NCBI RefSeq assembly: GCF_000153105.1
Contig: NZ_CH672377.1
Span: 696,767-760,766 of the forward strand
Reading direction: 5' to 3'
DNA from: Blastopirellula marina DSM 3645
GTDB lineage: Bacteria > Planctomycetota > Planctomycetia > Pirellulales > Pirellulaceae
DNA length: 64,000 bases
Program-made: the position numbers and the translations under genes
Part shown: piece after piece, positions 1 through 64,000 of the stretch
Position numbering within the stretch: the first letter of the stretch is position 1
Layout: each line of letters opens with the position of its first letter
The notes under the pieces: generated by a model
What the model was told of the DNA's origin: nothing
Databases searched by the model: none
What the model saw: the letters and a program-made list of their open reading frames with translations, nothing else

Positions 1-43
1 CCCCTTTTTTCGCCGACGCACCGATATCGCAGACCGGGAGCGC

Positions 44-49
44 TATAAT
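44..49 (+). promoter_or_regulatory. Candidate -10 box upstream of apbE
   Basis: A perfect TATAAT lies 57 bases before the apbE start codon. No convincing -35 hexamer sits 16-18 bases upstream, so only half of a sigma-70 promoter is visible. It is the only obvious promoter-like element before the gene. Confidence 0.35.
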
Positions 50-105
50 CGAAGTATCGACGACGAAACAGTTTTCGGCAAGCAATCGAACGTAAATCGC
101 CTCTG

Positions 106-1254
106 ATGAATTCTCGCAAATCGAACCGCCGCGACTTTTTACGGGGAAAATCGGCCGTTGATGCGCTGCACGACCTGACCTCCGAACCGTTGCCGCCCCC
201 CAAATCGGTAAAACCGGCGGCGCGCCCTGCCGACGAAGTTGCCGAAGCTGGCGCCGACGGCGAAACGCCAGAATCGCCCGCTGAGCAAGACAGTTACCTG
301 GTCGAAGTCAGTCGCGAAGCGATGGCCTGTACGTTCGCGATCTATCTGAACGCCGGCCAACATCGCCTGGGCGCCGAAGCGGCAGTCGCCGCGCTCGATA
401 AAATTGATGACTACGAAGAACAACTGTCGATCTATCGATCGAGCAGCGAAGCTTCGCGATTGAATGCCGCCGCCGATTTTGCGCCAATCCAGATCGAGCG
501 GGGGTTCTTTGACCTGCTGGTTCAAGCTCAACAAATCTACGCCGAGACCGACGGCGCCTTCGACATCACCGCCGGACCGCTCGCCAAAATCTGGGGCTTT
601 TATCAGCGCAAAGGACGCGTGCCTGAAAAAGAGGAACTCGCCGCCGCGCTGGCCAAGGTCGGCAGCCAACATCTGACGCTCAACGCCGAGAACCGAACGG
701 TCTTCTACGAACGGGCGGAGATGGAAATCAATCTCGGCGGCATCGGCAAAGGGTACGCGCTCGACCGCGTGAGCGAATTTCTGCTCGAGCAGGGAGTCGA
801 CAACTTCCTGTTCCACGGCGGCACCAGCAGCGTCTTGGCCCGCGGCTCACGTCTGCTGGGCGAGACCGTCGGGTGGCGCGTCGGCGTGCCGCATCCCTAT
901 CTGCCGGGCAAGCGAATCGGCGAAGTCGTGCTGCAAGACGAATCGCTTGGAACCTCCGGCGCCGCGCATCAAACCTTCATCGAAGGAGGCCGCAGCTACG
1001 GGCACGTTCTCGATCCCCGCACCGGTTGGCCCGCCGAAGGCGTGCTGTCGACAACCATCGTCGCGCCGACCGCGGCGATCTCAGATGCGCTCTCGACCGC
1101 ATGCTTTGTGATGGGCCCTGAACGAACCGCCGCCTACTGCGAACAGCATCCCGAAGTGGGCGTGCTGTTTGCGATGCAAGGGGCGCGGCGCAATACGTTT
1201 GAGCTGCGGTTTTGTGGGGCGATTGAAGAGAAATTTCTGCCGGAGGGCGCATAA
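106..1254 (+). CDS. apbE: FAD:protein FMN transferase (ApbE family)
   Basis: This 382-residue protein matches ApbE, which uses FAD to attach FMN covalently to Thr/Ser of target flavoproteins, for example subunits of Na+-pumping NADH dehydrogenase (NQR) or Rnf. Visible family motifs are a TAGPLAKIWGF stretch near residue 155, GGIGKGYALDRV near 210 (substrate loop), and DALSTACFVMG near 328 (metal-binding region). Typical ApbE proteins are 320-350 residues with a lipoprotein signal. Here the N-terminus instead carries a twin-arginine-like NRRDFLRG at residues 7-14 followed by a polar, proline- and acid-rich stretch of about 65 residues, with no hydrophobic segment or lipobox. I infer that the catalytic domain begins near residue 80. 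The ATG at 106 is the first in frame; no clear ribosome-binding site precedes it. The enzyme call is secure; its location in the cell is not. Confidence 0.9.
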   Translation: MNSRKSNRRDFLRGKSAVDALHDLTSEPLPPPKSVKPAARPADEVAEAGADGETPESPAEQDSYLVEVSREAMACTFAIYLNAGQHRLGAEAAVAALDKIDDYEEQLSIYRSSSEASRLNAAADFAPIQIERGFFDLLVQAQQIYAETDGAFDITAGPLAKIWGFYQRKGRVPEKEELAAALAKVGSQHLTLNAENRTVFYERAEMEINLGGIGKGYALDRVSEFLLEQGVDNFLFHGGTSSVLARGSRLLGETVGWRVGVPHPYLPGKRIGEVVLQDESLGTSGAAHQTFIEGGRSYGHVLDPRTGWPAEGVLSTTIVAPTAAISDALSTACFVMGPERTAAYCEQHPEVGVLFAMQGARRNTFELRFCGAIEEKFLPEGA

Positions 1255-1330
1255 GGAAACGTTGGTAACGCTACCCAACAACCGGTAACGCAATTTCCAT
1301 AATCTCTACCCATCCTTGAGAAAGCCAATC

Positions 1331-1657
1331 ATGATTGTCACCACCGGCAACGAAATCGCCGGCTACCAAATCATCGAGTATCGCGGCGTCATCCGCGGCA
1401 TTGTCGTGCGGTCGACGGGGATTGCCCGCGGTTTGGTCGGCGGCATCCGCTCGATCGGCGGCGGTAATATTCCAGAGTACGCCGACGTCTGCGAAGAAGC
1501 GCGGCGGCATGCCTACGAACTGATGCTGCAACACGCGCGAGAAGCGGGGGCCGATGCGATTATCGGCATGCGTTACGACGCGACCGAATTTATGCAAGGC
1601 GCGACGGAAGTGCTTGCTTATGGGACCGCTGTAAAGATTCAACCGGTCCACTTCTAA
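1331..1657 (+). CDS. YbjQ/UPF0145 family protein
   Basis: A 108-residue protein with the YbjQ fold, a small beta-rich domain that assembles as a pentamer and is sometimes called a heavy-metal-binding domain; its function is unknown. The N-terminus MIVTTGNEIAGYQI and the RGIVVRSTG segment are typical, as is the C-terminal EAGADAIIGMRYD motif. The frame also opens at a TTG at 1316, but homologues begin at the MIVTT methionine, so the ATG at 1331 is chosen. It lies 76 bases after apbE on the same strand and 30 bases before the next gene, so the three may be co-transcribed. I see no metal-binding cysteines or histidines. Confidence 0.85.
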   Translation: MIVTTGNEIAGYQIIEYRGVIRGIVVRSTGIARGLVGGIRSIGGGNIPEYADVCEEARRHAYELMLQHAREAGADAIIGMRYDATEFMQGATEVLAYGTAVKIQPVHF

Positions 1658-1687
1658 ATCCCATCGCCCACTTTGAGCACGCGTCGC

Positions 1688-2326
1688 ATGAATCCGAAAG
1701 TGAATGAGTATCTGCAAAACGCCAAGCTGTGGCCGAAAGAACTGCGGGCCCTGCGAAAAATCATTCTCGCCAGCGAGCTGACTGAGGATTTTAAATGGCG
1801 CAGTCCTTGTTACACCTATCAGAAGAGCAACGTGCTGATCATCGGCGAGTTGAAAGCATGCTGCACGCTTGGCTTTCTGAAAGGTTCACTCCTCAAGGAT
1901 CCGCACGGCGTTTTGACCAAGCCTGGCGAAAATTCACGAGCGGCCCGCATGATGTCGTTCACCGATGTGAGCGAAGTTACGGAAGCGAAATCCATCCTGC
2001 AGGCCTATATCCACGAAGCGATTGAAATCGAAAAAGCGGGCCTGAAAGTCGATTTCGACCAGAATCGAGAGATGGATATTCCTGTTGAACTTCAACAGAA
2101 GTGGCGAGAAAATCCGTCGTTCAAAACGGCCTTTGACGCATTAACCCCGGGACGACAACGAGGCTATCTCCTCCACTTCACCGCCGCCAAACAATCCCAA
2201 ACCCGAGAATCGCGGATTGAAAAAGCGACGCCGCGCATTCTCGCCGGCAAAGGGCTCGAGGATTGCATTTGCGGGCTATCGAAAAAAATGCCGCGATGCG
2301 ACGGCTCGCATAAATCGACTGGTTAA
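1688..2326 (+). CDS. YdeI/DUF1801-type protein with C-terminal CDGSH iron-sulfur motif
   Basis: The first ~120 residues resemble DUF1801/YdeI proteins (WRSPCYTYQK, then KACCTLGFLKG), and the middle carries the YdeI signature in which a run of small residues is followed by GYLLHFTAAKQ and RILAGKGLED. The last 21 residues contain C-x-C-x2-S-x3-P-x-C-D-G-S-H (Cys193, Cys195, Cys204, His208), which is exactly the CDGSH ligand set for a [2Fe-2S] cluster. In mitoNEET-type proteins this motif gives a redox-active, labile cluster. I infer that the protein is an iron-sulfur protein rather than a plain YdeI protein. CDGSH proteins usually dimerise to form the cluster cradle, and only the ligand motif, not a full CDGSH domain, is present here. 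A TTG five codons upstream is an alternative start. The gene converges with the next one. Confidence 0.8.
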   Translation: MNPKVNEYLQNAKLWPKELRALRKIILASELTEDFKWRSPCYTYQKSNVLIIGELKACCTLGFLKGSLLKDPHGVLTKPGENSRAARMMSFTDVSEVTEAKSILQAYIHEAIEIEKAGLKVDFDQNREMDIPVELQQKWRENPSFKTAFDALTPGRQRGYLLHFTAAKQSQTRESRIEKATPRILAGKGLEDCICGLSKKMPRCDGSHKSTG

Positions 2327-2374
2327 AGGGCTGCTTGCCGTTCATCCAGCTTCAACAACCGCACCCAGTACACG

Positions 2375-4105
2375 TTAGTCCCACCACCAGGCTTCCGCCG
2401 CCATCTTCGGCGGAACAACGCTGCCCTTGAGATCCGCGTCCAGCAGGCCATATTCGTCGAGCTTGAAGTTTTCGTCGGTGATAAACTTCGACGCGTCGAC
2501 GCGGACTCCGCCGCTGACGCCGGCGATGATATGCCTTTTGTTGATCACTTTGTGGTTCATGATCGTTTCGACTTCTTTAGCGACCAGTAAGCGTTCGGGG
2601 CGATAGCGGCCTTCGACGCCAAAATAGGTCTGTCCCCAAGCGCCGCGTGAGGCCAGGGCTTCTTTCTCGATGATCGCAGCGACCAGCGTCAAGTCAAAGA
2701 CGTTTTGCAGTTCGGCGTAGATCGGGTATTTTTTCGCCAGCGCATCGTAGTGTTTGGTGAAATTGTGGGCGAAGGTTTCGTTGAGCGTGCTGCTTTTGCC
2801 GGTATGGACTCGCTCTCCATCTTTGGCCAACAACTCGTTCTCACTCAGCACTTGCACGCCGGGGCCGCGGATTTCAAATATATCGCGTGAGTCGGTGGTC
2901 GCCACCACCGAATAATTGAGCGCGAACCACCAACGCAGTACGTCCATCGGCGGCGGAGTTTCGTCAGGGCCAAGCTCAACCATCGAAAGATAGCTGGGAA
3001 CGCCCAGCGTTCCTTCTTCCAGCCCCATGCCGATCCGCTTCATGTGATAGTCGGCTTCGACCAGGATCCGCGCGACATGCGTGTCGGCGTCGATCCCGTA
3101 GACTTCGATCTCTTGCTTGCCGAGCGTTTGCCGCAGATCATCGAGCCATTTGTCGCGTTGTCGCGGGTTGAGACTCTTCTCGCCTGACTTCTTCAAAAAG
3201 TCTTGCGTCGCCGCGAGTCGTTCTTGATACGGCGTAATCGAGCAACCGTAGCGTCCCTTGTCGCGCTGCGCGTTTCGCATGACGACGACCAGATCATCCA
3301 ACCGCAATACGGGGCGCTGCGTCTCGATATTGACGACGCGGCCTTCGGCGTTGGGCGTCCAGTTGCCGGCTGGACCGGCGATCACAATGTCGCCGGTCTC
3401 GGGGTAGACCAGGACGTATTTCACTTTGTAGATTCCGGCAAGTCGCACCATTTCTTCATCCAACGGCTCGCCGGCCGCCATCTTCAGATGAACTTCCCGC
3501 TCCAAACGATTCAGAGAGATTTTGCGCAGCGGCGAGCTGACCGCGGCGCGGCGGTTGCCGGAGTCGCCGCCAGTCGCTTCACGGATCAGCTCTAAACGTC
3601 CCGACCGGTCACGCAGTTGGGCGCGTTGCAGCGTTCCCTTGGAATCGACATAGACGCCGCTTTCAAACGGGGCAACGGCGCCCGGGCCGCCCAGCAGATC
3701 CCATGTTTCGGGCTCGATGGTCGTGGTGATCAAATCGATCAATTGATCAAAGTCGGGTTCGACGCCTCCTCCCATCGCACCGGGTCGCGCGGTCAACGGC
3801 TTCTCGAGCCCGATCAATGTTTCGGTCCGGTATTGATCGCTGGCGATCGAGCGAGCGCTGGCGATCGCCGCTTGTTTGGCGCCGCCGGCCGCTTGAGCGC
3901 GAGCCAATCGAGCGTACATCTGATCGCGTTGCTCGGCGGTCTTCGCCTTTTTGGCGAGATCGATCGCCGGTGGAAACTCGCCGGCGACTAGCAACGCGTC
4001 AAAGTCGGCCATCATCGGATCGGGTCCGGCGCCCCAGACAACCGAAGTTTGGCCCCCAGTGACGACCAGCAAAAGCAACAGCGCGAGGGGAAAAAGCCGT
4101 GACAT
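2375..4105 (-). CDS. Secreted DUF1598-like planctomycete protein
   Basis: A 576-residue protein with a Sec signal peptide (residues 1-26, LLLLLVV core, cleavage near VWGA). It resembles DUF1598, a family I know essentially from planctomycetes and of unknown function. The mature part starts with about 70 alpha-helical residues rich in Ala, Arg and Gln, resembling a TPR unit. It then has a region ending at RRAAVSSPLRKISLNRLERE and a large C-terminal domain containing YPETGDIVIAGPAGNW near 245 and the segment RIGMGLEEGTLGVPSYL near 365. No catalytic motif is recognisable. It converges with the upstream plus-strand gene and is probably monocistronic. A GAGAG stretch about 10 bases before the ATG may serve as ribosome-binding site. 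An export role is well supported; anything further is unknown. Confidence 0.75.
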   Translation of the reverse strand: MSRLFPLALLLLLVVTGGQTSVVWGAGPDPMMADFDALLVAGEFPPAIDLAKKAKTAEQRDQMYARLARAQAAGGAKQAAIASARSIASDQYRTETLIGLEKPLTARPGAMGGGVEPDFDQLIDLITTTIEPETWDLLGGPGAVAPFESGVYVDSKGTLQRAQLRDRSGRLELIREATGGDSGNRRAAVSSPLRKISLNRLEREVHLKMAAGEPLDEEMVRLAGIYKVKYVLVYPETGDIVIAGPAGNWTPNAEGRVVNIETQRPVLRLDDLVVVMRNAQRDKGRYGCSITPYQERLAATQDFLKKSGEKSLNPRQRDKWLDDLRQTLGKQEIEVYGIDADTHVARILVEADYHMKRIGMGLEEGTLGVPSYLSMVELGPDETPPPMDVLRWWFALNYSVVATTDSRDIFEIRGPGVQVLSENELLAKDGERVHTGKSSTLNETFAHNFTKHYDALAKKYPIYAELQNVFDLTLVAAIIEKEALASRGAWGQTYFGVEGRYRPERLLVAKEVETIMNHKVINKRHIIAGVSGGVRVDASKFITDENFKLDEYGLLDADLKGSVVPPKMAAEAWWWD

Positions 4106-4271
4106 GGCGTTTCTCTCAATTCAACGAGGAGCGCGGCGAAGAGTTTAAGCGAAGCGAAACCCAACCAAAAGGGGGCCCACGGTCGACTTCTCCTTATTGT
4201 CAACCGTTTGGCGGGCGCGTCAATGAACCAGATCCAGAATCTGCGGCAAGAATGGAGAGCGGCAAGAAATA

Positions 4272-4305
4272 AAAGAACCGCTTACCAAGCGGTAAGCGGT
4301 TCTTT
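4272..4305 (-). terminator. Strong hairpin terminator of the cysteine-rich gene
   Basis: Two perfectly complementary 15-base arms (4272-4286 and 4291-4305) enclose a 4-base loop. Read on the minus strand, the stem follows the stop codon of the cysteine-rich gene by about 33 bases and runs into a T-rich tail. The opposite strand also has a pyrimidine tail, so the element may work in both directions. Confidence 0.8.
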
Positions 4306-4338
4306 CTCAGTTTCAGACGGGACTACTGGTGTGGGCAA

Positions 4339-4821
4339 TTAGCCACAGCAGGTCGGTTCCGGAGCGCAGCAGGTCGGCTCACAGCAAGACGATTTCTTGC
4401 AGTGATTGAACAGACGCTTCAGGAAGCAAGGCTTCTTGCAGCAAGGTTCGCAGCACGACGGCTCAGGAGCGCAGCAAGTCGGTTCCGGAGCACAGCAGGT
4501 CGGCTCGGGAGCGCAACAGGTCGGTTCCGGGGCACAGCAGGTCGGCTCGGCGCCGCAGCAGCTCGATTCGCAGCACTTCGGCTTGCAGCACGAAGCAAGT
4601 TTCGCACGCAGCTTGCCAAACAAGCCCATGCGGCAGCTACAGGGATCACAAGGATCGCAACAGCTAGGTTCGGGGGCACAACAGGTCGGTTCCGGCGCGC
4701 AGCAGGTCGGCTCGCAACCGCAACCGTGGTGGCCAAACAGGCCCGCTTCGGCGTTGGCAGCAACGACAGCAAAGATCGAAGCGACAACCAAAAACGCCGG
4801 GAGAACAAGACGGCTCTTCAT
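4339..4821 (-). CDS. Secreted cysteine-rich repeat protein (APEPTCC repeats)
   Basis: A 160-residue protein with a Sec signal peptide (hydrophobic residues 5-24, cleavage after AEA) and a mature part containing about 37 cysteines, almost all as CC pairs. The repeat unit APEPTCC, or variants with S for T, occurs in two tandem blocks and once more at the end. The blocks are separated by short basic spacers ([15 protein letters not shown] and [16 protein letters not shown]). The start is fixed by a GGAG at 4831-4834, nine bases before the ATG at 4821. The spacing and density of CC pairs suggest disulfide crosslinking or metal binding at the cell surface. Planctomycete walls are known to contain cystine-rich protein, so a structural role is a reasonable inference, not a demonstration. 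The coding repeats are also near-identical 21-base DNA repeats, so copy number may vary between strains. Confidence 0.75.
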
Positions 4822-5230
4822 CTGTGAGAACTCCAAAAGTCTCGACAAAAAAACTAAAACGGCTCTTGCGGCGCCAGCGTCTCCATAGCAAACAAACTAT
4901 GAGACCCACCAGCTTGCAGAGATTACCTACTCGTTCAGTGACGAACGCTATCTGATGCTATCGTCCTCCCAGGACGCCCAGGTTAACCATGCGACTCTGT
5001 TTTCGCGAACGGATTTCTTTTCCCGGTCCGAACGTACCGAACGTCACGATTATCCGATGCAAAATCCCTAAACGGAGCATCTTACGGAGCTGTTACCCCC
5101 TCTCAAAAGCCTGTTCTTACTTCTCCTAACCCTGCTTTGCCCAATTTGCGACCTACCCTTTTTAAATGCAGCGCCCTATCCAATGGGCGAAAGGGGCAAA
5201 GGGGCAACAAAGGCACAACAGGAGTGCGAA
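4822..5230. other. Intergenic region between divergent genes
   Basis: This 409-base stretch separates the cysteine-rich gene from the HPt gene and must hold both promoters. I see no gene. A 9-base direct repeat, CCGAACGTA/CCGAACGTC, lies at 5028-5045. The AGGAG at 5220-5224 is the ribosome-binding site of the HPt gene. No promoter hexamer pair stands out. Confidence 0.6.
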
Positions 5231-5560
5231 ATGTCAATTCAATCCATCAGCAAACCGCTCTATTCTGAGTTGGGGGATGATCCCGACTTGGCGGAAATCG
5301 TAGAAATGTTCGTCGACGAGATGCCGGACCGAATCGAATCGATGCTGAATTGCGTCGATAAGAATGACTGGGAAGGTCTCGGTCGAATCGCTCATCAGCT
5401 GAAAGGGGCGGCCGGCAGCTATGGATTTGGGCAGATTACGCCGTACGCTGCTCAACTCGAACACGACTGCCGCAGTCAAGCCGGCGACCAGGCGATGATC
5501 GCTTCGTGTCGCGAACTCGCCGGAATATGCCGTCGCATTCGTAGCGGCGCTCCTAGCTAG
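5231..5560 (+). CDS. Orphan histidine phosphotransfer (HPt) protein
   Basis: A 109-residue single-domain HPt protein. The phospho-acceptor motif I-A-H-Q-L-K-G-A-A-G-S-Y-G-F places the histidine at residue 55, with the conserved lysine and glycine at +3 and +4. It is preceded by the usual helix EIVEMFVDEMPDRIESML. Such proteins shuttle phosphate between a hybrid histidine kinase and a response regulator. No kinase or regulator lies nearby, so its partners must be encoded elsewhere. The start is set by AGGAG six bases before the ATG at 5231; the frame runs 16 codons further upstream but without a matching ribosome-binding site. Confidence 0.88.
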   Translation: MSIQSISKPLYSELGDDPDLAEIVEMFVDEMPDRIESMLNCVDKNDWEGLGRIAHQLKGAAGSYGFGQITPYAAQLEHDCRSQAGDQAMIASCRELAGICRRIRSGAPS

Positions 5561-5580
5561 CAGAATGGAAACGTTTGAGA

Positions 5581-5624
5581 AACGGCGAAGTCGTGCAGGC
5601 GGCCGCGCCTGCCGAATCGCCGTT
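5581..5624. terminator. Two-tier hairpin between convergent genes
   Basis: An outer pair of 8-base arms (5581-5588 with 5617-5624) encloses an inner perfect 7-base stem with a 4-base loop (5595-5601 with 5606-5612). It begins 20 bases after the HPt stop and touches the stop codon of the opposing gene. It lacks a long T tract, so it may be a weak bidirectional terminator or simply a cruciform. Confidence 0.45.
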
Positions 5625-8007
5625 ACTCCTGCTTCGCCAGCGCGAATCGTAGCCGGACAATGCGCCCCGGCAGCGTAGCAATCAGGTCGGCGCCGTTTAT
5701 CGACGCCAGACCGCTGGGCATTTCGCCAAACGACAGACGATCGGTCACTGCGCCGTCCAGTTGCATGAGATGCAGCGTCCCATCGGGGCCGAGCCCGCAC
5801 CAACCGCGCTGCTGACCAATCGCGAGGGCTATCATCGGCGGCGAAACATTCGGCAACTCGGCCGCCGGCAGGGGATAGCTCCACGTTTGCGCGCCATCTT
5901 TGGCCAGCGCGTCAAACTCCAACATTTCAATCTCGGCCAGCGCCAGGGCCAACAGTTCGCCAGACGGCGCGTCATACGCGAGCGACAGCAACGAGCGCCC
6001 CGGCAACGCGATCTCACGGCGAATTTGTCCTTGGCGATCGATCACCAGCGCTTTGCTAGATGCGTCCATCAACGCAATCTGTCCGGCGCCGACGCTCGCC
6101 AAGTCGCGCAGCTGCAGCATGTCGCGAAAGCTCCAGAGTCGCTTTCCGGTCTCATCGACGCCGTGAGCGCCGACCTCTCCATGAAAGGCGACCACCAACG
6201 TCGTCTGCTCGGCGCCGCTGAGAAGTTGGGCGTCGGCAATTCCGGCATGCGGCGCGTCGCTGGTCGGGTAACGAAACAACGGCTCAAGCTGTTCGTCGAG
6301 CAGCCAAAGTCGCTGAGCGTTCGCGGCAAAAAGAGCAACCCGCAATCCCTTGTCCGCCGAGGCGACGCGGAGACGATCGACAACGACCTCTTCTCCCAGA
6401 TCGAGATCATGCCGCGACACGAGCTTGCCATCGCTATCGAGTTCACAAATAGCCGTACCGCCGTCGAGGACAAAAATACGCTCTCTCTCTTCGTGGCGCA
6501 GCACGGCGACGGCGCCTGGTTGCTCGACATCGGTCGTTGACCAGACCGTCTCCGCCGCAAAGTGACTCAACGTACGAGCCGGCGCCAAATCAACCGCCGG
6601 CAGCGGCAAATCACGATACGGATTTTTGCCTGCCATCGATGCGGTCAACGCCGCTTGATACAGCTTTTGCTCTGCTCTGGCGGCCGTCAGCGTCACCGCT
6701 GCGACGTTCTCTCCATCGGCGATGCGACGAGCAATTCCCCACAGGCGTTCGGCCAGATCCGGCGTAGCGCCCGCTTCCATAAACTGCACGCGGCCTTTTG
6801 CATCCAACAGAACGACCGTCGGTGCGCCTGGGATGCGGAACTGCTGTTGTCCCACCGCTTGCCCATCGCGATAGACGGCGAAATTGGCGCCCCATTGCTC
6901 GAGCCGCCGTTGCACTTGCTCGGCGGTCGTTTCACGCGGGTCGACCGAAATCAGTTTTACATCCACCCCGGTCGAAGCGTCCGCCGCAAAGCGGGTCAGT
7001 TGTTCCGCCATCAGGCGACTGGACGGGTGATCGTTGATCCACGCCAACAGGGTTGGCTGGCCCAGAAATTCGGTCGACGCGATCTCGCCGCCGGAGAGTC
7101 GCTCTAGCGTGAACTCCGGCGGCGTCTCGCCCAGCAGCGGACTGGTCGACGCTTGCGACGGACGCACGAAATAAGTGACCTGCTTGTCGTCTCCACGGAT
7201 ATTGAAGAGAAATTCATTCTCGTGAATCGGGTCGCCGATCGATGCGTCGATAAAATCGGCTACTAGCGAGATCTTGGCGTGAGGATCGCTCTCTTTCAAC
7301 GCCGAGAGCATCGGCTCTTGCGGATATTCGATCCGACGCAGCAAAAAGTTGTCTGCGTCCACAAACATCGTCAGCGGACCATTGGGCGTTTGATAAATCA
7401 GCCGATGACAACGGCGACCATTGATATTGTCATCGACCCCCAGCACGTAGTGAGTCGCTTCTTGCGTAAAGTCAGGCTTTTCTTGGGCCAACAACATCTC
7501 CAGCGTTGGCGGAGGCCCCACGATGCCGCCCACCAAAATCTCGGACAAAATCGGGTCGCTTTGCTGCGGATCGAGATAGAGGACCGCCGCGTCAATCTGC
7601 TCCGGCGCCGGGCGAACCAACGCCTGATGATCCATTTCTTCGGTCGCTTCGTCAAAAATTTTGGCGATCAACCGTTTTCCGTCACAGGCGATCATCACCT
7701 GGTAGGCGTCAATCCGCAAATAATTGGGACGCTTCCATTTGACGGAGAATGCAACGTCATCGATGGTCGTTTCTCCGGCCAGCGTTCGACTCAGCCGCAA
7801 CTTCCCATGATCGAGGTAAGAATCGGCCTGAGCATAAGCGGCGGCCATCCCCTCTAATAGTTCGAGCGGCGTTTTAGGGTCGTCAACGACCGCATCCGCC
7901 GGTTGACTGGGGGTGTCGGCGGCTGATTTTCCAGCTGAACCAGTCGATTTTTCGCACCCAACCGCTGGGCACAGGCCAAGGACCAAGAGAACGATCCAAA
8001 CTCGCAT
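5623..8007 (-). CDS. Lipoprotein with LolA-like, cysteine-free redoxin-like and propeller-like domains
   Basis: A 794-residue lipoprotein. Its signal peptide ends in a lipobox with Cys19 (PAVGC). Residues ~45-255 resemble the LolA/DUF2092 fold: a long beta sheet containing YLRIDAYQVMIACDGK and later a hydrophobic core around PNGPLTMFVDADNFLLRRIEYP. Residues ~290-425 follow the AhpC/TlpA redoxin layout (LLGETPPEFTLERLSGG, then a strand-helix, and PGAPTVVLLDAKGRVQF with the cis-Pro-type turn). The position of the usual CxxC reads NDHPSSR, so the thiol active site is absent. Residues ~480-794 look like a beta-propeller with repeated hydrophobic strands. The ATG at 8007 is chosen because it places the signal peptide at the N-terminus. 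Together this suggests an outer-membrane or periplasmic binding or scaffold protein rather than a redox enzyme. Confidence 0.7.
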   Translation of the reverse strand: MRVWIVLLVLGLCPAVGCEKSTGSAGKSAADTPSQPADAVVDDPKTPLELLEGMAAAYAQADSYLDHGKLRLSRTLAGETTIDDVAFSVKWKRPNYLRIDAYQVMIACDGKRLIAKIFDEATEEMDHQALVRPAPEQIDAAVLYLDPQQSDPILSEILVGGIVGPPPTLEMLLAQEKPDFTQEATHYVLGVDDNINGRRCHRLIYQTPNGPLTMFVDADNFLLRRIEYPQEPMLSALKESDPHAKISLVADFIDASIGDPIHENEFLFNIRGDDKQVTYFVRPSQASTSPLLGETPPEFTLERLSGGEIASTEFLGQPTLLAWINDHPSSRLMAEQLTRFAADASTGVDVKLISVDPRETTAEQVQRRLEQWGANFAVYRDGQAVGQQQFRIPGAPTVVLLDAKGRVQFMEAGATPDLAERLWGIARRIADGENVAAVTLTAARAEQKLYQAALTASMAGKNPYRDLPLPAVDLAPARTLSHFAAETVWSTTDVEQPGAVAVLRHEERERIFVLDGGTAICELDSDGKLVSRHDLDLGEEVVVDRLRVASADKGLRVALFAANAQRLWLLDEQLEPLFRYPTSDAPHAGIADAQLLSGAEQTTLVVAFHGEVGAHGVDETGKRLWSFRDMLQLRDLASVGAGQIALMDASSKALVIDRQGQIRREIALPGRSLLSLAYDAPSGELLALALAEIEMLEFDALAKDGAQTWSYPLPAAELPNVSPPMIALAIGQQRGWCGLGPDGTLHLMQLDGAVTDRLSFGEMPSGLASINGADLIATLPGRIVRLRFALAKQE

Positions 8008-8160
8008 GACGACATCCCTTCCGACAAACTGCGACTCGCAGAAAAGGCCCATTATCATCGATTTGGCGTCTCGGCGTAAACCTCGACTCGTTGACCCCCA
8101 GCGACAATCCCTTCTAAGATTGCAGGAATCATTTCGCTGTCACATTGTGCGTAGTTGACC

Positions 8161-9417
8161 ATGCAGATCTCATTATCGTTCGGCGAAAGCCAAAAATTCG
8201 AGCTGGAACTGAAAGATGACAAGGTCGTCGCCCTCTGTGATGGGGCCGGTTCGACGCTGTCATCGGTCGGGGAAGCAGTCGACGCGGCGCTGACCAATCC
8301 TCCGCAGTTCCCCGCACTTGCCGACGCCACCGTGCCGGGCGACCTCATCGCTTTCGCGATTGGCCGTCATATTCCGGCGGTGGACGAAATCATCGCCGCG
8401 ATTTTGCAAGTCGTCGCGCGGCCGGAGATGGCGGATCGCCGCATGGCTATCGTTCTGCCGCACGACGCCGCCAAAGATCTGGAAGCGGCCGTTCAGCAAA
8501 TGATCGGCGAGCGCAACGATGTCACGGTCGAGCGTCATGACCCCGATGACCGCAACAAGCTGGCGTTCATCGGCGCGACCAAAGAGAATCGCCCGATCAT
8601 GATCAACCGTTCGCTTAGCGACGCGGACATGGTGGTTCCGGTCGGATTGGCTCGTCTCGATTCGTCGCTCGACTACTTCGGCCCCTACGAAGCGGTCTTC
8701 CCCACGTTCACCGACCGCGAAACGATGCAACGTCTTTCGGCGCCGGCCTTCGTCGAACAACCGGTTTTACGCAAACGTCGCGCCGGCGAAGCGACCGAAG
8801 TGGGCCATATCCTCGGCGTGCTGTTTGGACTTCAGGTCGAAGCGAATGGCCCCGAGTCGATCAGCGCGATTCGCGCCGGCGCCATCGACCAGCTTTCGAC
8901 GCAGATCCAAGCCGAACTCGCCAAAACGTGGCGCTATCAACCTTCCAAACGCGCCGCGTTGGCGGTGGTCGCAATCAGCGGCGGCCACTACCAGCAAACC
9001 TGGGCCAACTTCGCCCGGGCGCTTGCCGTCGCTTCGGCGGCGGCCGACGACAACGCGGCGATCATGATCTGCTGCGAGTTATCGACCCATCCCTCGGCGA
9101 CCATGTTGCAATTGGCCGAGCACGACGATCTGGATGATCAGCGCCGCCGAATCCGTCGCGAGCGCACCACTGACGCCGTCGCCGCATTGCAATTGGCGAC
9201 CACGCTCGACCGCAACAAGATCTACCTCTTGAGCAACTTGCCCGAAGCGATTGTCGACGAACTGAACATGGCGCCGGTCGCCAATCTCGAGGAAGCTCGC
9301 AAGGTGTGCGAATACTACGACTCGTGCACGTTCATCGCGCATGGGCAACTGGCCGAAGTCGCGGTCGAAGGGGAAGAGATTTCGAGTGATATCGATTGGG
9401 ATCAATACGCACTATGA
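8161..9417 (+). CDS. LarA-like (DUF2088) protein
   Basis: A 418-residue protein resembling the N-terminal domain of LarA-type nickel-pincer racemases (DUF2088). The GRHIPAVDEIIAAIL segment fits the place of the family's D-x-T-R-x-x-P region. The middle (RHDPDDRNKLAFIGATKENRPIMI..., then NRSLSDADMVVPVG) matches the family's order of elements. The segment that in LarA contains a glycine-rich G-G-x-K with catalytic lysine reads YFGPYEAVFPTFTD here, so I doubt racemase activity. The ATG at 8161 is taken; a TTG two codons upstream is equally possible. Its TGA overlaps the ATG of the next gene by four bases, which points to translational coupling with ygfZ. Function is unknown. Confidence 0.65.
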   Translation: MQISLSFGESQKFELELKDDKVVALCDGAGSTLSSVGEAVDAALTNPPQFPALADATVPGDLIAFAIGRHIPAVDEIIAAILQVVARPEMADRRMAIVLPHDAAKDLEAAVQQMIGERNDVTVERHDPDDRNKLAFIGATKENRPIMINRSLSDADMVVPVGLARLDSSLDYFGPYEAVFPTFTDRETMQRLSAPAFVEQPVLRKRRAGEATEVGHILGVLFGLQVEANGPESISAIRAGAIDQLSTQIQAELAKTWRYQPSKRAALAVVAISGGHYQQTWANFARALAVASAAADDNAAIMICCELSTHPSATMLQLAEHDDLDDQRRRIRRERTTDAVAALQLATTLDRNKIYLLSNLPEAIVDELNMAPVANLEEARKVCEYYDSCTFIAHGQLAEVAVEGEEISSDIDWDQYAL

Positions 9418-10370
9418 GTTCGTCTGAAGTTCGTTCGGCTGCCGATCCTTTGGAAAAGCCGCTCTGCTTTAATCTACCCCGTCGGACGCGTCTGCAAATG
9501 TCGGGCGCCGACCGGGTAAAGTTCCTGCACAATCTGTCGACCGCCGAGATCAAAAAGCTGCCGCCGGGGCAAGGCTGCGAAACGTTCATTCCGACCCTGC
9601 AGGGGAGGATCCTGGGACACTTCTTCGCACTGCCGACGGACAATTCGATCCTCCTCACCGGCGTGTCCAATCAAGCTGAGACGCTCCTCCCCCATTTTCA
9701 AAAGTACGCGGTGATTGAAGATGTCGAAGTCGTCGATCGTACGGCGGACACGAGCGAATACCTGCTCGTTGGTCCGCATGCGGCGACATGGATCGAGCAG
9801 ACGTGGGGGATTGCGCCGCCGGAAACCAACTTGCAGATCGTCGCCGACGACGACGTGACGATCTATCGCACGCCTTATGTCGGGCATTCGGCCTGGGGAG
9901 TGATCGCCAGCGGCGAGAACCAAGCCGCACCGGCGGACGCATTGGCCGCGTTGCCGCAAGGGACCGAGGAAGCGCTCAGCGCACTGCGTATTGAAGCTGG
10001 TTTTCCGTATTTTGGTCGCGATATCACCAGCGAGAATCTCGCCCAAGAAGCGGACCGCGACGCCGCGGCGATCAGCTTCACCAAGGGATGTTACTTGGGA
10101 CAAGAGACGATCGCGCGTATCGATGCGCTGGGACATGTAAACCGTCGCTTGCTCGGCGTGAAGTTCGCCGCAAAGCCAAGCGACGAAGCGACCTTTGAAA
10201 TCGACGGCAAGTCGGCGCTAAACGTCACGTCGATCGCTTTCTCGCAGGATCAAGATCAATGGATCGGCCTGGCGATGGTGCGCCGCGGTTTTGATAAGCC
10301 GGGGCAAACGTGGGAGACTTCCAACGGACCGGTCGAAATCACAGCACTCCCCTTCTCTTCAAAGAAATAA
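9414..10370 (+). CDS. ygfZ: Folate-binding protein YgfZ (GcvT-like)
   Basis: A 318-residue member of the YgfZ/IBA57 family, tetrahydrofolate-binding proteins required for assembly or repair of certain iron-sulfur enzymes such as MiaB-type proteins. The diagnostic K-G-C-Y-x-G-Q-E motif is present near residue 225 (FTKGCYLGQETIARI), preceded by a GcvT-like RIEAGFPYFGRDI. The start ATG overlaps the preceding stop codon (ATGA), so the two genes are probably translated in a coupled manner. The length fits the family. The gene faces a minus-strand gene 44 bases downstream. Confidence 0.88.
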   Translation: MSSSEVRSAADPLEKPLCFNLPRRTRLQMSGADRVKFLHNLSTAEIKKLPPGQGCETFIPTLQGRILGHFFALPTDNSILLTGVSNQAETLLPHFQKYAVIEDVEVVDRTADTSEYLLVGPHAATWIEQTWGIAPPETNLQIVADDDVTIYRTPYVGHSAWGVIASGENQAAPADALAALPQGTEEALSALRIEAGFPYFGRDITSENLAQEADRDAAAISFTKGCYLGQETIARIDALGHVNRRLLGVKFAAKPSDEATFEIDGKSALNVTSIAFSQDQDQWIGLAMVRRGFDKPGQTWETSNGPVEITALPFSSKK

Positions 10371-10414
10371 CGCAACCTCAAAACTTGCGTTGCGGGCTAC
10401 GAAGAGATAGATGG

Positions 10415-10912
10415 CTACGCCTTTGGGGCGACGACGTTGGGAGCGGCGGCGACTTCGATGTTCATCTGTTGTTGTCGCCACCAGGCTAAGAATTCTCCGG
10501 CGACTTCCGTCCCGGCCGGGATCACGCTGATGCAGTCGACCTCGCCCTCTTCGATCGATTCGGCAAGCGTGCTCAGGCGCCATTCCATTTTGATGATCAG
10601 TTCGGCCTGATCGACATCGCTCAGCGGCGTAGAGACCAACGAGGTCGATTGCTCGTTACGCTCGCGACGCATGCGGATCAAGCGATTGTGATCGGCCTTG
10701 ATAAGTTCGCCGTCGATATATCCACGGCGGAACTGACCGGCGTCGTTGAATTGGTAGACCGGGTCTGGCCCAAAATAGAGACTCAGCGCGCCACTCGTGC
10801 GAAAACCGATCGTCACCGATTCGACTTCCTGCGGCGCGTTGTAGGCCCCGCGGCGGACCAGAGCGGTCGCTTCCTGCATAAGATCTTCACGGTCTTCTTC
10901 GCTGTGAGCCAT
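10415..10912 (-). CDS. Conserved-looking hypothetical protein
   Basis: A 165-residue soluble protein that I do not recognise. The N-terminus (MAHSEEDREDLMQEATALVRRGAY) is an acidic helix. The centre is predicted beta-rich (VTIGFRTSGALSLYFG, then YQFNDAGQFRRGYIDGEL). The C-terminal half contains two segments, AELIIKMEWRLSTLAESIEEG and EFLAWWRQQQMN, that look helical. There is no signal peptide, membrane segment or metal motif. It lies 40 bases downstream of the HD-GYP gene on the same strand and could be its second cistron. Confidence 0.6.
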   Translation of the reverse strand: MAHSEEDREDLMQEATALVRRGAYNAPQEVESVTIGFRTSGALSLYFGPDPVYQFNDAGQFRRGYIDGELIKADHNRLIRMRRERNEQSTSLVSTPLSDVDQAELIIKMEWRLSTLAESIEEGEVDCISVIPAGTEVAGEFLAWWRQQQMNIEVAAAPNVVAPKA

Positions 10913-10952
10913 TCTCTCAGTATAGAGATTCTAGCGAGCAATTCGACCCGAT

Positions 10953-12617
10953 TTATTTTAGCCAGTCGCGAACATCGAACCTGATTTCGGCTCTCTCTTC
11001 GCTCAGGATCGAGCGGAGTTCGTCGCGAGCGGCGAAAAAGGCGTTAATCACCGCCGGATCCCATTGTTGGCCGGCGCCATCGCGAAAGATCGCATCGACC
11101 TTTTCTTCCGGCATTCCCTTGCGATAGGGACGATCGCTCGACATCGCGTCATAAGCGTCCGCGACGGCGGTAATTCTTGCGAGCAAGGGAGTATCATCCG
11201 CCTTCAGCTTATGCGGATATCCTTTTCCGTCCCATTGCTCGTGATGATGCAACACGACCGGCAAGACTTTTTCAATCTGCTTCAAGCCCTTGAGGATGTT
11301 GTACCCTAGTTCCGGATGAAGCTTGATGTGCTCGTACTCGGCGTCGGTCAAGCGGCCCGGCTTGCGTAACACGCTATCATCGATTCCGATCTTGCCGACA
11401 TCGTGCAGCAGACCCGCCATGTAGAGCAAATTAAGCGAGTCGGTATCTTGTCCCATTTGCCGCGCCAAGCAAACCGACAGCCGGGCGACGCGATCGCTAT
11501 GACCGCAAGTATAGGGATCTTTCGCATCAATCGCGGACGTCAACGCTTGCACCACGCTGGTGACAAATTCGGACTGTTGACGATAAAGCTCGATATTTCC
11601 GCTATGAATGCCTAGGATCGCGCCGACGCTGCTGAGCAAGCTCGCTTCGACGGTGCCGAAACCTTTGTTCTCGCAGTGATTGAAGGCCATGATCCAACCG
11701 AAGATGTTATCCCCTTCGGCGAGCGGCACCACGATCAGTTGACGCACTTTTGGGAACGGCCATTCTTCGCGAGCCGTGATCCGTTGATTCGCGACAAACG
11801 GCGCTCCCTTCTCGCCCAAATTTAGATGTTGGACCAAACGGGAAAGTTCTTCCGACTGAAGCGGACAAACGCCGACGTTCAGCGTCTTCGTTTCGTTCCG
11901 CCCCTTCGACGAAACGTCGTCGTCGCGGGTCGGCAAAAATTGGATCGCCAGCCCTTCGCACGGCAGCACTTCTAACAACCAGTTCAGGGCCAGATCCCCC
12001 AACTGCTCGTCACTGCTGGAGATTCGCAAGTTTTGCGTCAGGCCATAGAGCAAGCTGATTTCTTCGTAGGTCGAAGATAGGCTATCCGAGATCTTGTCGA
12101 TCTCGTTCGACAGACGTCGCGCCTCATCATCCACGCTTAGTTTCGACAACTGTAAGCGGGCGATCCGCTCTAGGCTTTGCGTCGTCCAGCGATTTTGTTC
12201 TCCTTTCCATTGACCAGCGCGATCAGGGGTCGTTCCCAAGAGTCGCGCCAGCGCTTCGACGTCATCGTCGCACTCAAATTGTTCGCCGGTCAGAAAGGGG
12301 CTCGTTGCGACAATCGTAGCGCTATCCATCGCGAGCGGCATCGCCAGGATGCAAGCTCCGGCTTGTTCGGCGACAATTTCCGGTTTTTTCTTGACTGCGA
12401 CAGCGCGCACAATCGGCGAGAGGTAGTTCTCATCGCCGGAAGGCTGCATCTCGGCAGCACGCATCATTTCCCCGGTTTCGCCATCCCAATAGGAAAAGTC
12501 GACGCCAAACCAAGTTTGCAGTTCTCGGTTTACTAGCTCGAGACGATGCAAATTTGCATGTCGTTCTAGCGGTTTAGTTGGCAGCGCTGGTGCGCCTGGC
12601 AGGGTGGACATAGTCAA
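10953..12617 (-). CDS. GAF domain/HD-GYP phosphodiesterase, probably acting on cyclic di-GMP
   Basis: A 554-residue soluble protein. Residues ~165-345 form a GAF-type sensor (SSDEQLGDLALNWLLEVLPCEGLAIQFLP, ending in GAILGIHSGNIELY), preceded by a coiled-coil-like helix near 165-185. Residues ~350-540 are an HD-GYP domain with LLHDVGKIG for the HD metal site and HHEQWDGKGYP for the GYP motif. All metal ligands usual for this family appear present, so cyclic-di-GMP hydrolysis is likely. Residues 1-160 are a less conserved region that may be another sensor, rich in small residues. There is no membrane segment, so the signal sensed is cytosolic. It reads away from the DinB gene across a 384-base spacer. 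Confidence 0.88.
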   Translation of the reverse strand: MTMSTLPGAPALPTKPLERHANLHRLELVNRELQTWFGVDFSYWDGETGEMMRAAEMQPSGDENYLSPIVRAVAVKKKPEIVAEQAGACILAMPLAMDSATIVATSPFLTGEQFECDDDVEALARLLGTTPDRAGQWKGEQNRWTTQSLERIARLQLSKLSVDDEARRLSNEIDKISDSLSSTYEEISLLYGLTQNLRISSSDEQLGDLALNWLLEVLPCEGLAIQFLPTRDDDVSSKGRNETKTLNVGVCPLQSEELSRLVQHLNLGEKGAPFVANQRITAREEWPFPKVRQLIVVPLAEGDNIFGWIMAFNHCENKGFGTVEASLLSSVGAILGIHSGNIELYRQQSEFVTSVVQALTSAIDAKDPYTCGHSDRVARLSVCLARQMGQDTDSLNLLYMAGLLHDVGKIGIDDSVLRKPGRLTDAEYEHIKLHPELGYNILKGLKQIEKVLPVVLHHHEQWDGKGYPHKLKADDTPLLARITAVADAYDAMSSDRPYRKGMPEEKVDAIFRDGAGQQWDPAVINAFFAARDELRSILSEERAEIRFDVRDWLK

Positions 12618-13001
12618 ACCCGGGACTCGGACTGTACTTACGGATCAATTCCCATACGCAAGGGCAATTTTCCTGCTGAAACATAGGTTGGGCAAAAGGT
12701 AACTGCAATTTCTGATTTCTCATTCGCGCTCAAATTAGTACGATCCGCAGATAATCATGGATGCGACGATGGAGATGGTTCGAGAAACGCTACCCTCCAG
12801 AGAGCCGGAATCAGCGGAAATACCGTCACAACCCGCTGTTGGGGTGGGCCAATTAGACGACTCACGGCGAATAGTCTAGTTGCAAGGGGGGATTTCTGAG
12901 AATCCGCAGTACGGATCACCGAATTCCGGCATGTTGACCCAATACGGAGGTCTACCTACCCCCGATGAACATGCCTAGAATGCTGGGGCTGGAGAAAACC
13001 G
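12618..13001. other. Intergenic region between divergent genes
   Basis: A 384-base spacer between the HD-GYP gene and the DinB-like gene. It holds a candidate minus-strand promoter (listed separately). A 40-codon open frame starting at 12756 has no ribosome-binding site and is not called. A GGAG at 12991-12994 is the ribosome-binding site of the DinB gene. Confidence 0.5.
12680..12708 (-). promoter_or_regulatory. Candidate promoter of the HD-GYP gene
   Basis: On the minus strand, TTGCAG and TATGTT are separated by exactly 17 bases, about 63 bases before the HD-GYP start. The match is 3 of 6 and 4 of 6 to the sigma-70 hexamers, so this is only suggestive. Confidence 0.3.
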
Positions 13002-13505
13002 ATGATGAATTCGCTAGAAGTCGCACTTCATCAGATCCAGGCCGTCCGCCGTTATTCCACGGATCTGATCGAGTCGATCGATCACGCCGATTGGTATCGA
13101 ATGACCGATGAAGGGATTTCGCATATCGCCTGGCAAGTCGGGCATTTAGCGATGGCCCAATATCGGTTGGCGTTGCGGCGCGTGCGCGGTCCGGCGGAAG
13201 GAGACGACGAACTCATTTCCGCCGACTTCTTGCGCGTTTTCGGCAAAGGATCGACTCCCGTCCCACAGCCGGAAGTTTATCCCTGCCCGGACGAAATATT
13301 GTCGGTTTTTCATCACGTTCATCGCCGGGTTATGGAAGAGCTGCCGCAGTTCCCCATTTCCCGCTTGTCCGACCCCCCTGAAGAACCTCACCCCCTGTTC
13401 CACACAAAACTCGACAGCCTCCTTTGGTGTGGCCAGCATGAAATGCTGCACGCCGGGCAAATTGGGCTTATTCGCCGCCTTCTGGGAGCGGACTACCGCT
13501 GGTAA
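13002..13505 (+). CDS. DinB-like four-helix protein
   Basis: A 167-residue protein of the DinB/YfiT-like superfamily, metal-binding four-helix bundles often acting in thiol transfer or of unknown function. The expected histidines are present: one in QVGHLAMAQ (about residue 48) and two in GQHEMLHAGQIG near residues 146-150. The C-terminus IGLIRRLLGADYRW is typical for planctomycete members. A GGAG lies seven bases before the start; two ATGs occur in tandem (13002, 13005). The stop codon shares one base with the next ATG (TAATG), so the two genes are co-translated. The substrate is unknown. Confidence 0.75.
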   Translation: MMNSLEVALHQIQAVRRYSTDLIESIDHADWYRMTDEGISHIAWQVGHLAMAQYRLALRRVRGPAEGDDELISADFLRVFGKGSTPVPQPEVYPCPDEILSVFHHVHRRVMEELPQFPISRLSDPPEEPHPLFHTKLDSLLWCGQHEMLHAGQIGLIRRLLGADYRW

Positions 13506-14551
13506 TGATTCAAAACACGCTAATCCATCGAGCACGAAATCTGGCCGTTGATACCACTCGGGCACAAACGCCGTTGCCGCTGCTGATAACCGGCGTCGCA
13601 GGCGTCCCCGGCTATAACGCGCTCCCCTACTTCACCGAAAAATACCCCGACCAAGTTGTCGGGGTTCGTCAGGTCAACAATTGGCGCATGCTCGGCGACA
13701 ACATTGTCGCCTGCGATGTCGAAGACGTTGACGGCATGAAGCGTCTGTTCGACAAGTATCAATTTCGCGCAGTGCTCAACTGCGGCGGCTGTTGCGCCCT
13801 CAAATCGTGCGAGCTCGACCCGTCGATGGCTTGGCGAATCAATTTTGAAAGCGTTCGCAATCTGCTGACCGTGTTAGAAGGAAGCGACACGCGGCTCGTT
13901 CAGCTTTCGATCGACCTGGTTTATTCCGACAAGCTGGGCGGCGGCTATCTCGAGCATGAACCGACCGATCCGGTCACCATCTACGGCAAAACGATGGCCG
14001 CGGCGGAGAATCTCATTCAACTAGAGCGCCCCGAGTCAGCGGTCCTACGAATTTCGCTGCCGATGGGAGTCAGCTTCAACGGGCACGCCGGTGCGATCGA
14101 TTGGATTCAATCGCGTTTCATGAAGAACAAACCGGCGACGCTCTACTACGACGAGATTCGCACCCCCACCTACACCGATTGCATGAATCGCGTAATCGAC
14201 GACGTATTGGGGCGTGATTTGGCGGGCATCTTCCATGCCGGCGGTCCGCGTCGTTTGAGCCTGTATCAAATCGCCCAAATCATCAATCGCGTCGGCGACT
14301 ATAACCCGCACAATTTAATGGGTTGTATGCGAGTCGAAGCGGGTCCCATTCCTCCGCGGGCCGGCGATGTCACCATGGACTCGACCAAGCTGGCCGATCA
14401 GTTGGGATACGAACCGTTCGATCCATGGCCGCTGGAAGAATGCTGGATGCCGACGCACGCCGATTGGCATCACGAGCGACCGGCGGACGAAGAGCGGGGC
14501 CCCCATCGGATTCAAGAGTTGCTTTGCCGCAACCCACGCTTTTTCGACTGA
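13505..14551 (+). CDS. RmlD-like NAD(P)-dependent sugar reductase/epimerase family protein
   Basis: A 348-residue extended-SDR protein closest to dTDP-4-dehydrorhamnose reductase. The Rossmann glycine motif appears as G-V-A-G-V-P-G near residue 31, and the family order LSIDLVYSD, then EHEPTDPVTIYGKTM is kept. The catalytic YxxxK reads Y160-G-K-T-M164, so the lysine is replaced by methionine. The C-terminal region is about 50 residues longer than typical RmlD and ends in a basic, proline-containing tail. It overlaps the DinB gene by one base. Either it has lost the usual catalysis, or the lysine two residues after the tyrosine substitutes. Family assignment is firm, activity uncertain. Confidence 0.75.
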   Translation: MIQNTLIHRARNLAVDTTRAQTPLPLLITGVAGVPGYNALPYFTEKYPDQVVGVRQVNNWRMLGDNIVACDVEDVDGMKRLFDKYQFRAVLNCGGCCALKSCELDPSMAWRINFESVRNLLTVLEGSDTRLVQLSIDLVYSDKLGGGYLEHEPTDPVTIYGKTMAAAENLIQLERPESAVLRISLPMGVSFNGHAGAIDWIQSRFMKNKPATLYYDEIRTPTYTDCMNRVIDDVLGRDLAGIFHAGGPRRLSLYQIAQIINRVGDYNPHNLMGCMRVEAGPIPPRAGDVTMDSTKLADQLGYEPFDPWPLEECWMPTHADWHHERPADEERGPHRIQELLCRNPRFFD

Positions 14552-14645
14552 GCGCCATCGCCCCTGCGGCAGTTCTCGATTGCCCAAACAGCGGGTTTCT
14601 GATAGCAACTAGCCTGACCTTCCTCGTTCGGTTCAGGTTTCCACC

Positions 14646-16565
14646 ATGTCTAAGTCGATCCCCGCCAAAATCTCACAGCGGCTGGCCGCTTGCGGCTGGA
14701 TCGAACCGATTGCGCTAAGAGCGGCCGAAGAACGTCTGAGCGAGACGCCTGCAGCGCTCCGCGAGATGGACATCGTCTGGATCGACGCCCTACAAAGATT
14801 GGGACTGCTGACGCCGACGCAAGCCGAATTTTTCTACGCCGGCCGCGAATCGCAACTCACATGCGGCCTTTATCTGATTTCTCGCAAGCGCCTCTCGCTG
14901 GACGGGATCGATTGGTACGAAGCGACCAGCGAAGGCCAGTCAGGCTATTTGCTAGCAGTCGGCAAGCAACCGCTGCAAGAGCGGCCGCTCTCGCCGATCG
15001 CCGGTTATCGAGGTCGAATCGTCGACACCGGACAAAATGGAGACTCTCACTGGGCGGCGGCGATTCTTCCCGCTGGCAAAACCTTGGCCGAGTTGCTGAC
15101 CCGCTACGGTCGCATGCCGTCGACGGTCGTGATCGCGATCCTGCGGCAACTGGTTCATCAACTGCTGTCGCTCGAAACCGCCGGACGGATGCATGGGCGC
15201 GTCTCGCCGGAGACGGTCTTGCTGAGTGCCGACGGAATCACCAGTGCTCCGCTGCCGGGCGTTTGTTGGCCATCCGCTAGCCCGCTGCGGAAGTCGAGTG
15301 ACATGAAACAACTGGCGCAATTGATGCGGCAACTGTTGTGTGGAATTCCGCATGGCGCGCCGCCGCGCGTCCCCTTTAACTCGTTGACCGCCGATCCGCT
15401 GTTGTGCGAACTTCAGACGCGTCAGAACAGACCCGAAGTTCGGCTGGCCGATTGGTTCGCCTTGTTGGGGCCGTCCGATCAGGCCGACGCGCGGCTGCTG
15501 CAAAACTATCTTGGCGACCCGCCGCTGGTGTTGCCGTCGCTGCATGTTCATCTTCGCGAGGAAGCGAACCGCCGCCGCAAACGGAATATGCTGGTCGCAT
15601 CCAGCGCCGCCGCGTTACTTGCCGTCGGGGCGGCGTGCTGGCCATCGCCTAGCGTCACTTCGCCAGAACTGCCGATCCGCTCTCCTGCTCCGCTCACAGC
15701 GGTCACTGCGAAGCCGCTCGTCCCCGAAGTTCTCGCCAAGCCTTCCCGCGAGATCCACCTGGCGTCGATCGAAATGCCTACAGCGGCTCTCCGCCGCGTT
15801 GTTCTGCCCAGCAGGCTAACGGTAAGCCAGTTTCCTCAAGCAATTTCCGCGGAAGCGACGATCTCGGCCGCAGAAAACGCGCGGACGATCCTGGAGATCG
15901 ACGCGGCGCCATTACGACTAACGACCGAAAAGTTGACGCTGGAGCGAATTGATTTTGTCGCGAGCGGATCGACCGCCGCCGGCAGAGCCGCGCTGCTAGA
16001 AGTCGCCGCGTCCTCGATCACGCTGCGCGACTGCACGTTTCGTTGGCAAGGCGCAGCGGCGGCGGAATCGATCGCACTAGCATGGCGCCCTGTGGAAAGA
16101 ACGTCGGCTGGATTGCAGTCGCTGCCGGAAGCGAAGCTAGACAACTGCCGATTCGACCAGTTACTGGTCGGAGTCGACGTGTCGGCGATCGGCGATGCGG
16201 CGATCCACTTGCACCGGTGTCACTACGAAGGAGTCGGAGGGCTGGTCCGCACCCAAGCGGGACCATCACCGCTCCGTTTTCACTTTCAAGGTTCGCAGCT
16301 AACGACCACCGGCGGAATGCTGTGGCATCATTTTCAAGCGGATCGCGACCTCCCCTTCTCGGCCAACGTACGGATCGCCGACTCGCAGATATCACCCGGC
16401 GATAACGGCGCCGCGGTCGCGATCATTGGAACAAAAGGACAGCCATACGCTCCGGCCGTTCGCTTTGACTTACGTAAGCTGACTATTGCCGATGACGCGC
16501 CGCTGGCGACATTCTTTGACAGCGAGCAGTTTCAACCGCTGCCAAAGAACGCATTCGCACACTAA
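14646..16565 (+). CDS. Membrane-spanning pseudokinase with exported beta-helix-like domain
   Basis: A 639-residue protein in three parts. Residues 1-~90 resemble the short N-terminal region of planctomycete Ser/Thr kinases (helix ending RLGLLTPTQAEFF). Residues ~95-300 follow a kinase C-lobe pattern: GKTLAELLTRYGRMP, then a long helix, and at residue 183 HGRVSPETVLL in the position of the catalytic HRDxKPxN loop. The aspartate, lysine and asparagine are all missing, and no DFG or glycine-rich loop is seen. A single membrane segment spans about 315-332, preceded by NRRRKRN (positive-inside). Residues ~380-639 are exported and contain repeated short beta strands with LRDCTF and LDNCRFDQ turns like a right-handed beta-helix. 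I infer a non-catalytic receptor or envelope protein. Confidence 0.65.
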   Translation: MSKSIPAKISQRLAACGWIEPIALRAAEERLSETPAALREMDIVWIDALQRLGLLTPTQAEFFYAGRESQLTCGLYLISRKRLSLDGIDWYEATSEGQSGYLLAVGKQPLQERPLSPIAGYRGRIVDTGQNGDSHWAAAILPAGKTLAELLTRYGRMPSTVVIAILRQLVHQLLSLETAGRMHGRVSPETVLLSADGITSAPLPGVCWPSASPLRKSSDMKQLAQLMRQLLCGIPHGAPPRVPFNSLTADPLLCELQTRQNRPEVRLADWFALLGPSDQADARLLQNYLGDPPLVLPSLHVHLREEANRRRKRNMLVASSAAALLAVGAACWPSPSVTSPELPIRSPAPLTAVTAKPLVPEVLAKPSREIHLASIEMPTAALRRVVLPSRLTVSQFPQAISAEATISAAENARTILEIDAAPLRLTTEKLTLERIDFVASGSTAAGRAALLEVAASSITLRDCTFRWQGAAAAESIALAWRPVERTSAGLQSLPEAKLDNCRFDQLLVGVDVSAIGDAAIHLHRCHYEGVGGLVRTQAGPSPLRFHFQGSQLTTTGGMLWHHFQADRDLPFSANVRIADSQISPGDNGAAVAIIGTKGQPYAPAVRFDLRKLTIADDAPLATFFDSEQFQPLPKNAFAH

Positions 16566-16601
16566 TCCGCTTCCGCCGCGCGCTGCGAAGATCGGAAGCA
16601 T

Positions 16602-17009
16602 CTAGCTGAACGTTTCATTCTCGGGATCAAACAGCACGGCGCCGGGCAACTTTTCGAGCGATTCGATTAGCAGCGCGAAATCGTGAAAATGCTCCATCTC
16701 CGGATCATCACTCGCCATCACGATAATCCGCTGCGAGCAGTTGGCGATTCTTTCCTGGTCTTCCCGAAACTCTGCGAACGACTGGGCGATTTCCGCCGAC
16801 TCTTGCCGGACGATGTCGCCGCTCTCATAAACGACCGCAATCGCCCAATCTTCCCACTGCAATTCGAGAAAGCGAGCGCCCTCTGGCGACGATGAAATCA
16901 GCATGCCGATCTCGGGCTCCGCTTCGCAGTCGGCGCACAAATGTGCTTCGAGCCGCTCGAGATCCCATGGATCGGCCGCGGTGAGCAAAATCATTTGGCC
17001 GTAGGACAT
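16602..17009 (-). CDS. Hypothetical acidic protein
   Basis: A 135-residue acidic soluble protein of unknown function. It starts MSYGQMILLTAADPWDLERL and has a cysteine pair (HLCADCEAEP), three consecutive hydrophobic strands around ILFELQWEDWAIAVVYESG-like sequence, and a final helix FHDFALLIESLEKLPGA. The start at 17009 is supported by GAGGAG nine bases upstream; the frame runs 22 codons further but without such a site. It follows the glgC terminator, so it is probably transcribed on its own. Confidence 0.6.
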   Translation of the reverse strand: MSYGQMILLTAADPWDLERLEAHLCADCEAEPEIGMLISSSPEGARFLELQWEDWAIAVVYESGDIVRQESAEIAQSFAEFREDQERIANCSQRIIVMASDDPEMEHFHDFALLIESLEKLPGAVLFDPENETFS

Positions 17010-17068
17010 GGTGAATTCTCCTCGCAGCGGAAATTGATGATTCCCATTGTTTCGTCGTCCACTACAAA

Positions 17069-17097
17069 AAAACACCCTCTGGTGGAGAGGGTGTTTT
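17069..17097 (-). terminator. Rho-independent terminator of glgC
   Basis: Two 12-base perfectly complementary arms (17069-17080, 17086-17097) enclose a 5-base loop. On the minus strand the stem is followed by an uninterrupted run of T. It lies 28 bases after the glgC stop codon. Confidence 0.88.
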
Positions 17098-17124
17098 CAG
17101 CAATTATCAATCAACGGTATCGCG

Positions 17125-18417
17125 TTACGTCAGCGTCCAACCATCCGGAATCTGGGCGCCCTTTTCAACGCACGGAATTCCTTCGACCACGGTGACGCCT
17201 ACGTCGTATTCTTTGTCTTCGATCCCGTGATCGTTGACGATGCGGACATTCTTGCCGATGTTGCAATTCTTGTCGATGATCGCTCCTTGGATGACCGATC
17301 CGCTGCCGATGCCCAGCGGCGGGCGCTTGCAACTACGGTGATCGGCCAGTTCCCCTTCGGTCTCAAAATAATCAGAGCCCATCAGGACCGAATCTTTGAT
17401 CGTGACGTTCTCGCCGATCAAGCTGCGCAAACCGACGACGCTGTTGTCGATCACGCAACCGGCGCCGATGCGGCAACCGTCGGCGATCTGGCTTCGTTTG
17501 ATGGTCACCTCGGACATCAAGGTCGGCGGCAGGAAGCGAGCACGCGAGTAAATCGGTTCATCCTCGTCCGAGAAGCTGAACGGCGGATTGGGATTGGCCA
17601 GCGAAAGGTTCGCTTCGTAGAAGGCGCGAATCGTGCCGATGTCTTCCCAGTAGTCGTCAAACGCATGCAATTGGACGTGGCGCGAACGAATCGCCGCCGG
17701 GAAGATCTCGCGGCCGAAATCTTCGTAGTCGGTCTTTTCCAACACGTCGACCAGCGTATCGCGATTGAACAAGTAAATGCCCATGCTGGCCAAGCAGTCG
17801 CGGCCTTGGCTCTTTACGCCGAGCGCCTCCAGCTTGTCTGGGGCCATGCGGACCAGGTTCAAATCTTCTTCGGTTTGCGGCTTCTCGACAAAGCCGACCA
17901 CGCGTCCCGAATCATCCAAACGCATGATGCCGAGCGAACCGGCGTCTTCGCGCGTCACCGGGATGCCGGCGATCGTCACGTCGGCGCCGCTTTTGATGTG
18001 GGTTTCCAGCATCTTGCGGTAGTCCATCCGATAGAGTTGATCCCCCGCGAGAATCAAAACGTAGTCGGTGCCGTATTGCTGAATGTATTTCAGGTTCTTA
18101 CGAACCGCGTCGGCGGTACCTTGGTACCAATCGGTCGATTCGTTGCCGGTTTGCTGAGCGGCCAACAGCTCGACAAATCCGCCGCGGAAATTGTCAAAGC
18201 GGTAGGTTTGCCGAATATGACGATGCAAACTGACCGAGAGAAACTGCGTCAACACATAGATGCGGTTCAGATCGCTGTTGATGCAGTTCGACAGGGGAAT
18301 ATCGATCAGGCGATATTTTCCGGCGAGCGGCACCGCCGGTTTGGATCGGTACTTGGTCAACGGATAGAGCCGAGTGCCGCGACCGCCGCCCAGTACCAGA
18401 GAGATGACATTACGCAT
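17125..18417 (-). CDS. glgC: Glucose-1-phosphate adenylyltransferase
   Basis: A 430-residue ADP-glucose pyrophosphorylase, which makes ADP-glucose from ATP and glucose-1-phosphate for glycogen synthesis. The nucleotide-binding signature LGGGRGTRLYPLT occupies residues 9-21 with PAVPLAGKYRLIDI after it. The WYQGTADAVRKN motif and LAGDQLYRMDY (catalytic Asp) are present, as is the FVEKP activator-site element. The C-terminal 130 residues form a left-handed beta-helix with hexapeptide repeats (IGAGCVIDNSVVG, IGENVTIKDSVLMG). The length equals that of bacterial and plant enzymes of this family. It lies 130 bases downstream of ppa on the same strand. Pyrophosphatase would pull this PPi-producing reaction forward, so the neighbourhood makes metabolic sense. 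Confidence 0.95.
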   Translation of the reverse strand: MRNVISLVLGGGRGTRLYPLTKYRSKPAVPLAGKYRLIDIPLSNCINSDLNRIYVLTQFLSVSLHRHIRQTYRFDNFRGGFVELLAAQQTGNESTDWYQGTADAVRKNLKYIQQYGTDYVLILAGDQLYRMDYRKMLETHIKSGADVTIAGIPVTREDAGSLGIMRLDDSGRVVGFVEKPQTEEDLNLVRMAPDKLEALGVKSQGRDCLASMGIYLFNRDTLVDVLEKTDYEDFGREIFPAAIRSRHVQLHAFDDYWEDIGTIRAFYEANLSLANPNPPFSFSDEDEPIYSRARFLPPTLMSEVTIKRSQIADGCRIGAGCVIDNSVVGLRSLIGENVTIKDSVLMGSDYFETEGELADHRSCKRPPLGIGSGSVIQGAIIDKNCNIGKNVRIVNDHGIEDKEYDVGVTVVEGIPCVEKGAQIPDGWTLT

Positions 18418-18547
18418 AATTTCGACCGAGATTCCTCAAAGAAGTTTGTCCGTGGGCGGGTCTTTTCCACCCTAGCATATCAGTCTCGTCGCCGCTCTGG
18501 CAAGCGTCGCAGGCGGCGGTCAAAGAGAAGTTCTGATGAGGAACGAG

Positions 18548-19105
18548 CTAGCTCGACGGTTTTACATCAAAGCCGCGACGACGTTGCTCGCTATAGCGCT
18601 GCAACGCTTCTTCAATCACCGGAATCGCCATCTCGGTGGGTTGCATTTCGTCGACTTCGACCGTTTTGCCTTCTAATTGTTTGTAATCTTGGAAGAAACG
18701 CCGCAACATGTTGCGGCGATGGCTCGGCAGATCGACCGCTTCGCGATACGACGAATACTCGGGGTCGTTCACGGCGACCGCAATGATCTTATGATCCAGC
18801 TTGCCGCTGTCGATCATCGTCATCAGGCCCACGACCCGGGCTTCAATCAACGTCAACGGATAAACCGGTTCTTGGCAAAGAACCAGCACGTCCAACGGAT
18901 CGTCATCATCGGCGAGGGTTTGCGGAATAAATCCATAATTGGCCGGGTAATGCACGGCCGAGTAAAGAATGCGATCCATCCGTAACAAACCGGTTTGTTT
19001 GTCGAGCTCGTACTTGAGACTACATCCGGTAGGGATCTCAATGACTGCGCAAAATTCAGTCGGCATGCGATGGCCGGGGCTGACGTCGTGCCAAGAGTGC
19101 GTCAT
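18548..19105 (-). CDS. ppa: Inorganic pyrophosphatase (family I)
   Basis: A 185-residue soluble family I pyrophosphatase that hydrolyses PPi to two phosphates. The metal-site signature D-D-D-D-P-L-D-V-L-V is near residues 76-85. The preceding NYGFIPQTLAD and the YELDKQTGLLRMDRIL strand carry the usual phosphate-binding Lys, Arg and Tyr. The C-terminal half includes DHKIIAV. Length and residue order are normal. It follows leuS with a 78-base gap and precedes glgC, all on the minus strand; aminoacylation and ADP-glucose synthesis both release PPi. Confidence 0.95.
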   Translation of the reverse strand: MTHSWHDVSPGHRMPTEFCAVIEIPTGCSLKYELDKQTGLLRMDRILYSAVHYPANYGFIPQTLADDDDPLDVLVLCQEPVYPLTLIEARVVGLMTMIDSGKLDHKIIAVAVNDPEYSSYREAVDLPSHRRNMLRRFFQDYKQLEGKTVEVDEMQPTEMAIPVIEEALQRYSEQRRRGFDVKPSS

Positions 19106-19183
19106 CGTTCGTCCTAATTGTCAATTAAAAGAGAAGAAATGGGCGGGGTCTGTTTGACCGCCGATGGCGGCGTTCGAGTTCGC

Positions 19184-22021
19184 TTATTTGACGACAAAAT
19201 TGACCAAGCGGCCAGGGACCACAATGGCTTTTACAATCTGTTTTCCGACGATTAGCGTTTGGATGCGTTCGTCAGCCAATGCGGCTTTCTCCAAATCGGC
19301 CTTAGAAATATCGGCCGCGACGACGATTTTGCTACGAATTTTTCCCAATATCTGCACTGGGATTTCAATTTCGTCATCCTTCGTAAACTTTTCATCAAAT
19401 TGGGGCCAAGGATGATAAGCGAGCGTCTCGCTTTCGCCCAACACGGCCCACAATTCTTCGGCGATATGCGGTGCATAGGCCGAAAGCATCAACACCAGTG
19501 ATTTCATCGCAGACTTGGGACGCACTTCTTCTTTGGTGAAGAAATTGGTGAATTCCATCATCCGTGCGATCGGCGTATTGAACTCCAACCTCGACAGATC
19601 CCGCGTCACCGCTTCGATCGTCCGGTGGATCACTTTGTTTTGCTCCGCCGTCGGTTCAATCTCCTGAACTGCCGCCAACAGCGTCGTCGTCTCGGCGAAG
19701 TCGTCCACGATCAAGCGCCAGACGCGATCCAAAAAGTTCCGGACGCCGCTCACCCCGGCCATGCTCCACGGCTTGGTCGCTTCCAGCGGCCCCATGAACA
19801 TCTCGTAAAGTCGCAGGCTGTCGGCGCCATATTCTTTCACCACGATGTCGGGATTCACGACGTTGCCGCGACTCTTCGACATTTTCATTGCGCGGGCGTC
19901 GATCTTCACGCTGGCGTCGGCCTTCAGGACGAAGGAATCCCCCTGCTTCTCGACTGCGTCGGCTTCCAACTTGACGGCCGCAACCGGCTCGCTCGTCTTC
20001 GGGTCGATCCGCTCTCCAGCGGCGTCGGTTTTGGTTTTATTGTGCGAAACCCAGCGACCAGCGGCGGTTTGATAACCGGTATATTCCAGCTCGCCCAGAA
20101 TCATTCCCTGATTGACGAGCTTCTGGAACGGCTCGGCCGTGCCGACCACGCCGCGGTCAAACAGCACTTTGTGCCAAAACCGCGCGTACAGCAGATGGAG
20201 CACGGCATGCTCGGCGCCGCCGATGTACAAGTCGACCGGCATCCAAGCTTTTTCTTTTTCGCGATCGATCAAAACCTGATCATTGGTCGGATCAATAAAT
20301 CGCAGGTAATACCAGCACGAACCTGCCCATTGCGGCATCGTGTTGGTTTCGCGTTTGTACTTCACGCCGTCGATGATGGGATACAGCCAATCGTGCGACG
20401 CTTTTTCGAGCGGCGGCTCAGGACGGCCCAGCGGCTTGAAGTCCTCAAGATGCGGCAAGTTGACCGGCAATTGATCAACCGGAACCGGTAAGATCTTGCC
20501 GTTGGGCACTCCGTCGGCGTCCAACTCTTTGAGAATCGGAAACGGCTCGCCCCAAAAACGCTGCCGGCTGAAGAGCCAATCGCGCAGCTTGTAATTGACC
20601 GCAGTTCGTCCCAGCCCGGCAGTCGTCAAATCTTCGGCGATCTTGCCTTTGAACTCGGAAGTCGGGGTACCGTCGTATTTGCCTGAGTTGATCGCGACGC
20701 CGTCAACGGTCGAGCAAACTTTGCCTGCCAAAACTTCGGCTCGCTCGACGTCTTTGGATTCACCAGGATCGACGACGGCGATCACGGGAATATCGAACGT
20801 TTGCGCGAATTCAAAGTCGCGCTCGTCATGCGCCGGAACGGCCATGATCGCGCCAGTGCCGTAACTGATCAGCACGTAGTCGGCGATCCAGATCGGCGTT
20901 TTTTCGTCGTTGACCGGATTGATCGCGTACGAACCGCTGAAGACGCCGGTCTTCTCTTTGGCCAGTTCGGTTCGCTCCAGGTCGCTCTTGCTGGCCGCTT
21001 TGTCGCAGTAAGCTTTGACGGCGGCCGATTGCTCGCTGGTCGTCAGCGCATCAACCAACGGATGCTCAGGCGCAATCACCATATAGGTCGCGCCAAACAG
21101 CGTATCGGGACGCGTTGTGTAGACGCGCAAGACATTGTCGCTCGGTTTACGGGGGAAACCGCCGGCGGCGCGCGACGTTTTCCAGTCGGCCAGCTTGTCG
21201 GCGGCGCCGATATAAAAGTCGACTTCGGCGCCGGTGCTGCGGCCGATCCAGTTGCGCTGGCGAGCTTTGATCCCTTCCGACCAATCGAGCCCCTCCAGAT
21301 CGCTCTCCAGGCGATCGGCGTAGTCGGTGATCCGCATCATCCACTGCTTCAGCGGAATTCGCTGCACCGGGTGACCGCCGCGTTCGCTTTTGCCGTCGAT
21401 CACTTCTTCATTGGCCAGAACCGTTCCCAAGGCGGGACACCAGTTGACCGGGGCTTCGTTCAGATAGGCCAGGCGATGCTCGTCTTGATACTCACGAACC
21501 GCTTCGGCGCCTGCGGCGGAGATCTCGGCCGGAATCGGCAACTCGGCGATCGGACGCCCTCTCTGCTGCTCGCGGTCGTACCAGGTATCGTAAACCTGCA
21601 GAAATATCCACTGCGTCCAGCGAACGTACTCGATATCGGTGGTCGCGATCTGACGTTCCCAGTCGTAGCTAAAGCCGAGCATCTTCAGCTGACGGGTAAA
21701 ATTGGCGATATTTTTTTCAGTCTGCACTCGCGGGGGGGTCCCCGTTTTGATTGCGTGCTCTTCGGCCGGCAAACCAAACGCATCAAAACCCATCGGATGC
21801 AAAACCGATTTGCCTTGCATGCGGGCATAGCGGCAGACGATATCGGTCGCCGTATATCCTTCAGGGTGACCGACATGCAGACCATCCCCGCTGGGATAGG
21901 GGAACATGTCCAGCACGTACATCTTTTCGCCGGAGGGCATTTCTGGCGTCGCGAAAGTTCGCTTTTCTTCCCAGAATTGCTGCCATTTGGGTTCGATTTC
22001 GGCGGGATTGTAGCGCGGCAT
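19184..22021 (-). CDS. leuS: Leucyl-tRNA synthetase
   Basis: A 945-residue class I aminoacyl-tRNA synthetase. The HIGH-type motif is LHVGHPEGY near residue 52 within [12 protein letters not shown], and the KMSKS loop is [13 protein letters not shown] in the last third. An editing (CP1) domain lies between, with [20 protein letters not shown], the leucyl-type hydrolytic site. The start is placed at the ATG encoding [13 protein letters not shown], which matches the usual N-terminus. The frame extends 28 codons upstream, but that part has no counterpart in homologues. Length and domain order are normal for bacteria. Confidence 0.97.
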
Positions 22022-22118
22022 CTGTCTATCGTGGTTTTTGGGAAGCGTCAGCGTGGCAGTTTGTACGTAAGCCGTTATCTTTGTTCGGCTTTCGCCAACC
22101 GCCAAGAAAGCCGTGATT

Positions 22119-22277
22119 CTAATTCTTTGCCCGATTTATCGCAATCGACGGCCGCGGATCGGCAAAATCGGTAGGGGCCGAAAATTGGGCGAAATCTTCT
22201 TGTCGATCGGCGTTTTCATTCCAGAATTGTTGGACGATGCGTAGGCTGATGGCCGGGTCGTTGTTAAACTTCTTCAT
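22119..22277 (-). CDS. Possible small hypothetical protein (52 residues)
   Basis: A 52-codon frame upstream of leuS on the same strand, reading [18 protein letters not shown] and ending in [10 protein letters not shown]. Codon choice resembles neighbouring genes and the composition is protein-like (hydrophobic helix then acidic stretch). There is no convincing ribosome-binding site, and the frame stays open about 12 more codons upstream without a start codon. It may be a short gene, or a remnant of a longer one. Confidence 0.35.
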
Positions 22278-22355
22278 ATCTTGTAAATCATGTCGCTGGG
22301 CCTGTGCGACGTTCGATTTCGCCTCTCATTGTATAAACTCGGAAGGCAATCCTTC

Positions 22356-23153
22356 ATGCTCGATGGACGTAGAAATTTAAGGCTGGTCGACACCGATCGC
22401 GACGCCATGCGCATAGCGGGCAAGTTTAACGCCCAATTGATGGATTTCATCCGTCCTCATGTTCAAGCCGGAATCACCACCGGAGAAATCGATCGTCTGA
22501 TCCACGAATACACGCTGGATCATGGACACGTCCCTGCTTGTTTGGGTTATCACGGATTTCCCAAAAGCTCGTGCACCAGCGTCAACGAAGTAATCTGCCA
22601 CGGCATCCCCGGCAGTTATGAGTTGAAGGATGGCGATATCGTCAACGTCGACATCACGTCGATCGTCGACGGTTGGCACGGCGATCAGTCAGAAACGATC
22701 TTGATCGGCGAAGTCTCGGACGAAGCTCGCAGCGTTACGCAGTGCGCCTTCGATGCGATGCACGCCGCGATCGCCGCGATCACGCCGGAGTGCTGTGTCG
22801 CAATCATCGGCCGCGCCGTCGTCGCCGAAGCGAAGAAGCACGGCTACGGCGTCGTGGAAGAATACGTCGGCCACGCGCTGGGCCGTCGGTTCCATCAAGA
22901 GCCATCGATTCCGCATGTTCCGACCCGCGCCACGCACAACGTGTTCCTGATGCCAGGCGTCTGCTTCACGATCGAACCGATGATCAACCTCGGCACGCAC
23001 GAGACGGTCCTCGATCGCCGCGACGGTTGGACGGTTCGGACCAAAGACAACAAGCTGAGCGCCCAGTTCGAGCACACGATCCTGATGACCGAAACTGGTC
23101 CCGAGATCCTGACGCTGACGCAGAATGGCCCGCAAATCGGACATCAGTTCTAA
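22356..23153 (+). CDS. map: Methionine aminopeptidase type I
   Basis: A 265-residue metalloprotease that removes the initiator methionine from nascent proteins. All expected ligands are visible: His in ICHGIPGSY, Asp in [12 protein letters not shown] and again in WHGDQSETI, His in [12 protein letters not shown], Glu in FTIEPMIN and Glu in [16 protein letters not shown]. The start is the ATG at 22356, preceded by GGAAGG at 22341-22346; the frame extends 22 codons upstream but that part is not typical. A strong terminator follows, so the gene is likely monocistronic. Confidence 0.95.
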
Positions 23154-23184
23154 GCATCTGACAACCAGCATGCAGAAAAACAAG

Positions 23185-23216
23185 AAAGCCGCCTGCAAAT
23201 CGCTGGCGGCTTTTTT
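23185..23216 (+). terminator. Rho-independent terminator of map
   Basis: A 9-base perfect stem (23185-23193 with 23205-23213) rich in GC, with an 11-base loop, continues directly into a run of six T. It starts 32 bases after the map stop codon. Confidence 0.85.
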
Positions 23217-23303
23217 GTTGGTTCACTTCTCCCCCCTCGCTTGCCGATGGAAACAAGAGTTAGGCGAAGCGTCATTCTCATTTTGCTAGCACGGAGAACA
23301 AGG

Positions 23304-23948
23304 ATGTTCTGCTGCGAGTGCGGGTCGAAGGCCCAAGGCAAGTTTTGCTCCCATTGTGGTCATCCTTTGCAAGCGGACGCGTCCGCGCCGCTGACGGAAG
23401 ACTGGGAACACGATGTCCGCTACGAGGCGATCGTCAACGTCGCCGCCGTGCGTGACGTCATCGCGAGCCATGCGCAGCACGCGAAAAAAGGAATGTCGGC
23501 CGAGACATTTCTGTCGATCTGCGACAAAGTGATCGACTCCCCCATTTCTTATGCGGGCCTGGCCGAAGTCGTTCAACCGATGTGGGCCAAAGTTGGTGTT
23601 CGAACCGGCAAAGAACGAGCCGAAGAAATCGCCGCGCCCATCGGTCGCGTCATTGCACGCGCTGTTTGCAGCTTAGCGAAACATGGCCAGCCGATTCTAA
23701 ACGTCCAACAAGGAGACGGCGGTTGTTTGCTAACGGCCGAGTTCCCCTCGTCGATGTTGGCGATGAAGGGAGACCTCAGGATCTCCGTGGTCCGCATGGA
23801 ACAAGGTGCTTTCGTCGGCGCCGAGACCGACATCTCTGGTCAGATGTTTGACTGGGGAAAAAGCACGAATGCGTTGGCGCAACTCTTCGCCGATTTGCAC
23901 AGCGAGATGGGACTGCCGGCAAGCGAGCAAAAGCGAATCGCGGCGTAG
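23304..23948 (+). CDS. Zinc-ribbon protein of unknown function
   Basis: A 214-residue protein opening with a zinc ribbon: C-C-x-C followed ten residues later by C-x-x-C (CCECGSKAQGKFCSHCG). The rest is a soluble alpha/beta domain of about 170 residues, with RYEAIVNVAAVRDVI, a helical KKGMSAETFLSICDK, and a C-terminal sheet including GGCLLTAEFPSSMLAMKGDLRISVVRM. I do not recognise the family of this part. The ATG at 23304 is preceded by GGAG at 23293-23296. An inverted repeat follows the stop codon. Confidence 0.65.
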   Translation: MFCCECGSKAQGKFCSHCGHPLQADASAPLTEDWEHDVRYEAIVNVAAVRDVIASHAQHAKKGMSAETFLSICDKVIDSPISYAGLAEVVQPMWAKVGVRTGKERAEEIAAPIGRVIARAVCSLAKHGQPILNVQQGDGGCLLTAEFPSSMLAMKGDLRISVVRMEQGAFVGAETDISGQMFDWGKSTNALAQLFADLHSEMGLPASEQKRIAA

Positions 23949-23971
23949 CTTGCTACGACGCTTGGCATAAA

Positions 23972-24007
23972 CCCAATTTTGCAGCAAAATTGGGACCTGA
24001 TCCCCTT
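23972..24007. repeat. REP-like palindromic element
   Basis: Two 11-base perfect complementary arms (23972-23982 and 23984-23994) are separated by one base and followed by GACCTGATCCCC. This layout, a tight palindrome flanked by a GGGGTCAGG-like half, recalls REP elements moved by REP-associated tyrosine transposases. A smaller hairpin (23944-23949 with 23952-23957) precedes it. It lies between convergent genes and may also act as terminator. Confidence 0.45.
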
Positions 24008-24313
24008 TTATGCCAACTCACGCTGTCTGGAACCTCGACTGAATAGCGCTGCCGCAATGATTGCGAGCAGCGCGAGAGGAACTGTCAGCAATGCGACGAA
24101 AAAGTAGATCGATGTCGTAGCATAAAAGTTGTGGAATTGAACGTCATTTCGATCATAAGGAACTCGGCCTGAAAGGGGCGCATCCCAGCGGATCGTTACC
24201 TCTGTTCCCTGCATGCTGATAACGCCAGAACCAAAACCAATGATCAAGCCAGCGCCGATGGCGACAAATATCAGCGCAAAGATGATCCAGACGTAAATAG
24301 CGGCGGTCTTCAT
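24008..24313 (-). CDS. Small two-pass membrane protein
   Basis: A 101-residue protein with a membrane segment at about 5-27 (IYVWIIFALIFVAIGAGLIIG), a polar central part of some 45 residues, and a second membrane segment at about 70-92 (FFVALLTVPLALLAIIAAAL). It ends with a basic tail SRGSRQRELA. This suggests an exported loop between two helices. It lies eight bases downstream of the sulfatase gene and is probably co-transcribed with it. The family is unknown. Confidence 0.6.
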   Translation of the reverse strand: MKTAAIYVWIIFALIFVAIGAGLIIGFGSGVISMQGTEVTIRWDAPLSGRVPYDRNDVQFHNFYATTSIYFFVALLTVPLALLAIIAAALFSRGSRQRELA

Positions 24314-24320
24314 GCTGGTT

Positions 24321-25790
24321 CTATTTCGGCTTGGCCGCTTGCCAGCCGGCATCCAACTGTTTTTGCAATTGCACGATCAACTCCGCGTTCTCCGTCAGCC
24401 CGGCAACATTAACATTCTCAGCCGGGTCAACCTGATGGTCATACAATTCGGTCGCGACTACCTTGCCTGACTTTTTGTTCTTCCACGCGGTGAAGCGATA
24501 GCGGTCGGTCTTCATCGTGTAACCCATGATCTGGCGACGCGGATATTGGCTGAACGCGGCCGTTTTCCAAGCGGCGTCCGGCTGATCTAACAGGGGCGCG
24601 GCGCTCGTTCCTTCTAGATGCTGCGGCAACGGCAGTGCGGCCAATTCGCAGAGAGTCGGATAGATGTCGACAAACTCGACCAGCGCCGTCGATTTGGCGC
24701 CAGGCGATTTTTGACCTGGGGCGCGTATGATCAGCGGCGCGTTTGCGTCGTCTTCAAAATTCGTATGCTTGCACCAACTGTTGTGCTCGCCCAACTTCCA
24801 ACCGTGATCTCCCCACAATACGACGATCGTTTCGTCGGTCAGTTTCAACTTGTCGAGTTCGTCTAACAGTTTGCCAACGTTGGCGTCGGTGTAGCTGATG
24901 CAGGCATAGTAGCCATGCTTCAACTCGCGAGCTTTTTCGGGTGATAGATCTCCCTGCTTCGGAATCCCATCGTAGACGCGCATCTCACCCCAACTGGTCA
25001 GCGAGTAGGGAGTCACATTCTTCGGCGGATAAGGATTGGCGGCTAACTCAATCTTGGCCGGGTCGTACATGTCCCAATACTTTTTGGGCGCGTTGAACGG
25101 CAGGTGAGGTTTTACGAAACCGACCGCCAAAAAGAAGGGCTCGTCGCGTTGGCTCAACTCACGCAGCGATTTGACCGCCAAGTCGGCGACGGCTCCATCG
25201 GCATAGGCGTTGTCGGCAACATCAGCCATTTCGGTCGCCGGGCCACGAGCGGCGCGACTTAGCTGCACCCCTCTCAGGCCTTTCGCCCTGGCGGCGTTTC
25301 GTTTGTCTGTGATCGTTTGCAAGTTCTCGGCCAGCACATAACCAGCGCCTCCTTGCGGCTTGCGAGCCGGTTCGCTCCAGGTCGGCGGATCGTCATAGCC
25401 CCCGTGATAGATCTTCCCCATGCTGACGCTATAGTAGCCGTTCTGTTTGAAGTGCTGTCCCAACGTCACGACATCCGGCACATTCTTGCGGAAGTGGGTC
25501 ACCAGGTCATATACCTTGGTGGAGTCGGGCCGGAGTCCGGTCATCAAACTGGTGCGCGACGGCGAGCAGACCGCTTGCTGACAATAGGCCCGTGTGAAGA
25601 CGGTCCCAGCGGCAGCCAATCGATCGATGTTTGGACTGTGAATCTGCGAAGCGCCATAGCAGCCAAGTTCGGTCCGTAAGTCATCGACCGCAATGAATAA
25701 GACGTTCGGCTGGCGATCAGCGGCGCTCGCTGCGGAGACGAAACAGACTGCGGCGAGCAGCGACACCGCGAAAGTGCAAAAACAAGGCAT
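24321..25790 (-). CDS. Secreted sulfatase (iduronate-2-sulfatase-like)
   Basis: A 489-residue type I sulfatase. The signal peptide covers residues 1-24 (SLLAAVCFVSAASA). The formylglycine motif C-S-P-S-R lies at 75-79; its cysteine must be converted by a formylglycine-generating enzyme, which is not in this window. Metal ligands are visible in FIAVDDLRTELGCYG (two Asp) and later in VLWGDHGWKLGEH. The overall order, including SFCKH-like CKHTNFEDDANAPL, resembles iduronate-2-sulfatase. Planctomycetes use many such enzymes on sulfated algal polysaccharides. The ATG at 25790 places the signal peptide correctly and has GGGAG about 9 bases upstream. Confidence 0.92.
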   Translation of the reverse strand: MPCFCTFAVSLLAAVCFVSAASAADRQPNVLFIAVDDLRTELGCYGASQIHSPNIDRLAAAGTVFTRAYCQQAVCSPSRTSLMTGLRPDSTKVYDLVTHFRKNVPDVVTLGQHFKQNGYYSVSMGKIYHGGYDDPPTWSEPARKPQGGAGYVLAENLQTITDKRNAARAKGLRGVQLSRAARGPATEMADVADNAYADGAVADLAVKSLRELSQRDEPFFLAVGFVKPHLPFNAPKKYWDMYDPAKIELAANPYPPKNVTPYSLTSWGEMRVYDGIPKQGDLSPEKARELKHGYYACISYTDANVGKLLDELDKLKLTDETIVVLWGDHGWKLGEHNSWCKHTNFEDDANAPLIIRAPGQKSPGAKSTALVEFVDIYPTLCELAALPLPQHLEGTSAAPLLDQPDAAWKTAAFSQYPRRQIMGYTMKTDRYRFTAWKNKKSGKVVATELYDHQVDPAENVNVAGLTENAELIVQLQKQLDAGWQAAKPK

Positions 25791-25995
25791 CAGCAAGTCT
25801 CCCGGCGGGTTCAACAAGGCAGCGTGAGCACGCTCTATTCTAGTCGCTACCATGGCGACAGAGAGCTATGGAATTTCGTCTGGGGACAGCGAAACGTAAA
25901 TCGTCACTACCCAATCGGGGGCCGAACTTTGTAACCTATAGTTGAGCATCCCTCTAACTGCTAACTGCTTGACCAACGAAATGGTGACTGGGCTC

Positions 25996-27162
25996 ATGGA
26001 CATTTTCCGAAATTGCACTCTCGGGGTCGCTTCCCTTTTTGTCTGCATATTTAGCGCAAACGTGCATGGCCAATGGCCTGCCGACCAGGCCAAGTTGGCC
26101 GCTACTGTGGAGCAGTTGCTTCAAGACAACGCCGTTCCCGGAGCGGTCGTGCTCTTGCGGCAAGGGGACCAGCAATGGTTGCAAGCGTTTGGCGTCGCCG
26201 ATCTGAAAACCGGACAATCGATGCAAACCGATATGGCGTTTCGGATCGGTTCCAACACCAAAACAATGACCGGCGTCGTGATTCTGCAATTGGTGCAGGC
26301 AGGCAAGATAAAGCTGGACGACAAAGTCTCGCAGTACTTCCCCGACGTTCCGCAAGGAGACAAAATCACGATCGCCGATCTGCTTAGAATGCGGAGCGGG
26401 ATTCCCACCTATAGCGAACTGAAGTCGTTCAATCGAATCCTTGACGAACATCCGGAGCAGTCGTTCACGCCGGAAGCGTTGATTCAAATGGGGATCGAGC
26501 AAAAGCCGATGTTTCCGCCGGGAACAGAGTTCTTCTATTCCAATACCAACTACGTGATGCTGGGGGTCTTGGTCCAGCGCTTGACCGGAATGACGCTGGA
26601 GAAAGCGTACGAGCAGCGAATCTTTGCCCCGTTGAAGATGACGCGAACGCTACTGCCGGCCCGGGAGGATAACCAGATGCCGCCGCCGTTTGCGCATGGT
26701 TATTTGTTTGGCACCAATCAAAACTCGGTTTTGACCCCAGAGCAACAGCAGCAAGCCCTGGCCGGCAAGCTCCTTCCCAGCGACGTGACCAATGCGAATC
26801 CGTCGTGGAGTTGGGCGGCCGGCGGAGCTATTTCGACGGCGAAAGACTTAGCGACCTATGTCGAAGCGCTGGTCGGCGGACAACTATTTTCGCCTGCGAT
26901 GCATAAGATACAAATCGAAAGCATTCAGTCCAACGATCCCGACGATCCCGATAGCGCCGGCTATGGTCTAGGCATTGCGAAAATGGGCCCCATGCTCGGA
27001 CACGACGGCTCGCTGCCGGGCTACCATACCTTTATGGGGCATGACCCGAAAACAGGACTCACAATGATCGTTTTGACCAATCTGCAGGCGACCCCGTCTG
27101 GTGGTCAAACGGCCAATATCATCGCCAGAGCGTTGATGACAGAGATGGCGCCGGCGAAGTAA
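25996..27162 (+). CDS. Serine hydrolase of the class C beta-lactamase family
   Basis: A 388-residue exported hydrolase. A signal peptide occupies residues 1-25 (LGVASLFVCIFSANVHG). The nucleophile motif S-x-x-K is S-N-T-K near residue 78 (RIGSNTKTMTG), the second motif Y-x-N is Y-S-N-T-N near 179, and the HxG triad region is GHDGSLPGY near 336. These fit penicillin-binding-protein-like esterases and D-aminopeptidases rather than true beta-lactamases. Start: ATG at 25996 or the in-frame ATG at 25981. It diverges from the sulfatase. Substrate unknown. Confidence 0.85.
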   Translation: MDIFRNCTLGVASLFVCIFSANVHGQWPADQAKLAATVEQLLQDNAVPGAVVLLRQGDQQWLQAFGVADLKTGQSMQTDMAFRIGSNTKTMTGVVILQLVQAGKIKLDDKVSQYFPDVPQGDKITIADLLRMRSGIPTYSELKSFNRILDEHPEQSFTPEALIQMGIEQKPMFPPGTEFFYSNTNYVMLGVLVQRLTGMTLEKAYEQRIFAPLKMTRTLLPAREDNQMPPPFAHGYLFGTNQNSVLTPEQQQQALAGKLLPSDVTNANPSWSWAAGGAISTAKDLATYVEALVGGQLFSPAMHKIQIESIQSNDPDDPDSAGYGLGIAKMGPMLGHDGSLPGYHTFMGHDPKTGLTMIVLTNLQATPSGGQTANIIARALMTEMAPAK

Positions 27163-27284
27163 CCGTTTGTCGACGGATGGCGCAGGATCTTGTCGCTAAA
27201 GCGTCCCCCGGTCTTCGCGACCGGGTCGGCGCAGGCGCCCCAAGATTTCTCCGGACGCGTGAAGAGCGGCCGGCGAGCAATGGC

Positions 27285-27446
27285 CTATGACTCCCGCGCC
27301 GTGCGCAACTTCCACAGCCCAAAGCCGACAACCAAGCAAAGCGTCCCTGCGGCGAACAAGTAGCTGCGGTAGTCGTGCATTACGATTCCGGTGACGCCGA
27401 GTCCCAGGAAGGCGAATACCAGAAGGAAGGCAAGTGTTTTCAACAT
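27285..27446 (-). CDS. Small two-pass membrane protein (53 residues)
   Basis: A 53-residue open frame with two hydrophobic helices, residues 3-23 (FLLVFAFLGLGVTGIV) and 30-45 (LFAAGTLCLVVGFGLW), joined by a short polar turn MHDYRSY and ending with a basic, polar tail. Codon use matches neighbours. The strong amphiphilic pattern in only one strand favours a real gene. No strong ribosome-binding site is seen. It is isolated between two plus-strand genes. Confidence 0.55.
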   Translation of the reverse strand: MLKTLAFLLVFAFLGLGVTGIVMHDYRSYLFAAGTLCLVVGFGLWKLRTARES

Positions 27447-27616
27447 TTGGCGTTCACTTTCGGATCAATCGATTTTTCAACTGCAGGAATCGCTCTAACT
27501 ATTTCTGGCGCTCTCGCTAGCACCACATTCTATCGCTCTTGAATCGACAGGTCGAATCAGGTATTCACCACAGTGCATCTACGCAGGGGGGAAACTGCGC
27601 TAGCTGGGCTGGTTCG

Positions 27617-29074
27617 ATGAAACTATCACTAGAACGCTTTACGCTGACTCGCTTCGCCGCTACCTGTGTGGCTCAGTTGCTAATGGCGACCGTCGTGCAC
27701 GCCGCTGCGCCGACGCCGGAGCGTGCGGTGATCACCGCGAAGGTATCGGACATCTTCAGCGGTCCCGGCGAAAAATATTACGTCTGCGACTTCTTAGAAG
27801 AAGGCGCCGAGATTGAGATCTACGCCGAGGAAGAAAACGGCTGGCTGGCGATTCGCCCGCCGCACGGCAGTTTTAGCTGGATCTTGGCCGACGCGCTGAT
27901 CGCGACCGACAAACCGAACCTGATGGAAGCTTCGCGCGACGAGGCTCCCTGCTTTATCGGCAGCCGACTCGAAGAGCGCCGCGACGCCGCGCATGTTCGG
28001 CTGATGCGAGGCGAAGTCGTCCAAACGCTCGGCAGCGGACAGTCGCTAAACGCTGAGACAGGCCAAGTCGAAAAATGGATCAAGATCGCTCCACCGGCAG
28101 GCGAGTTTCGCTGGATCAAAGCCGATACCGTCGGGAAGCTGCCCGAGGTTGCGGCGAGTGCCGCGGCCGGCAGCACCACGCCGGCGCCGCGGATGAACGC
28201 ATCGGCCGGCGGATGGAGCAAGCGTTCCGATGATTCTCCCTGGAGCATCGATGATCCCGAACCGCTTCCGGTAAAAAACAGCACGACGCAATTTGTCGCC
28301 GCTCCGCCGAGCACGCAAATTCCAGTGACGGCGAGTCTTCCGCCTGGTCCGCTGAATCACGCCAAAGCGAGCGCCGTCGCGATGGTCCCCGGTTCGTCCA
28401 GCCGGACGATCGCGGCGCCGGCGACGATGCCCGATTTTGGGGGCGACTTTCGCGCCTCGATCCAGTGGCTAGAAGCGGAGTTGACCAAGACGGTCGCATT
28501 GCCGATCGACCTTTGGCAGTTTGATACATTAAAAGCAGCAGCGCAGCAGTTGCGGTACACCGGCGCGACTCCGCTCGAACGCGGCGAAGCGCTCGTGATG
28601 GTGGAAAAGATCGAAGAGTTCGCTCAACTGCAAACGCGCAAACGCGAAGCGTCGAAGATCGCGGCGACCATCTCCACCGACCAACCGAAAGTGGATGTCG
28701 CTTCGGCAAGCATGACGAGCGATGGCGGCGCTGAGGGGGACAAGTCCGATCCGATTGGGACCGGCGTCTATGTCGGCGGCGACGATCACGACCCTCGTTT
28801 CGACGGCGAAGGCTGGTTGATGCCGGTCATCAAACGCGCGTCGTCGGCGAAAAACTCGGCCCGCTATACTCCGCCGTTCGCGCTGACCGATGAGGACGGC
28901 AACGTGCTGCAGTTTGTCACGCCGTCACCGGGGATCAACTTGCGACGTTACCAGAAACAGAAGGTCGGTCTGTATGGGCAAGTCTCGACATCCAAAGAAT
29001 TTACGCGGCCCCACCTGACGGCGCATCGCGTCGTTGTCTTAAGCCGTCATGAGAAAGCCGACATCAAGCGATAA
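27617..29074 (+). CDS. Exported protein with two SH3b domains
   Basis: A 485-residue protein with a signal peptide (residues 1-29; LLMATVVHAAA cleavage). Two bacterial SH3 domains follow: one near residues 35-95 (ITAKVSDIFSGPGEKYYVCDFLEEGAEIEI..., ending GSFSWILADAL) and one near 110-170 (RGEVVQTLGSGQ... FRWIKADTVG). A long low-complexity linker rich in Pro, Ser, Thr and Ala leads to a helical stretch near 280-340 and a C-terminal beta-rich end PGINLRRYQKQKVGLYGQV. SH3b domains usually bind peptidoglycan or protein ligands. The ATG at 27617 is chosen because the signal peptide begins just after it. It converges with a kinase gene. Confidence 0.75.
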   Translation: MKLSLERFTLTRFAATCVAQLLMATVVHAAAPTPERAVITAKVSDIFSGPGEKYYVCDFLEEGAEIEIYAEEENGWLAIRPPHGSFSWILADALIATDKPNLMEASRDEAPCFIGSRLEERRDAAHVRLMRGEVVQTLGSGQSLNAETGQVEKWIKIAPPAGEFRWIKADTVGKLPEVAASAAAGSTTPAPRMNASAGGWSKRSDDSPWSIDDPEPLPVKNSTTQFVAAPPSTQIPVTASLPPGPLNHAKASAVAMVPGSSSRTIAAPATMPDFGGDFRASIQWLEAELTKTVALPIDLWQFDTLKAAAQQLRYTGATPLERGEALVMVEKIEEFAQLQTRKREASKIAATISTDQPKVDVASASMTSDGGAEGDKSDPIGTGVYVGGDDHDPRFDGEGWLMPVIKRASSAKNSARYTPPFALTDEDGNVLQFVTPSPGINLRRYQKQKVGLYGQVSTSKEFTRPHLTAHRVVVLSRHEKADIKR

Positions 29075-29101
29075 CGCCGGGGGCCGCTCGAACCGCCCGT
29101 T

Positions 29102-29989
29102 CTAGCCAACCATGCCGATCGTTTCAAACTCGAGACTGCGGAGTCGCTCGGCGACATCATCGGCGGTCTCGGGACGGCGGAGCGGATCTTTCGCCAACAT
29201 CCTGGCGATCAAAGTCGCCAGCGCCGCCGGAGCATTCGGCAAGAAGCGGCGCAGCGGCGGCGGCGTGTGCGACTTGTGAGCGGCGACGATCTTCGCCAAA
29301 TCAACGGTATCAAAAAGTCGATGCCCTGATAACAGTTCAAAGGCCATGACGCCCAAGCTATACAGATCACTCGCATCCGAGGCGGCCAGCGTCGACGTGA
29401 ACAGTTCCGGCGCCATATACCGCGGCGTCCCCTTCTGGTACTGCACCGCGTCGACTTCTTCGATACCGATTTGCGTTGCGAAACCGAGATCGATCAGCGT
29501 CACTCTGCCGCTTGCGTCAATGATGACGTTTTCCGGTTTCACATCGCCATGCCGCCAACCGGCGGCATGCAGCGCAGCCAAGCCTTCGGCCACCTGGCGA
29601 ATAATCCAAATCCGCGCCGCCAACGGACCACGGCGGGGAACCAACTGATGAAGGGTCACGCCGGTCAGATAGGGAAAGACCAAATACGCTTCTTCACTAC
29701 CGCCGATCTGATGCGCGAGAACCGTCGCCAAGCGGGGCGAAGCGACCTGCTGCGAAACGCGGATTTCGCGCCGCAACATTTCTAAGGCTAACGGATCGGT
29801 CGCATATTCGGGTCGTAACGTTTTAATCGCGTAGTCCCACGCGATCCCCTTGCCTCCCAGGGGCTGGGCTCGCGAGACGTCGCAGAACGAACCTCGCGCG
29901 ACCAGGTTCCCGATGCGCCAATCTCCCACGACCGATTGGCGCGCGGGGGTGCGAAGTTTTCGATGTGCAAGAGTCGGCTGCATGAGCAT
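29102..29989 (-). CDS. Soluble Ser/Thr protein kinase
   Basis: A 295-residue Hanks-type kinase consisting of the kinase domain alone. Residues 24-45 hold the nucleotide loop (VARGSFCDVSRAQ), DYAIKTL near 54 gives the ATP lysine, and HGDVKPENVII near 145 is an intact catalytic loop. IDLGFATQ replaces DFG by DLG, which is tolerated. APELF follows. The C-terminus RRPETADDVAERLRS is a typical end of the fold. Most planctomycete kinases have a membrane segment and sensor domain; this one does not, so it is cytosolic. Targets are unknown. Confidence 0.88.
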   Translation of the reverse strand: MLMQPTLAHRKLRTPARQSVVGDWRIGNLVARGSFCDVSRAQPLGGKGIAWDYAIKTLRPEYATDPLALEMLRREIRVSQQVASPRLATVLAHQIGGSEEAYLVFPYLTGVTLHQLVPRRGPLAARIWIIRQVAEGLAALHAAGWRHGDVKPENVIIDASGRVTLIDLGFATQIGIEEVDAVQYQKGTPRYMAPELFTSTLAASDASDLYSLGVMAFELLSGHRLFDTVDLAKIVAAHKSHTPPPLRRFLPNAPAALATLIARMLAKDPLRRPETADDVAERLRSLEFETIGMVG

Positions 29990-30144
29990 CTGCGGAAGGG
30001 GAAGAAGGTGAAAGACCTTGTATCTAATAGTCGGCCTGCTGGGCCGAATTACACGATGGAGCGTCGGCGAATCGTGTTAGCCTGATGGCGCCGATTTTAC
30101 CGTTCTAAATTTTATGAACCCAAGCAGGGGAAAAAAACGCGTAG

Positions 30145-30173
30145 TTGAGTACCTGAATACCTTTCAGTAGACT
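30145..30173 (+). promoter_or_regulatory. Candidate promoter of the small lipoprotein gene
   Basis: TTGAGT and TAGACT are spaced by exactly 17 bases, each matching 4 of 6 sigma-70 positions, 40 bases before the start codon of the small lipoprotein gene. Confidence 0.35.
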
Positions 30174-30212
30174 GGCACATACGTGGAAAACGTCGCAATT
30201 TGAAGAAGGATT

Positions 30213-30338
30213 ATGCAGATGAAAATCATGAAGACGTTGATGGTTGCAGTGGTGCTGGCCTCCTTGGCCGCTCCGTTTGTCGGTTGTGCTCCGTCGGAAC
30301 CCCCGACGACTCCTCCGCCGGCTAACACCACCAACTAG
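30213..30338 (+). CDS. 41-residue lipoprotein
   Basis: A very short gene with a clear AGAAGGA ribosome-binding site ending three bases before the ATG. The protein has a lipoprotein signal (hydrophobic VAVVLASLAAPF then the lipobox F-V-G-C with Cys24), leaving a 18-residue mature tail of Pro, Thr and Asn (SEPPTTPPPANTTN). A terminator follows about 60 bases later, so it forms a self-contained transcription unit. Such tiny lipoproteins with Pro/Thr tails recur in planctomycetes; their role is unknown. Two internal in-frame ATGs (30219, 30228) are alternative starts. Confidence 0.7.
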   Translation: MQMKIMKTLMVAVVLASLAAPFVGCAPSEPPTTPPPANTTN

Positions 30339-30396
30339 TTATCTATTTCGACTTCCCAGCGGCCCTTCGGGTTCACTGCGGAAATACGAAATCGCG

Positions 30397-30426
30397 ACGC
30401 GCGTCCTGTGGGGCGTGCGTTTTTTT
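30397..30426 (+). terminator. Rho-independent terminator after the small lipoprotein gene
   Basis: A 10-base stem (30397-30406 with 30411-30420) with two G-T wobble pairs and a 4-base loop runs into six T. Confidence 0.75.
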
Positions 30427-30498
30427 ATGCGCGTTGCCGAATGATCGGATCATAACGGGGTATTTGGACACATTACTTATCGCTTTGCTGTGCGTCAG

Positions 30499-30527
30499 TT
30501 GCCTCTGCATCGATGTCACCTTAAAAT
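30499..30527 (+). promoter_or_regulatory. Candidate promoter of the sugar ABC operon
   Basis: TTGCCT and TAAAAT are separated by exactly 17 bases. TAAAAT matches 5 of 6 positions of the -10 consensus. The pair lies 60 bases before the first gene of the importer operon. Confidence 0.45.
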
Positions 30528-30586
30528 AGCGACTTGTCTACTTTTGATTTCTCCCCTGTCTCCCTCTTCCGCTTTAGGCCAGCCTT

Positions 30587-31702
30587 ATGAAACGTCGTCT
30601 CTTTCTAAAGGCGTGCGCCATCGCCGCTTCGGCCGCAGTCGGATGCAGTTCTCAGTCGAACCCCGCGGGCACTTCGGGGGGAGCGGTCAAGAACGAATTT
30701 CCCCTGACTAACGGCAAATACACGATTCTCGACCTGCGCTCCGACAGCGGAAATCATGACCGGGCCAAACAAAATGCTGAAGCTGCGATCTCGAAATATC
30801 CAAATTTAAACTGCATGGTCGGCCTTTACGCCTACAATCCCCCTACAATTTTGCGGGCCGTCGAAAATGCCGGAAAGCAGAACGACATCAAAATCGTCGG
30901 CTTTGACGAGGACATTGAGACGCTGAAAGGGATCGAAGCCGGCAAGATTTTCGGCACCGTTGTGCAACAGCCATTTTTGTTCGGCTTCAAATCGGTCGAA
31001 TATCTTTCGGCATTGGTTCGGGGTCAAAAGGTCGATGTGCCTGAGAGCGAAATCCTCTATATCCCACATCGGGTGATTCGTCCCGCCGACGCCGCCCAGT
31101 TCAAATCCGATATCGAGCAGATGATGGCCGGCGACGGCAAAGCTCCCGCCAGCGCACGGGACGACTACGACACCAGCGAGCCGGTGAGCCTGGCGTTTTT
31201 GACCAATACGGTCGATCCGTTTTGGACCCTGGCCGAACGCGGCGTGCAATGCGCCGAGCCGATCTTTAACGCTTCGTGCGACGTCTATCATCCGCCGACC
31301 GCCAGCGCCGAAGAGCAAAAGCGTTTTATCGAGCGAAAATTGAATGACGATTGTCAAGGTCTCGCACTGTCGCCGATTGACAAAGAGAATCAGGGGAACC
31401 TGATCAATCGCGCCTGCGAAAAGATGAAGGTCATTTGTCACGACAGCGACGCTCCCGATACGAATCGCTTGTTCTATATTGGAACCGGCAACTATCTGGC
31501 GGGGCGCGCCGTCGGCAAACTGGTGAAAGAAGCGATCCCCGACGGCGGCGAAGTCGCGATCTTTGTCGGCAAGCTTGAGCAACTGAACGCCCAAGAGCGC
31601 AGCCAAGGGGTCATCGACGAACTGCTCGACAAGCCGATCCCCCCGCAATACGCCGCCGGAGCCGAAGCCGCCGCTTCGGCGGCCGAGTCGGCGCCACAGT
31701 AA
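30587..31702 (+). CDS. Sugar-binding lipoprotein of an ABC importer with halves in permuted order
   Basis: A 371-residue lipoprotein with a twin-arginine-like signal (KRRLFLKA) and lipobox ending at Cys20. It belongs to the ribose/xylose-type periplasmic binding proteins (Peripla_BP_4), but its halves are exchanged. Residues ~43-180 (YTILDLRSD..., CMVGLYAYNPP, IVGFDED, GTVVQQP, IPHRVIRP) match the C-terminal half of RbsB-like proteins. Residues ~198-350 (VSLAFLTNTVDPFW, LALSPIDKENQ, DSDAPDTNRLFYIGTGNY, AIFVGKLEQLNAQERSQGVIDEL) match the N-terminal half. A 17-residue Gly/Ala/Asp linker joins them, and an Ala-rich tail ends the protein. The frame is continuous with no stop at the joint. The operon partners downstream are a fused ATPase and a permease, so a transport role is expected. 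Confidence 0.85.
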   Translation: MKRRLFLKACAIAASAAVGCSSQSNPAGTSGGAVKNEFPLTNGKYTILDLRSDSGNHDRAKQNAEAAISKYPNLNCMVGLYAYNPPTILRAVENAGKQNDIKIVGFDEDIETLKGIEAGKIFGTVVQQPFLFGFKSVEYLSALVRGQKVDVPESEILYIPHRVIRPADAAQFKSDIEQMMAGDGKAPASARDDYDTSEPVSLAFLTNTVDPFWTLAERGVQCAEPIFNASCDVYHPPTASAEEQKRFIERKLNDDCQGLALSPIDKENQGNLINRACEKMKVICHDSDAPDTNRLFYIGTGNYLAGRAVGKLVKEAIPDGGEVAIFVGKLEQLNAQERSQGVIDELLDKPIPPQYAAGAEAAASAAESAPQ

Positions 31703-31744
31703 GCACGCCCCGCAACCCCCTGCCCACGTACGAAAGGCGTTCGC

Positions 31745-33244
31745 GTGCCGCTGCTTGAAGTCTGCCATGTCTCGAAACGTTTTCCCGGCGTCCAGGCGCT
31801 CCAAGATGTCAGCCTGTCGATCGCCCCTGGCCAATCGATCGCGGTGATCGGCGAGAACGGCGCCGGCAAAAGCACGTTGATGAAGATCTTGGCCGGGATT
31901 CAAACCCCCGACGAAGGCGAAATCCGCATCGATGGTCGCGCGGTGGAGATTCGCACCGTCCGCGACGCCGAGAAACAAGGAATCGCGCTGATTCACCAAG
32001 AGTTGAATCTGTGCGACAACCTAGATGTCGCGGCGAATATTTTTCTGGGCAAAGAACCGCGGAGCTGCGGCTTTTTGCGCCGTCGCGAAATGGATCGCCG
32101 CGCTGCGGAAGTCTTGCAACAAGTAGGGCTCGATATCCAGCCGACAACCTCTTTGGCGTCGCTCTCGATCGGGCGACGACAATTGGTCGAGATCGCCAAG
32201 GCGCTAGCGTCCGACGCTCAGGTGCTGATCATGGACGAACCGACTTCTAGTCTCTCGACCGGCGAAGTCGAAAATCTCTTTCGCGTGATCCACACGCTGC
32301 GGCAGCGCGGCGTCAGTATCGTCTATATCTCGCACCGCTTAAGCGAAATTCATCATGTCGCCGACCGCGTCGTAGCGCTGCGTGATGGGAGAAACTCAGG
32401 CGAGCTGGAACGGGACGAGATCACGCATGAACAAATGGTTCGCCTAATGGTGGGCCGCGATCTGGATCAATTTTTCCCGCATGTGCCGCACTCCGCTGGC
32501 GAAGTCGTGCTATCGGCCCAGGGAGTTCGCGTCCGTGGGAAGGCCGCTTTTCCGCTTGATCTAGAGCTAAAAGCCGGCGAGATCGTCGGTCTGGCGGGTC
32601 TGGTTGGCGCCGGCCGAACGGAACTGCTGGAAACGCTGTTTGGCGTTCGCCGCAGCGCCGGAGGATCGGTCGAAGTCGCCGGCAAGCGGATTCGCTTGCG
32701 AAGTCCCCGCGACGCGATCGCCGCTGGACTGTTCCTCATTCCCGAAGACCGAAAACAAGACGGCTTGGTGATTGAGATGACGGTCGGCGAGAACATCACG
32801 TTGCCAGGTTTGATGCGGGCCTCCACCGCCGGCATCTTGCCTACTCGCTGGGAGAAATCGACCGCCGACGCAATGATCCAAAAGTTGCGGATCAAGACGC
32901 CGGGCCCGGGGCAAATTATTCAGTTCCTCTCAGGGGGCAACCAACAAAAAGCGGTGATCGCCAAATGGTTAGCAATGGGCCCCCAGGTGCTGCTGCTCGA
33001 CGAACCGACGCGCGGCATTGATATTGGCGCGAAGCACGAGATTTATGAGATGATGGAGACGCTCGCGCATCAAGGAGTCGCGATTCTCTTCGCTTCCAGT
33101 GAAATGGAAGAAGTGATCGGCATGTCCGACCGGACGTTGGTCATGCACGAAGGACGGATCGCCGGCCAACTCGAGCGCGGGCAACTGAGCGAACAGGCGA
33201 TCATGCGACTAGCGACCGGCGCAGCGAGCGCAGCGACAACATAG
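31745..33244 (+). CDS. Sugar ABC transporter ATPase (two fused domains)
   Basis: A 499-residue RbsA/MglA-type ATPase with two nucleotide-binding domains. Domain 1 has Walker A G-E-N-G-A-G-K-S-T near 37-45, signature LSIGRRQ near 138 and Walker B VLIMDEPT near 160. Domain 2 has a degenerate Walker A (GLVGAGRTE, near 286), LSGGNQQ near 397 and LLLDEPTRGID near 417. The degeneracy in the second Walker A is normal in this family. Translation begins at GTG (31745) with GAAAGG upstream. It follows the binding-protein gene by 42 bases and precedes the permease by 30. Confidence 0.93.
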   Translation: MPLLEVCHVSKRFPGVQALQDVSLSIAPGQSIAVIGENGAGKSTLMKILAGIQTPDEGEIRIDGRAVEIRTVRDAEKQGIALIHQELNLCDNLDVAANIFLGKEPRSCGFLRRREMDRRAAEVLQQVGLDIQPTTSLASLSIGRRQLVEIAKALASDAQVLIMDEPTSSLSTGEVENLFRVIHTLRQRGVSIVYISHRLSEIHHVADRVVALRDGRNSGELERDEITHEQMVRLMVGRDLDQFFPHVPHSAGEVVLSAQGVRVRGKAAFPLDLELKAGEIVGLAGLVGAGRTELLETLFGVRRSAGGSVEVAGKRIRLRSPRDAIAAGLFLIPEDRKQDGLVIEMTVGENITLPGLMRASTAGILPTRWEKSTADAMIQKLRIKTPGPGQIIQFLSGGNQQKAVIAKWLAMGPQVLLLDEPTRGIDIGAKHEIYEMMETLAHQGVAILFASSEMEEVIGMSDRTLVMHEGRIAGQLERGQLSEQAIMRLATGAASAATT

Positions 33245-33274
33245 CGAACCATCAGGCGACACAAGGGCTGCTGA

Positions 33275-34396
33275 ATGAATAAAAGTTGGGGAATGCTATT
33301 CTTGCTGGTGCTGATCTGCGTCGTCACGGCGATCTTTCGCCCACGATTTGTGGAACCAGGGAATCTGGCGAACATCATCCGCTGGACGTCGCTTTACGGC
33401 GTCATGGGAATCGGCGTCGCGTTTGTCATCATTACAGGGGGAATCGATCTTTCGATCGGATCGATGCTAGCGCTAGTTGGCAGCTTGTTCGGCGTGCTGA
33501 TGGCGCAGTACAACCTTCCGCCTGCGGCGGCCATCATGATGGTATTGGTAATGTCGACGCTGCTTGGTCTGGTTTACGGTTTGCTCATCACGAAGTTAAA
33601 ACTGCAACCATTTGTCGTCACGCTTTGCGGTCTGCTGATCTTGCGCGGTCTAGCCCGCGCAACGGCCGGCGGCAGTTCGGTTGGCGGCTTTCAGCGTCTC
33701 AGCTATCTGATCAACTACGAATGGGGAAGTATTCCCGTTCCTTTTCTACCTTGGATTAACGAAGGCTATTGGAGCTTCCATAAATGGCTCCCCAGTCGCG
33801 GCGATCAACCGGGACACTTCGCACTGAATGACGCCGGAGAACGAATCTCGCTTGATTGGTACGACTGGGTCCCGCTTCACCCGCCAATCCTTTATTTGGC
33901 GGCGATCGCGATCATCGCGGCGATCTTTTTGAACTGGACCGTGTTCGGACGCCATCTGAAAGCGCTCGGCAAAAACGAACAGGCCGCACGTTATAGCGGC
34001 GTGCGAACCGACACGATGGTGATCATCAGCTATATGATCTGCACCGCGATGGCCGGCGTCGCCGGAGTCTTGTTCTCGATCGACATCGGCAGCGTCATGC
34101 CGAGCACCTTTGGCAATTTTTACGAACTGTATGCGATCGCTGCGGCGGTGCTAGGAGGCTGCAGCTTACGCGGCGGCGAAGGTTCGATCATCGGCGTCGT
34201 CATCGGCACCGCAATTTTGCGGGTACTACAAAACTCGATCGAGATGTGGTCGATCCAAGAGCTGGAGTTCGCCGTGGTCGGCGGCGTTATCTTGATCGGC
34301 GTCATCGCCGACGAAATCGCGCGGAGAATCATCGCCCAACGTCGCGCCAGCCAAGAAGCGGCGCTGCTAGAAAAACAGAACGCGTCCCCATCGTAG
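33275..34396 (+). CDS. Sugar ABC transporter permease (RbsC-like)
   Basis: A 373-residue integral membrane permease of the ribose/xylose branch. Membrane helices fill the N-terminal 130 residues, with the characteristic GGIDLSIGSMLALVG near 50-64 that couples to the ATPase. A polar, tryptophan-rich stretch at about 148-200 (EYGSIP-like YEWGSIPVPFLPWI and LDWYDWVPLHPP) is longer than the loop in RbsC and may be a periplasmic insert. The C-terminal half has the conserved GGCSLRGGEGSIIGVVIG. It is the last gene of the three-gene importer. No sugar-metabolism gene follows. Confidence 0.9.
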   Translation: MNKSWGMLFLLVLICVVTAIFRPRFVEPGNLANIIRWTSLYGVMGIGVAFVIITGGIDLSIGSMLALVGSLFGVLMAQYNLPPAAAIMMVLVMSTLLGLVYGLLITKLKLQPFVVTLCGLLILRGLARATAGGSSVGGFQRLSYLINYEWGSIPVPFLPWINEGYWSFHKWLPSRGDQPGHFALNDAGERISLDWYDWVPLHPPILYLAAIAIIAAIFLNWTVFGRHLKALGKNEQAARYSGVRTDTMVIISYMICTAMAGVAGVLFSIDIGSVMPSTFGNFYELYAIAAAVLGGCSLRGGEGSIIGVVIGTAILRVLQNSIEMWSIQELEFAVVGGVILIGVIADEIARRIIAQRRASQEAALLEKQNASPS

Positions 34397-34489
34397 GATA
34401 GGAACGCGCTTCACGGTTGATTCCTGTCGTGAATGTGGGCAGCAAATTTGCAAGCAGCGCGCCGCCAAACGTTCATTTCACGCACAATC

Positions 34490-34513
34490 ATTGCCACGCA
34501 AGGCCGTGGCAAT
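34490..34513. repeat. Inverted repeat downstream of the ABC operon
   Basis: Perfect 9-base arms (34490-34498, 34505-34513) with a 6-base loop between the permease gene and the convergent peptidase gene. No T tract follows, so terminator function is doubtful. No gene is seen in the surrounding 231 bases. Confidence 0.4.
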
Positions 34514-34627
34514 GGCGCCCGCAAATCGGAAAAACGGCGTGAAAGCGGACTCTTAACCTGGCGCAAATCTCGGGCCGAACGGTATTGGACCTGCCCCCGT
34601 TTTCTGTTTCGCTGCTTCTGCTGCCGC

Positions 34628-36772
34628 TTATTCTTTCGCCGGCGGAAAGAGCTGCTGCTTTAAGAACGTGAACGCCATCGCGGTCATGAAGGCCGATTGG
34701 CGATTGTTGGCGGCGCCGCCGTGTCCGCCTTCGATGTTCTCATAGTAGAGAACATCTTTGCCCCATGCTTCCATTTTGGCGAACATCTTCCGCGCGTGAC
34801 CAGGATGGACGCGATCGTCGCGTGTGGACGTGGTGAAGAAGACCGTTGGATAGTCGACACTTTCTTTTACATTGTGATAGGGCGAATAGGTTCGGATGAA
34901 CTCCCATTCTTCCGGCACGTCAGGGTTTCCATATTCGGCCATCCAAGAGGCCCCCGCCAACAGATGGCTGTACCGTTTCATGTCGAGCAGCGGAACCTGA
35001 CAGACGGCCGCTTTAAACAGCTGTGGATAAAGAGCGACCATGTTGCCGACCAACAGTCCGCCGTTGGAGCCCCCCTGAATCCCCAGATGCTGGGTCGAAG
35101 TCACTCGGCGATCGATCAGGTCTTGTCCGACCGCGGCGAAATCTTCGTACGCTTTTAGCCGGTTTTGCTTGAGCGCCGCTTGGTGCCAACGAGGCCCATA
35201 TTCGCCGCCGCCGCGGATGTTGGCGACGACATAGACGCCTCCTTGCGTCGACCAGGCGCGGCCGACGGTGGCGCGATAGCCGGGTTGCAGCGAGACTTCA
35301 AATCCGCCGTAGCCATACAACAGCGTCGGGTTGGCGCCGTCGTACTTCATCTCGTCGCGATAGAGCATGAAGTACGGAATCTTCGTGCCATCTTTGCTCG
35401 TGGCAAAGTGCTGCGTCACTTTTAAACCGGTCGTGTCAAAAAACTCCGGCATCGACTTTAACTCTTCCGGCTCTTTGCCGACTTCGCCCATATAAAGCGT
35501 GGTCGGCGTCAAATAGTCAGTCGAAGTCATGAAGTATTCGTTCGACTCATCGGCATCGACCGGCGAAACGCTGACCGTCCCTAACGTCGGAGCGCCGACC
35601 AGCGGCGTCTTTGTCCAACTCCCGTCGGCTTCCGCTTGCATGACAAACAGTTTGCTCGCGACGTCCTCTAGCACGTTCAGCAACAAAAAGTCTTTCGTAA
35701 AGTTGTAACCTGCCAATGCGCTGCGTTCATTCGGCTCAAACAGCACCGTAAACTCACGCTTGCCGGCCATGAAGTCGTCAAAGTTGGCGACGATCAATGA
35801 ACCAGCGGCGTAAGTTTTTTCGCCGACCGTCCACGCATCGCGCAGTTCCAACGTCAGATAGTCGCGATGAACTCCTTTGCCGGCCGAGTTCGGCGCTTCG
35901 ATCAGAGCGAGCGAGCCATCCTCTTTCAACAGGTAAACCTCGTTGTTGTAAAACGCGATCGCGCGACGGACGAAGTTTCGCTCGTAGCCCGGCGTATTGT
36001 CATGCGACGCACTGATCGACAAATCGGTTATCGCTCCCTCGTAGACGACCTGGGCCTCTTCCAGCTTCGTGCCGCGCGTCCAGAGTTTGGCGATTCTTGG
36101 ATAGCCGGAACTGGTCAGCGAACCCGGCCCGAAGTCGGTCGAGATAAAGACATGATCGATGTCGATCCAGCTCATCCCTCCCTTCGCTTCCGAGCGATTG
36201 AAACCATCGGTCACAAACTGCCGCGTCGTCAGATCATATTCACGCGTGACATCGGCGTCGGCGCCGCCGCGCGACATGCTGAGCAAACAGCGCGTGTAAT
36301 CAGGACGCAGCAGTTGAGCGCCGCTCCAAACCCAGTTCTCGTTCTCGGCTTTGGCGAGTTCGTCCAGGTCGAGCAGGATCTCCCATTGCGGCTCCGCTTT
36401 CTTGTATTCGTCGAGGGTCGTGCGTCGCCAGATTCCTCGTTCGTTCTTTTCGTCGCGCCAAAAGTTGTAGTAGTACTCGCCCCGTTTGCGGACAAACGCA
36501 ATTCGCTCGTTGGAATCAAAAATGGCCAGCAGATCGTCACGCAGCTTCTCGAAGCTGGGATCGCGCTCCAGTTGCGCCTGCGACAGTGCGTTTCGCGCTC
36601 GCACCCAATCGAGCGATTTTTCGCCTTCGACATCTTCTAGCCACGCGTAGGGATCCGTTTCGCTGCTCACGCTTTCCGCCTTCTTATTTTCTTCGCCGCT
36701 CACCACAGCCAGGGGAGCCGTTACCAAAATCAACCAAGTACACGCGGCGCTAGCCGCAATTCGCAACATCAT
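34628..36772 (-). CDS. Prolyl oligopeptidase family serine peptidase (S9A)
   Basis: A 714-residue exported peptidase. A signal peptide covers residues 1-25 (TWLILVTAPLAVVSG). Residues ~35-400 form the propeller domain that gates substrates, starting with the family-typical DPYAWLEDVEGEKSLDWV. The C-terminal hydrolase domain carries GGSNGG with the nucleophile Ser near 562, an Asp in TSTRDDRVHPGHA near 645, and the His in EGGHGG near 682. All triad residues are present. Preference for proline-containing short peptides is expected. Two ATGs are adjacent at the start. The gene is separated from the next minus-strand gene by a 669-base gap. Confidence 0.92.
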   Translation of the reverse strand: MMLRIAASAACTWLILVTAPLAVVSGEENKKAESVSSETDPYAWLEDVEGEKSLDWVRARNALSQAQLERDPSFEKLRDDLLAIFDSNERIAFVRKRGEYYYNFWRDEKNERGIWRRTTLDEYKKAEPQWEILLDLDELAKAENENWVWSGAQLLRPDYTRCLLSMSRGGADADVTREYDLTTRQFVTDGFNRSEAKGGMSWIDIDHVFISTDFGPGSLTSSGYPRIAKLWTRGTKLEEAQVVYEGAITDLSISASHDNTPGYERNFVRRAIAFYNNEVYLLKEDGSLALIEAPNSAGKGVHRDYLTLELRDAWTVGEKTYAAGSLIVANFDDFMAGKREFTVLFEPNERSALAGYNFTKDFLLLNVLEDVASKLFVMQAEADGSWTKTPLVGAPTLGTVSVSPVDADESNEYFMTSTDYLTPTTLYMGEVGKEPEELKSMPEFFDTTGLKVTQHFATSKDGTKIPYFMLYRDEMKYDGANPTLLYGYGGFEVSLQPGYRATVGRAWSTQGGVYVVANIRGGGEYGPRWHQAALKQNRLKAYEDFAAVGQDLIDRRVTSTQHLGIQGGSNGGLLVGNMVALYPQLFKAAVCQVPLLDMKRYSHLLAGASWMAEYGNPDVPEEWEFIRTYSPYHNVKESVDYPTVFFTTSTRDDRVHPGHARKMFAKMEAWGKDVLYYENIEGGHGGAANNRQSAFMTAMAFTFLKQQLFPPAKE

Positions 36773-37441
36773 ATCGAGAAATCCCTGTTTCGACTGCGAA
36801 GGTCGCTAATGGAGTGACCCTAAAGATCGTCCAGAACGGACGACAACCCACAATCTTAGCCCACACGGCAAGGTCGGGTCCTCTGCAAATCGGCGGAAAC
36901 CACGCTGAGAACTTTGATTTTTCGGAGATCGCGATCCCGCGCTGCAGAAAATCACGCGAGCAGAGAAGAAAACGTCCTACCACAAATGAGCTAACAGCAT
37001 CAAGTTAGCCGATTCCGCGGCAAGCGAGACGCTTGGAGCATCCGCCAAAAATTGTCGCTTGACGAAGCGCACGAGACTGGCGTCGAATACGCAACAACGG
37101 AGCAACCTCTGCGCGCGCTGGTCAGCCCAAAAGCCGACAAACCGCCGCTCCTCTACGCGCCTCCTGCAGCCCCAAGAGCAAAGCGTCTTTACGGTGGGCA
37201 GTCCGGCCCGACGGACAAAACCGTTAGACAGGCCGCCAATCCACACGAACGAAAATCGAGAAAGATGATGGCAAAAAAAATTCAGCAGTCCGGTCCGCCC
37301 TATCGGAACAATGTCAAAGGTCGAAACCAGCATGTCGAATAACGCAACCGCCGAGCAAAAAAAAAGCGAACAGTCCGGTCCAGTCCGGTCCAGTCCAGTG
37401 AATCACTTCAGCAGATAATTTGGCCCGGACGGAAGGGAGGG
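36773..37441. other. Long intergenic region without a supported gene
   Basis: Overlapping open frames exist on both strands (minus 36977-37333, plus 37052-37342), but neither has a recognisable domain, ribosome-binding site or neighbour-like composition. The stretch holds three scattered copies of a GCAGTCCGG-like motif (about 37200, 37286 and the tandem repeat below), so it may be a repeat-rich spacer. Confidence 0.5.
37371..37395. repeat. Short tandem repeat CAGTCCGGTC
   Basis: Two exact copies of the 10-base unit (37371-37380, 37381-37390) are followed by a partial third copy (CAGTCC). The same core appears singly at about 37285. It lies some 50 bases downstream of the DUF58 gene stop. 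Confidence 0.7.
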
Positions 37442-38347
37442 TTAGCGGCGCGGCATGCGCATTCGCTTGTTCAGATAGTCAGCGAACATTCCGGCCATAT
37501 CCTCGCGGGTATCGACCAACACATGATCGCAGCCGTTGCGTAGCGCGATTTCCTCGAGCTGCGCATTGAAGGCGCCGACCGCTTCGAGATAGGCGGCTCG
37601 CAGATCCTCTGGCTGGGCCAGGTATTGCTCGGCGACTTCTAGACCGACAAACCGGACCATGCCGTCCATGTCGAAATAAAGTTCGTCATGGTGCATCACT
37701 TGAAAAAGGACCACTTCGTGCTTGCTGAACCGCAGACGCTGGATCGCCGCTTCCACCGATTCCAAATCACCAAAGAAATCGCTGAAGATCATCACGATCT
37801 CGCGGCGCTGCATCCGTTCGGCCAGTTCGCTTAGACACTGGGCCAAGTTGGTTTTTTCGATCGCATCGACTTCATCCAAGTGCTGCGTCATGCGCACCAC
37901 TTGATGCATCGAGTTGCTCGCGCGAATGTGCCCGCGGATGTGGGTATCGAACGTCGCCAGCGAGACTTTGTCGCTTTGACGTACGATGCTATGTCCTAAG
38001 ACGGTCGCCATGCGCGACGCATACAGCAGCTTTTGTTCGTCCCCTTCGCCGTAGCGCATCGACGAACTGATATCGAGCAGCAGATGGCACGTAAAGTTCG
38101 TCTCCATCTCGTACTGTTTGATGAAGTACTTGTCGCGCGTGAAATAGATGCGCCAGTCGATATGCTTAGGATCATCGCCGGGGACATACTCGCGATGCCC
38201 GGCGAATTCGACGGCGAAACCGGATGCAGGCGAACGGTGCGCGCCGGCAAGGTTTCCCATCACCAGCCCGCGCGGTTCAATGCCGCGGCCGGCGACGCGG
38301 CTCAGAACTTCCGGATCAAGGTAACGTGCTAAAACGCTGCTGGACAT
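37442..38347 (-). CDS. DUF58 protein (MoxR partner)
   Basis: A 301-residue soluble DUF58 protein. The characteristic signature GHREYVPGDDPKHIDWRIYFTRD lies near residue 50. It is followed by a von Willebrand A-like domain: LLLDISSSMRYG near 90 with D-x-S-x-S MIDAS, later MIFSDFFGDLESVE. DUF58 proteins partner with MoxR ATPases and are thought to help mature membrane or periplasmic complexes. The start is the ATG at 38347 or the adjacent GTG at 38350. It follows MoxR by 18 bases and is the last gene of the block. Confidence 0.9.
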   Translation of the reverse strand: MSSSVLARYLDPEVLSRVAGRGIEPRGLVMGNLAGAHRSPASGFAVEFAGHREYVPGDDPKHIDWRIYFTRDKYFIKQYEMETNFTCHLLLDISSSMRYGEGDEQKLLYASRMATVLGHSIVRQSDKVSLATFDTHIRGHIRASNSMHQVVRMTQHLDEVDAIEKTNLAQCLSELAERMQRREIVMIFSDFFGDLESVEAAIQRLRFSKHEVVLFQVMHHDELYFDMDGMVRFVGLEVAEQYLAQPEDLRAAYLEAVGAFNAQLEEIALRNGCDHVLVDTREDMAGMFADYLNKRMRMPRR

Positions 38348-38365
38348 CACTAGGCTTTCGGCAAA

Positions 38366-39397
38366 TTACGCGGCGGGACGTTCGTACTTTTTGTCGGCGG
38401 GGATCGCATCTAACAGCATGCCGATCAAATCTTCGCTCGACAGATTGTTCGCTTGGGCTGCATAATTGCCGGCGATGCGATGTCGCAGCGCCGGCTTGGC
38501 GACCGCTTGCACATCGGCGACGCTCGCATGGTAACGTCCGTACAAAATGGCGCGAGCTTTCGCGCAAGTGACCAGGGTGAGCAGACCACGCGGACCGGCG
38601 CCCCAAGCGACCCATTTGTTGACAAAGTCAGGCGCTTCCGGCTGGCCAGTGCGCGTCGCGCGAATCAGCGCCCATGCGTAACCGAGGACTTGATCGCTGA
38701 CCGGCACGCGCCGAACCAGGTTTTGGAACTCTTGGATCTCAGCGCCGCTGACGCACGGTTCGATTTTTCCCATTTGGTTGGTGGTCACGCGACGCGCGAT
38801 ATCCCATTCTTCGGCGCCGCTTGGATAGTCGACTTTGATATGCAACAGGAAGCGGTCCAACTGGGCTTCAGGCAGCGGATAGGTCCCTTCCTGTTCCAGC
38901 GGGTTTTGCGTCGCCAACACGAAGAACGGATCAGGCAGCTTATGAACCGAACCGCCCGCGCTGACTTGCCGCTCTTGCATTGCTTCGAGCATCGCCGCTT
39001 GCGTCTTGGGAGGCGTCCGATTGATTTCGTCCGCCAACAGCAAATTGGCGAACAGCGGTCCCGGCAAAAATTTGTAGCCGCGCTGACGCGTTTCGGGATC
39101 TTCCTGAATCACTTCGGTGCCTGTCACGTCGCTGGGCATCAAGTCCGGCGTAAATTGAATCCGCTTGAACGTCAGATGCAGCGCGTCCGAGAGCGAGCTG
39201 ATCAACAACGTCTTGGCCAGACCCGGCACGCCTTCCAACAGCGCGTGGCCGCGAGCGAACATCGCTACAAGGACTTGTTCGACGACGTCGTTTTGCCCGA
39301 CGATCACCTTGGCCAGTTCATCACGAATCCGTCCATACGCTTGTTCGCACCGCTGCACCGCGGCGACGTCGTCTTGCGAAATCGGTTCGCTGCTCAT
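38366..39397 (-). CDS. MoxR-family AAA+ ATPase
   Basis: A 343-residue AAA+ chaperone-like ATPase. Walker A is GVPGLAKT near residue 50, Walker B is LLLADEINR near 111, and the sensor region FVLATQNPLEQEGTYPLPEAQLDRF is complete. The start is fixed by GAGGAGC seven bases before the ATG at 39397. Its place between a giant coiled-coil protein and DUF58 in a cluster with VWA proteins follows the standard MoxR-VWA association, in which MoxR may assist cofactor insertion or assembly of its partner. Confidence 0.95.
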   Translation of the reverse strand: MSSEPISQDDVAAVQRCEQAYGRIRDELAKVIVGQNDVVEQVLVAMFARGHALLEGVPGLAKTLLISSLSDALHLTFKRIQFTPDLMPSDVTGTEVIQEDPETRQRGYKFLPGPLFANLLLADEINRTPPKTQAAMLEAMQERQVSAGGSVHKLPDPFFVLATQNPLEQEGTYPLPEAQLDRFLLHIKVDYPSGAEEWDIARRVTTNQMGKIEPCVSGAEIQEFQNLVRRVPVSDQVLGYAWALIRATRTGQPEAPDFVNKWVAWGAGPRGLLTLVTCAKARAILYGRYHASVADVQAVAKPALRHRIAGNYAAQANNLSSEDLIGMLLDAIPADKKYERPAA

Positions 39398-39461
39398 CGA
39401 AAGCTCCTCAAATTTTGGGCGTGGAAATCGCCGTTGGAGATGTATTTGCGTTGTGGGTTTG

Positions 39462-42400
39462 TTAGTCGATGTTCTCAAAGTAACGGCGGAGTCGCTGCTC
39501 ATATCCGCGCGGTGGTTCACGCCGAGCACCCGCTTGAATCGCTTTTTGCAATCCCGGAGGAAGCTTGGCGAACCATGGTTCGTTGTCGAAGCGTCGCGAC
39601 TTGGCGTCGCTATCCCCGGCAGTTTCGCGTCCCCGCGAATCGCCCCCTTCCGGTTCCGGCGAGAGGGAAAGCGGCATGTCGGCGCCATCCTGGTTTTGCG
39701 TTTGCTCCCCTCCCTGCGACGTTCCGCCTGTCGCGGCGACGCTTGACGCGGCGCCTGGCTGCGGTTGCTGACCTGGTGTCGCGGCGCTGGCGGCCGCTGG
39801 CGCCGGTGCTTGCGCCGTGGGGCCATCCCCCACACCGGGTCGCGGCGCACCGGCGACTTGGCCCGGCATCCCGGCCTGCGGCGCTGCAGGCATCGCTTGC
39901 AGCGCCTGTTGGACCGCCTGGCCGCCGGCGATCGCGTCAGCCGTCGCTTGCGGCGAGTTCGGTACGAGTCCGGTTCCTAGTTCGCTGCTGGTCGGCCCCA
40001 AGTCGGGCCCGGCGCCTGGCATTGCTTGCGAAGCGTCGCCCGAGGCCGTTTGCTCCCCGGGACCTTGCCCCTGGGCGGGCTGGCCCAGTGGTTGATTATT
40101 GGAAGCCGGTTGATTTCCTTCGCCGCCGGGGGACTGGGCCGACGAGTTCATCTCCCCGCCGGTTTCGCCCATCGCGAGATCGCTGGCCGGCGGCGCAGGC
40201 GCCAAAGACTGCTCTGGCAGCGGCAACTGGGAAGCCGCTTCCAGACCTTCACGAAGCGGCTGGTTCGCAACTTCCTGCTGACCTGAGATCTGCTGGGCGC
40301 CTTGTCCGGTCGCGGTTTGGGCTTCGGCAAATTGGCGTGAAGCGTTTGCAAGTTGCTGAGCCGCGGCGGCGGCAGCGGGTGATATCGGCGAAGTCGTTTG
40401 ACCTTCCGCCGCTTCGCCCTGCGGCGGGCTCGGCATGTTTTCGGCGAGCGCATCGGCCTGGCGGTCAATTTCGTCACGCGCATTTTGCTGCTGCTGAGCG
40501 AGCGCGGCCAGCGCTTCGGCGATCGATTTGTCACGCGCCAACTGTTGCTCTCGCGCGGTCAACGCGGCCGCCGCTTGTTGCAGGCTGCGCTGCGCGCTGT
40601 CGGCCGCTTGTTGCATTTCGCCGGGAGCAGGGGACGCGGGAGAATCTGCCTGCGGGCTGTTCATTTCGGCGCCTGCTTGACTGGCTTGCTCGGCCTGACG
40701 AAGCGCCGACGCGGCGTTGGGATCGACGGCGCCAGCTTGCTGGGCGAGTTGATCCAGTTGCGGCGATTGCTTGCCCAGATCTTGCGCCAACTGCTGGGCG
40801 GCTTGGTCGATGGCGCTGGCCAACTTTTGGGCGGCGTCCCCCAGCGACTTGTCCGCTGCGGCCTGGCTTTGCGCCGCGCCTTCCGGTTCGCCTTGGGCGA
40901 GATTCTTCGCCGCCGCTTCGCCTGCGTCGGCCGCTTGTTGGGCGGCGGCCGCAGCTTCTGGCGCGGCGTCTGCGGCCAACTGGGCCGCTTCGGCGGCGAG
41001 ATCAGCCGCTTTCGCCTGAGCGGCGGCGTCGGTCTGCCCCGCCGGCTCGGCCGACTTCTCGGCCGCCATCTGCTGTGCTTTGCGCTGCGCCGACGCAAGT
41101 TGAGCGGCAGCTTCTTCGCGAGCCGCGGCCGCTTTGTTGGGATCGCCGCTGAGCGTTTCTTTGGCGGCGGCAGCGGCGGCTTTCTCCGCGTTTTGCAGCG
41201 CTTCGGCAATGGCGCCGTCCGTTTGTTGGGCGAGCCCCTCCGCTTCGTCGGAGACTTGCTGCTGCTGGGCGGCGGCGTCGACCGGCGAGTTCGCTTTCCC
41301 TTGACTCAACTGGGCGGCGGCGGCGTCGGCTGCTTGTTGCATCTGGGCAAGCTTGCCGATCTCTTGGGCGAGTTGCTGCGCTGCTGCGGCGGCTGATTTA
41401 CCCTCGGCTTTCATCTGCTCCATTTGCGCGGCGGCAATCTTCTCTTGCGCGGCTTGAAGTTGCTCTAGATTGTCGCCGGAAGCGGCGTTGTCGAGCGACT
41501 GCTTGACGGCTTCCTTGGCGGCGCTGGTTTGCGCCAGTTGTTGGCCGGTCATCTCGGCCAGCTCTTGCGCCGCTTTGCCGGCTTCCTTGCGCAGCTCGGC
41601 GGCTGCTTGCTTCAGAGATTCACCGGCAGATTGAGCGGCCTCGGCGGCTTTCTGCAGTTGCGGCGTCGCCTTGTCGGCGTTCTTGGGATCGGCGGCGGAG
41701 GCCAGATCCTTCGCCGCTGCGGCGATCGCCGGTTTCGATTTCTTGAGCACCTCGGCGACTTGGGGCGCCGTATGTTCAAGGCCGGCGGAAACATCGTTCG
41801 CGACCTTCTCCACTTGCTTTTGCGTCTCGGCCAGCTCGGCCGCGGCCGCTTGCGCTTCTTCTTCTGGCATCGTAGCTGCGGCTTGCGCGTCGGCTGCGAC
41901 ATCCCGTTCGGCGGCGGCGGCGCGTTCGAGCGCTTCGGCCGCTCGCGCCAGTTCGCCCACTTCCACGGCAAGCTGCTTCCGCTTCAAATCGGCCAGTTGT
42001 GCGGCGGTCTCGGCCTGGGCTTTCTCAATCGCTTCCGACGCTTGCTGCATCGCTTCTTGGGCCGATTGCTGGGCTTCTGGCGACGCGTCGGCTTGCGCCA
42101 TCTTTAGCGCATCCGCTGCTTCCGTCGCCGCTTCTTGGGCGTCCAGCAGGCGGGATTCAACCGGCGCCGGCGACGCGTCATCGGCCAAATGCGCCAATTC
42201 TTCCGCGACGCGCGTTTCTTCCTTTTGCGCGGCGGCGGGATCCTTCATCGCCGTTTCTTCCGCTGCGGCTTGCTCTTTAGCGGTTGCGGCCAACTTCTCT
42301 TGCAGTTCTTCTAACTTCTTCACCTCGGCCGCCAATTCGTCGGCGCTCTTCTCTGCGTCATCCTTGGGCGCCGCCGACTCGAGTTGATGGGCTAACTCGG

Positions 42401-43493
42401 CCAGCGCGCCTAAGACCTCGCTTTGATCGGCCAGCGCTTCGGCTTGATCTCCTTCAAACAGCTCGGCCACCGCATCATGAGCGGACGCTTTGCTCTGTTC
42501 TAACAAGGGTTGCAGCGGCTCGAACTCTTCCAACTGCTGCGCCAACTTGCCTAGGTCGTTCCGAATTTCTTCCTGCGCCTCGGTCAACGCGTCGGGCGTC
42601 AATTGCGTCAGGTCGGTATCTTTGGTCGTTTCACGCAGCTTTTCCTGCTTCTTGGCGATCTGTTCAATCAGCTTGCGGGCCGCATCCCGATCGCTACTGA
42701 TCAGGCCGCGCGTCTCTTCTAGCTTTTCGAGCAGACGTTTCAGCCCTTTGACTACTTCGGTCTGCTCTTCGCCTGCTGCGGAGTATTGTCCGGTCGAGAG
42801 ATTCTTGTCCGCCGTGTCGAGATGGAGGCCGGTTTCCGCCGCTTTCAGAATGCGAACTCCATCGGCTGCGCCGGCGCCTACTTTACCGCCCCAAGCGGCG
42901 ACTTCTCCCAGGTCATGGACGAGTCGCACAAACAGACCCGCCACGTCGCGCTGATCTTGAATCACGCCGAGCGCGATCGATTCGCGCTGCTGCATCGGCT
43001 GATCGAGCAGACCGACCGTGCGGTCGCGGGTCTTCTCTTCGATCGCGATCAGCTCGCGGACCTGCGCCGCCAGCTTGGCGATTTGCAAGCGTCGATACAG
43101 ACGTTGCCGTTCGGCCATCAGTGCGAGCACTACTTCGCGGATTTGATCACGCGCAGCGTTAAAGTGCTTCAGACGCGTCGGCTGATCCCCTTCTTGCGCT
43201 TGAACGAGCAATTCGACGACCGTCTGCATCTCGGCGCCGACCAAGCCGTCGACGTTGTCCCGCATCGTTTTGATTTCGACATAGACCGGCATCTTGGCCA
43301 AGCCGTTCTCTTCAAACTGACGCAGTTGAATATCAAGAATGCTGGTGACCAGATCGCGGGCCATCGCCTGCGCGCGTTCCTGGGCGAGCTCGCGTCGTCG
43401 CAAGGTGGTCGAGTTTAACTCTTGTGCGCCAGCGAACGATGTCGCGGTCAGCACGATCGCCGTAGTGATTGCAGTTCGTAGGTATTGTCTCAT
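39462..43493 (-). CDS. Giant exported Ala/Gln-rich coiled-coil protein
   Basis: A 1343-residue protein with a Sec signal peptide (residues 1-23; cleavage near FAGA/QEL). The first ~350 residues are helical and more varied (RRELAQERAQAMARDL, then ERQRLYRRLQIAKLAAQVRELIA). Residues ~370-1120 are an extremely long Ala-, Gln- and Glu-rich helical region with heptad-like spacing (KAAAEKSA, QAAADAAAAQLSQ, AAAAAAKE). The last ~180 residues are Pro/Gly/Ala/Gln rich with low complexity, ending in a short ordered motif NEPWFAKLPPGLQKAIQAGARREPPRGYE. No catalytic motif exists. The gene overlaps the upstream membrane-protein gene by ATGA. An elongated envelope scaffold is a fair inference; domain databases may call it DUF4175-related or coiled coil only. 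Confidence 0.6.
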   Translation of the reverse strand: MRQYLRTAITTAIVLTATSFAGAQELNSTTLRRRELAQERAQAMARDLVTSILDIQLRQFEENGLAKMPVYVEIKTMRDNVDGLVGAEMQTVVELLVQAQEGDQPTRLKHFNAARDQIREVVLALMAERQRLYRRLQIAKLAAQVRELIAIEEKTRDRTVGLLDQPMQQRESIALGVIQDQRDVAGLFVRLVHDLGEVAAWGGKVGAGAADGVRILKAAETGLHLDTADKNLSTGQYSAAGEEQTEVVKGLKRLLEKLEETRGLISSDRDAARKLIEQIAKKQEKLRETTKDTDLTQLTPDALTEAQEEIRNDLGKLAQQLEEFEPLQPLLEQSKASAHDAVAELFEGDQAEALADQSEVLGALAELAHQLESAAPKDDAEKSADELAAEVKKLEELQEKLAATAKEQAAAEETAMKDPAAAQKEETRVAEELAHLADDASPAPVESRLLDAQEAATEAADALKMAQADASPEAQQSAQEAMQQASEAIEKAQAETAAQLADLKRKQLAVEVGELARAAEALERAAAAERDVAADAQAAATMPEEEAQAAAAELAETQKQVEKVANDVSAGLEHTAPQVAEVLKKSKPAIAAAAKDLASAADPKNADKATPQLQKAAEAAQSAGESLKQAAAELRKEAGKAAQELAEMTGQQLAQTSAAKEAVKQSLDNAASGDNLEQLQAAQEKIAAAQMEQMKAEGKSAAAAAQQLAQEIGKLAQMQQAADAAAAQLSQGKANSPVDAAAQQQQVSDEAEGLAQQTDGAIAEALQNAEKAAAAAAKETLSGDPNKAAAAREEAAAQLASAQRKAQQMAAEKSAEPAGQTDAAAQAKAADLAAEAAQLAADAAPEAAAAAQQAADAGEAAAKNLAQGEPEGAAQSQAAADKSLGDAAQKLASAIDQAAQQLAQDLGKQSPQLDQLAQQAGAVDPNAASALRQAEQASQAGAEMNSPQADSPASPAPGEMQQAADSAQRSLQQAAAALTAREQQLARDKSIAEALAALAQQQQNARDEIDRQADALAENMPSPPQGEAAEGQTTSPISPAAAAAAQQLANASRQFAEAQTATGQGAQQISGQQEVANQPLREGLEAASQLPLPEQSLAPAPPASDLAMGETGGEMNSSAQSPGGEGNQPASNNQPLGQPAQGQGPGEQTASGDASQAMPGAGPDLGPTSSELGTGLVPNSPQATADAIAGGQAVQQALQAMPAAPQAGMPGQVAGAPRPGVGDGPTAQAPAPAAASAATPGQQPQPGAASSVAATGGTSQGGEQTQNQDGADMPLSLSPEPEGGDSRGRETAGDSDAKSRRFDNEPWFAKLPPGLQKAIQAGARREPPRGYEQRLRRYFENID

Positions 43494-45181
43494 CGCGCCT
43501 CTCCAATTCCGAGTTGACGTTTGATGATTTCGGTGAGTTGTTCTTCCGACCGCTGGTCCGCTTCCGAGATGGCCGCCAGCACTCCGCTTTCATCCGATAC
43601 TTCCAGCACCAGCGGTTCGCTGTTGGCGACAGCGCCTTCGCCGCGACCGCGCCAGTCGCGGGCTTCGAGGGTGACGCTCAGACGATCTCCCTTTTCCAGC
43701 TTCAGCGCCGACAGCGGTAGTGCGAAGTCGCCGGAGTAAGGAAGCTGGTTCGCTTTCAGCGGCGAGTCGAGCATTTCATACGATTCTTCCGCCAGTTCCG
43801 CATCGCCGCGTTCGATTTTCAAACGCAGCTTTACCGACGCAACTCCATAGTCGTCGCTGGTGCGGAACGCGATCACCGGCGTCGCCGTTGGCAACACGAC
43901 GCGATGAATGGCGCTGGCGGCGATTTGCGGAGCACGATCATTTTTCAGGCGTAAATAGCCGCGAGGGACAAACTGCGGCGAGAGGCCATCTTCGTCTTGC
44001 ATTTCCAATTCAAATCGAATCGGCGCCGCAACGCTCGAGAACGGCGTTTCGCCGCTGGGCGATTTCCAGGCAAGTCGCTGCTGGTCGGCGGCGACCAACT
44101 CGATCGTTTCGGTCTCTGCGCCGATTGTTAAATGCAGCCGCGCCACGGCCAACGGCTTGCTGCTGGTCAGTTGCAGGTCAACCTGACTACCTTCCAAAAC
44201 GGCGCGCTGAAGTCCGCTCGCCGAGTCGTCGCTCTCGAGTCCGGCGGCATATTCCGGCGGCGTGACGGACATCTCGGTCTCGATCGTCGGCAACGGCATC
44301 ACTTCAATCCGCGCCGGATCGGTCCAGGCGTCTCCGAGCGAAATTTGATAGATCGCCGGCTCCATCAGACGAGGTAACGTCGCGATATAAGGGCCTTTCA
44401 GCTCACTGTCGCTGCTGGTTTCTTCCGGCAACAGGTCCAACGTCGTGGCGCCGCTCTTTCCCGAAAGAGAAAACTGGCCGCTCGGCGGCAAGACGCCGGA
44501 GGCATGCACTTGAACGTCAAACGGCTGTCCAAATCCGATCTTCACCACGGTTTTGGCGGCCTCGGCAGGGTCCACATCGACGCCGCCGATGCGAAGCGAC
44601 TCAATCGTCGTCTTGGTCGGGTAATGGTCGTCGCTCAGCGCCAGCCGTTTCATAAAGGTCATCATGTGACGCGGCGCAATCGCGACCGCGCCGATCGCAA
44701 TGACCAGGATGATGATCGCCCAGATGGCGCGGCGACGCAGCGGGCTACTGTCGAATCCGTCGAACACGTCAATGTCGCCGCCGAGGTCGGCCACGTAGTC
44801 AATCACGGCCGATTCCAGCTCGGGCGAGCCCCACTTGGCGGCGTCCGGCGTTTCAAATTGCAGCGCGCCGACCAGATCACTTTCGATCCCGTGACGGCGT
44901 TCGACCATCATCGCCATATCGAGCATCGTTTCGCGATTGCCGAGCCATGGCGCGGCGAAGCGGCGCCAGGCCCAGATCAACGTCATCGCGGCGATCCCCA
45001 TGACGATCACGCGCTGGACAACGTTCATCTCCAGCGCCCGATCGAGTCCAAATAGGATCAACAGCGCCAACAGCAAGCTGCCGACGATGACGGCCAGCGC
45101 ACTACCTAGGCGAACGCTCCGGCGCGCCTGTCGCAGCTTTTGCAATTGCCAACGAAGTTGATTTAGTTTGCTGCGGGTCAT
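43490..45181 (-). CDS. Membrane protein with large exported region (DUF4175-like)
   Basis: A 563-residue protein with two N-terminal membrane helices (about 26-45 and 52-68) and a third near 152-172 (IWAIIILVIAIGAVAI). A short conserved patch reading MLDMAMMVERRHG near 87-99 recalls DUF4175-type proteins. The remaining ~390 residues are exported and beta-rich with several PEYAAG- and VMPLPTIETEM-like strands. It overlaps both neighbours by four bases (ATGA), giving tight translational coupling with the VWA protein upstream and the coiled-coil protein downstream. Function unknown. Confidence 0.65.
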   Translation of the reverse strand: MTRSKLNQLRWQLQKLRQARRSVRLGSALAVIVGSLLLALLILFGLDRALEMNVVQRVIVMGIAAMTLIWAWRRFAAPWLGNRETMLDMAMMVERRHGIESDLVGALQFETPDAAKWGSPELESAVIDYVADLGGDIDVFDGFDSSPLRRRAIWAIIILVIAIGAVAIAPRHMMTFMKRLALSDDHYPTKTTIESLRIGGVDVDPAEAAKTVVKIGFGQPFDVQVHASGVLPPSGQFSLSGKSGATTLDLLPEETSSDSELKGPYIATLPRLMEPAIYQISLGDAWTDPARIEVMPLPTIETEMSVTPPEYAAGLESDDSASGLQRAVLEGSQVDLQLTSSKPLAVARLHLTIGAETETIELVAADQQRLAWKSPSGETPFSSVAAPIRFELEMQDEDGLSPQFVPRGYLRLKNDRAPQIAASAIHRVVLPTATPVIAFRTSDDYGVASVKLRLKIERGDAELAEESYEMLDSPLKANQLPYSGDFALPLSALKLEKGDRLSVTLEARDWRGRGEGAVANSEPLVLEVSDESGVLAAISEADQRSEEQLTEIIKRQLGIGEAR

Positions 45182-47670
45182 GCCAAATTCGCTCTCTTCC
45201 GCGAGTACCATTCGCCAAGCATCAGGCCGACCAACAAGACGAACCAGAGCGGCGTCCCCCAGAGCGGTTCGTTGCGGGTCACTTCTTCGCGAACATCCTT
45301 CAATTCAATTTTGTCGAGCAGCGAGTCAATCTCTTGCAACTCCACCGCAATTCCGCCGGACTGCTGGGCAATATCATTTTGCAGACTTACATTGCGAACG
45401 GCGCTGCGCAACTCGGCCGACGCGCCGGTCGCCTGAAAACGGACCTCGCTGACCTTGTCGGTCACCGGGTCTTTGACACGGACCACATATTGCCCTTGCC
45501 GACTGACGGGAACACGGATCTCAAAGCGGCCTGTCCGTAATTCTGGAATCGTGATCTCGCGAGGCAACATGGCGCGGCCCGAATCGTCCGGCGTTTCCAG
45601 TTCGCCCTGCAGCGCTCCGCCAGCCAAAGTAGCTGCCGACAGCGGCTCAAAGTTTTCATCGTACGCTTCGACCGAGATCAACGCTTTTTCATCGACCAGA
45701 TACTGATCCCGTTCGGCTCGCACCACAAATCGCTTTTGAGCGCCCAACGCATGGCTCAGCCCCAGTCGATTGATCAGCTGCGACCAGAACTGGCGATAAT
45801 ATTTTTCGCCGTGCATGCGACGTAGTCGCCACAATTCGTTGAAGCTGACATAGACGACTTCGCCGGCGCCATAGCGACGAATCGCAATCAACGGCTGCGG
45901 CGTCTTGCCGTCGGAGCACAGGTCAAACGGATGCTCGGCCAGGACAGTCGCTTGCGAGTGGACCCCTTGCACTGGCTGATACCAGGGAAGCTTGCCGAGT
46001 GATTTCCAGGCGGCGACGTTCTCACGGCGATCATTCGTATCGCCCAGTTGCATGAAGTCGGTTTGCAGTCCGAGCGGCGTCAGCCGCGGCTCAAACTCTT
46101 TGTCGTCGCGCAGCGCCATCGATCCGTCGACCTTCACCGGCAACATATCGGCCAGCGCCGTGCCATTGAGCTGTGACGGTCCAAAGCGAGGACCGGCGAT
46201 CACGACCAGCCCGCCCCCAAACTGCCCAACAAACTCTTTGGTCATTTCACAAAAACGATCACTAAGCGCCGCGGCAGGCATATCGCCGAGAAAGATCACG
46301 TCATTGGCGAAAAATTCGCTCCGCTGCGGAGTCAGCGTCGGCAAAAACAATTCGTTGTTCTGTCGCACTTTGGGATCGGCGGAACGGAGAAATGTACGAA
46401 AACCACGCATGCCGACCAAGCGATCCCGATGGAACACTTCTTTGACAAAGCGCCACTCCCAGGTCGGTTCATTCTCGACAAACATCAAACGAAGATAGTC
46501 GTCAATAATGTTCACCGCGCGAACCGACGTGTTGTTTTCCAGAGTCGCTTCGCCGATTTGCGGCGTGACTTCGGCGATAAAGGCAAAGCGGCCGGCCTGT
46601 TCCGGAGTGAACGGCATATCGATATACATCACGCTGGAATCGAGGGGCAACGTTTCGGTTCCGACGGTGATCCGCGACATCCCGGTCAGCGACTCTCCCT
46701 CCAGCGGTTCGGCATAGACGTTGACGTCAACCGTTTCGCCGGTCAGGCCTGATTGATTGACGCGCACGGCGATCGTGGCCCGCTCCGCTTTTTTCATCTT
46801 CGGAGGCGGCTGCACGTCGACCGCAATATCGACCGCCGAGTGGGAGCCTAGGCCGATCGTATAGATCGGAGCGCCGACTCGTTGGACCGGGCTCAGACCG
46901 CTGCGTGACTCGTTGAGCGGCGGGGCGCCTGCGTTTTGTGCGAAGTCGCTAAAGAGCAGGACGCTCGCCAAGCGGCTGGTGCGATGCTGCGTCGATAGAT
47001 CATGCAGCATATCGCCCAGTGCAGTGACGCGGCCCTCGGTCGTTAACTCGATCGCGGCGTCCGCAAGCTCCGTCGCGTCCGACTTCTCGTCTGCTCGCAA
47101 CAGACGGCGCAGACGGCTGGTGTTTTGACCGTCGAAAATAAAGGGCTCGATCTGAACTCCCCGCTCTGCGGCCAGTCGAGTCAGCAGATTGCCGTCGGGG
47201 TTTTGCAGATAGGCCTGCAACCATTGGGCGCGTGAGGCGACCGCAGACTCGGAAGTCCCCAGCGCTGCAGAACTCCCTTGCGTCTGAAGTCCTACAACGG
47301 CGGCCAGCGCCTCACGCGTTTCGGGCAGCAAGTCGTCCGCGATCGTCATGCTTTCCGTTCCGTCGAATACGGCGTACACGACAGGCTCCGGGTCATTGGT
47401 CGCGGTGACTTGCAAAATGGGATCGGCCAAAGTAAAGATCAGTAGCGCCAACAGCAAGCCGCGCGCTGCGCCCAGCGAACAGCGAGCCCATCCGCTCAAA
47501 CGAGGATGAAACTTGGCGTAAAACCACAACGACGCCGCAAACGCCGCGGCGCAGCCTAGGATTACCCAAAAGGCGTTGCCGCTGGCCCATGGCGCCGCTA
47601 GCGAAACTTGCACGTGGTCGATCGACGACGCGTTACGAATGTTCAATAGCCAGCCGAGCGTTTCGGTCAT
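45178..47670 (-). CDS. Membrane VWA/glutamine-amidotransferase-like protein
   Basis: An 830-residue protein with two N-terminal membrane helices (about 33-52 and 68-87) and one at the C-terminus (WFVLLVGLMLGEWYSRKR). Between them is a VWA-like domain whose MIDAS-type motif reads DGTESM near residue 107, then a class I glutamine-amidotransferase-like domain near 390-530 (FFANDVIFLGDMPAAAL, then FGGGLVVIAGPRFGPSQL), without the catalytic cysteine I would expect. Planctomycete relatives of this type are often found next to BatA. It directly abuts the BatA-like gene upstream (stop immediately followed by ATG). Confidence 0.7.
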   Translation of the reverse strand: MTETLGWLLNIRNASSIDHVQVSLAAPWASGNAFWVILGCAAAFAASLWFYAKFHPRLSGWARCSLGAARGLLLALLIFTLADPILQVTATNDPEPVVYAVFDGTESMTIADDLLPETREALAAVVGLQTQGSSAALGTSESAVASRAQWLQAYLQNPDGNLLTRLAAERGVQIEPFIFDGQNTSRLRRLLRADEKSDATELADAAIELTTEGRVTALGDMLHDLSTQHRTSRLASVLLFSDFAQNAGAPPLNESRSGLSPVQRVGAPIYTIGLGSHSAVDIAVDVQPPPKMKKAERATIAVRVNQSGLTGETVDVNVYAEPLEGESLTGMSRITVGTETLPLDSSVMYIDMPFTPEQAGRFAFIAEVTPQIGEATLENNTSVRAVNIIDDYLRLMFVENEPTWEWRFVKEVFHRDRLVGMRGFRTFLRSADPKVRQNNELFLPTLTPQRSEFFANDVIFLGDMPAAALSDRFCEMTKEFVGQFGGGLVVIAGPRFGPSQLNGTALADMLPVKVDGSMALRDDKEFEPRLTPLGLQTDFMQLGDTNDRRENVAAWKSLGKLPWYQPVQGVHSQATVLAEHPFDLCSDGKTPQPLIAIRRYGAGEVVYVSFNELWRLRRMHGEKYYRQFWSQLINRLGLSHALGAQKRFVVRAERDQYLVDEKALISVEAYDENFEPLSAATLAGGALQGELETPDDSGRAMLPREITIPELRTGRFEIRVPVSRQGQYVVRVKDPVTDKVSEVRFQATGASAELRSAVRNVSLQNDIAQQSGGIAVELQEIDSLLDKIELKDVREEVTRNEPLWGTPLWFVLLVGLMLGEWYSRKRANLA

Positions 47671-50202
47671 CTAGGAACGAGCCTCCTCGGATAGCGGGGT
47701 CGCGTCGGTCGCAGCCGAGCGTGAAAAGATCCGATCGACCCAGCCTGGCCGCGCGATCAACAGCATCTCGATCAGCAGACAACCGAGCGCCAGAGCAATC
47801 AGGTATTTCCACCAGTCTTGGCCTCGAATCTGGGCGCCGGCCAGACTGATGACTTCCCCCGAAGCGATCCATTTCAGTTTTTCATCAAGTCCGCGCGACT
47901 CAAAATCTTCACGCGTTAAACGATCAATCTGCGACTCAGCCGCATGCGGCTGCACGGCCAGGATCAACGTCTGCGGCGGTTCTGGGGAAAGGGTCGGATC
48001 GCTGCTGAGTTGTCGCTCGCTGACTTTCAATTGATACTCGCCGCCGCGCAGCAATTGCGGCACGGTCACGCCGCGAGTTTGATCGTCCAAAAAGCCGATC
48101 GGCAGTTCTTCCGAACCGTCGACGCCGGGGCGAGTCAATTCGACCATCGTCGTCGTCGACGCCGATTCCAGCGGCAACGATACTTCCGCGAGCGCCGAAA
48201 AATTTCGCTGCGGCAGCGTTGTCTCCAGCATTCCCCGCAACAAGCGATCAAAGATCAACACGGCGTTGGTGCGCGGCAAAGTATTCCACAGGTTATCAAT
48301 GCCGGTCGAAACCAGCAGAACGCGGCCATCGCCGATTTGGCGTTCCACCAGAAACGGCAGATCATTGTCGAACCGGGCCAAGACGCGCGGCAAGTTGCGC
48401 CGATCGAACGGCGTCTCTGGGCTCTCGGTCGAATCGTCGGCTGCTGTTTCCGCGACTTCGCTCTCCGCCGTTTCTTTCTCTGTGACTTGCGCAAGTCGGG
48501 TCGTACGCGTGACGTCATTGCGCCAGAGGAGCCAGCGATCGGTCGTCATATCGTCGTCGTTGACCGGTTCGCCCGCTTTGGCGCGCGTCGCTTTTTCGAC
48601 CGCCGCCATCGTCGTCTCATCGACGCGCGGAGTGATGGATTTGAAAAAGAGAGGCTCGGCATAGAGATCAAGCAACTGCGAGTCGGATAGCCCCGAGAGT
48701 TGAAAGTAAGCGTTGTCTTTCATGCTGTCATACGACAAGCGGAACGGTTCTAAGCGATCCACGTTGGCGTCTAGCGAAACGCCAAACGGAATCGGGTCGA
48801 GCGGCGCCGGTAATACTCCCGCCCCCTCGCGCCACGCAACTTGCGTCCAACGCGCCGGATCAAATTCTCCACCAGCCGTGATGACGAGTTGCCCTCCCTG
48901 ATTCACAAATTCGGTCAGCACGTCGACGGCGAACTCCGGCGGCTCGGCGATTCCGCCCAACACCGCCAGGCGCGCGTCTTCTAACAGCGCCCGTAAACTG
49001 GGAGCATCCAAGTCTTCCAGCCGACGATGGCGGACCTGAATCAATTGACGTTGCTCTTCGCGGCGACTTGTGACCGGCGCCAGCAACCGACGCAGCGCCC
49101 AGGTTTCGCCATAACGATTGCGACGGGGATCTTCGTCCGTTTCTGAGATCGAATCGAGGAAGACGACCGGCAGGGCCGCGACGACTGATGCGACAATCGT
49201 ACGCGAGTCGTCGGCCGGCAAGCGATCAGGCGGAAGCGAAACTTCGACCGCGACCGACGTCGACTGACCCGGTTCAATCGCCATTCCGTCAAACAGATAT
49301 TCAAACGTTAGCTCGCGCTCTCCGTTGGGCTCGAGCGAAATCATCTGCGAGTCAACTTCTTCTCCGTTGACGCGAAAGACGACCGGCACGTCTTCTCGAG
49401 CGGATGTGCCGGCATGCGCGACGCGGACCACAAACGTCGACGGAGTATCGACGTCGGCTAGCGCGTCTTGAAGTTCAAAGCCTGAGATCCAACTATTGGT
49501 CGCATCGTGCGTACCGACCTCGACCACTTGCAGCGACGGAAACTGTTCCCATTGGGCAGGCGATCGCAAGTCTTCCCAGGCGCCCGCTTGTTGATCGGTA
49601 AAGAAAATCGCCCGCGGTGAAAGTTGCGGCGTGCGCGCGGCGGCGACCGCGATTTGATTGCCGACGGCGATGACATCCGCCGCGCGATCGGTCGGGTCAA
49701 TCGCCGAGACAGCGGCGGCGGCGTCTTCGCGCGTTCGATAAGGGTCCACGGCCGGCGTGCGGGTTGATCCGCAAGCGGCGATCACGCTGATGCGACTGCC
49801 GGGCGGAAGCTGATCAAGAAACTCGATCGCTTGACGTTTTGCTTCGTCGAGCAAGGTTCCGTCGAGCGATTCGATCCCCATGCTCATGCTGTTGTCGATC
49901 GCCAGCACCGCATGCAGCGGCTGAGACGCGTCAAAATCAGCTGCACCGACCGAGAGAAAAGGACGTGCGAGCGCCAGTCCAAACAACAAGACGGCGGCGG
50001 TGCGCAAGATCATCAGCAGGATATCTCGCAGTTGCAAAATGCGGCGATTGCGTTTCATCGCTTGCTGCAAAAAGTCCATCGCTCCCCAGTGCACCGTGCG
50101 AAATCGGCGACGATTCATCAAGTGAATGATGATCGGCCCCGCTGCGCACATCAGTCCCGCGATCGCGAAACCGCTTGCCGTGAGTGAAGGGAGAAAGTTC
50201 AT
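47671..50202 (-). CDS. BatA-like membrane protein with VWA domain
   Basis: An 843-residue protein beginning with the BatA/aerotolerance N-terminal membrane module: a helix at about 7-28, then PIIIHLMNRRRFRTVHWGAMDFL and a second helix near 60-80. A VWA domain follows with the MIDAS D-N-S-M-S near residue 103 (LAIDNSMSMG). Residues ~400-470 look like an amidotransferase-type fold (LAVLGGIAEPPEF, then GGQLVITAGG), and a membrane helix near the C-terminus (WKYLIALALGCLLIEML) closes the protein. ATG at 50202 is chosen over a TTG six codons upstream. Confidence 0.8.
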   Translation of the reverse strand: MNFLPSLTASGFAIAGLMCAAGPIIIHLMNRRRFRTVHWGAMDFLQQAMKRNRRILQLRDILLMILRTAAVLLFGLALARPFLSVGAADFDASQPLHAVLAIDNSMSMGIESLDGTLLDEAKRQAIEFLDQLPPGSRISVIAACGSTRTPAVDPYRTREDAAAAVSAIDPTDRAADVIAVGNQIAVAAARTPQLSPRAIFFTDQQAGAWEDLRSPAQWEQFPSLQVVEVGTHDATNSWISGFELQDALADVDTPSTFVVRVAHAGTSAREDVPVVFRVNGEEVDSQMISLEPNGERELTFEYLFDGMAIEPGQSTSVAVEVSLPPDRLPADDSRTIVASVVAALPVVFLDSISETDEDPRRNRYGETWALRRLLAPVTSRREEQRQLIQVRHRRLEDLDAPSLRALLEDARLAVLGGIAEPPEFAVDVLTEFVNQGGQLVITAGGEFDPARWTQVAWREGAGVLPAPLDPIPFGVSLDANVDRLEPFRLSYDSMKDNAYFQLSGLSDSQLLDLYAEPLFFKSITPRVDETTMAAVEKATRAKAGEPVNDDDMTTDRWLLWRNDVTRTTRLAQVTEKETAESEVAETAADDSTESPETPFDRRNLPRVLARFDNDLPFLVERQIGDGRVLLVSTGIDNLWNTLPRTNAVLIFDRLLRGMLETTLPQRNFSALAEVSLPLESASTTTMVELTRPGVDGSEELPIGFLDDQTRGVTVPQLLRGGEYQLKVSERQLSSDPTLSPEPPQTLILAVQPHAAESQIDRLTREDFESRGLDEKLKWIASGEVISLAGAQIRGQDWWKYLIALALGCLLIEMLLIARPGWVDRIFSRSAATDATPLSEEARS

Positions 50203-50237
50203 CAGCGCCGCCTGTGACAAGCCAAAGGAGAGAAGTG

Positions 50238-51398
50238 CTAGTTCGAGTTAAACTGCTGTGACAAGCCTTCAATGCGGCCTTCTTGCAGAATCGGCAAATA
50301 GCGATTCGGCATCGCCAAGATAAAACAACCCACCGCGGTTCCGTACAGGTCGCTGGGCATGCCGCCCAGATGGGCCCCGGCGCCCCATTTGCCATGCTCG
50401 CGAGGAATATCGGCCCGCAGGATCTGACTGCCGACGACACGATCACGAAGAATCGGGTATGACTTTTTCCAGTCATCGCCCCCGACCTGATACAAGGCCT
50501 GACCGACATAGTACATCGTGTAGGCGTCAAACGGCAGCTTGCCGTTGTGACGTTCTTCTTTGCCTTTCAGTTCTTCGATCTTGATGTTGATGATGTCCAG
50601 ATTTTTGCGAATTCGCCAATCGTCGTATTGGCCAAACTCCTGCAGGCAAACGACTCCGGCGGCGGCCATCGCGGTCGACGACTTTCCGCCGTTGCGCGAG
50701 TAGGTGAACTGACCGGCTCGCTTCATTTGTTCGGTTTCTGGAGAGTTGCGTGAGATTCCTTCCGGCTCGTAGTGGTCACGCACGCTCGCGATCGCCATCT
50801 GAATCACCTCGGGTGGAACCTCCAAGCCGCTATCAACAGCGCTGCGCAGCGCTTTGGCTTGCATCACGGCCAGGCTCAAATCGTGACCATGGTCTTGCCG
50901 ACGAGCACGATAATCCCAACCCCCATCTTCGCATTGCGTATTGGCGATCAGCTTTAGCGAGCGATCGAGCACCGAGTTGATCCGAGGATCGCCGGTCATA
51001 CCGTGAGCCTGACCAAGCACGAAAGTCGCCAGCCCATGGTTGTACATATCGCGCTGTGCGTCGGCGACATTCAATAGCCCCGACGGTTTGGCGTTGGTCA
51101 GCAGATATTCGACCGCGCGCTCGACGGTACGGCCATACTTGCCGCGACCGGGCGCATGTCCATCGGCCAGAAAGGCCAACGCTCCCATCCCTACCAGTCC
51201 CAGATCGTCCGATTCCCAGTTTCCTCTCGGACCTTGGTTCTTGGCCAACCAGTCCAGACCGCGCTCGAGCGCGGCTTCGCTCTCTGGCGTCATTTCCCAT
51301 TCCCCTTGCGCGGCGGCAAACTGAGGAGTGGTCGCCAGGCTGATTACGACAATGAGCCAACCAGCGAAACGCGGGGGTGAGATGGGATAAGCTCGCAC
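50238..51398 (-). CDS. Exported terpenoid-cyclase-fold protein
   Basis: A 386-residue protein with a signal peptide (residues 1-30; cleavage near FAAA/QGE). The rest is an alpha-alpha barrel made of prenyltransferase/squalene-oxidase-type repeats, with QW-like elements (GLDWLAKNQGPRGNW, NTQCEDGGWDYRAR). The DxDD acid motif of hopene cyclases is missing and the protein is exported, so it is unlikely to be a cyclase. Planctomycetes have many such secreted proteins, perhaps ligand binders. Translation begins at GTG (51398). It lies 36 bases before the BatA-like gene and may open the operon. Confidence 0.75.
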   Translation of the reverse strand: MRAYPISPPRFAGWLIVVISLATTPQFAAAQGEWEMTPESEAALERGLDWLAKNQGPRGNWESDDLGLVGMGALAFLADGHAPGRGKYGRTVERAVEYLLTNAKPSGLLNVADAQRDMYNHGLATFVLGQAHGMTGDPRINSVLDRSLKLIANTQCEDGGWDYRARRQDHGHDLSLAVMQAKALRSAVDSGLEVPPEVIQMAIASVRDHYEPEGISRNSPETEQMKRAGQFTYSRNGGKSSTAMAAAGVVCLQEFGQYDDWRIRKNLDIINIKIEELKGKEERHNGKLPFDAYTMYYVGQALYQVGGDDWKKSYPILRDRVVGSQILRADIPREHGKWGAGAHLGGMPSDLYGTAVGCFILAMPNRYLPILQEGRIEGLSQQFNSN

Positions 51399-51514
51399 GA
51401 CAAGTCCAACAATCAGGAAAAAATAGCTCTTTCCATGGTATGTAAGGACATCGCCGAATCGTTACGGAGAATTTTGGACTTCAGGACCGATTCGCCGAAA
51501 ATCGCCTGATCGAC

Positions 51515-54500
51515 CTACTGAATCGTTAAATCCCTCACCAAGATCTTGCCGCGCCCCTGCAACGAGATCTGCACGAGATCGCCTGCCTGACGATTGGGGG
51601 GCAAGTTGACCGAGATTTTGGCGAGCTCCCCTTCTTCTGGCATCGCACCGTCGAACAACGTTTCCTGTCCGCAGCGAACCGAAACATGAACCGCTCCGCT
51701 CCCCTTGCTGCGATCGACCGTCAGGAAAACAAGCTTTCCGTCTCCCGCCGGATGGATCAATGTTGTTTCATTCGATGGATGCAGGCCTAGCTGAAACTCC
51801 AGCTTGCCATCTTGCTCGACGATCGTCGCGCCGCCGCTGGTTTCGAGTGTCGCGATTCGCCAGTCAGGAAAACGCCCAGCCCAAGCGGCGGCGAAAGTGG
51901 GGTAGAGCGGTTTGGCCGCCGCGAGCGGTTGATACTCGCCGAGGGCTAGCGGCGCCTCGCCGGGTTCCAAACGATGCAGCCGAATATCGAGATCACGCAC
52001 CTCCGGCCGAAAGCTGACGTAGGCGCCTTGCGGATGGATGAGCAGTTTGCCGAGTTGAGGATCTTTGGCCGACAATTTCGCCAGCGGAACGCCTGACAGC
52101 AACTCGCCGGTCTCAAGCGAGAGCCAACGAATCCAAGGTGTGATTTGCTTGTCGCCGCTGCGCCGCCCGCTACTCGCGATTTCGACGAGATAGGATCCCG
52201 CGATGGCCGCCGAGTAAACTTGCCAGTCATCGCTGCGGCGCCAGACGACGCCTCCATCATCGGTGGAGAGCGCGACGGCGCCGTGATGCTCTAAGTAGAT
52301 CAGCTTTCCCTCGGCAGTCCCCACGCACCGTTCCAGGTCGGGGGCAAATTCCGACCAAAGCAAGCGCCCTGTAGCGATGTCGATACAGTCAATCGACAAG
52401 GCGCCTGGCTGTCGTACGATTACGCGATTGTCAATCACGATCGGCGCCATCTCTTGCTGACGGACAAGATCGACGCGCGCGGAAGCTGGCGCCGACGTTT
52501 GCTTACGAACCCAACGGACTCCGCCCGACAAGTCGCATGCGAGGACAGCCCCGCCTAAGTCGGCGACGATCAAGTCGCCTGCGACCACCGCGGCGCACAG
52601 TCGACGTTCGCCCCACGACTGTCGCAGCCGAACCAGCGGATGTTTGCGCAGCGTCTCGCCGGTCTCGGCGTCGATGCGGGCCAGCTGAACTTGCCACAAA
52701 TTTTGCGAGTCTTCTTCGCCGACAATCGCGAACAGTTCGCCTTGGATCCACAGCGGATCCGAGAGAACCGGCGTTTCTCCTTCGGCGCGCCAGATCAGCT
52801 TTCCATCATCGCGGCGATAGCAATAAAGCTCGGGACGATTGGAATGCAGCAAGCGAACAAAGACGCGATCCCCCACGACGACGGGGCGCATCTCGGTCAA
52901 CTCCCAATTGTCGTGAGCGCGGGCGCGATGGCTGTCGATACGCGGCGTCTTCCAGACAATTTCGCCCGAGTCAGGTTTCAACTGCAGCAATTGAAAGCGA
53001 TTGCTAAGATAGATGCGATCGTCGTTCAGCGTCGCAGCTAACGTTTCGGCCGCCCAGTCGACGTCATTGGATCCATAGAGATTGTCGCGATCATTCGATC
53101 CTTCGCCGAAGTCCAACTGCAGACGGACGGCGTCCTGGATTTTCGGGTTGGTCGGCGCAAACTCGAGTTTGCTTTGCTCGATCGTCGATTCACGAGCGGC
53201 GCTCCAATTGGCCATTCCCGACGAGCGCCGTTGCTCGCCGAACTGCTTGATCGCCGAGGGAGAAAAGGACTCGCCGCCGATCGCGACCGCAGTCGTCAGT
53301 TCGTCGACATCCGGCGCGCCGATCATCGCGGTCGCCAGCGCCAAGCGAGCGCTTAACATCTCTTGGTCAATTGTCGACTGCTCGCCTCCCGCTTGTCGAT
53401 AATGCGCGATCGCTCTGGCGACTTGCCCTACGGCGAGCGCCTGATCTCCTAGCCATAAATGAGCTTCGGCCGCCGCTTGGGTACCATAAAATTGCAACGT
53501 GACTAGTTCTACCGCTTCCACATCGCCAGAGTGGATTTCGGAGCTGGCGCGAAGGCGCGCAACGTCCGAGAAATTGCGATTCATCTCGTCCCGCAATTCT
53601 GGGTTGCGACGCATCGCCATGGTGATCGCGGCAGGCAGCGAGAAATAGAGATCAGGATCTTCGCGATCGGGCGCCAATCCGCTGGCGCCATGCAGATTGA
53701 CGCTGTTGATAATTCGGCAAGCGTCGTCAAAGGCGTTGCTATCGACTGCGGCCGATAAGTCGGCGCTGACGTTGTACGCTTCTTTACTTAGCTCTTCTAG
53801 CAAAGGGGATCGATAGCGAGCGTCGATCGAAGGCCAGTCCCCTTCGACGCGAATATTCGCTTCGCGCGTCGCCGCCGTATAAACCCACGTCGGCAATTGG
53901 AAATCGCGTCGCAACCGGTAATCGTCTTGGCCAGCATACGCGCGCTGTTGGAGGCAAAGTTGGATTGCGCCGTCCCAATCGCGGTCGGCTAACTTTTGCA
54001 GCATCGCCTGCTGGATCACTCGCTCATCGACTAGATTCACGCGATCGCGCATATCGATCGGCAGCGCCAATATCGTGCTTCGCAGATCATCCGCCGTAAA
54101 GACGCGACCATCGGCATACGTCCGACCAACCAGGTTCGCCGCGTACGATTGGAAGAATTCGAAGAACTCTTTTTCGTTTTGGCCGGCGGGCCATGTTCGC
54201 ACCAAATAGGCGAACTTGCGCAGACGGTCGAGCGACGCTTCGAGCGAAGCTGGATCGTCTAGCGAGTCGGCGAGCTGCTTGAAAACATTCGGGTTATCGG
54301 TACCGGCGACAATGGCCTGCTGGGCGGCCGCCGCCATCCATGCTTTGAGCGGCACATCCGCCGGTCGCGCTGCGATCGTCTGCGTGATCCAGTCGATCGA
54401 ATGCTTGACTTCGGTCGGCGCCAACGCCAGCTTGTCGGCCGGGATATCGCCGGAGAGTAATTCGATGCGGCGAACAATCACTTTACGCAAACGGATCTTT

Positions 54501-56170
54501 CGCGGCTGCGGTCCCGCTTTGATCGAGATGCCGAATTCCGTCTGCTGACGTTTGACGCCGCTGGCGGGATGGGGATTGAGCGCCCAGTTGCGGCCATCCA
54601 CGCTGGTCCAGAACCGGGCCTGACCATCGACAACTGCGATGCGAATCCAGATGGGACTTGCGACATCGCTGATCGGCACATCCTGCGGCTTGCGCTGATC
54701 CTTCCGGCCATCGTCTCCCCACCACGAGAGGAACGGGAAGTATTCATTGGTTGCGTTGTTCCGGCCGAAGGGAACGGCGACGCCGGGATCGTAGCGCGGC
54801 GGATCTTCACCGGAGTTAGCGCGAAACGCCAGCAAGGCGGAACCGCCGACTTCAAAATCTTCCAGCAAAAAGTCGACGACGCGAACTCCTTCTCCAGGGA
54901 TCGGCGCCGTGATATAGCCTTCCCCCTTCAGGGCTTCTAACTCGATCGCCCCATCGTCGAGCTTGCGAATCGTGATCCCTGCTTCCGGCAGACGCTCGGT
55001 CCACGGCAGGTCAGCGGGACGATTGATCTCGGCGACGATCGGCAGTTCGAGTCGGCTCGTCCGAGGCAGTTCGCTCAGACGCTGAAAATCGAGCCCGCGC
55101 ATCCCGGCTTTGCCTTCGAACAAGACTTCGGTTGGCGGGCCAGACAACGGGGCTCGCAGCAACTCGATCTCACCGCGAAAGAGGACCATCTCGTGCTGTT
55201 GCGCATCGTAATAGAACCAAGTGATCGGCGCTTCGTGCAGATCCGAGCGGCGATCGGCGAAGTTGTCGCTAGCGGCCAACGTGCGGCGACTGACGTTTTC
55301 TTCATCCGGTTTGCGCGCAACCTGGTAAGCGTTCCACGGGTCGTAGTCGCGATTGTGGTGAACGAGCGAGATCCCTTCGTCCCCGTGCAAAAAGTGAAGT
55401 GCGAACTGCTCTCCATCCCAGACCGACAGTCGCAGCGCCGCGTCGTTGGTCCAGGGCGCATTCAGCCGAAACGCGCCGCTCATGCTGGTCCGCATCGTAT
55501 TGTGATGCTTGTGGGTCTCGAAACGACCTCCCGATTTTTTCAGCGGCGTAAACCATTGCTTGAGAGAGTCTTCGGTCGGCGCATCGCGCGCCGGGTCAAA
55601 ATCGTGGTACCAAGCGTCGGCGAAGCGAACCGCCGGGCGAGCCAGCGAGACGTCCCAAGGACCGGCTGCCTTGGTCTCTTGCTGGTCGTCGTCATCGGCC
55701 TTCCCAGCTGCTTCGCCGTCAATCGGCGACATCGGTAGCGCCAAGTCCGTTTCGCCCTCTTCGACAACCTTCGCTGGATCGGCCCCCGGCTCTAATTTGA
55801 GCGGTTGTTTGTCAGCGGGATCAACCTGCACCGGGTTAGCAGTCGCGTCGGCGACCTTGGCTGGGGGTTGATAAGAATAGATCAAGCCAGCCGCGGCGGC
55901 CAATACGATCAGCGCTAAGCCGCCCCCAATCGCGGTGTAGGTGCGCCGTCGACGTTGGTCTCGATCAAATTTGGCTAAGAGAGTTTCGGCGGAGAAGCCG
56001 AGTCGCCCTAGCGCGTCGGTCAGATAATGCTCCATTTGCAGCTGATCAATCAATACGCGGCGCAGTTCGGCCGATTCGGCGATGCGCTGGCGCAGCAATT
56101 CGATCTCTTCGAGCTTCAGCTCAGCCGGAGTATGGGACTGAACCAGCTCGATTAATTCTTCGTTAGTCAT
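51515..56170 (-). CDS. Giant membrane-anchored PQQ-propeller protein (anti-sigma-like N-terminus)
   Basis: A 1551-residue protein. Residues 1-77 look like an anti-sigma or sigma-interaction region (helices ending FSAETLLAKFDRD-QRRRR), and one membrane helix spans about 78-100. The exported part begins with an acidic linker, then residues ~165-600 resemble DUF1583-type planctomycete domains with a concanavalin-like region (RFWTSVDGRNWALNP). A helical middle region (about 600-1000) and a PQQ-type propeller follow from about 1080 to 1420 (repeated DRIYLSNRF, GEIVWKTPRI, GELFAIVGEE). The start ATG lies inside the end of the upstream ECF sigma gene (8-base overlap). I infer a transmembrane partner of that sigma factor. 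Confidence 0.7.
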   Translation of the reverse strand: MTNEELIELVQSHTPAELKLEEIELLRQRIAESAELRRVLIDQLQMEHYLTDALGRLGFSAETLLAKFDRDQRRRRTYTAIGGGLALIVLAAAAGLIYSYQPPAKVADATANPVQVDPADKQPLKLEPGADPAKVVEEGETDLALPMSPIDGEAAGKADDDDQQETKAAGPWDVSLARPAVRFADAWYHDFDPARDAPTEDSLKQWFTPLKKSGGRFETHKHHNTMRTSMSGAFRLNAPWTNDAALRLSVWDGEQFALHFLHGDEGISLVHHNRDYDPWNAYQVARKPDEENVSRRTLAASDNFADRRSDLHEAPITWFYYDAQQHEMVLFRGEIELLRAPLSGPPTEVLFEGKAGMRGLDFQRLSELPRTSRLELPIVAEINRPADLPWTERLPEAGITIRKLDDGAIELEALKGEGYITAPIPGEGVRVVDFLLEDFEVGGSALLAFRANSGEDPPRYDPGVAVPFGRNNATNEYFPFLSWWGDDGRKDQRKPQDVPISDVASPIWIRIAVVDGQARFWTSVDGRNWALNPHPASGVKRQQTEFGISIKAGPQPRKIRLRKVIVRRIELLSGDIPADKLALAPTEVKHSIDWITQTIAARPADVPLKAWMAAAAQQAIVAGTDNPNVFKQLADSLDDPASLEASLDRLRKFAYLVRTWPAGQNEKEFFEFFQSYAANLVGRTYADGRVFTADDLRSTILALPIDMRDRVNLVDERVIQQAMLQKLADRDWDGAIQLCLQQRAYAGQDDYRLRRDFQLPTWVYTAATREANIRVEGDWPSIDARYRSPLLEELSKEAYNVSADLSAAVDSNAFDDACRIINSVNLHGASGLAPDREDPDLYFSLPAAITMAMRRNPELRDEMNRNFSDVARLRASSEIHSGDVEAVELVTLQFYGTQAAAEAHLWLGDQALAVGQVARAIAHYRQAGGEQSTIDQEMLSARLALATAMIGAPDVDELTTAVAIGGESFSPSAIKQFGEQRRSSGMANWSAARESTIEQSKLEFAPTNPKIQDAVRLQLDFGEGSNDRDNLYGSNDVDWAAETLAATLNDDRIYLSNRFQLLQLKPDSGEIVWKTPRIDSHRARAHDNWELTEMRPVVVGDRVFVRLLHSNRPELYCYRRDDGKLIWRAEGETPVLSDPLWIQGELFAIVGEEDSQNLWQVQLARIDAETGETLRKHPLVRLRQSWGERRLCAAVVAGDLIVADLGGAVLACDLSGGVRWVRKQTSAPASARVDLVRQQEMAPIVIDNRVIVRQPGALSIDCIDIATGRLLWSEFAPDLERCVGTAEGKLIYLEHHGAVALSTDDGGVVWRRSDDWQVYSAAIAGSYLVEIASSGRRSGDKQITPWIRWLSLETGELLSGVPLAKLSAKDPQLGKLLIHPQGAYVSFRPEVRDLDIRLHRLEPGEAPLALGEYQPLAAAKPLYPTFAAAWAGRFPDWRIATLETSGGATIVEQDGKLEFQLGLHPSNETTLIHPAGDGKLVFLTVDRSKGSGAVHVSVRCGQETLFDGAMPEEGELAKISVNLPPNRQAGDLVQISLQGRGKILVRDLTIQ

Positions 56171-56828
56171 CGGCGCTTGCGTGGATCTTTCGCGTAATGC
56201 AATTCTTCAGCGCTTGTCGAGCGCGAAAGACGAGCAGCTTGACGGCGCCTTCGCTACGTCGCAACTTGGCGCCGATCGCCGACATTTTCATCTGGGCGTA
56301 ATAGTGCATGTCGAGCGCGTCACGAGCGCTTTTGCCAAGCGAATCCAAGCATTGCTTCAAGAAGCCTTGCACAGCCGAATAGTCGTCATGGTCGTTGTCG
56401 GCCAACGCGTCGATCTCGAGGCAGAGCTCGGTCCAGGCGACTTCTTTGCGGCGATTCACTTTGCGTACATGTTCGCGCAGAACATTCCGAGCGACCCCCA
56501 AGAGCCATGGCCGGATCGGCACGTTTTCTGGAAATCGAACTTTGCCGACAAAGCAGCGCAAGAACACCTCTTGGCAAAGATCTTCCGCGTCCGATGGTTC
56601 GAGCATGCGCGAGCGCAGATAGCCGAACACAAACCCTTGCTGCCGCGAAACGAACGCCGTAAACGCTTCGCGATCTTTCCTTTGGATCGCTTCCACCAAC
56701 AACGCATCGTCATCGGCGGCGACCACGACCTGCCGATCGTCGCATGTCGTATGATCTACGGCAGCGCGTAAGTCAAACGGCAATGTCGCCGCGTCAGGCA
56801 AGTAAGTTGTCGGCTGGCCGGAAGGCAT
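56163..56828 (-). CDS. ECF-type RNA polymerase sigma factor
   Basis: A 221-residue extracytoplasmic-function sigma factor. Region 2 is clear (REAFTAFVSRQQGFVFGYLRSRM, then DAEDLCQEVFLRCF near 84-97), and the helix-turn-helix of region 4 is present (ARDALDMHYYAQMKMSAIGAKLRRSEGAVKLLVFRARQAL). The spacing and KSEGAVK-like end resemble the Rhodopirellula/Verrucomicrobium-type family of small sigmas. It has a 40-residue N-terminal extension. The stop codon overlaps the start of the giant membrane protein, which I take as its cognate regulator. No target promoter can be named. Confidence 0.9.
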   Translation of the reverse strand: MPSGQPTTYLPDAATLPFDLRAAVDHTTCDDRQVVVAADDDALLVEAIQRKDREAFTAFVSRQQGFVFGYLRSRMLEPSDAEDLCQEVFLRCFVGKVRFPENVPIRPWLLGVARNVLREHVRKVNRRKEVAWTELCLEIDALADNDHDDYSAVQGFLKQCLDSLGKSARDALDMHYYAQMKMSAIGAKLRRSEGAVKLLVFRARQALKNCITRKIHASADD

Positions 56829-56940
56829 GGCGATGCAGGCAGGCGGAAGGAACAGGAAGGATGACGTCGGCTGGTTCCATGTTATCGCAAAACGAGAAGA
56901 TTATGCAAACAATCCGTCAGACGGAGTGCACGGGCGCATA

Positions 56941-56971
56941 AAAAAAGAGGAGAGTCGTCAGACGACTCTCC
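56941..56971 (-). terminator. Terminator of the Gfo/Idh/MocA gene
   Basis: Two perfect 11-base arms (56949-56959 and 56961-56971) form a tight hairpin followed on the minus strand by six T. It lies 33 bases past the stop codon of the oxidoreductase gene. Confidence 0.8.
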
Positions 56972-57003
56972 CCCCAAATTTCTGTCAGATCGGACGGCTC
57001 GCC

Positions 57004-58332
57004 TTACAGGCTGTAACCTTCGCGATAGGTCGGCTTGATGATCTCGGCAACTTCCGGAGCATTCTTGGCGACCATGTTTTTGGCGTCCCAATCAATCTTC
57101 TTGCCCGCCCAAACCGACAGGTTACCGAGCAAAATCGTCTCGGTAAGCGGACCGGCGTAGTTGGGGAAGTTCGAGACCGGCTCCGGTCCACCCTTGATGG
57201 CGTCCGCGAATTCTTTGAAGTGACCCGGCGAACGCGGAATCGTTTCGGCCGGTCCTTCGTAATCCTTGTACTGGGCTTCCGGCAGCAATTGGAAGCTGGC
57301 TCCGTAATCGCTGGACGAATACAAACGACCCTTGTCGCCGACCAATAGGCAACCGCTGCTGGCGACTTTGCCTTCGCCGTCACGCGGCACGCCGTCCAAC
57401 AGTTCGTTGTCGGGCATCTTGCCGCCGTCATACCAAAGCAACTGGCAAGCCGGACGTCCGTCGAGTTCGGGGAACTCGAAGGTGATCGTCGACCATTTCG
57501 GGTAGGTGATGCCGTTGTGGCCCGAGGTAACCGCTTCGACCGAAGTAGGGTCACGCAGTTTCAAAGCCATGTACGGCATGTTGACCGTATGGCAAGCCAT
57601 GTCGCCCAAGGCGCCGGTGCCAAATTCCCAGAAACCACGCCACTTGAACGGGTGGATGTCGGGACGATAGTCGATCGCTTTGGCCGGGCCGATGAAGTTG
57701 TCCCAGTGGATATGTTCCGGAGTCGGTTCAACTTCGGCGAAACCTTGACCTTGCGGCCAAACCGGACGATTCGTCCAAACGTGAACTGCCTGCACGTTGC
57801 CGATGGCGCCCGATTGGATGATCTCCGCAGCGCGACGCAGGCCGGCGTGCGAAGTTCCTTGGTTACCCATCTGGGTCATCACTTTGTTTTCGCGAGCGAT
57901 TTCGCCCAAACGACGCGCTTCGTAGATGCTGTGGGTCAGCGGCTTTTGCGTAAAGCAATGCTTGCCCGCTTTCATCGCGGTGGCGGCGACGACGGCATGG
58001 CAATGATCAGGCGTGCTGACCGTCACCGCGTCGATCTCTTTGTCCATCTCCTCGAGCATCTTGCGATAGTCGTTGTACTTCTTGGCGCCTTCAAACTCGC
58101 CTGCAGCTTTGGCAAGGTTGTTATCGTCGATATCGCAGATCGCGACGATGTTGCCGGCACGGCTTGCGTCGCGCGAATCGCTCGAACCCTTGCCCTGCAC
58201 GCCGATGCAAGCGAAGTTGATTTGCTCATTCGGCGATTTCGATTCCGCCGCTTGCATATTTGACGCCCAAAAGCCGACGCCCGCAGCCGCCGAAACCTTC
58301 AGAAAATCACGACGGTTATTATTCATTGTCAT
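57004..58332 (-). CDS. Gfo/Idh/MocA family oxidoreductase with Tat signal
   Basis: A 442-residue NAD(P)-dependent oxidoreductase exported by the Tat route (NRRDFLKVSAAAGVGF, twin arginines at 6-7). The Rossmann domain starts at INFACIGVQGKGSSD, and the DAVTVSTPDHCH, KAGKHCFTQKPLTHS and GNQGTSHAGLRRAAEI motifs of the family follow in order; the lysine in QKPLTHS is the usual catalytic residue (EKP in most relatives, here QKP). Such planctomycete proteins are very numerous and usually act on sugars or inositols. AGGAG lies seven bases before the ATG. Exact substrate unknown. Confidence 0.9.
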   Translation of the reverse strand: MTMNNNRRDFLKVSAAAGVGFWASNMQAAESKSPNEQINFACIGVQGKGSSDSRDASRAGNIVAICDIDDNNLAKAAGEFEGAKKYNDYRKMLEEMDKEIDAVTVSTPDHCHAVVAATAMKAGKHCFTQKPLTHSIYEARRLGEIARENKVMTQMGNQGTSHAGLRRAAEIIQSGAIGNVQAVHVWTNRPVWPQGQGFAEVEPTPEHIHWDNFIGPAKAIDYRPDIHPFKWRGFWEFGTGALGDMACHTVNMPYMALKLRDPTSVEAVTSGHNGITYPKWSTITFEFPELDGRPACQLLWYDGGKMPDNELLDGVPRDGEGKVASSGCLLVGDKGRLYSSSDYGASFQLLPEAQYKDYEGPAETIPRSPGHFKEFADAIKGGPEPVSNFPNYAGPLTETILLGNLSVWAGKKIDWDAKNMVAKNAPEVAEIIKPTYREGYSL

Positions 58333-58644
58333 AGAGGGTAGCTCCTAATCCGGTGATCAACATCAACCACAAACGACAAGGCAGGTCGCTCACGCTTGGC
58401 GAAATCGATGTGGCGTTGAGAGAGGGCGGGCGGTCTGTGCTTCGACGGAAATACCTTCAATCGTATCGGCCGTTGGTGGGCACAATCTACCACCGTATTG
58501 CTCTACGATACCGGGTCACTGCACATTCTGCAATTAAGAGGGGGCCTGAAACCGGCAAAATCCCCTAACTAATTGTCAAAATTACGCAGCTATGTGCAGA
58601 CCCTTCGATCGACATGGAAGGCGCAAGGAATCTCAATTACTCAA
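58333..58644. other. Intergenic region upstream of the oxidoreductase gene
   Basis: A 312-base stretch between two minus-strand genes. I see the AGGAG ribosome-binding site of the oxidoreductase at about 58339-58343 on the minus strand and no supported gene or clear promoter. Confidence 0.5.
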
Positions 58645-59982
58645 TTATTTCCCGATACAGAAGCGGCTAAAAATCACATCCAAGATGTCATCCGTCGCGA
58701 TGGCGCCGACAACGCGCCCCAGTTCGGATAGCGCCATTCGGATCTCGACGGCGATCAATTCTTCCCCTAAACCACACTGAGCAGCATTTAGCGCCGCCGC
58801 AAGCGAGTTCGTCGCTTGTTCTAGACTAGCGCGACAGCGACTAGCCGTCGCGTCATCCGCCGCAGGCAGAGCAGCCAGTTTTTCGGCGATCGCGGCCCGC
58901 AGCGCGGCGATTCCGGCGCCGGTCGCAACGCTGGTCGTGATTCCGGCGGTGATTGTCGCAGTCGCCAAATCGCCTTTGGTCAGCACGAGCAAGCGGCGAT
59001 CTTCCGGCGATTCGTTCCACAGTCGCCATTCGGCGTCAGTCGCCGCGCGACTCGCATCAAAGCAAATAATCCGCAGGTCCGCGCGGCTCACCTGGTCGCT
59101 TCCCAGCCGTTGGGCCGACTGCTGCGGCCCTGCTGCGACTTCCTCTCGTCCCGCGGTATCGATCAGCGCGACTGGTTCGCCACCGATGACGATCGACTTT
59201 TGCAGCGTGTCGCGCGTGGTTCCGGCCAGATCGGCGACGATCGCCGCCGACTCGCCGAGCACCGCATTAAATAGACTGCTCTTGCCGACATTCGGCGCGC
59301 CGCAGAAGACGACCTTGATCGCTTTCTCACCGGCGTCGCGCCCTGAAAGTTGCATCAGCGATTGTTCGACGCAGCGCTGGGCATCTTGAAGTTGAGCACA
59401 GAGTGCTGCAGAGGAGATAAACTCGATGTCTTCTTCGACAAAGTCGAGACCTGCCTCCAAGTGGGCTAGTAGCTCCAGCAGTTGTCGCCGCGCTTCGGCC
59501 AGCGGAGAGGAAAGTCCGCCGGCAAGCTGCGCCAGCGATTGTTTCAAACGTGCATCCCCTTCGGCGTCGATCACGCCGAGCACTGCTTCGGCCTGGGTCA
59601 GATCAAGCCGACCTGCGAGAAAAGCCCGCAGCGTAAACTCGCCCGGCTCGGCCATGCGAGCGCCATGCCGACATGCGGCGGCGACCAGCTCTTCTAACAG
59701 CGGAGGAGATCCGATCGTATGAATTTCGATCGAAGGCTGCCGCGTGTAACTGCGATCGTCCGGCCAATAATAAAGATCGCAGGCAAGCTGACGATCGGCG
59801 ACTTTGGCCAACGCTGCGGCCATCGCGGAGCGGCGCCCGAATGTTGCCGGCGTCTCGCGCAGCTCGAGCCATGGCTCGACGCAACGGAAAGCGTCGGGGC
59901 CGCTAATGCGAATGACTCCACGCAACGCCCCGCCCGATCCGCTGCCGATCGCCACGATGGTGTCTTCCAGTGCGGCCGACAT
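58645..59982 (-). CDS. mnmE: tRNA modification GTPase MnmE
   Basis: A 445-residue MnmE/TrmE protein that, with MnmG, installs the carboxymethylaminomethyl group on wobble uridine 34 of some tRNAs. The N-terminal domain begins DTIVAIGSGSGGALRGVIRISG. The G domain has G-A-P-N-V-G-K-S-S near 228, DTAGREE in switch II, and LTKGDLA as an NKxD variant. The protein ends FCIGK, containing the catalytic cysteine and the family's conserved C-terminal C-x-G-K. It lies 27 bases downstream of yidC in the same order seen in many bacteria. Confidence 0.95.
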   Translation of the reverse strand: MSAALEDTIVAIGSGSGGALRGVIRISGPDAFRCVEPWLELRETPATFGRRSAMAAALAKVADRQLACDLYYWPDDRSYTRQPSIEIHTIGSPPLLEELVAAACRHGARMAEPGEFTLRAFLAGRLDLTQAEAVLGVIDAEGDARLKQSLAQLAGGLSSPLAEARRQLLELLAHLEAGLDFVEEDIEFISSAALCAQLQDAQRCVEQSLMQLSGRDAGEKAIKVVFCGAPNVGKSSLFNAVLGESAAIVADLAGTTRDTLQKSIVIGGEPVALIDTAGREEVAAGPQQSAQRLGSDQVSRADLRIICFDASRAATDAEWRLWNESPEDRRLLVLTKGDLATATITAGITTSVATGAGIAALRAAIAEKLAALPAADDATASRCRASLEQATNSLAAALNAAQCGLGEELIAVEIRMALSELGRVVGAIATDDILDVIFSRFCIGK

Positions 59983-60009
59983 GTCAGATCCGTCGCTTTC
60001 CAGCTGTGC

Positions 60010-62376
60010 TTACTTTTTGCCTGGCGGTCGTTTCTTCGGCTTTTTCGCGGTGACCGTAATCGTATCCGACGCCGACGGCAAATCAGCCAACTGCGGCTTC
60101 GGGATCAATTTACGTTCCAAGATGCCCCAGACGCTTTGCGTGATGAAGTAAATGCAGAGACCAGAAGGCACGCGGAAAAACATGAAGCCGATAAAAACCA
60201 TCATGTAGGTCATCATCTGCTGCTGCATCTTTTGCTGTTCGTCCACCGCCGGCGGCATGAACATCTTTTGCTGAACCAAAAAGAGCGCGATCGTGAACAG
60301 CGGCAGAATGTTCAGGTAAGGGCCCAGGAACAAAAAGCTGGCCGGAAAACTCGCCGATGGGTGGATCGTCATAAAGTCAGGCAGCACGCCGACCCAATAC
60401 CAAGCTTGGTCCGGCGCCGAAAGGTTCGAGCACCATTCAATCCCTGGAATGAACGGCGCCTGACGCAACTGGATATCGACCGCCAACGCGCGATAGAGCC
60501 CCAGGAAGATCGGCAACTGCAGGAACATCACGCCGCAACCGCCGAGCGGATTGAAGTTGTACTTTGTAAACAGCTCTTGTTGCGCTTGACGCTGCTTGAT
60601 CGGATCCTCTTTGTACATCTCGCTGATCTTCTTCATCTCCGGCGCGAGCTGCTGTTGAATCAGCATGTTACGCGCCTGCTTGCGGCTCAGCGGGAACAAG
60701 CAACCGCGAACCATCAGCGTCAAGAAGATAATTCCCAGACCATAGGGGATGTACAGATAGTCGTGCATGAAGTGCAGCACGAACAACAACGCTGTCGAGA
60801 CGTAATGGAACCAACCGTAGTACTCCAGATTCTGCAGACCATAATGGGCCAGCAGCTCTTCTTTCTTCGGTCCCGAGAATATCGTGCACGACAGCTCGAA
60901 CGGCTTGTCGCCGGGCTCAATCGTTTCGGTCGCTCCATCCAAGCGATAGGTGCAATCGGTCCGTTGCTTTTGCTCTTCATCCACGACTGCAGCGACAATC
61001 GCCGCGCCACGCGATAGTGCGGGTCCTTTGTCAGACTCGTTGAAGACCATCGCTGACGAAAAGTAAACGGCGTCCACGCCGGCAAACTTGGGTTTGATCT
61101 GATCGTCGACTTTGAACATCGAGATCTGGCGATCACTCTCTAGATCTTGCGCTTTGGCGATAATCTTGGCGACGGTGAACATGTCATAATCGCCTTTCGA
61201 CGATTCCCAGACCACGTCACGCAGACCAGCCCCGCCCCAGCCGCGGGCAATTTTGTTGCTGTACCACCAACCTTCGGTCGGCAACCCCGTAGCGCCAAAC
61301 TGACGAAACGCCGCGTCGACCGGTTCCGTTCCGTCATTGAAAACTTGCAGCGAGTATTTCAGGCCGTACGGCTGATAATTGGATTCGGCGTTGGCCTCGG
61401 TCGGCTTCTTCGGCAGTTGAAACGTTTTGACCAATCGCAGCTTGGCGAAGCGAACTCCCTGCGGCAGGTCCTCAGGCGTCACCAAAGTTTCAAACTGCAC
61501 GATCGTCGGATCTTCGTTCTCGACCAGGCGCCAGTTTTTGGTGATCAGCGGCAAGTCGTTGATCATCTTGCCTTCGGCTGGAATCATCGAGCCGTTGATC
61601 CGCGCCAGCGAAGTTAGATAGGCGGAAGGATGTTCGACCGTGCGCGGCATGCCGGTGACCTTGTCGACCACTTCCGACACTTCCGGCTTGATCACTTCCA
61701 AGGGAAGATCGGTCAGCGTCGCGGTGTAGGTCAACAACTGAACGGCATCGGCGCCTTTGCGCTCGACGACCAGTTCGATCGCGTCTTCAGGTTTGGTCAG
61801 TTTCAGTGCGTCGACGTAAGACTGCACGTCGACCACTTCTTCGCCGGCGAGCGATTTGATGATGTCGCCCACCTGCAGTCCGACGCCCGATTTGGCGTCT
61901 TGGGGAGTCGCTAAAGCGGCCGGAGTTCCGGGGCCGACGATGCGAATCTCGCATCCAGCGACCGCGTCATACGGCATCAGCCAACCCAAATATCCGCCCA
62001 GATGGCGATCTTCCAGACTTTTGTATTTGTCAGCCGGCAATTCGATGCGAGCGACCGAGCCGCCGCGCGTGTCAAAAGTGACCAGCATGTCGGCGTCGGC
62101 AGAAGAGACCGAACCGAGCGTGACAAACTTGCGAGGCTGCGGCTCTTCCTTGACCTCCTCGTCCTCATTTTCGGCGTCATCCGCCGGTTTGATTTCGGGG
62201 TTAGGCTGATCGCCGCCGGCATCGCCTGGTTGGGGCTGGTCCCCTTTTTCGGCAACTTCGGCTTGCTCTGCGTCCGGGTTCTCTGGCTGAGCGTCCTGAT
62301 TACGACGACCGAGCATCTGGAACGTCATGAGCATCGCGACAGCGATCAGAGAAAACGCGATTACACGACGTTCCAC
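60010..62376 (-). CDS. yidC: Membrane protein insertase YidC with an inserted PDZ domain
   Basis: A 788-residue YidC/Oxa1-type insertase that helps newly made proteins enter and fold in the inner membrane. The N-terminal helix is residues 4-22, followed by a long acidic linker to about 80. The periplasmic domain contains a PDZ-like segment at about 145-220 (EIRIVGPGTPAALATPQDAKS... GLQVGDIIKSLAGEEV, then IELVVERKG). The insertase core lies at about 560-760, with FLGLYRALAVDIQLRQA and MTYMMVFIGFMFFRVPSGL. Translation starts at GTG (62376). Typical bacterial YidC is 500-600 residues, so this is long. It is followed by mnmE. Confidence 0.9.
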   Translation of the reverse strand: MERRVIAFSLIAVAMLMTFQMLGRRNQDAQPENPDAEQAEVAEKGDQPQPGDAGGDQPNPEIKPADDAENEDEEVKEEPQPRKFVTLGSVSSADADMLVTFDTRGGSVARIELPADKYKSLEDRHLGGYLGWLMPYDAVAGCEIRIVGPGTPAALATPQDAKSGVGLQVGDIIKSLAGEEVVDVQSYVDALKLTKPEDAIELVVERKGADAVQLLTYTATLTDLPLEVIKPEVSEVVDKVTGMPRTVEHPSAYLTSLARINGSMIPAEGKMINDLPLITKNWRLVENEDPTIVQFETLVTPEDLPQGVRFAKLRLVKTFQLPKKPTEANAESNYQPYGLKYSLQVFNDGTEPVDAAFRQFGATGLPTEGWWYSNKIARGWGGAGLRDVVWESSKGDYDMFTVAKIIAKAQDLESDRQISMFKVDDQIKPKFAGVDAVYFSSAMVFNESDKGPALSRGAAIVAAVVDEEQKQRTDCTYRLDGATETIEPGDKPFELSCTIFSGPKKEELLAHYGLQNLEYYGWFHYVSTALLFVLHFMHDYLYIPYGLGIIFLTLMVRGCLFPLSRKQARNMLIQQQLAPEMKKISEMYKEDPIKQRQAQQELFTKYNFNPLGGCGVMFLQLPIFLGLYRALAVDIQLRQAPFIPGIEWCSNLSAPDQAWYWVGVLPDFMTIHPSASFPASFLFLGPYLNILPLFTIALFLVQQKMFMPPAVDEQQKMQQQMMTYMMVFIGFMFFRVPSGLCIYFITQSVWGILERKLIPKPQLADLPSASDTITVTAKKPKKRPPGKK

Positions 62377-62587
62377 AACTTCAAACCTTGCTGGACGAAA
62401 GAATTAGACGTCACCCCTAAACAGAGCGACGCGATCAAAGCCTATTTGGATGTATTCTCATGGGATGGGCGAATCTTGCAACCACGCCGCGCAAAAGAGG
62501 TCGAAACCATGATGTCTATTTCGCCCCAAAGCGCCTTGTGGAGACAGTCAAGCCGCTGGTAGCGAGAATGGCGCGATTATCGCGGAT

Positions 62588-63340
62588 TTAACGCCCGTCC
62601 GACAGACGGTCCGCTTGGGTGTTGTCGAGACTGTCAATCGCGCGAATCTTGGCGGCCGTCGCCGCAATATCGTAAGAAACGCGGCGAAATTCGACCTCTT
62701 CGTCGGAAACCACCACATAACTACTGCGAGAATCGCCGTCTCGCGGCTGCCCCACGCTGCCGACATTGACCATCAACTTGCGCTGACCCATCTGGTAACG
62801 GTTATTCTCGAGATCCGCCGATGCGATGAACGAAAAATCATCGGCAAATACCCCCGGCACGTGCGTATGCCCCTGCAGACAATACTTCGGAATGATCGAA
62901 AAAATCCGTTCCAGCTTGCGGCTGTTATAGATGTCTTCGGGAAAAACGTACTCGTTCAGCGGATTTCGGGCGGAACCATGGACGTACATCCAGTCCCCCT
63001 CCATCCGAGTTCGCGGCAATTCGCACAGAAATTTCCACCGCTTGGCGACTTCCGGGTCGGTATCGCCGCCGTTTTCGAGCTGCTCACGCGTCCAAAAGAT
63101 CGCTCGCTCGGCGCCTTGGCTGAACCCTTCGGGATCAAACAGAGCGGCCTGATCGTGATTCCCCAGAATGCAAAAATCGAATCGCCGCGCGGCGTCGACG
63201 CATTCGCGAGGATTGGGACCATAGCCGACGATATCTCCCAGACAGTAGATCTCGGAGACCCCGATCGAAGCGATATCGGCAAGGACCGCGGTAAGCGCTT
63301 CGAGATTGCCGTGGATGTCGCTGACGATCGCGCGTTTCAT
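62588..63340 (-). CDS. YfcE/CpdA-like metallophosphoesterase
   Basis: A 250-residue calcineurin-like phosphoesterase with all metal motifs: SDIHGN (residues 7-12), GDIVGYGPNP near 36, [10 protein letters not shown] near 59, a histidine in VHGSARNP, and GHTHVPG near 158. It belongs to the DNA- or diadenosine-phosphatase-like subgroup. It ends in the motif DRLSDGR, which is shared with the neighbouring paralogue. The substrate is unknown. No signal peptide. Confidence 0.85.
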   Translation of the reverse strand: MKRAIVSDIHGNLEALTAVLADIASIGVSEIYCLGDIVGYGPNPRECVDAARRFDFCILGNHDQAALFDPEGFSQGAERAIFWTREQLENGGDTDPEVAKRWKFLCELPRTRMEGDWMYVHGSARNPLNEYVFPEDIYNSRKLERIFSIIPKYCLQGHTHVPGVFADDFSFIASADLENNRYQMGQRKLMVNVGSVGQPRDGDSRSSYVVVSDEEVEFRRVSYDIAATAAKIRAIDSLDNTQADRLSDGR

Positions 63341-63385
63341 CGAAGTCGTCTCTGAAGGGCTAGCGGCAATGGGTGCGGCAAAATC

Positions 63386-64000
63386 CTATCTGCCGTCTTT
63401 TAAACGGTCGCCCAACATGTTGTCGAGGTCCGGTATGTCGTAGATCTTTTTGGCGGTCGCGTTGACGTCGTACTCGACGCGGCGATACATCACCGACTCT
63501 TCCGTCAGGATCACGTAGCACGAACGCGGATCACCGTCTCGCGGTTGGCCGACGCTGCCGACATTAAACATCGCTCGCTCGTCTCCCAAGCGATAGACGT
63601 TATCGCATTCATCCGGCCCGAAGAACTCGAGACTCGGCGTGAAAATGCCGGGGATGTGCGTGTGTCCCTGAAAACAAAATCGATCGAGTCGCTCGAACAG
63701 ATTTTCCATCTTCCGTTGATTGTAGACATCTTCGGGAAAGACGTACTCGTTGGTGGGGTCACGCGGCGAACCATGCACAAACAAGCGGTTCGGCTCCATG
63801 TGCGTCCGCGGCAGCTCACCCAGGAAGTCCCACCGTTCGTTGACGACATTGGGGCCGCCGGTAGAGTTATCAATCTGGTCTCGCGTCCATAAAATGGCGC
63901 GAAACGCGACCGGATTAAAGCCATCGGGATCAAACAGGGCCGCTTGATCGTGATTGCCCAATAGGCACATCGTGCATTTGCGACGGACAAGATCCAGACA
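63386..64000 (-). CDS. Paralogous metallophosphoesterase (5' end outside the window)
   Basis: The same enzyme family as its neighbour, 45 bases away and in tandem on the minus strand. The visible part starts mid-protein just before [11 protein letters not shown] and continues with [43 protein letters not shown] and the final DRLKDGR. The reading frame stays open to the window end, with [11 protein letters not shown] in front of the first internal methionine matching the paralogue's ECVDAARRFDF. The start codon and the SDIHGN motif therefore lie beyond base 64000. Confidence 0.85.

Follow-up and report, generated by a model that had tools for sequence, protein, structure and literature searches.

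The open reading frame (ORF) at 30587-31702 on the forward strand of the window (the whole 64,000-nucleotide stretch of Blastopirellula marina DSM 3645 DNA that was analysed) encodes a type I sugar-binding lipoprotein of 371 aa, whose chain by Pfam runs signal, C part, N part. Is this order a real property of the gene, and if so, where was the chain cut, how often has this happened among its relatives, and does the product still serve a transporter? The position of the ORF and its unbroken frame are as the original prediction gave them. So is the placing of the C part ahead of the N part, as the protein matches a sole Pfam family, Peripla_BP_4 (PF13407), in two swapped pieces, an order common to relatives. 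Profile positions 152-258 are matched in the first part of the protein, ahead of positions 6-151 at residues 206-350, so the N-then-C order of the family is not followed. The match scores 162.9 bits against a curated cut-off of 35.1, and the two halves taken singly (65.1 and 102.3 bits) also exceed it. Among the six Peripla_BP_4 matches of the genome, only the two of this gene are swapped halves. A truncated gene or fused neighbouring genes were ruled out by the one unbroken frame and the single copy of each module. Because the chain order is common to relatives, the swap is not chance.

The gene was divided with HMMs of three modules, N, C1 and C2, and the bounds first proposed for the two halves (residues 43-180 and 198-350) agree with them. 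All features given here lie on the forward strand. A lipoprotein signal peptide (30587-30646) carries the lipobox AVGC (Cys20) and an RRLFLK motif. It is followed by a new N-terminal tether (30647-30712), mostly of low confidence in the structure model (pLDDT below 50 at model residues 1-13). The C1 module (30713-30877, aa 43-97), where the Pfam match from profile position 152 lies, is now at the front, and the C2 module (30887-31129, aa 101-181) makes up the rest of the canonical C-terminal half. A new joint (31130-31186, aa 182-200), recognised by sequence and dN/dS, connects the former C terminus to the former N terminus. The N module (31187-31639, aa 201-351), the canonical N-terminal half, now comes last, and an Ala-rich C-terminal tail with the stop codon (31640-31702) was delimited by sequence and by alignment with three relatives of the same genus (G001, G002 and G003). 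We refer to this order, signal-C1-C2-N, as CP1.

The two ends of the chain show some peculiarities of their own. The signal MKRRLFLKACAIAASAAVGC contains a twin-arginine-like RRxFLK motif ahead of the lipobox that is kept in 4/4 genomes of the genus, the three relatives included, and its full form is absent from the other CP1 signals compared. We take this motif to be Tat-like, and the protein may be exported by Tat in the folded state. The Ala-rich tail was found only in the genus of the window among the CP1 tails compared. A long charged C-terminal tail with many PKEEA repeats occurs in another CP1 protein (locus L113, genome G089, genus g62).

An error of assembly or of reading in one genome, named in the original prediction as the main alternative, could produce such a swap. 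No support for it was found. The order is identical in G001, G002 and G003 at 85, 88 and 97% identity (3/3 genomes, the last a single contig), in 42 CP1 members of 16 genera, and in a crystallised relative from Rhodopirellula baltica SH 1, a member of the Planctomycetota, family Pirellulaceae. Together these refute the error, whose probability we consider negligible. The R. baltica protein is a deposited crystal structure (5er3), by its title an ABC transporter solute-binding protein, and has the same permuted order at 47% identity. The title is silent on permutation, and no paper on this structure was found in the literature searched. The window gene is under purifying selection: dN/dS (Nei-Gojobori) is 0.041 for G000/G003, 0.13 for G001/G002 and 0.072 for G000/G002, the three pairs tried. 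In the N module, G000 and G003 differ by no nonsynonymous change in 352 sites at a dS of 0.46. The joint (dN/dS 0.09-0.37), the tail and the signal region are looser than the modules. These results support a circular permutation that is genuine, in frame and maintained by selection.

Comparison with structures shows the same rearrangement. The 5er3 sequence aligns colinearly to the window protein over residues 31-353 (E 3.7e-98), whereas the canonical 2qvc, 3c6q and 2h3h align in two separate stretches each, those of 2qvc in the opposite order. An AF2 model built from the alignment of the 42 CP1 rows has a mean pLDDT of 91.8 and a pTM of 0.88, residues 1-13 and the last block being of low confidence. 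Foldseek places 5er3 first for this model (317 aligned columns, TM 0.80/0.88). Ranks 2-21 hold canonical sugar-binding proteins, aligned over 113-178 columns (TM to query 0.30-0.41), together with the structures of TpMglB-2, a permuted protein of Treponema pallidum, and, at rank 20, an unrelated fold. The three-dimensional fold is predicted to be that of an ordinary two-lobed flytrap.

The cut does not seem to lie where the original prediction had put it, at the linker between the domains. By the order of elements in the model, read with the type I topology, the strands and helices with which the C lobe begins would belong to the N module. The cut would accordingly lie within the C lobe, in a loop between a helix and a strand, and not at an interdomain crossing. 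Canonical proteins have a linker in this loop, for example DPTRFDPPDAEIKE in G009.

The permutation also extends beyond this genome. Four overlapping sets of genomes were searched: 60 relatives (own genome included; at least 56 matched at 0.001), 241 genomes of the family (at least 146 matched at 1e-25), 396 of the order (63 matched at 1e-42) and 392 of the phylum (46 matched at 1e-38). Among the matches listed of the family search, CP1 layouts were seen in at least 39 and CP2-like layouts in at least 7 of 146. Scanning 180 loci with the module HMMs and removing duplicates left 125 proteins: 69 canonical (signal-N-C1-C2), 42 CP1 and 14 with a second cut, CP2 (signal-C2-N-C1), where all CP1 and CP2 cases seen were fetched and the canonical proteins are a sample only. 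One of the canonical members is from a Verrucomicrobiales MAG; its locus (L071) was colinear in the tblastn summary and had been a candidate until the module scan identified it as canonical. A match with stops in G015, considered as an N-C-N remnant, was likewise found to be canonical.

The CP2 cut lies inside the C part, just before the IKIVGFDE strand; examples are G011, G028 and G882, the last a single-contig genome. These proteins keep the N-to-C1 linker and gain a new C2-to-N joint. A CP2 model (pLDDT 91.4, pTM 0.87) aligns with 5er3 over 251 columns and with the canonical 3c6q over 223, partial matches to both as the CP2 order would predict. Genus g23 has all three orders (CP1 in G025; canonical in G068 and G075; CP2 in G066, G074 and G077), which suggests gene exchange besides permutation.

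How many times has the chain been permuted? A binding-protein tree was made with the modules rearranged to canonical order (125 rows, 287 columns); its long branches meet at G580 and G587. By parsimony it contains 6 order changes, which would correspond to up to six permutations. Forcing all 42 CP1 proteins into one clade costs 82 log units and is rejected (p-AU 0.0154), and forcing all 14 CP2 proteins into one costs 22 log units and is not (p-AU 0.222), both on a quick tree that is not the best possible, a constraint joining the main CP1 group with G580 having scored 25 units higher. The ATPase sequence was then added for 73 rows, taken from 85 with an adjacent ATPase after 12 were dropped (11 near-copies and the long-branch G878). 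On these data a single clade of the 14 CP1 proteins costs 127 log units (p-AU 4.6e-5). It is also rejected with G580 left out (97 units, p-AU 1.9e-4), a grouping picked after the tree was seen. A single CP2 clade is again not rejected (p 0.317).

The careful tree gives full support (100/100) to the main CP1 group and to each of two CP2 clades, CP2a and CP2b. G580 pairs there with the canonical G587 (100/96), and G025 with G017, also canonical (94/89); the placement of G103 is weakly supported (46/20). In an ATPase tree of 76 rows, 9 near-copies dropped, the CP1 and CP2 members are scattered among canonical ones, with many open forks. On the trees two CP2 origins look likely, but the AU test does not reject a single one, and the two CP2 clades have the hinge letters RRD in common and similar C-terminal tails, so the second origin is a candidate only. 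G580 was considered as a further CP1 origin and is not counted, as it may join the main CP1 group (p-AU 0.806 and 0.358 when added to it singly).

Two other CP1 proteins, G103 and G025, have the CP1 order in a canonical sequence. For the three modules of G103 the best canonical rows give identities of 79, 75 and 74%, and main CP1 rows no more than 52, 56 and 49%. The 69 canonical rows have by number an advantage over the 39 of main CP1 in such best identities, and the medians point the same way (62, 56 and 56 for canonical vs 48, 41 and 42 for main CP1). For G025 the best values are 76, 77 and 70% canonical vs 52, 57 and 48% main CP1. At 11/11 columns that separate main CP1 from canonical rows, both proteins have the canonical state. 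The ends of G103 are also informative. It ends in FDATRYDAP and its C1 begins LKN-DKYEFLDT, where canonical G571 reads YDNTRYDEPDKVVKN-DKYTILDT through the linker. The two ends of G103 thus seem, by these letters, to be the halves of the canonical N-to-C1 hinge.

These observations bear on a simpler history, in which CP1 had a single origin and was passed on by transfer, and later recombination with canonical genes gave G103 and G025 their canonical-looking modules. Transfer is plausible given the three orders within one genus, and neither protein is rejected when added singly to the main CP1 group (p-AU 0.101 and 0.063 for G103; 0.081 and 0.0975 for G025); a clade of the two together is not rejected either (p-AU 0.301). 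Against this history stand the rejections of CP1 as one clade on either data set, with or without G580, and the fact that all three modules, the ATPases and the ends of G103 indicate canonical parents. CP2 is another cut regardless. We consider a single origin of CP1 unlikely. Instead, at least three permutation events are supported by the rejection of a single CP1 clade, by the two ends of G103 and by the likeness of its modules, and those of G025, to canonical ones. By the sequences these events would comprise at least two CP1 events at the same loop and at least one CP2 event at a second loop. A stronger reading, to which we give somewhat less than even weight, is that this binding protein is a permutation hot spot in one phylum (probably the Planctomycetota), where four to six events have cut the C part at one or other of two loops, one loop serving more than once, and the permuted gene has each time taken over the operon position of the canonical gene.

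What does the permuted protein do? Directly downstream of it are a double-cassette sugar ABC ATPase, AraG/XylG/RbsA-like (31745-33244, two Pfam ABC_tran stretches), and a sugar ABC permease, GguB/RbsC-like (33275-34396, Pfam BPD_transp_2). Both are intact, as was predicted. Binding protein, ATPase and permease thus stand side by side in the window, and we take such a three-gene set to be a CUT2-type sugar ABC transporter. The NCBIfam matches listed of the three proteins, for the ATPase the best 25 of 191, are all below cut-offs, so none is assigned to a named transporter (AraG, XylG, RbsA or RbsB equivalogs). The window ATPase is the only match of its genome at E 1e-80 or better.

The permease contains an inserted loop whose size is very variable, both in the window and at other loci (L031, L032, L033, L045 and L050). 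Its matched span ranges from 288 to 729 aa over 68 genomes. Five fetched permeases had no clear further Pfam domain and one sub-threshold DctQ match. The loop insertion was considered as a correlate of binding-protein order and set aside, as its size does not track order.

In 16 of 20 regions examined, homologous genes for the ATPase and the permease directly follow a binding-protein gene of one of the three orders; the ATPase alone is present in one region and neither gene in three (G030, G014 and G016, all CP1). An ATPase starts within 1.5 kb downstream of 65/69 canonical, 21/42 CP1 and 13/14 CP2 genes, a total of 99/125 when every fetched locus is used (85/125 if each protein is represented by a single locus, which is often short). 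For two of the five canonical and CP2 genes that lack one, the sequence covered fewer than 300 bases downstream. The 21 CP1 genes that lack one, with at least 1.4 kb of downstream sequence each, are 20 genes of five genera (g12, g14, g28, g83 and g89) plus that of G652. The twenty genes of the five genera stand alone (loci L037, L038, L039, L079 and L082 among them).

The absence of a directly downstream ATPase in half of CP1 could suggest that the permuted protein is a stand-alone sugar sensor or chemoreceptor, no transporter subunit at all, which lies beside an operon by chance. However, in the other 21 CP1 genes and in 13/14 CP2 genes the ATPase starts at most 171 bases downstream, the position it has relative to the canonical gene elsewhere. 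Moreover, G030, G195, G184 and G194, whose CP1 genes stand alone, have a distant ATPase-permease pair with no recognised binding protein in about 1.5 kb upstream, so that the operon seems to have been split. We judge a role apart from transport very unlikely. The window protein is most likely the binding partner of the adjacent ATPase and permease.

Taken as a whole, we regard it as highly probable that the CP1 protein is a lipid-anchored sugar-binding partner of the adjacent transporter and that its family has been permuted at least three times. Ten residues (F212, W213, D286, D288, R294, N334, R338, F106, D107 and Q127) are kept in 123/123 rows across all three orders, two distant G059 rows having been left out of the 125. 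These residues would line an unchanged flytrap cleft. The window protein would close on a monosaccharide and pass the sugar to the permease, and from its nearest canonical relatives we would guess a glucose- or xylose-like ligand. The Thermotoga glucose/xylose-binding protein (2h3h, 3c6q and 2qvc) has the same halves at about 30% identity over the Foldseek-aligned half. Unlike the window protein it has them in N-then-C order.

Duplication, fusion and trimming is a standard route to circular permutation in the available text of PMC3320104. In the present family a canonical gene would have undergone tandem duplication and fusion, and a new start and a new stop, both within the N-to-C1 loop, would then have trimmed the product. 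The N-C-N-C route first proposed for the window gene is plausible. Its intermediates were not encountered, as each of the 125 ORFs in the module HMM scan carries N, C1 and C2 once only, and neither a tandem nor a part-trimmed form was seen among them. The same text gives DNA methyltransferases and swaposins as cases of permutation by duplication, with documented intermediates for DNA methyltransferases. The window family differs from the latter, as far as that text describes them, in having the canonical and two permuted orders at one operon position and no intermediates seen.

A permuted type I sugar-binding protein is already known in nature. TpMglB-2 (Tp0684) of Treponema pallidum is described in the accessible portion of PMC4990184 as a naturally permuted type I lipoprotein, its gene clustered with transporter genes, for which glucose binding and a change of shape are reported and the name 'Type Ic / Cluster Bc' is proposed. 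The one permuted topology described in that portion has the cut in the N lobe, with the first three strands moved to the end and a fourth hinge crossing. Both proteins are natural circular permutations of a type I binding protein. In the window family, however, the cuts are at two other places, both in the C part, and the window protein moves the whole N module, not three strands of the N lobe as set out there for TpMglB-2. In agreement with this, Foldseek aligns the TpMglB-2 structures (6bgc, 5jx2 and 6bgd) over 239-259 columns with a TM of only about 0.4 to our model. The window protein is probably akin to TpMglB-2 in its working, as another variant. The same portion of PMC4990184 suggests that membrane tethering may favour the permuted form. 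A lipobox is predicted here in 59/69 canonical, 41/42 CP1 and 13/14 CP2 proteins by a looser pattern (42/69, 23/42 and 10/14 by a stricter one that proved too strict), so tethering does not separate the orders in this family. Engineered permuted halves of ribose-binding protein are reported in the available text of PMC9815098. Among the papers listed from the literature searched, with most subscription journals outside it, this was the one natural precedent (PMC4990184), and none described recurrence or a permuted binding protein from Planctomycetes.

The two permuted forms coexist here with the canonical one, and their operons mostly match. At least three origins are supported, and in G103 the cut hinge is apparently still readable. 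As a rule, a natural circular permutation is a single event of long ago, and its parent form is distant. The family could thus be used to examine which loops tolerate new termini, whether permutants arise by duplication and trimming, and whether binding is altered by permutation. Annotation is affected as well, as such proteins are reported by Pfam as two pieces. If the hot-spot reading is true, chain order would be nearly neutral for a lipid-anchored flytrap, and evolution would have repeated the experiment.
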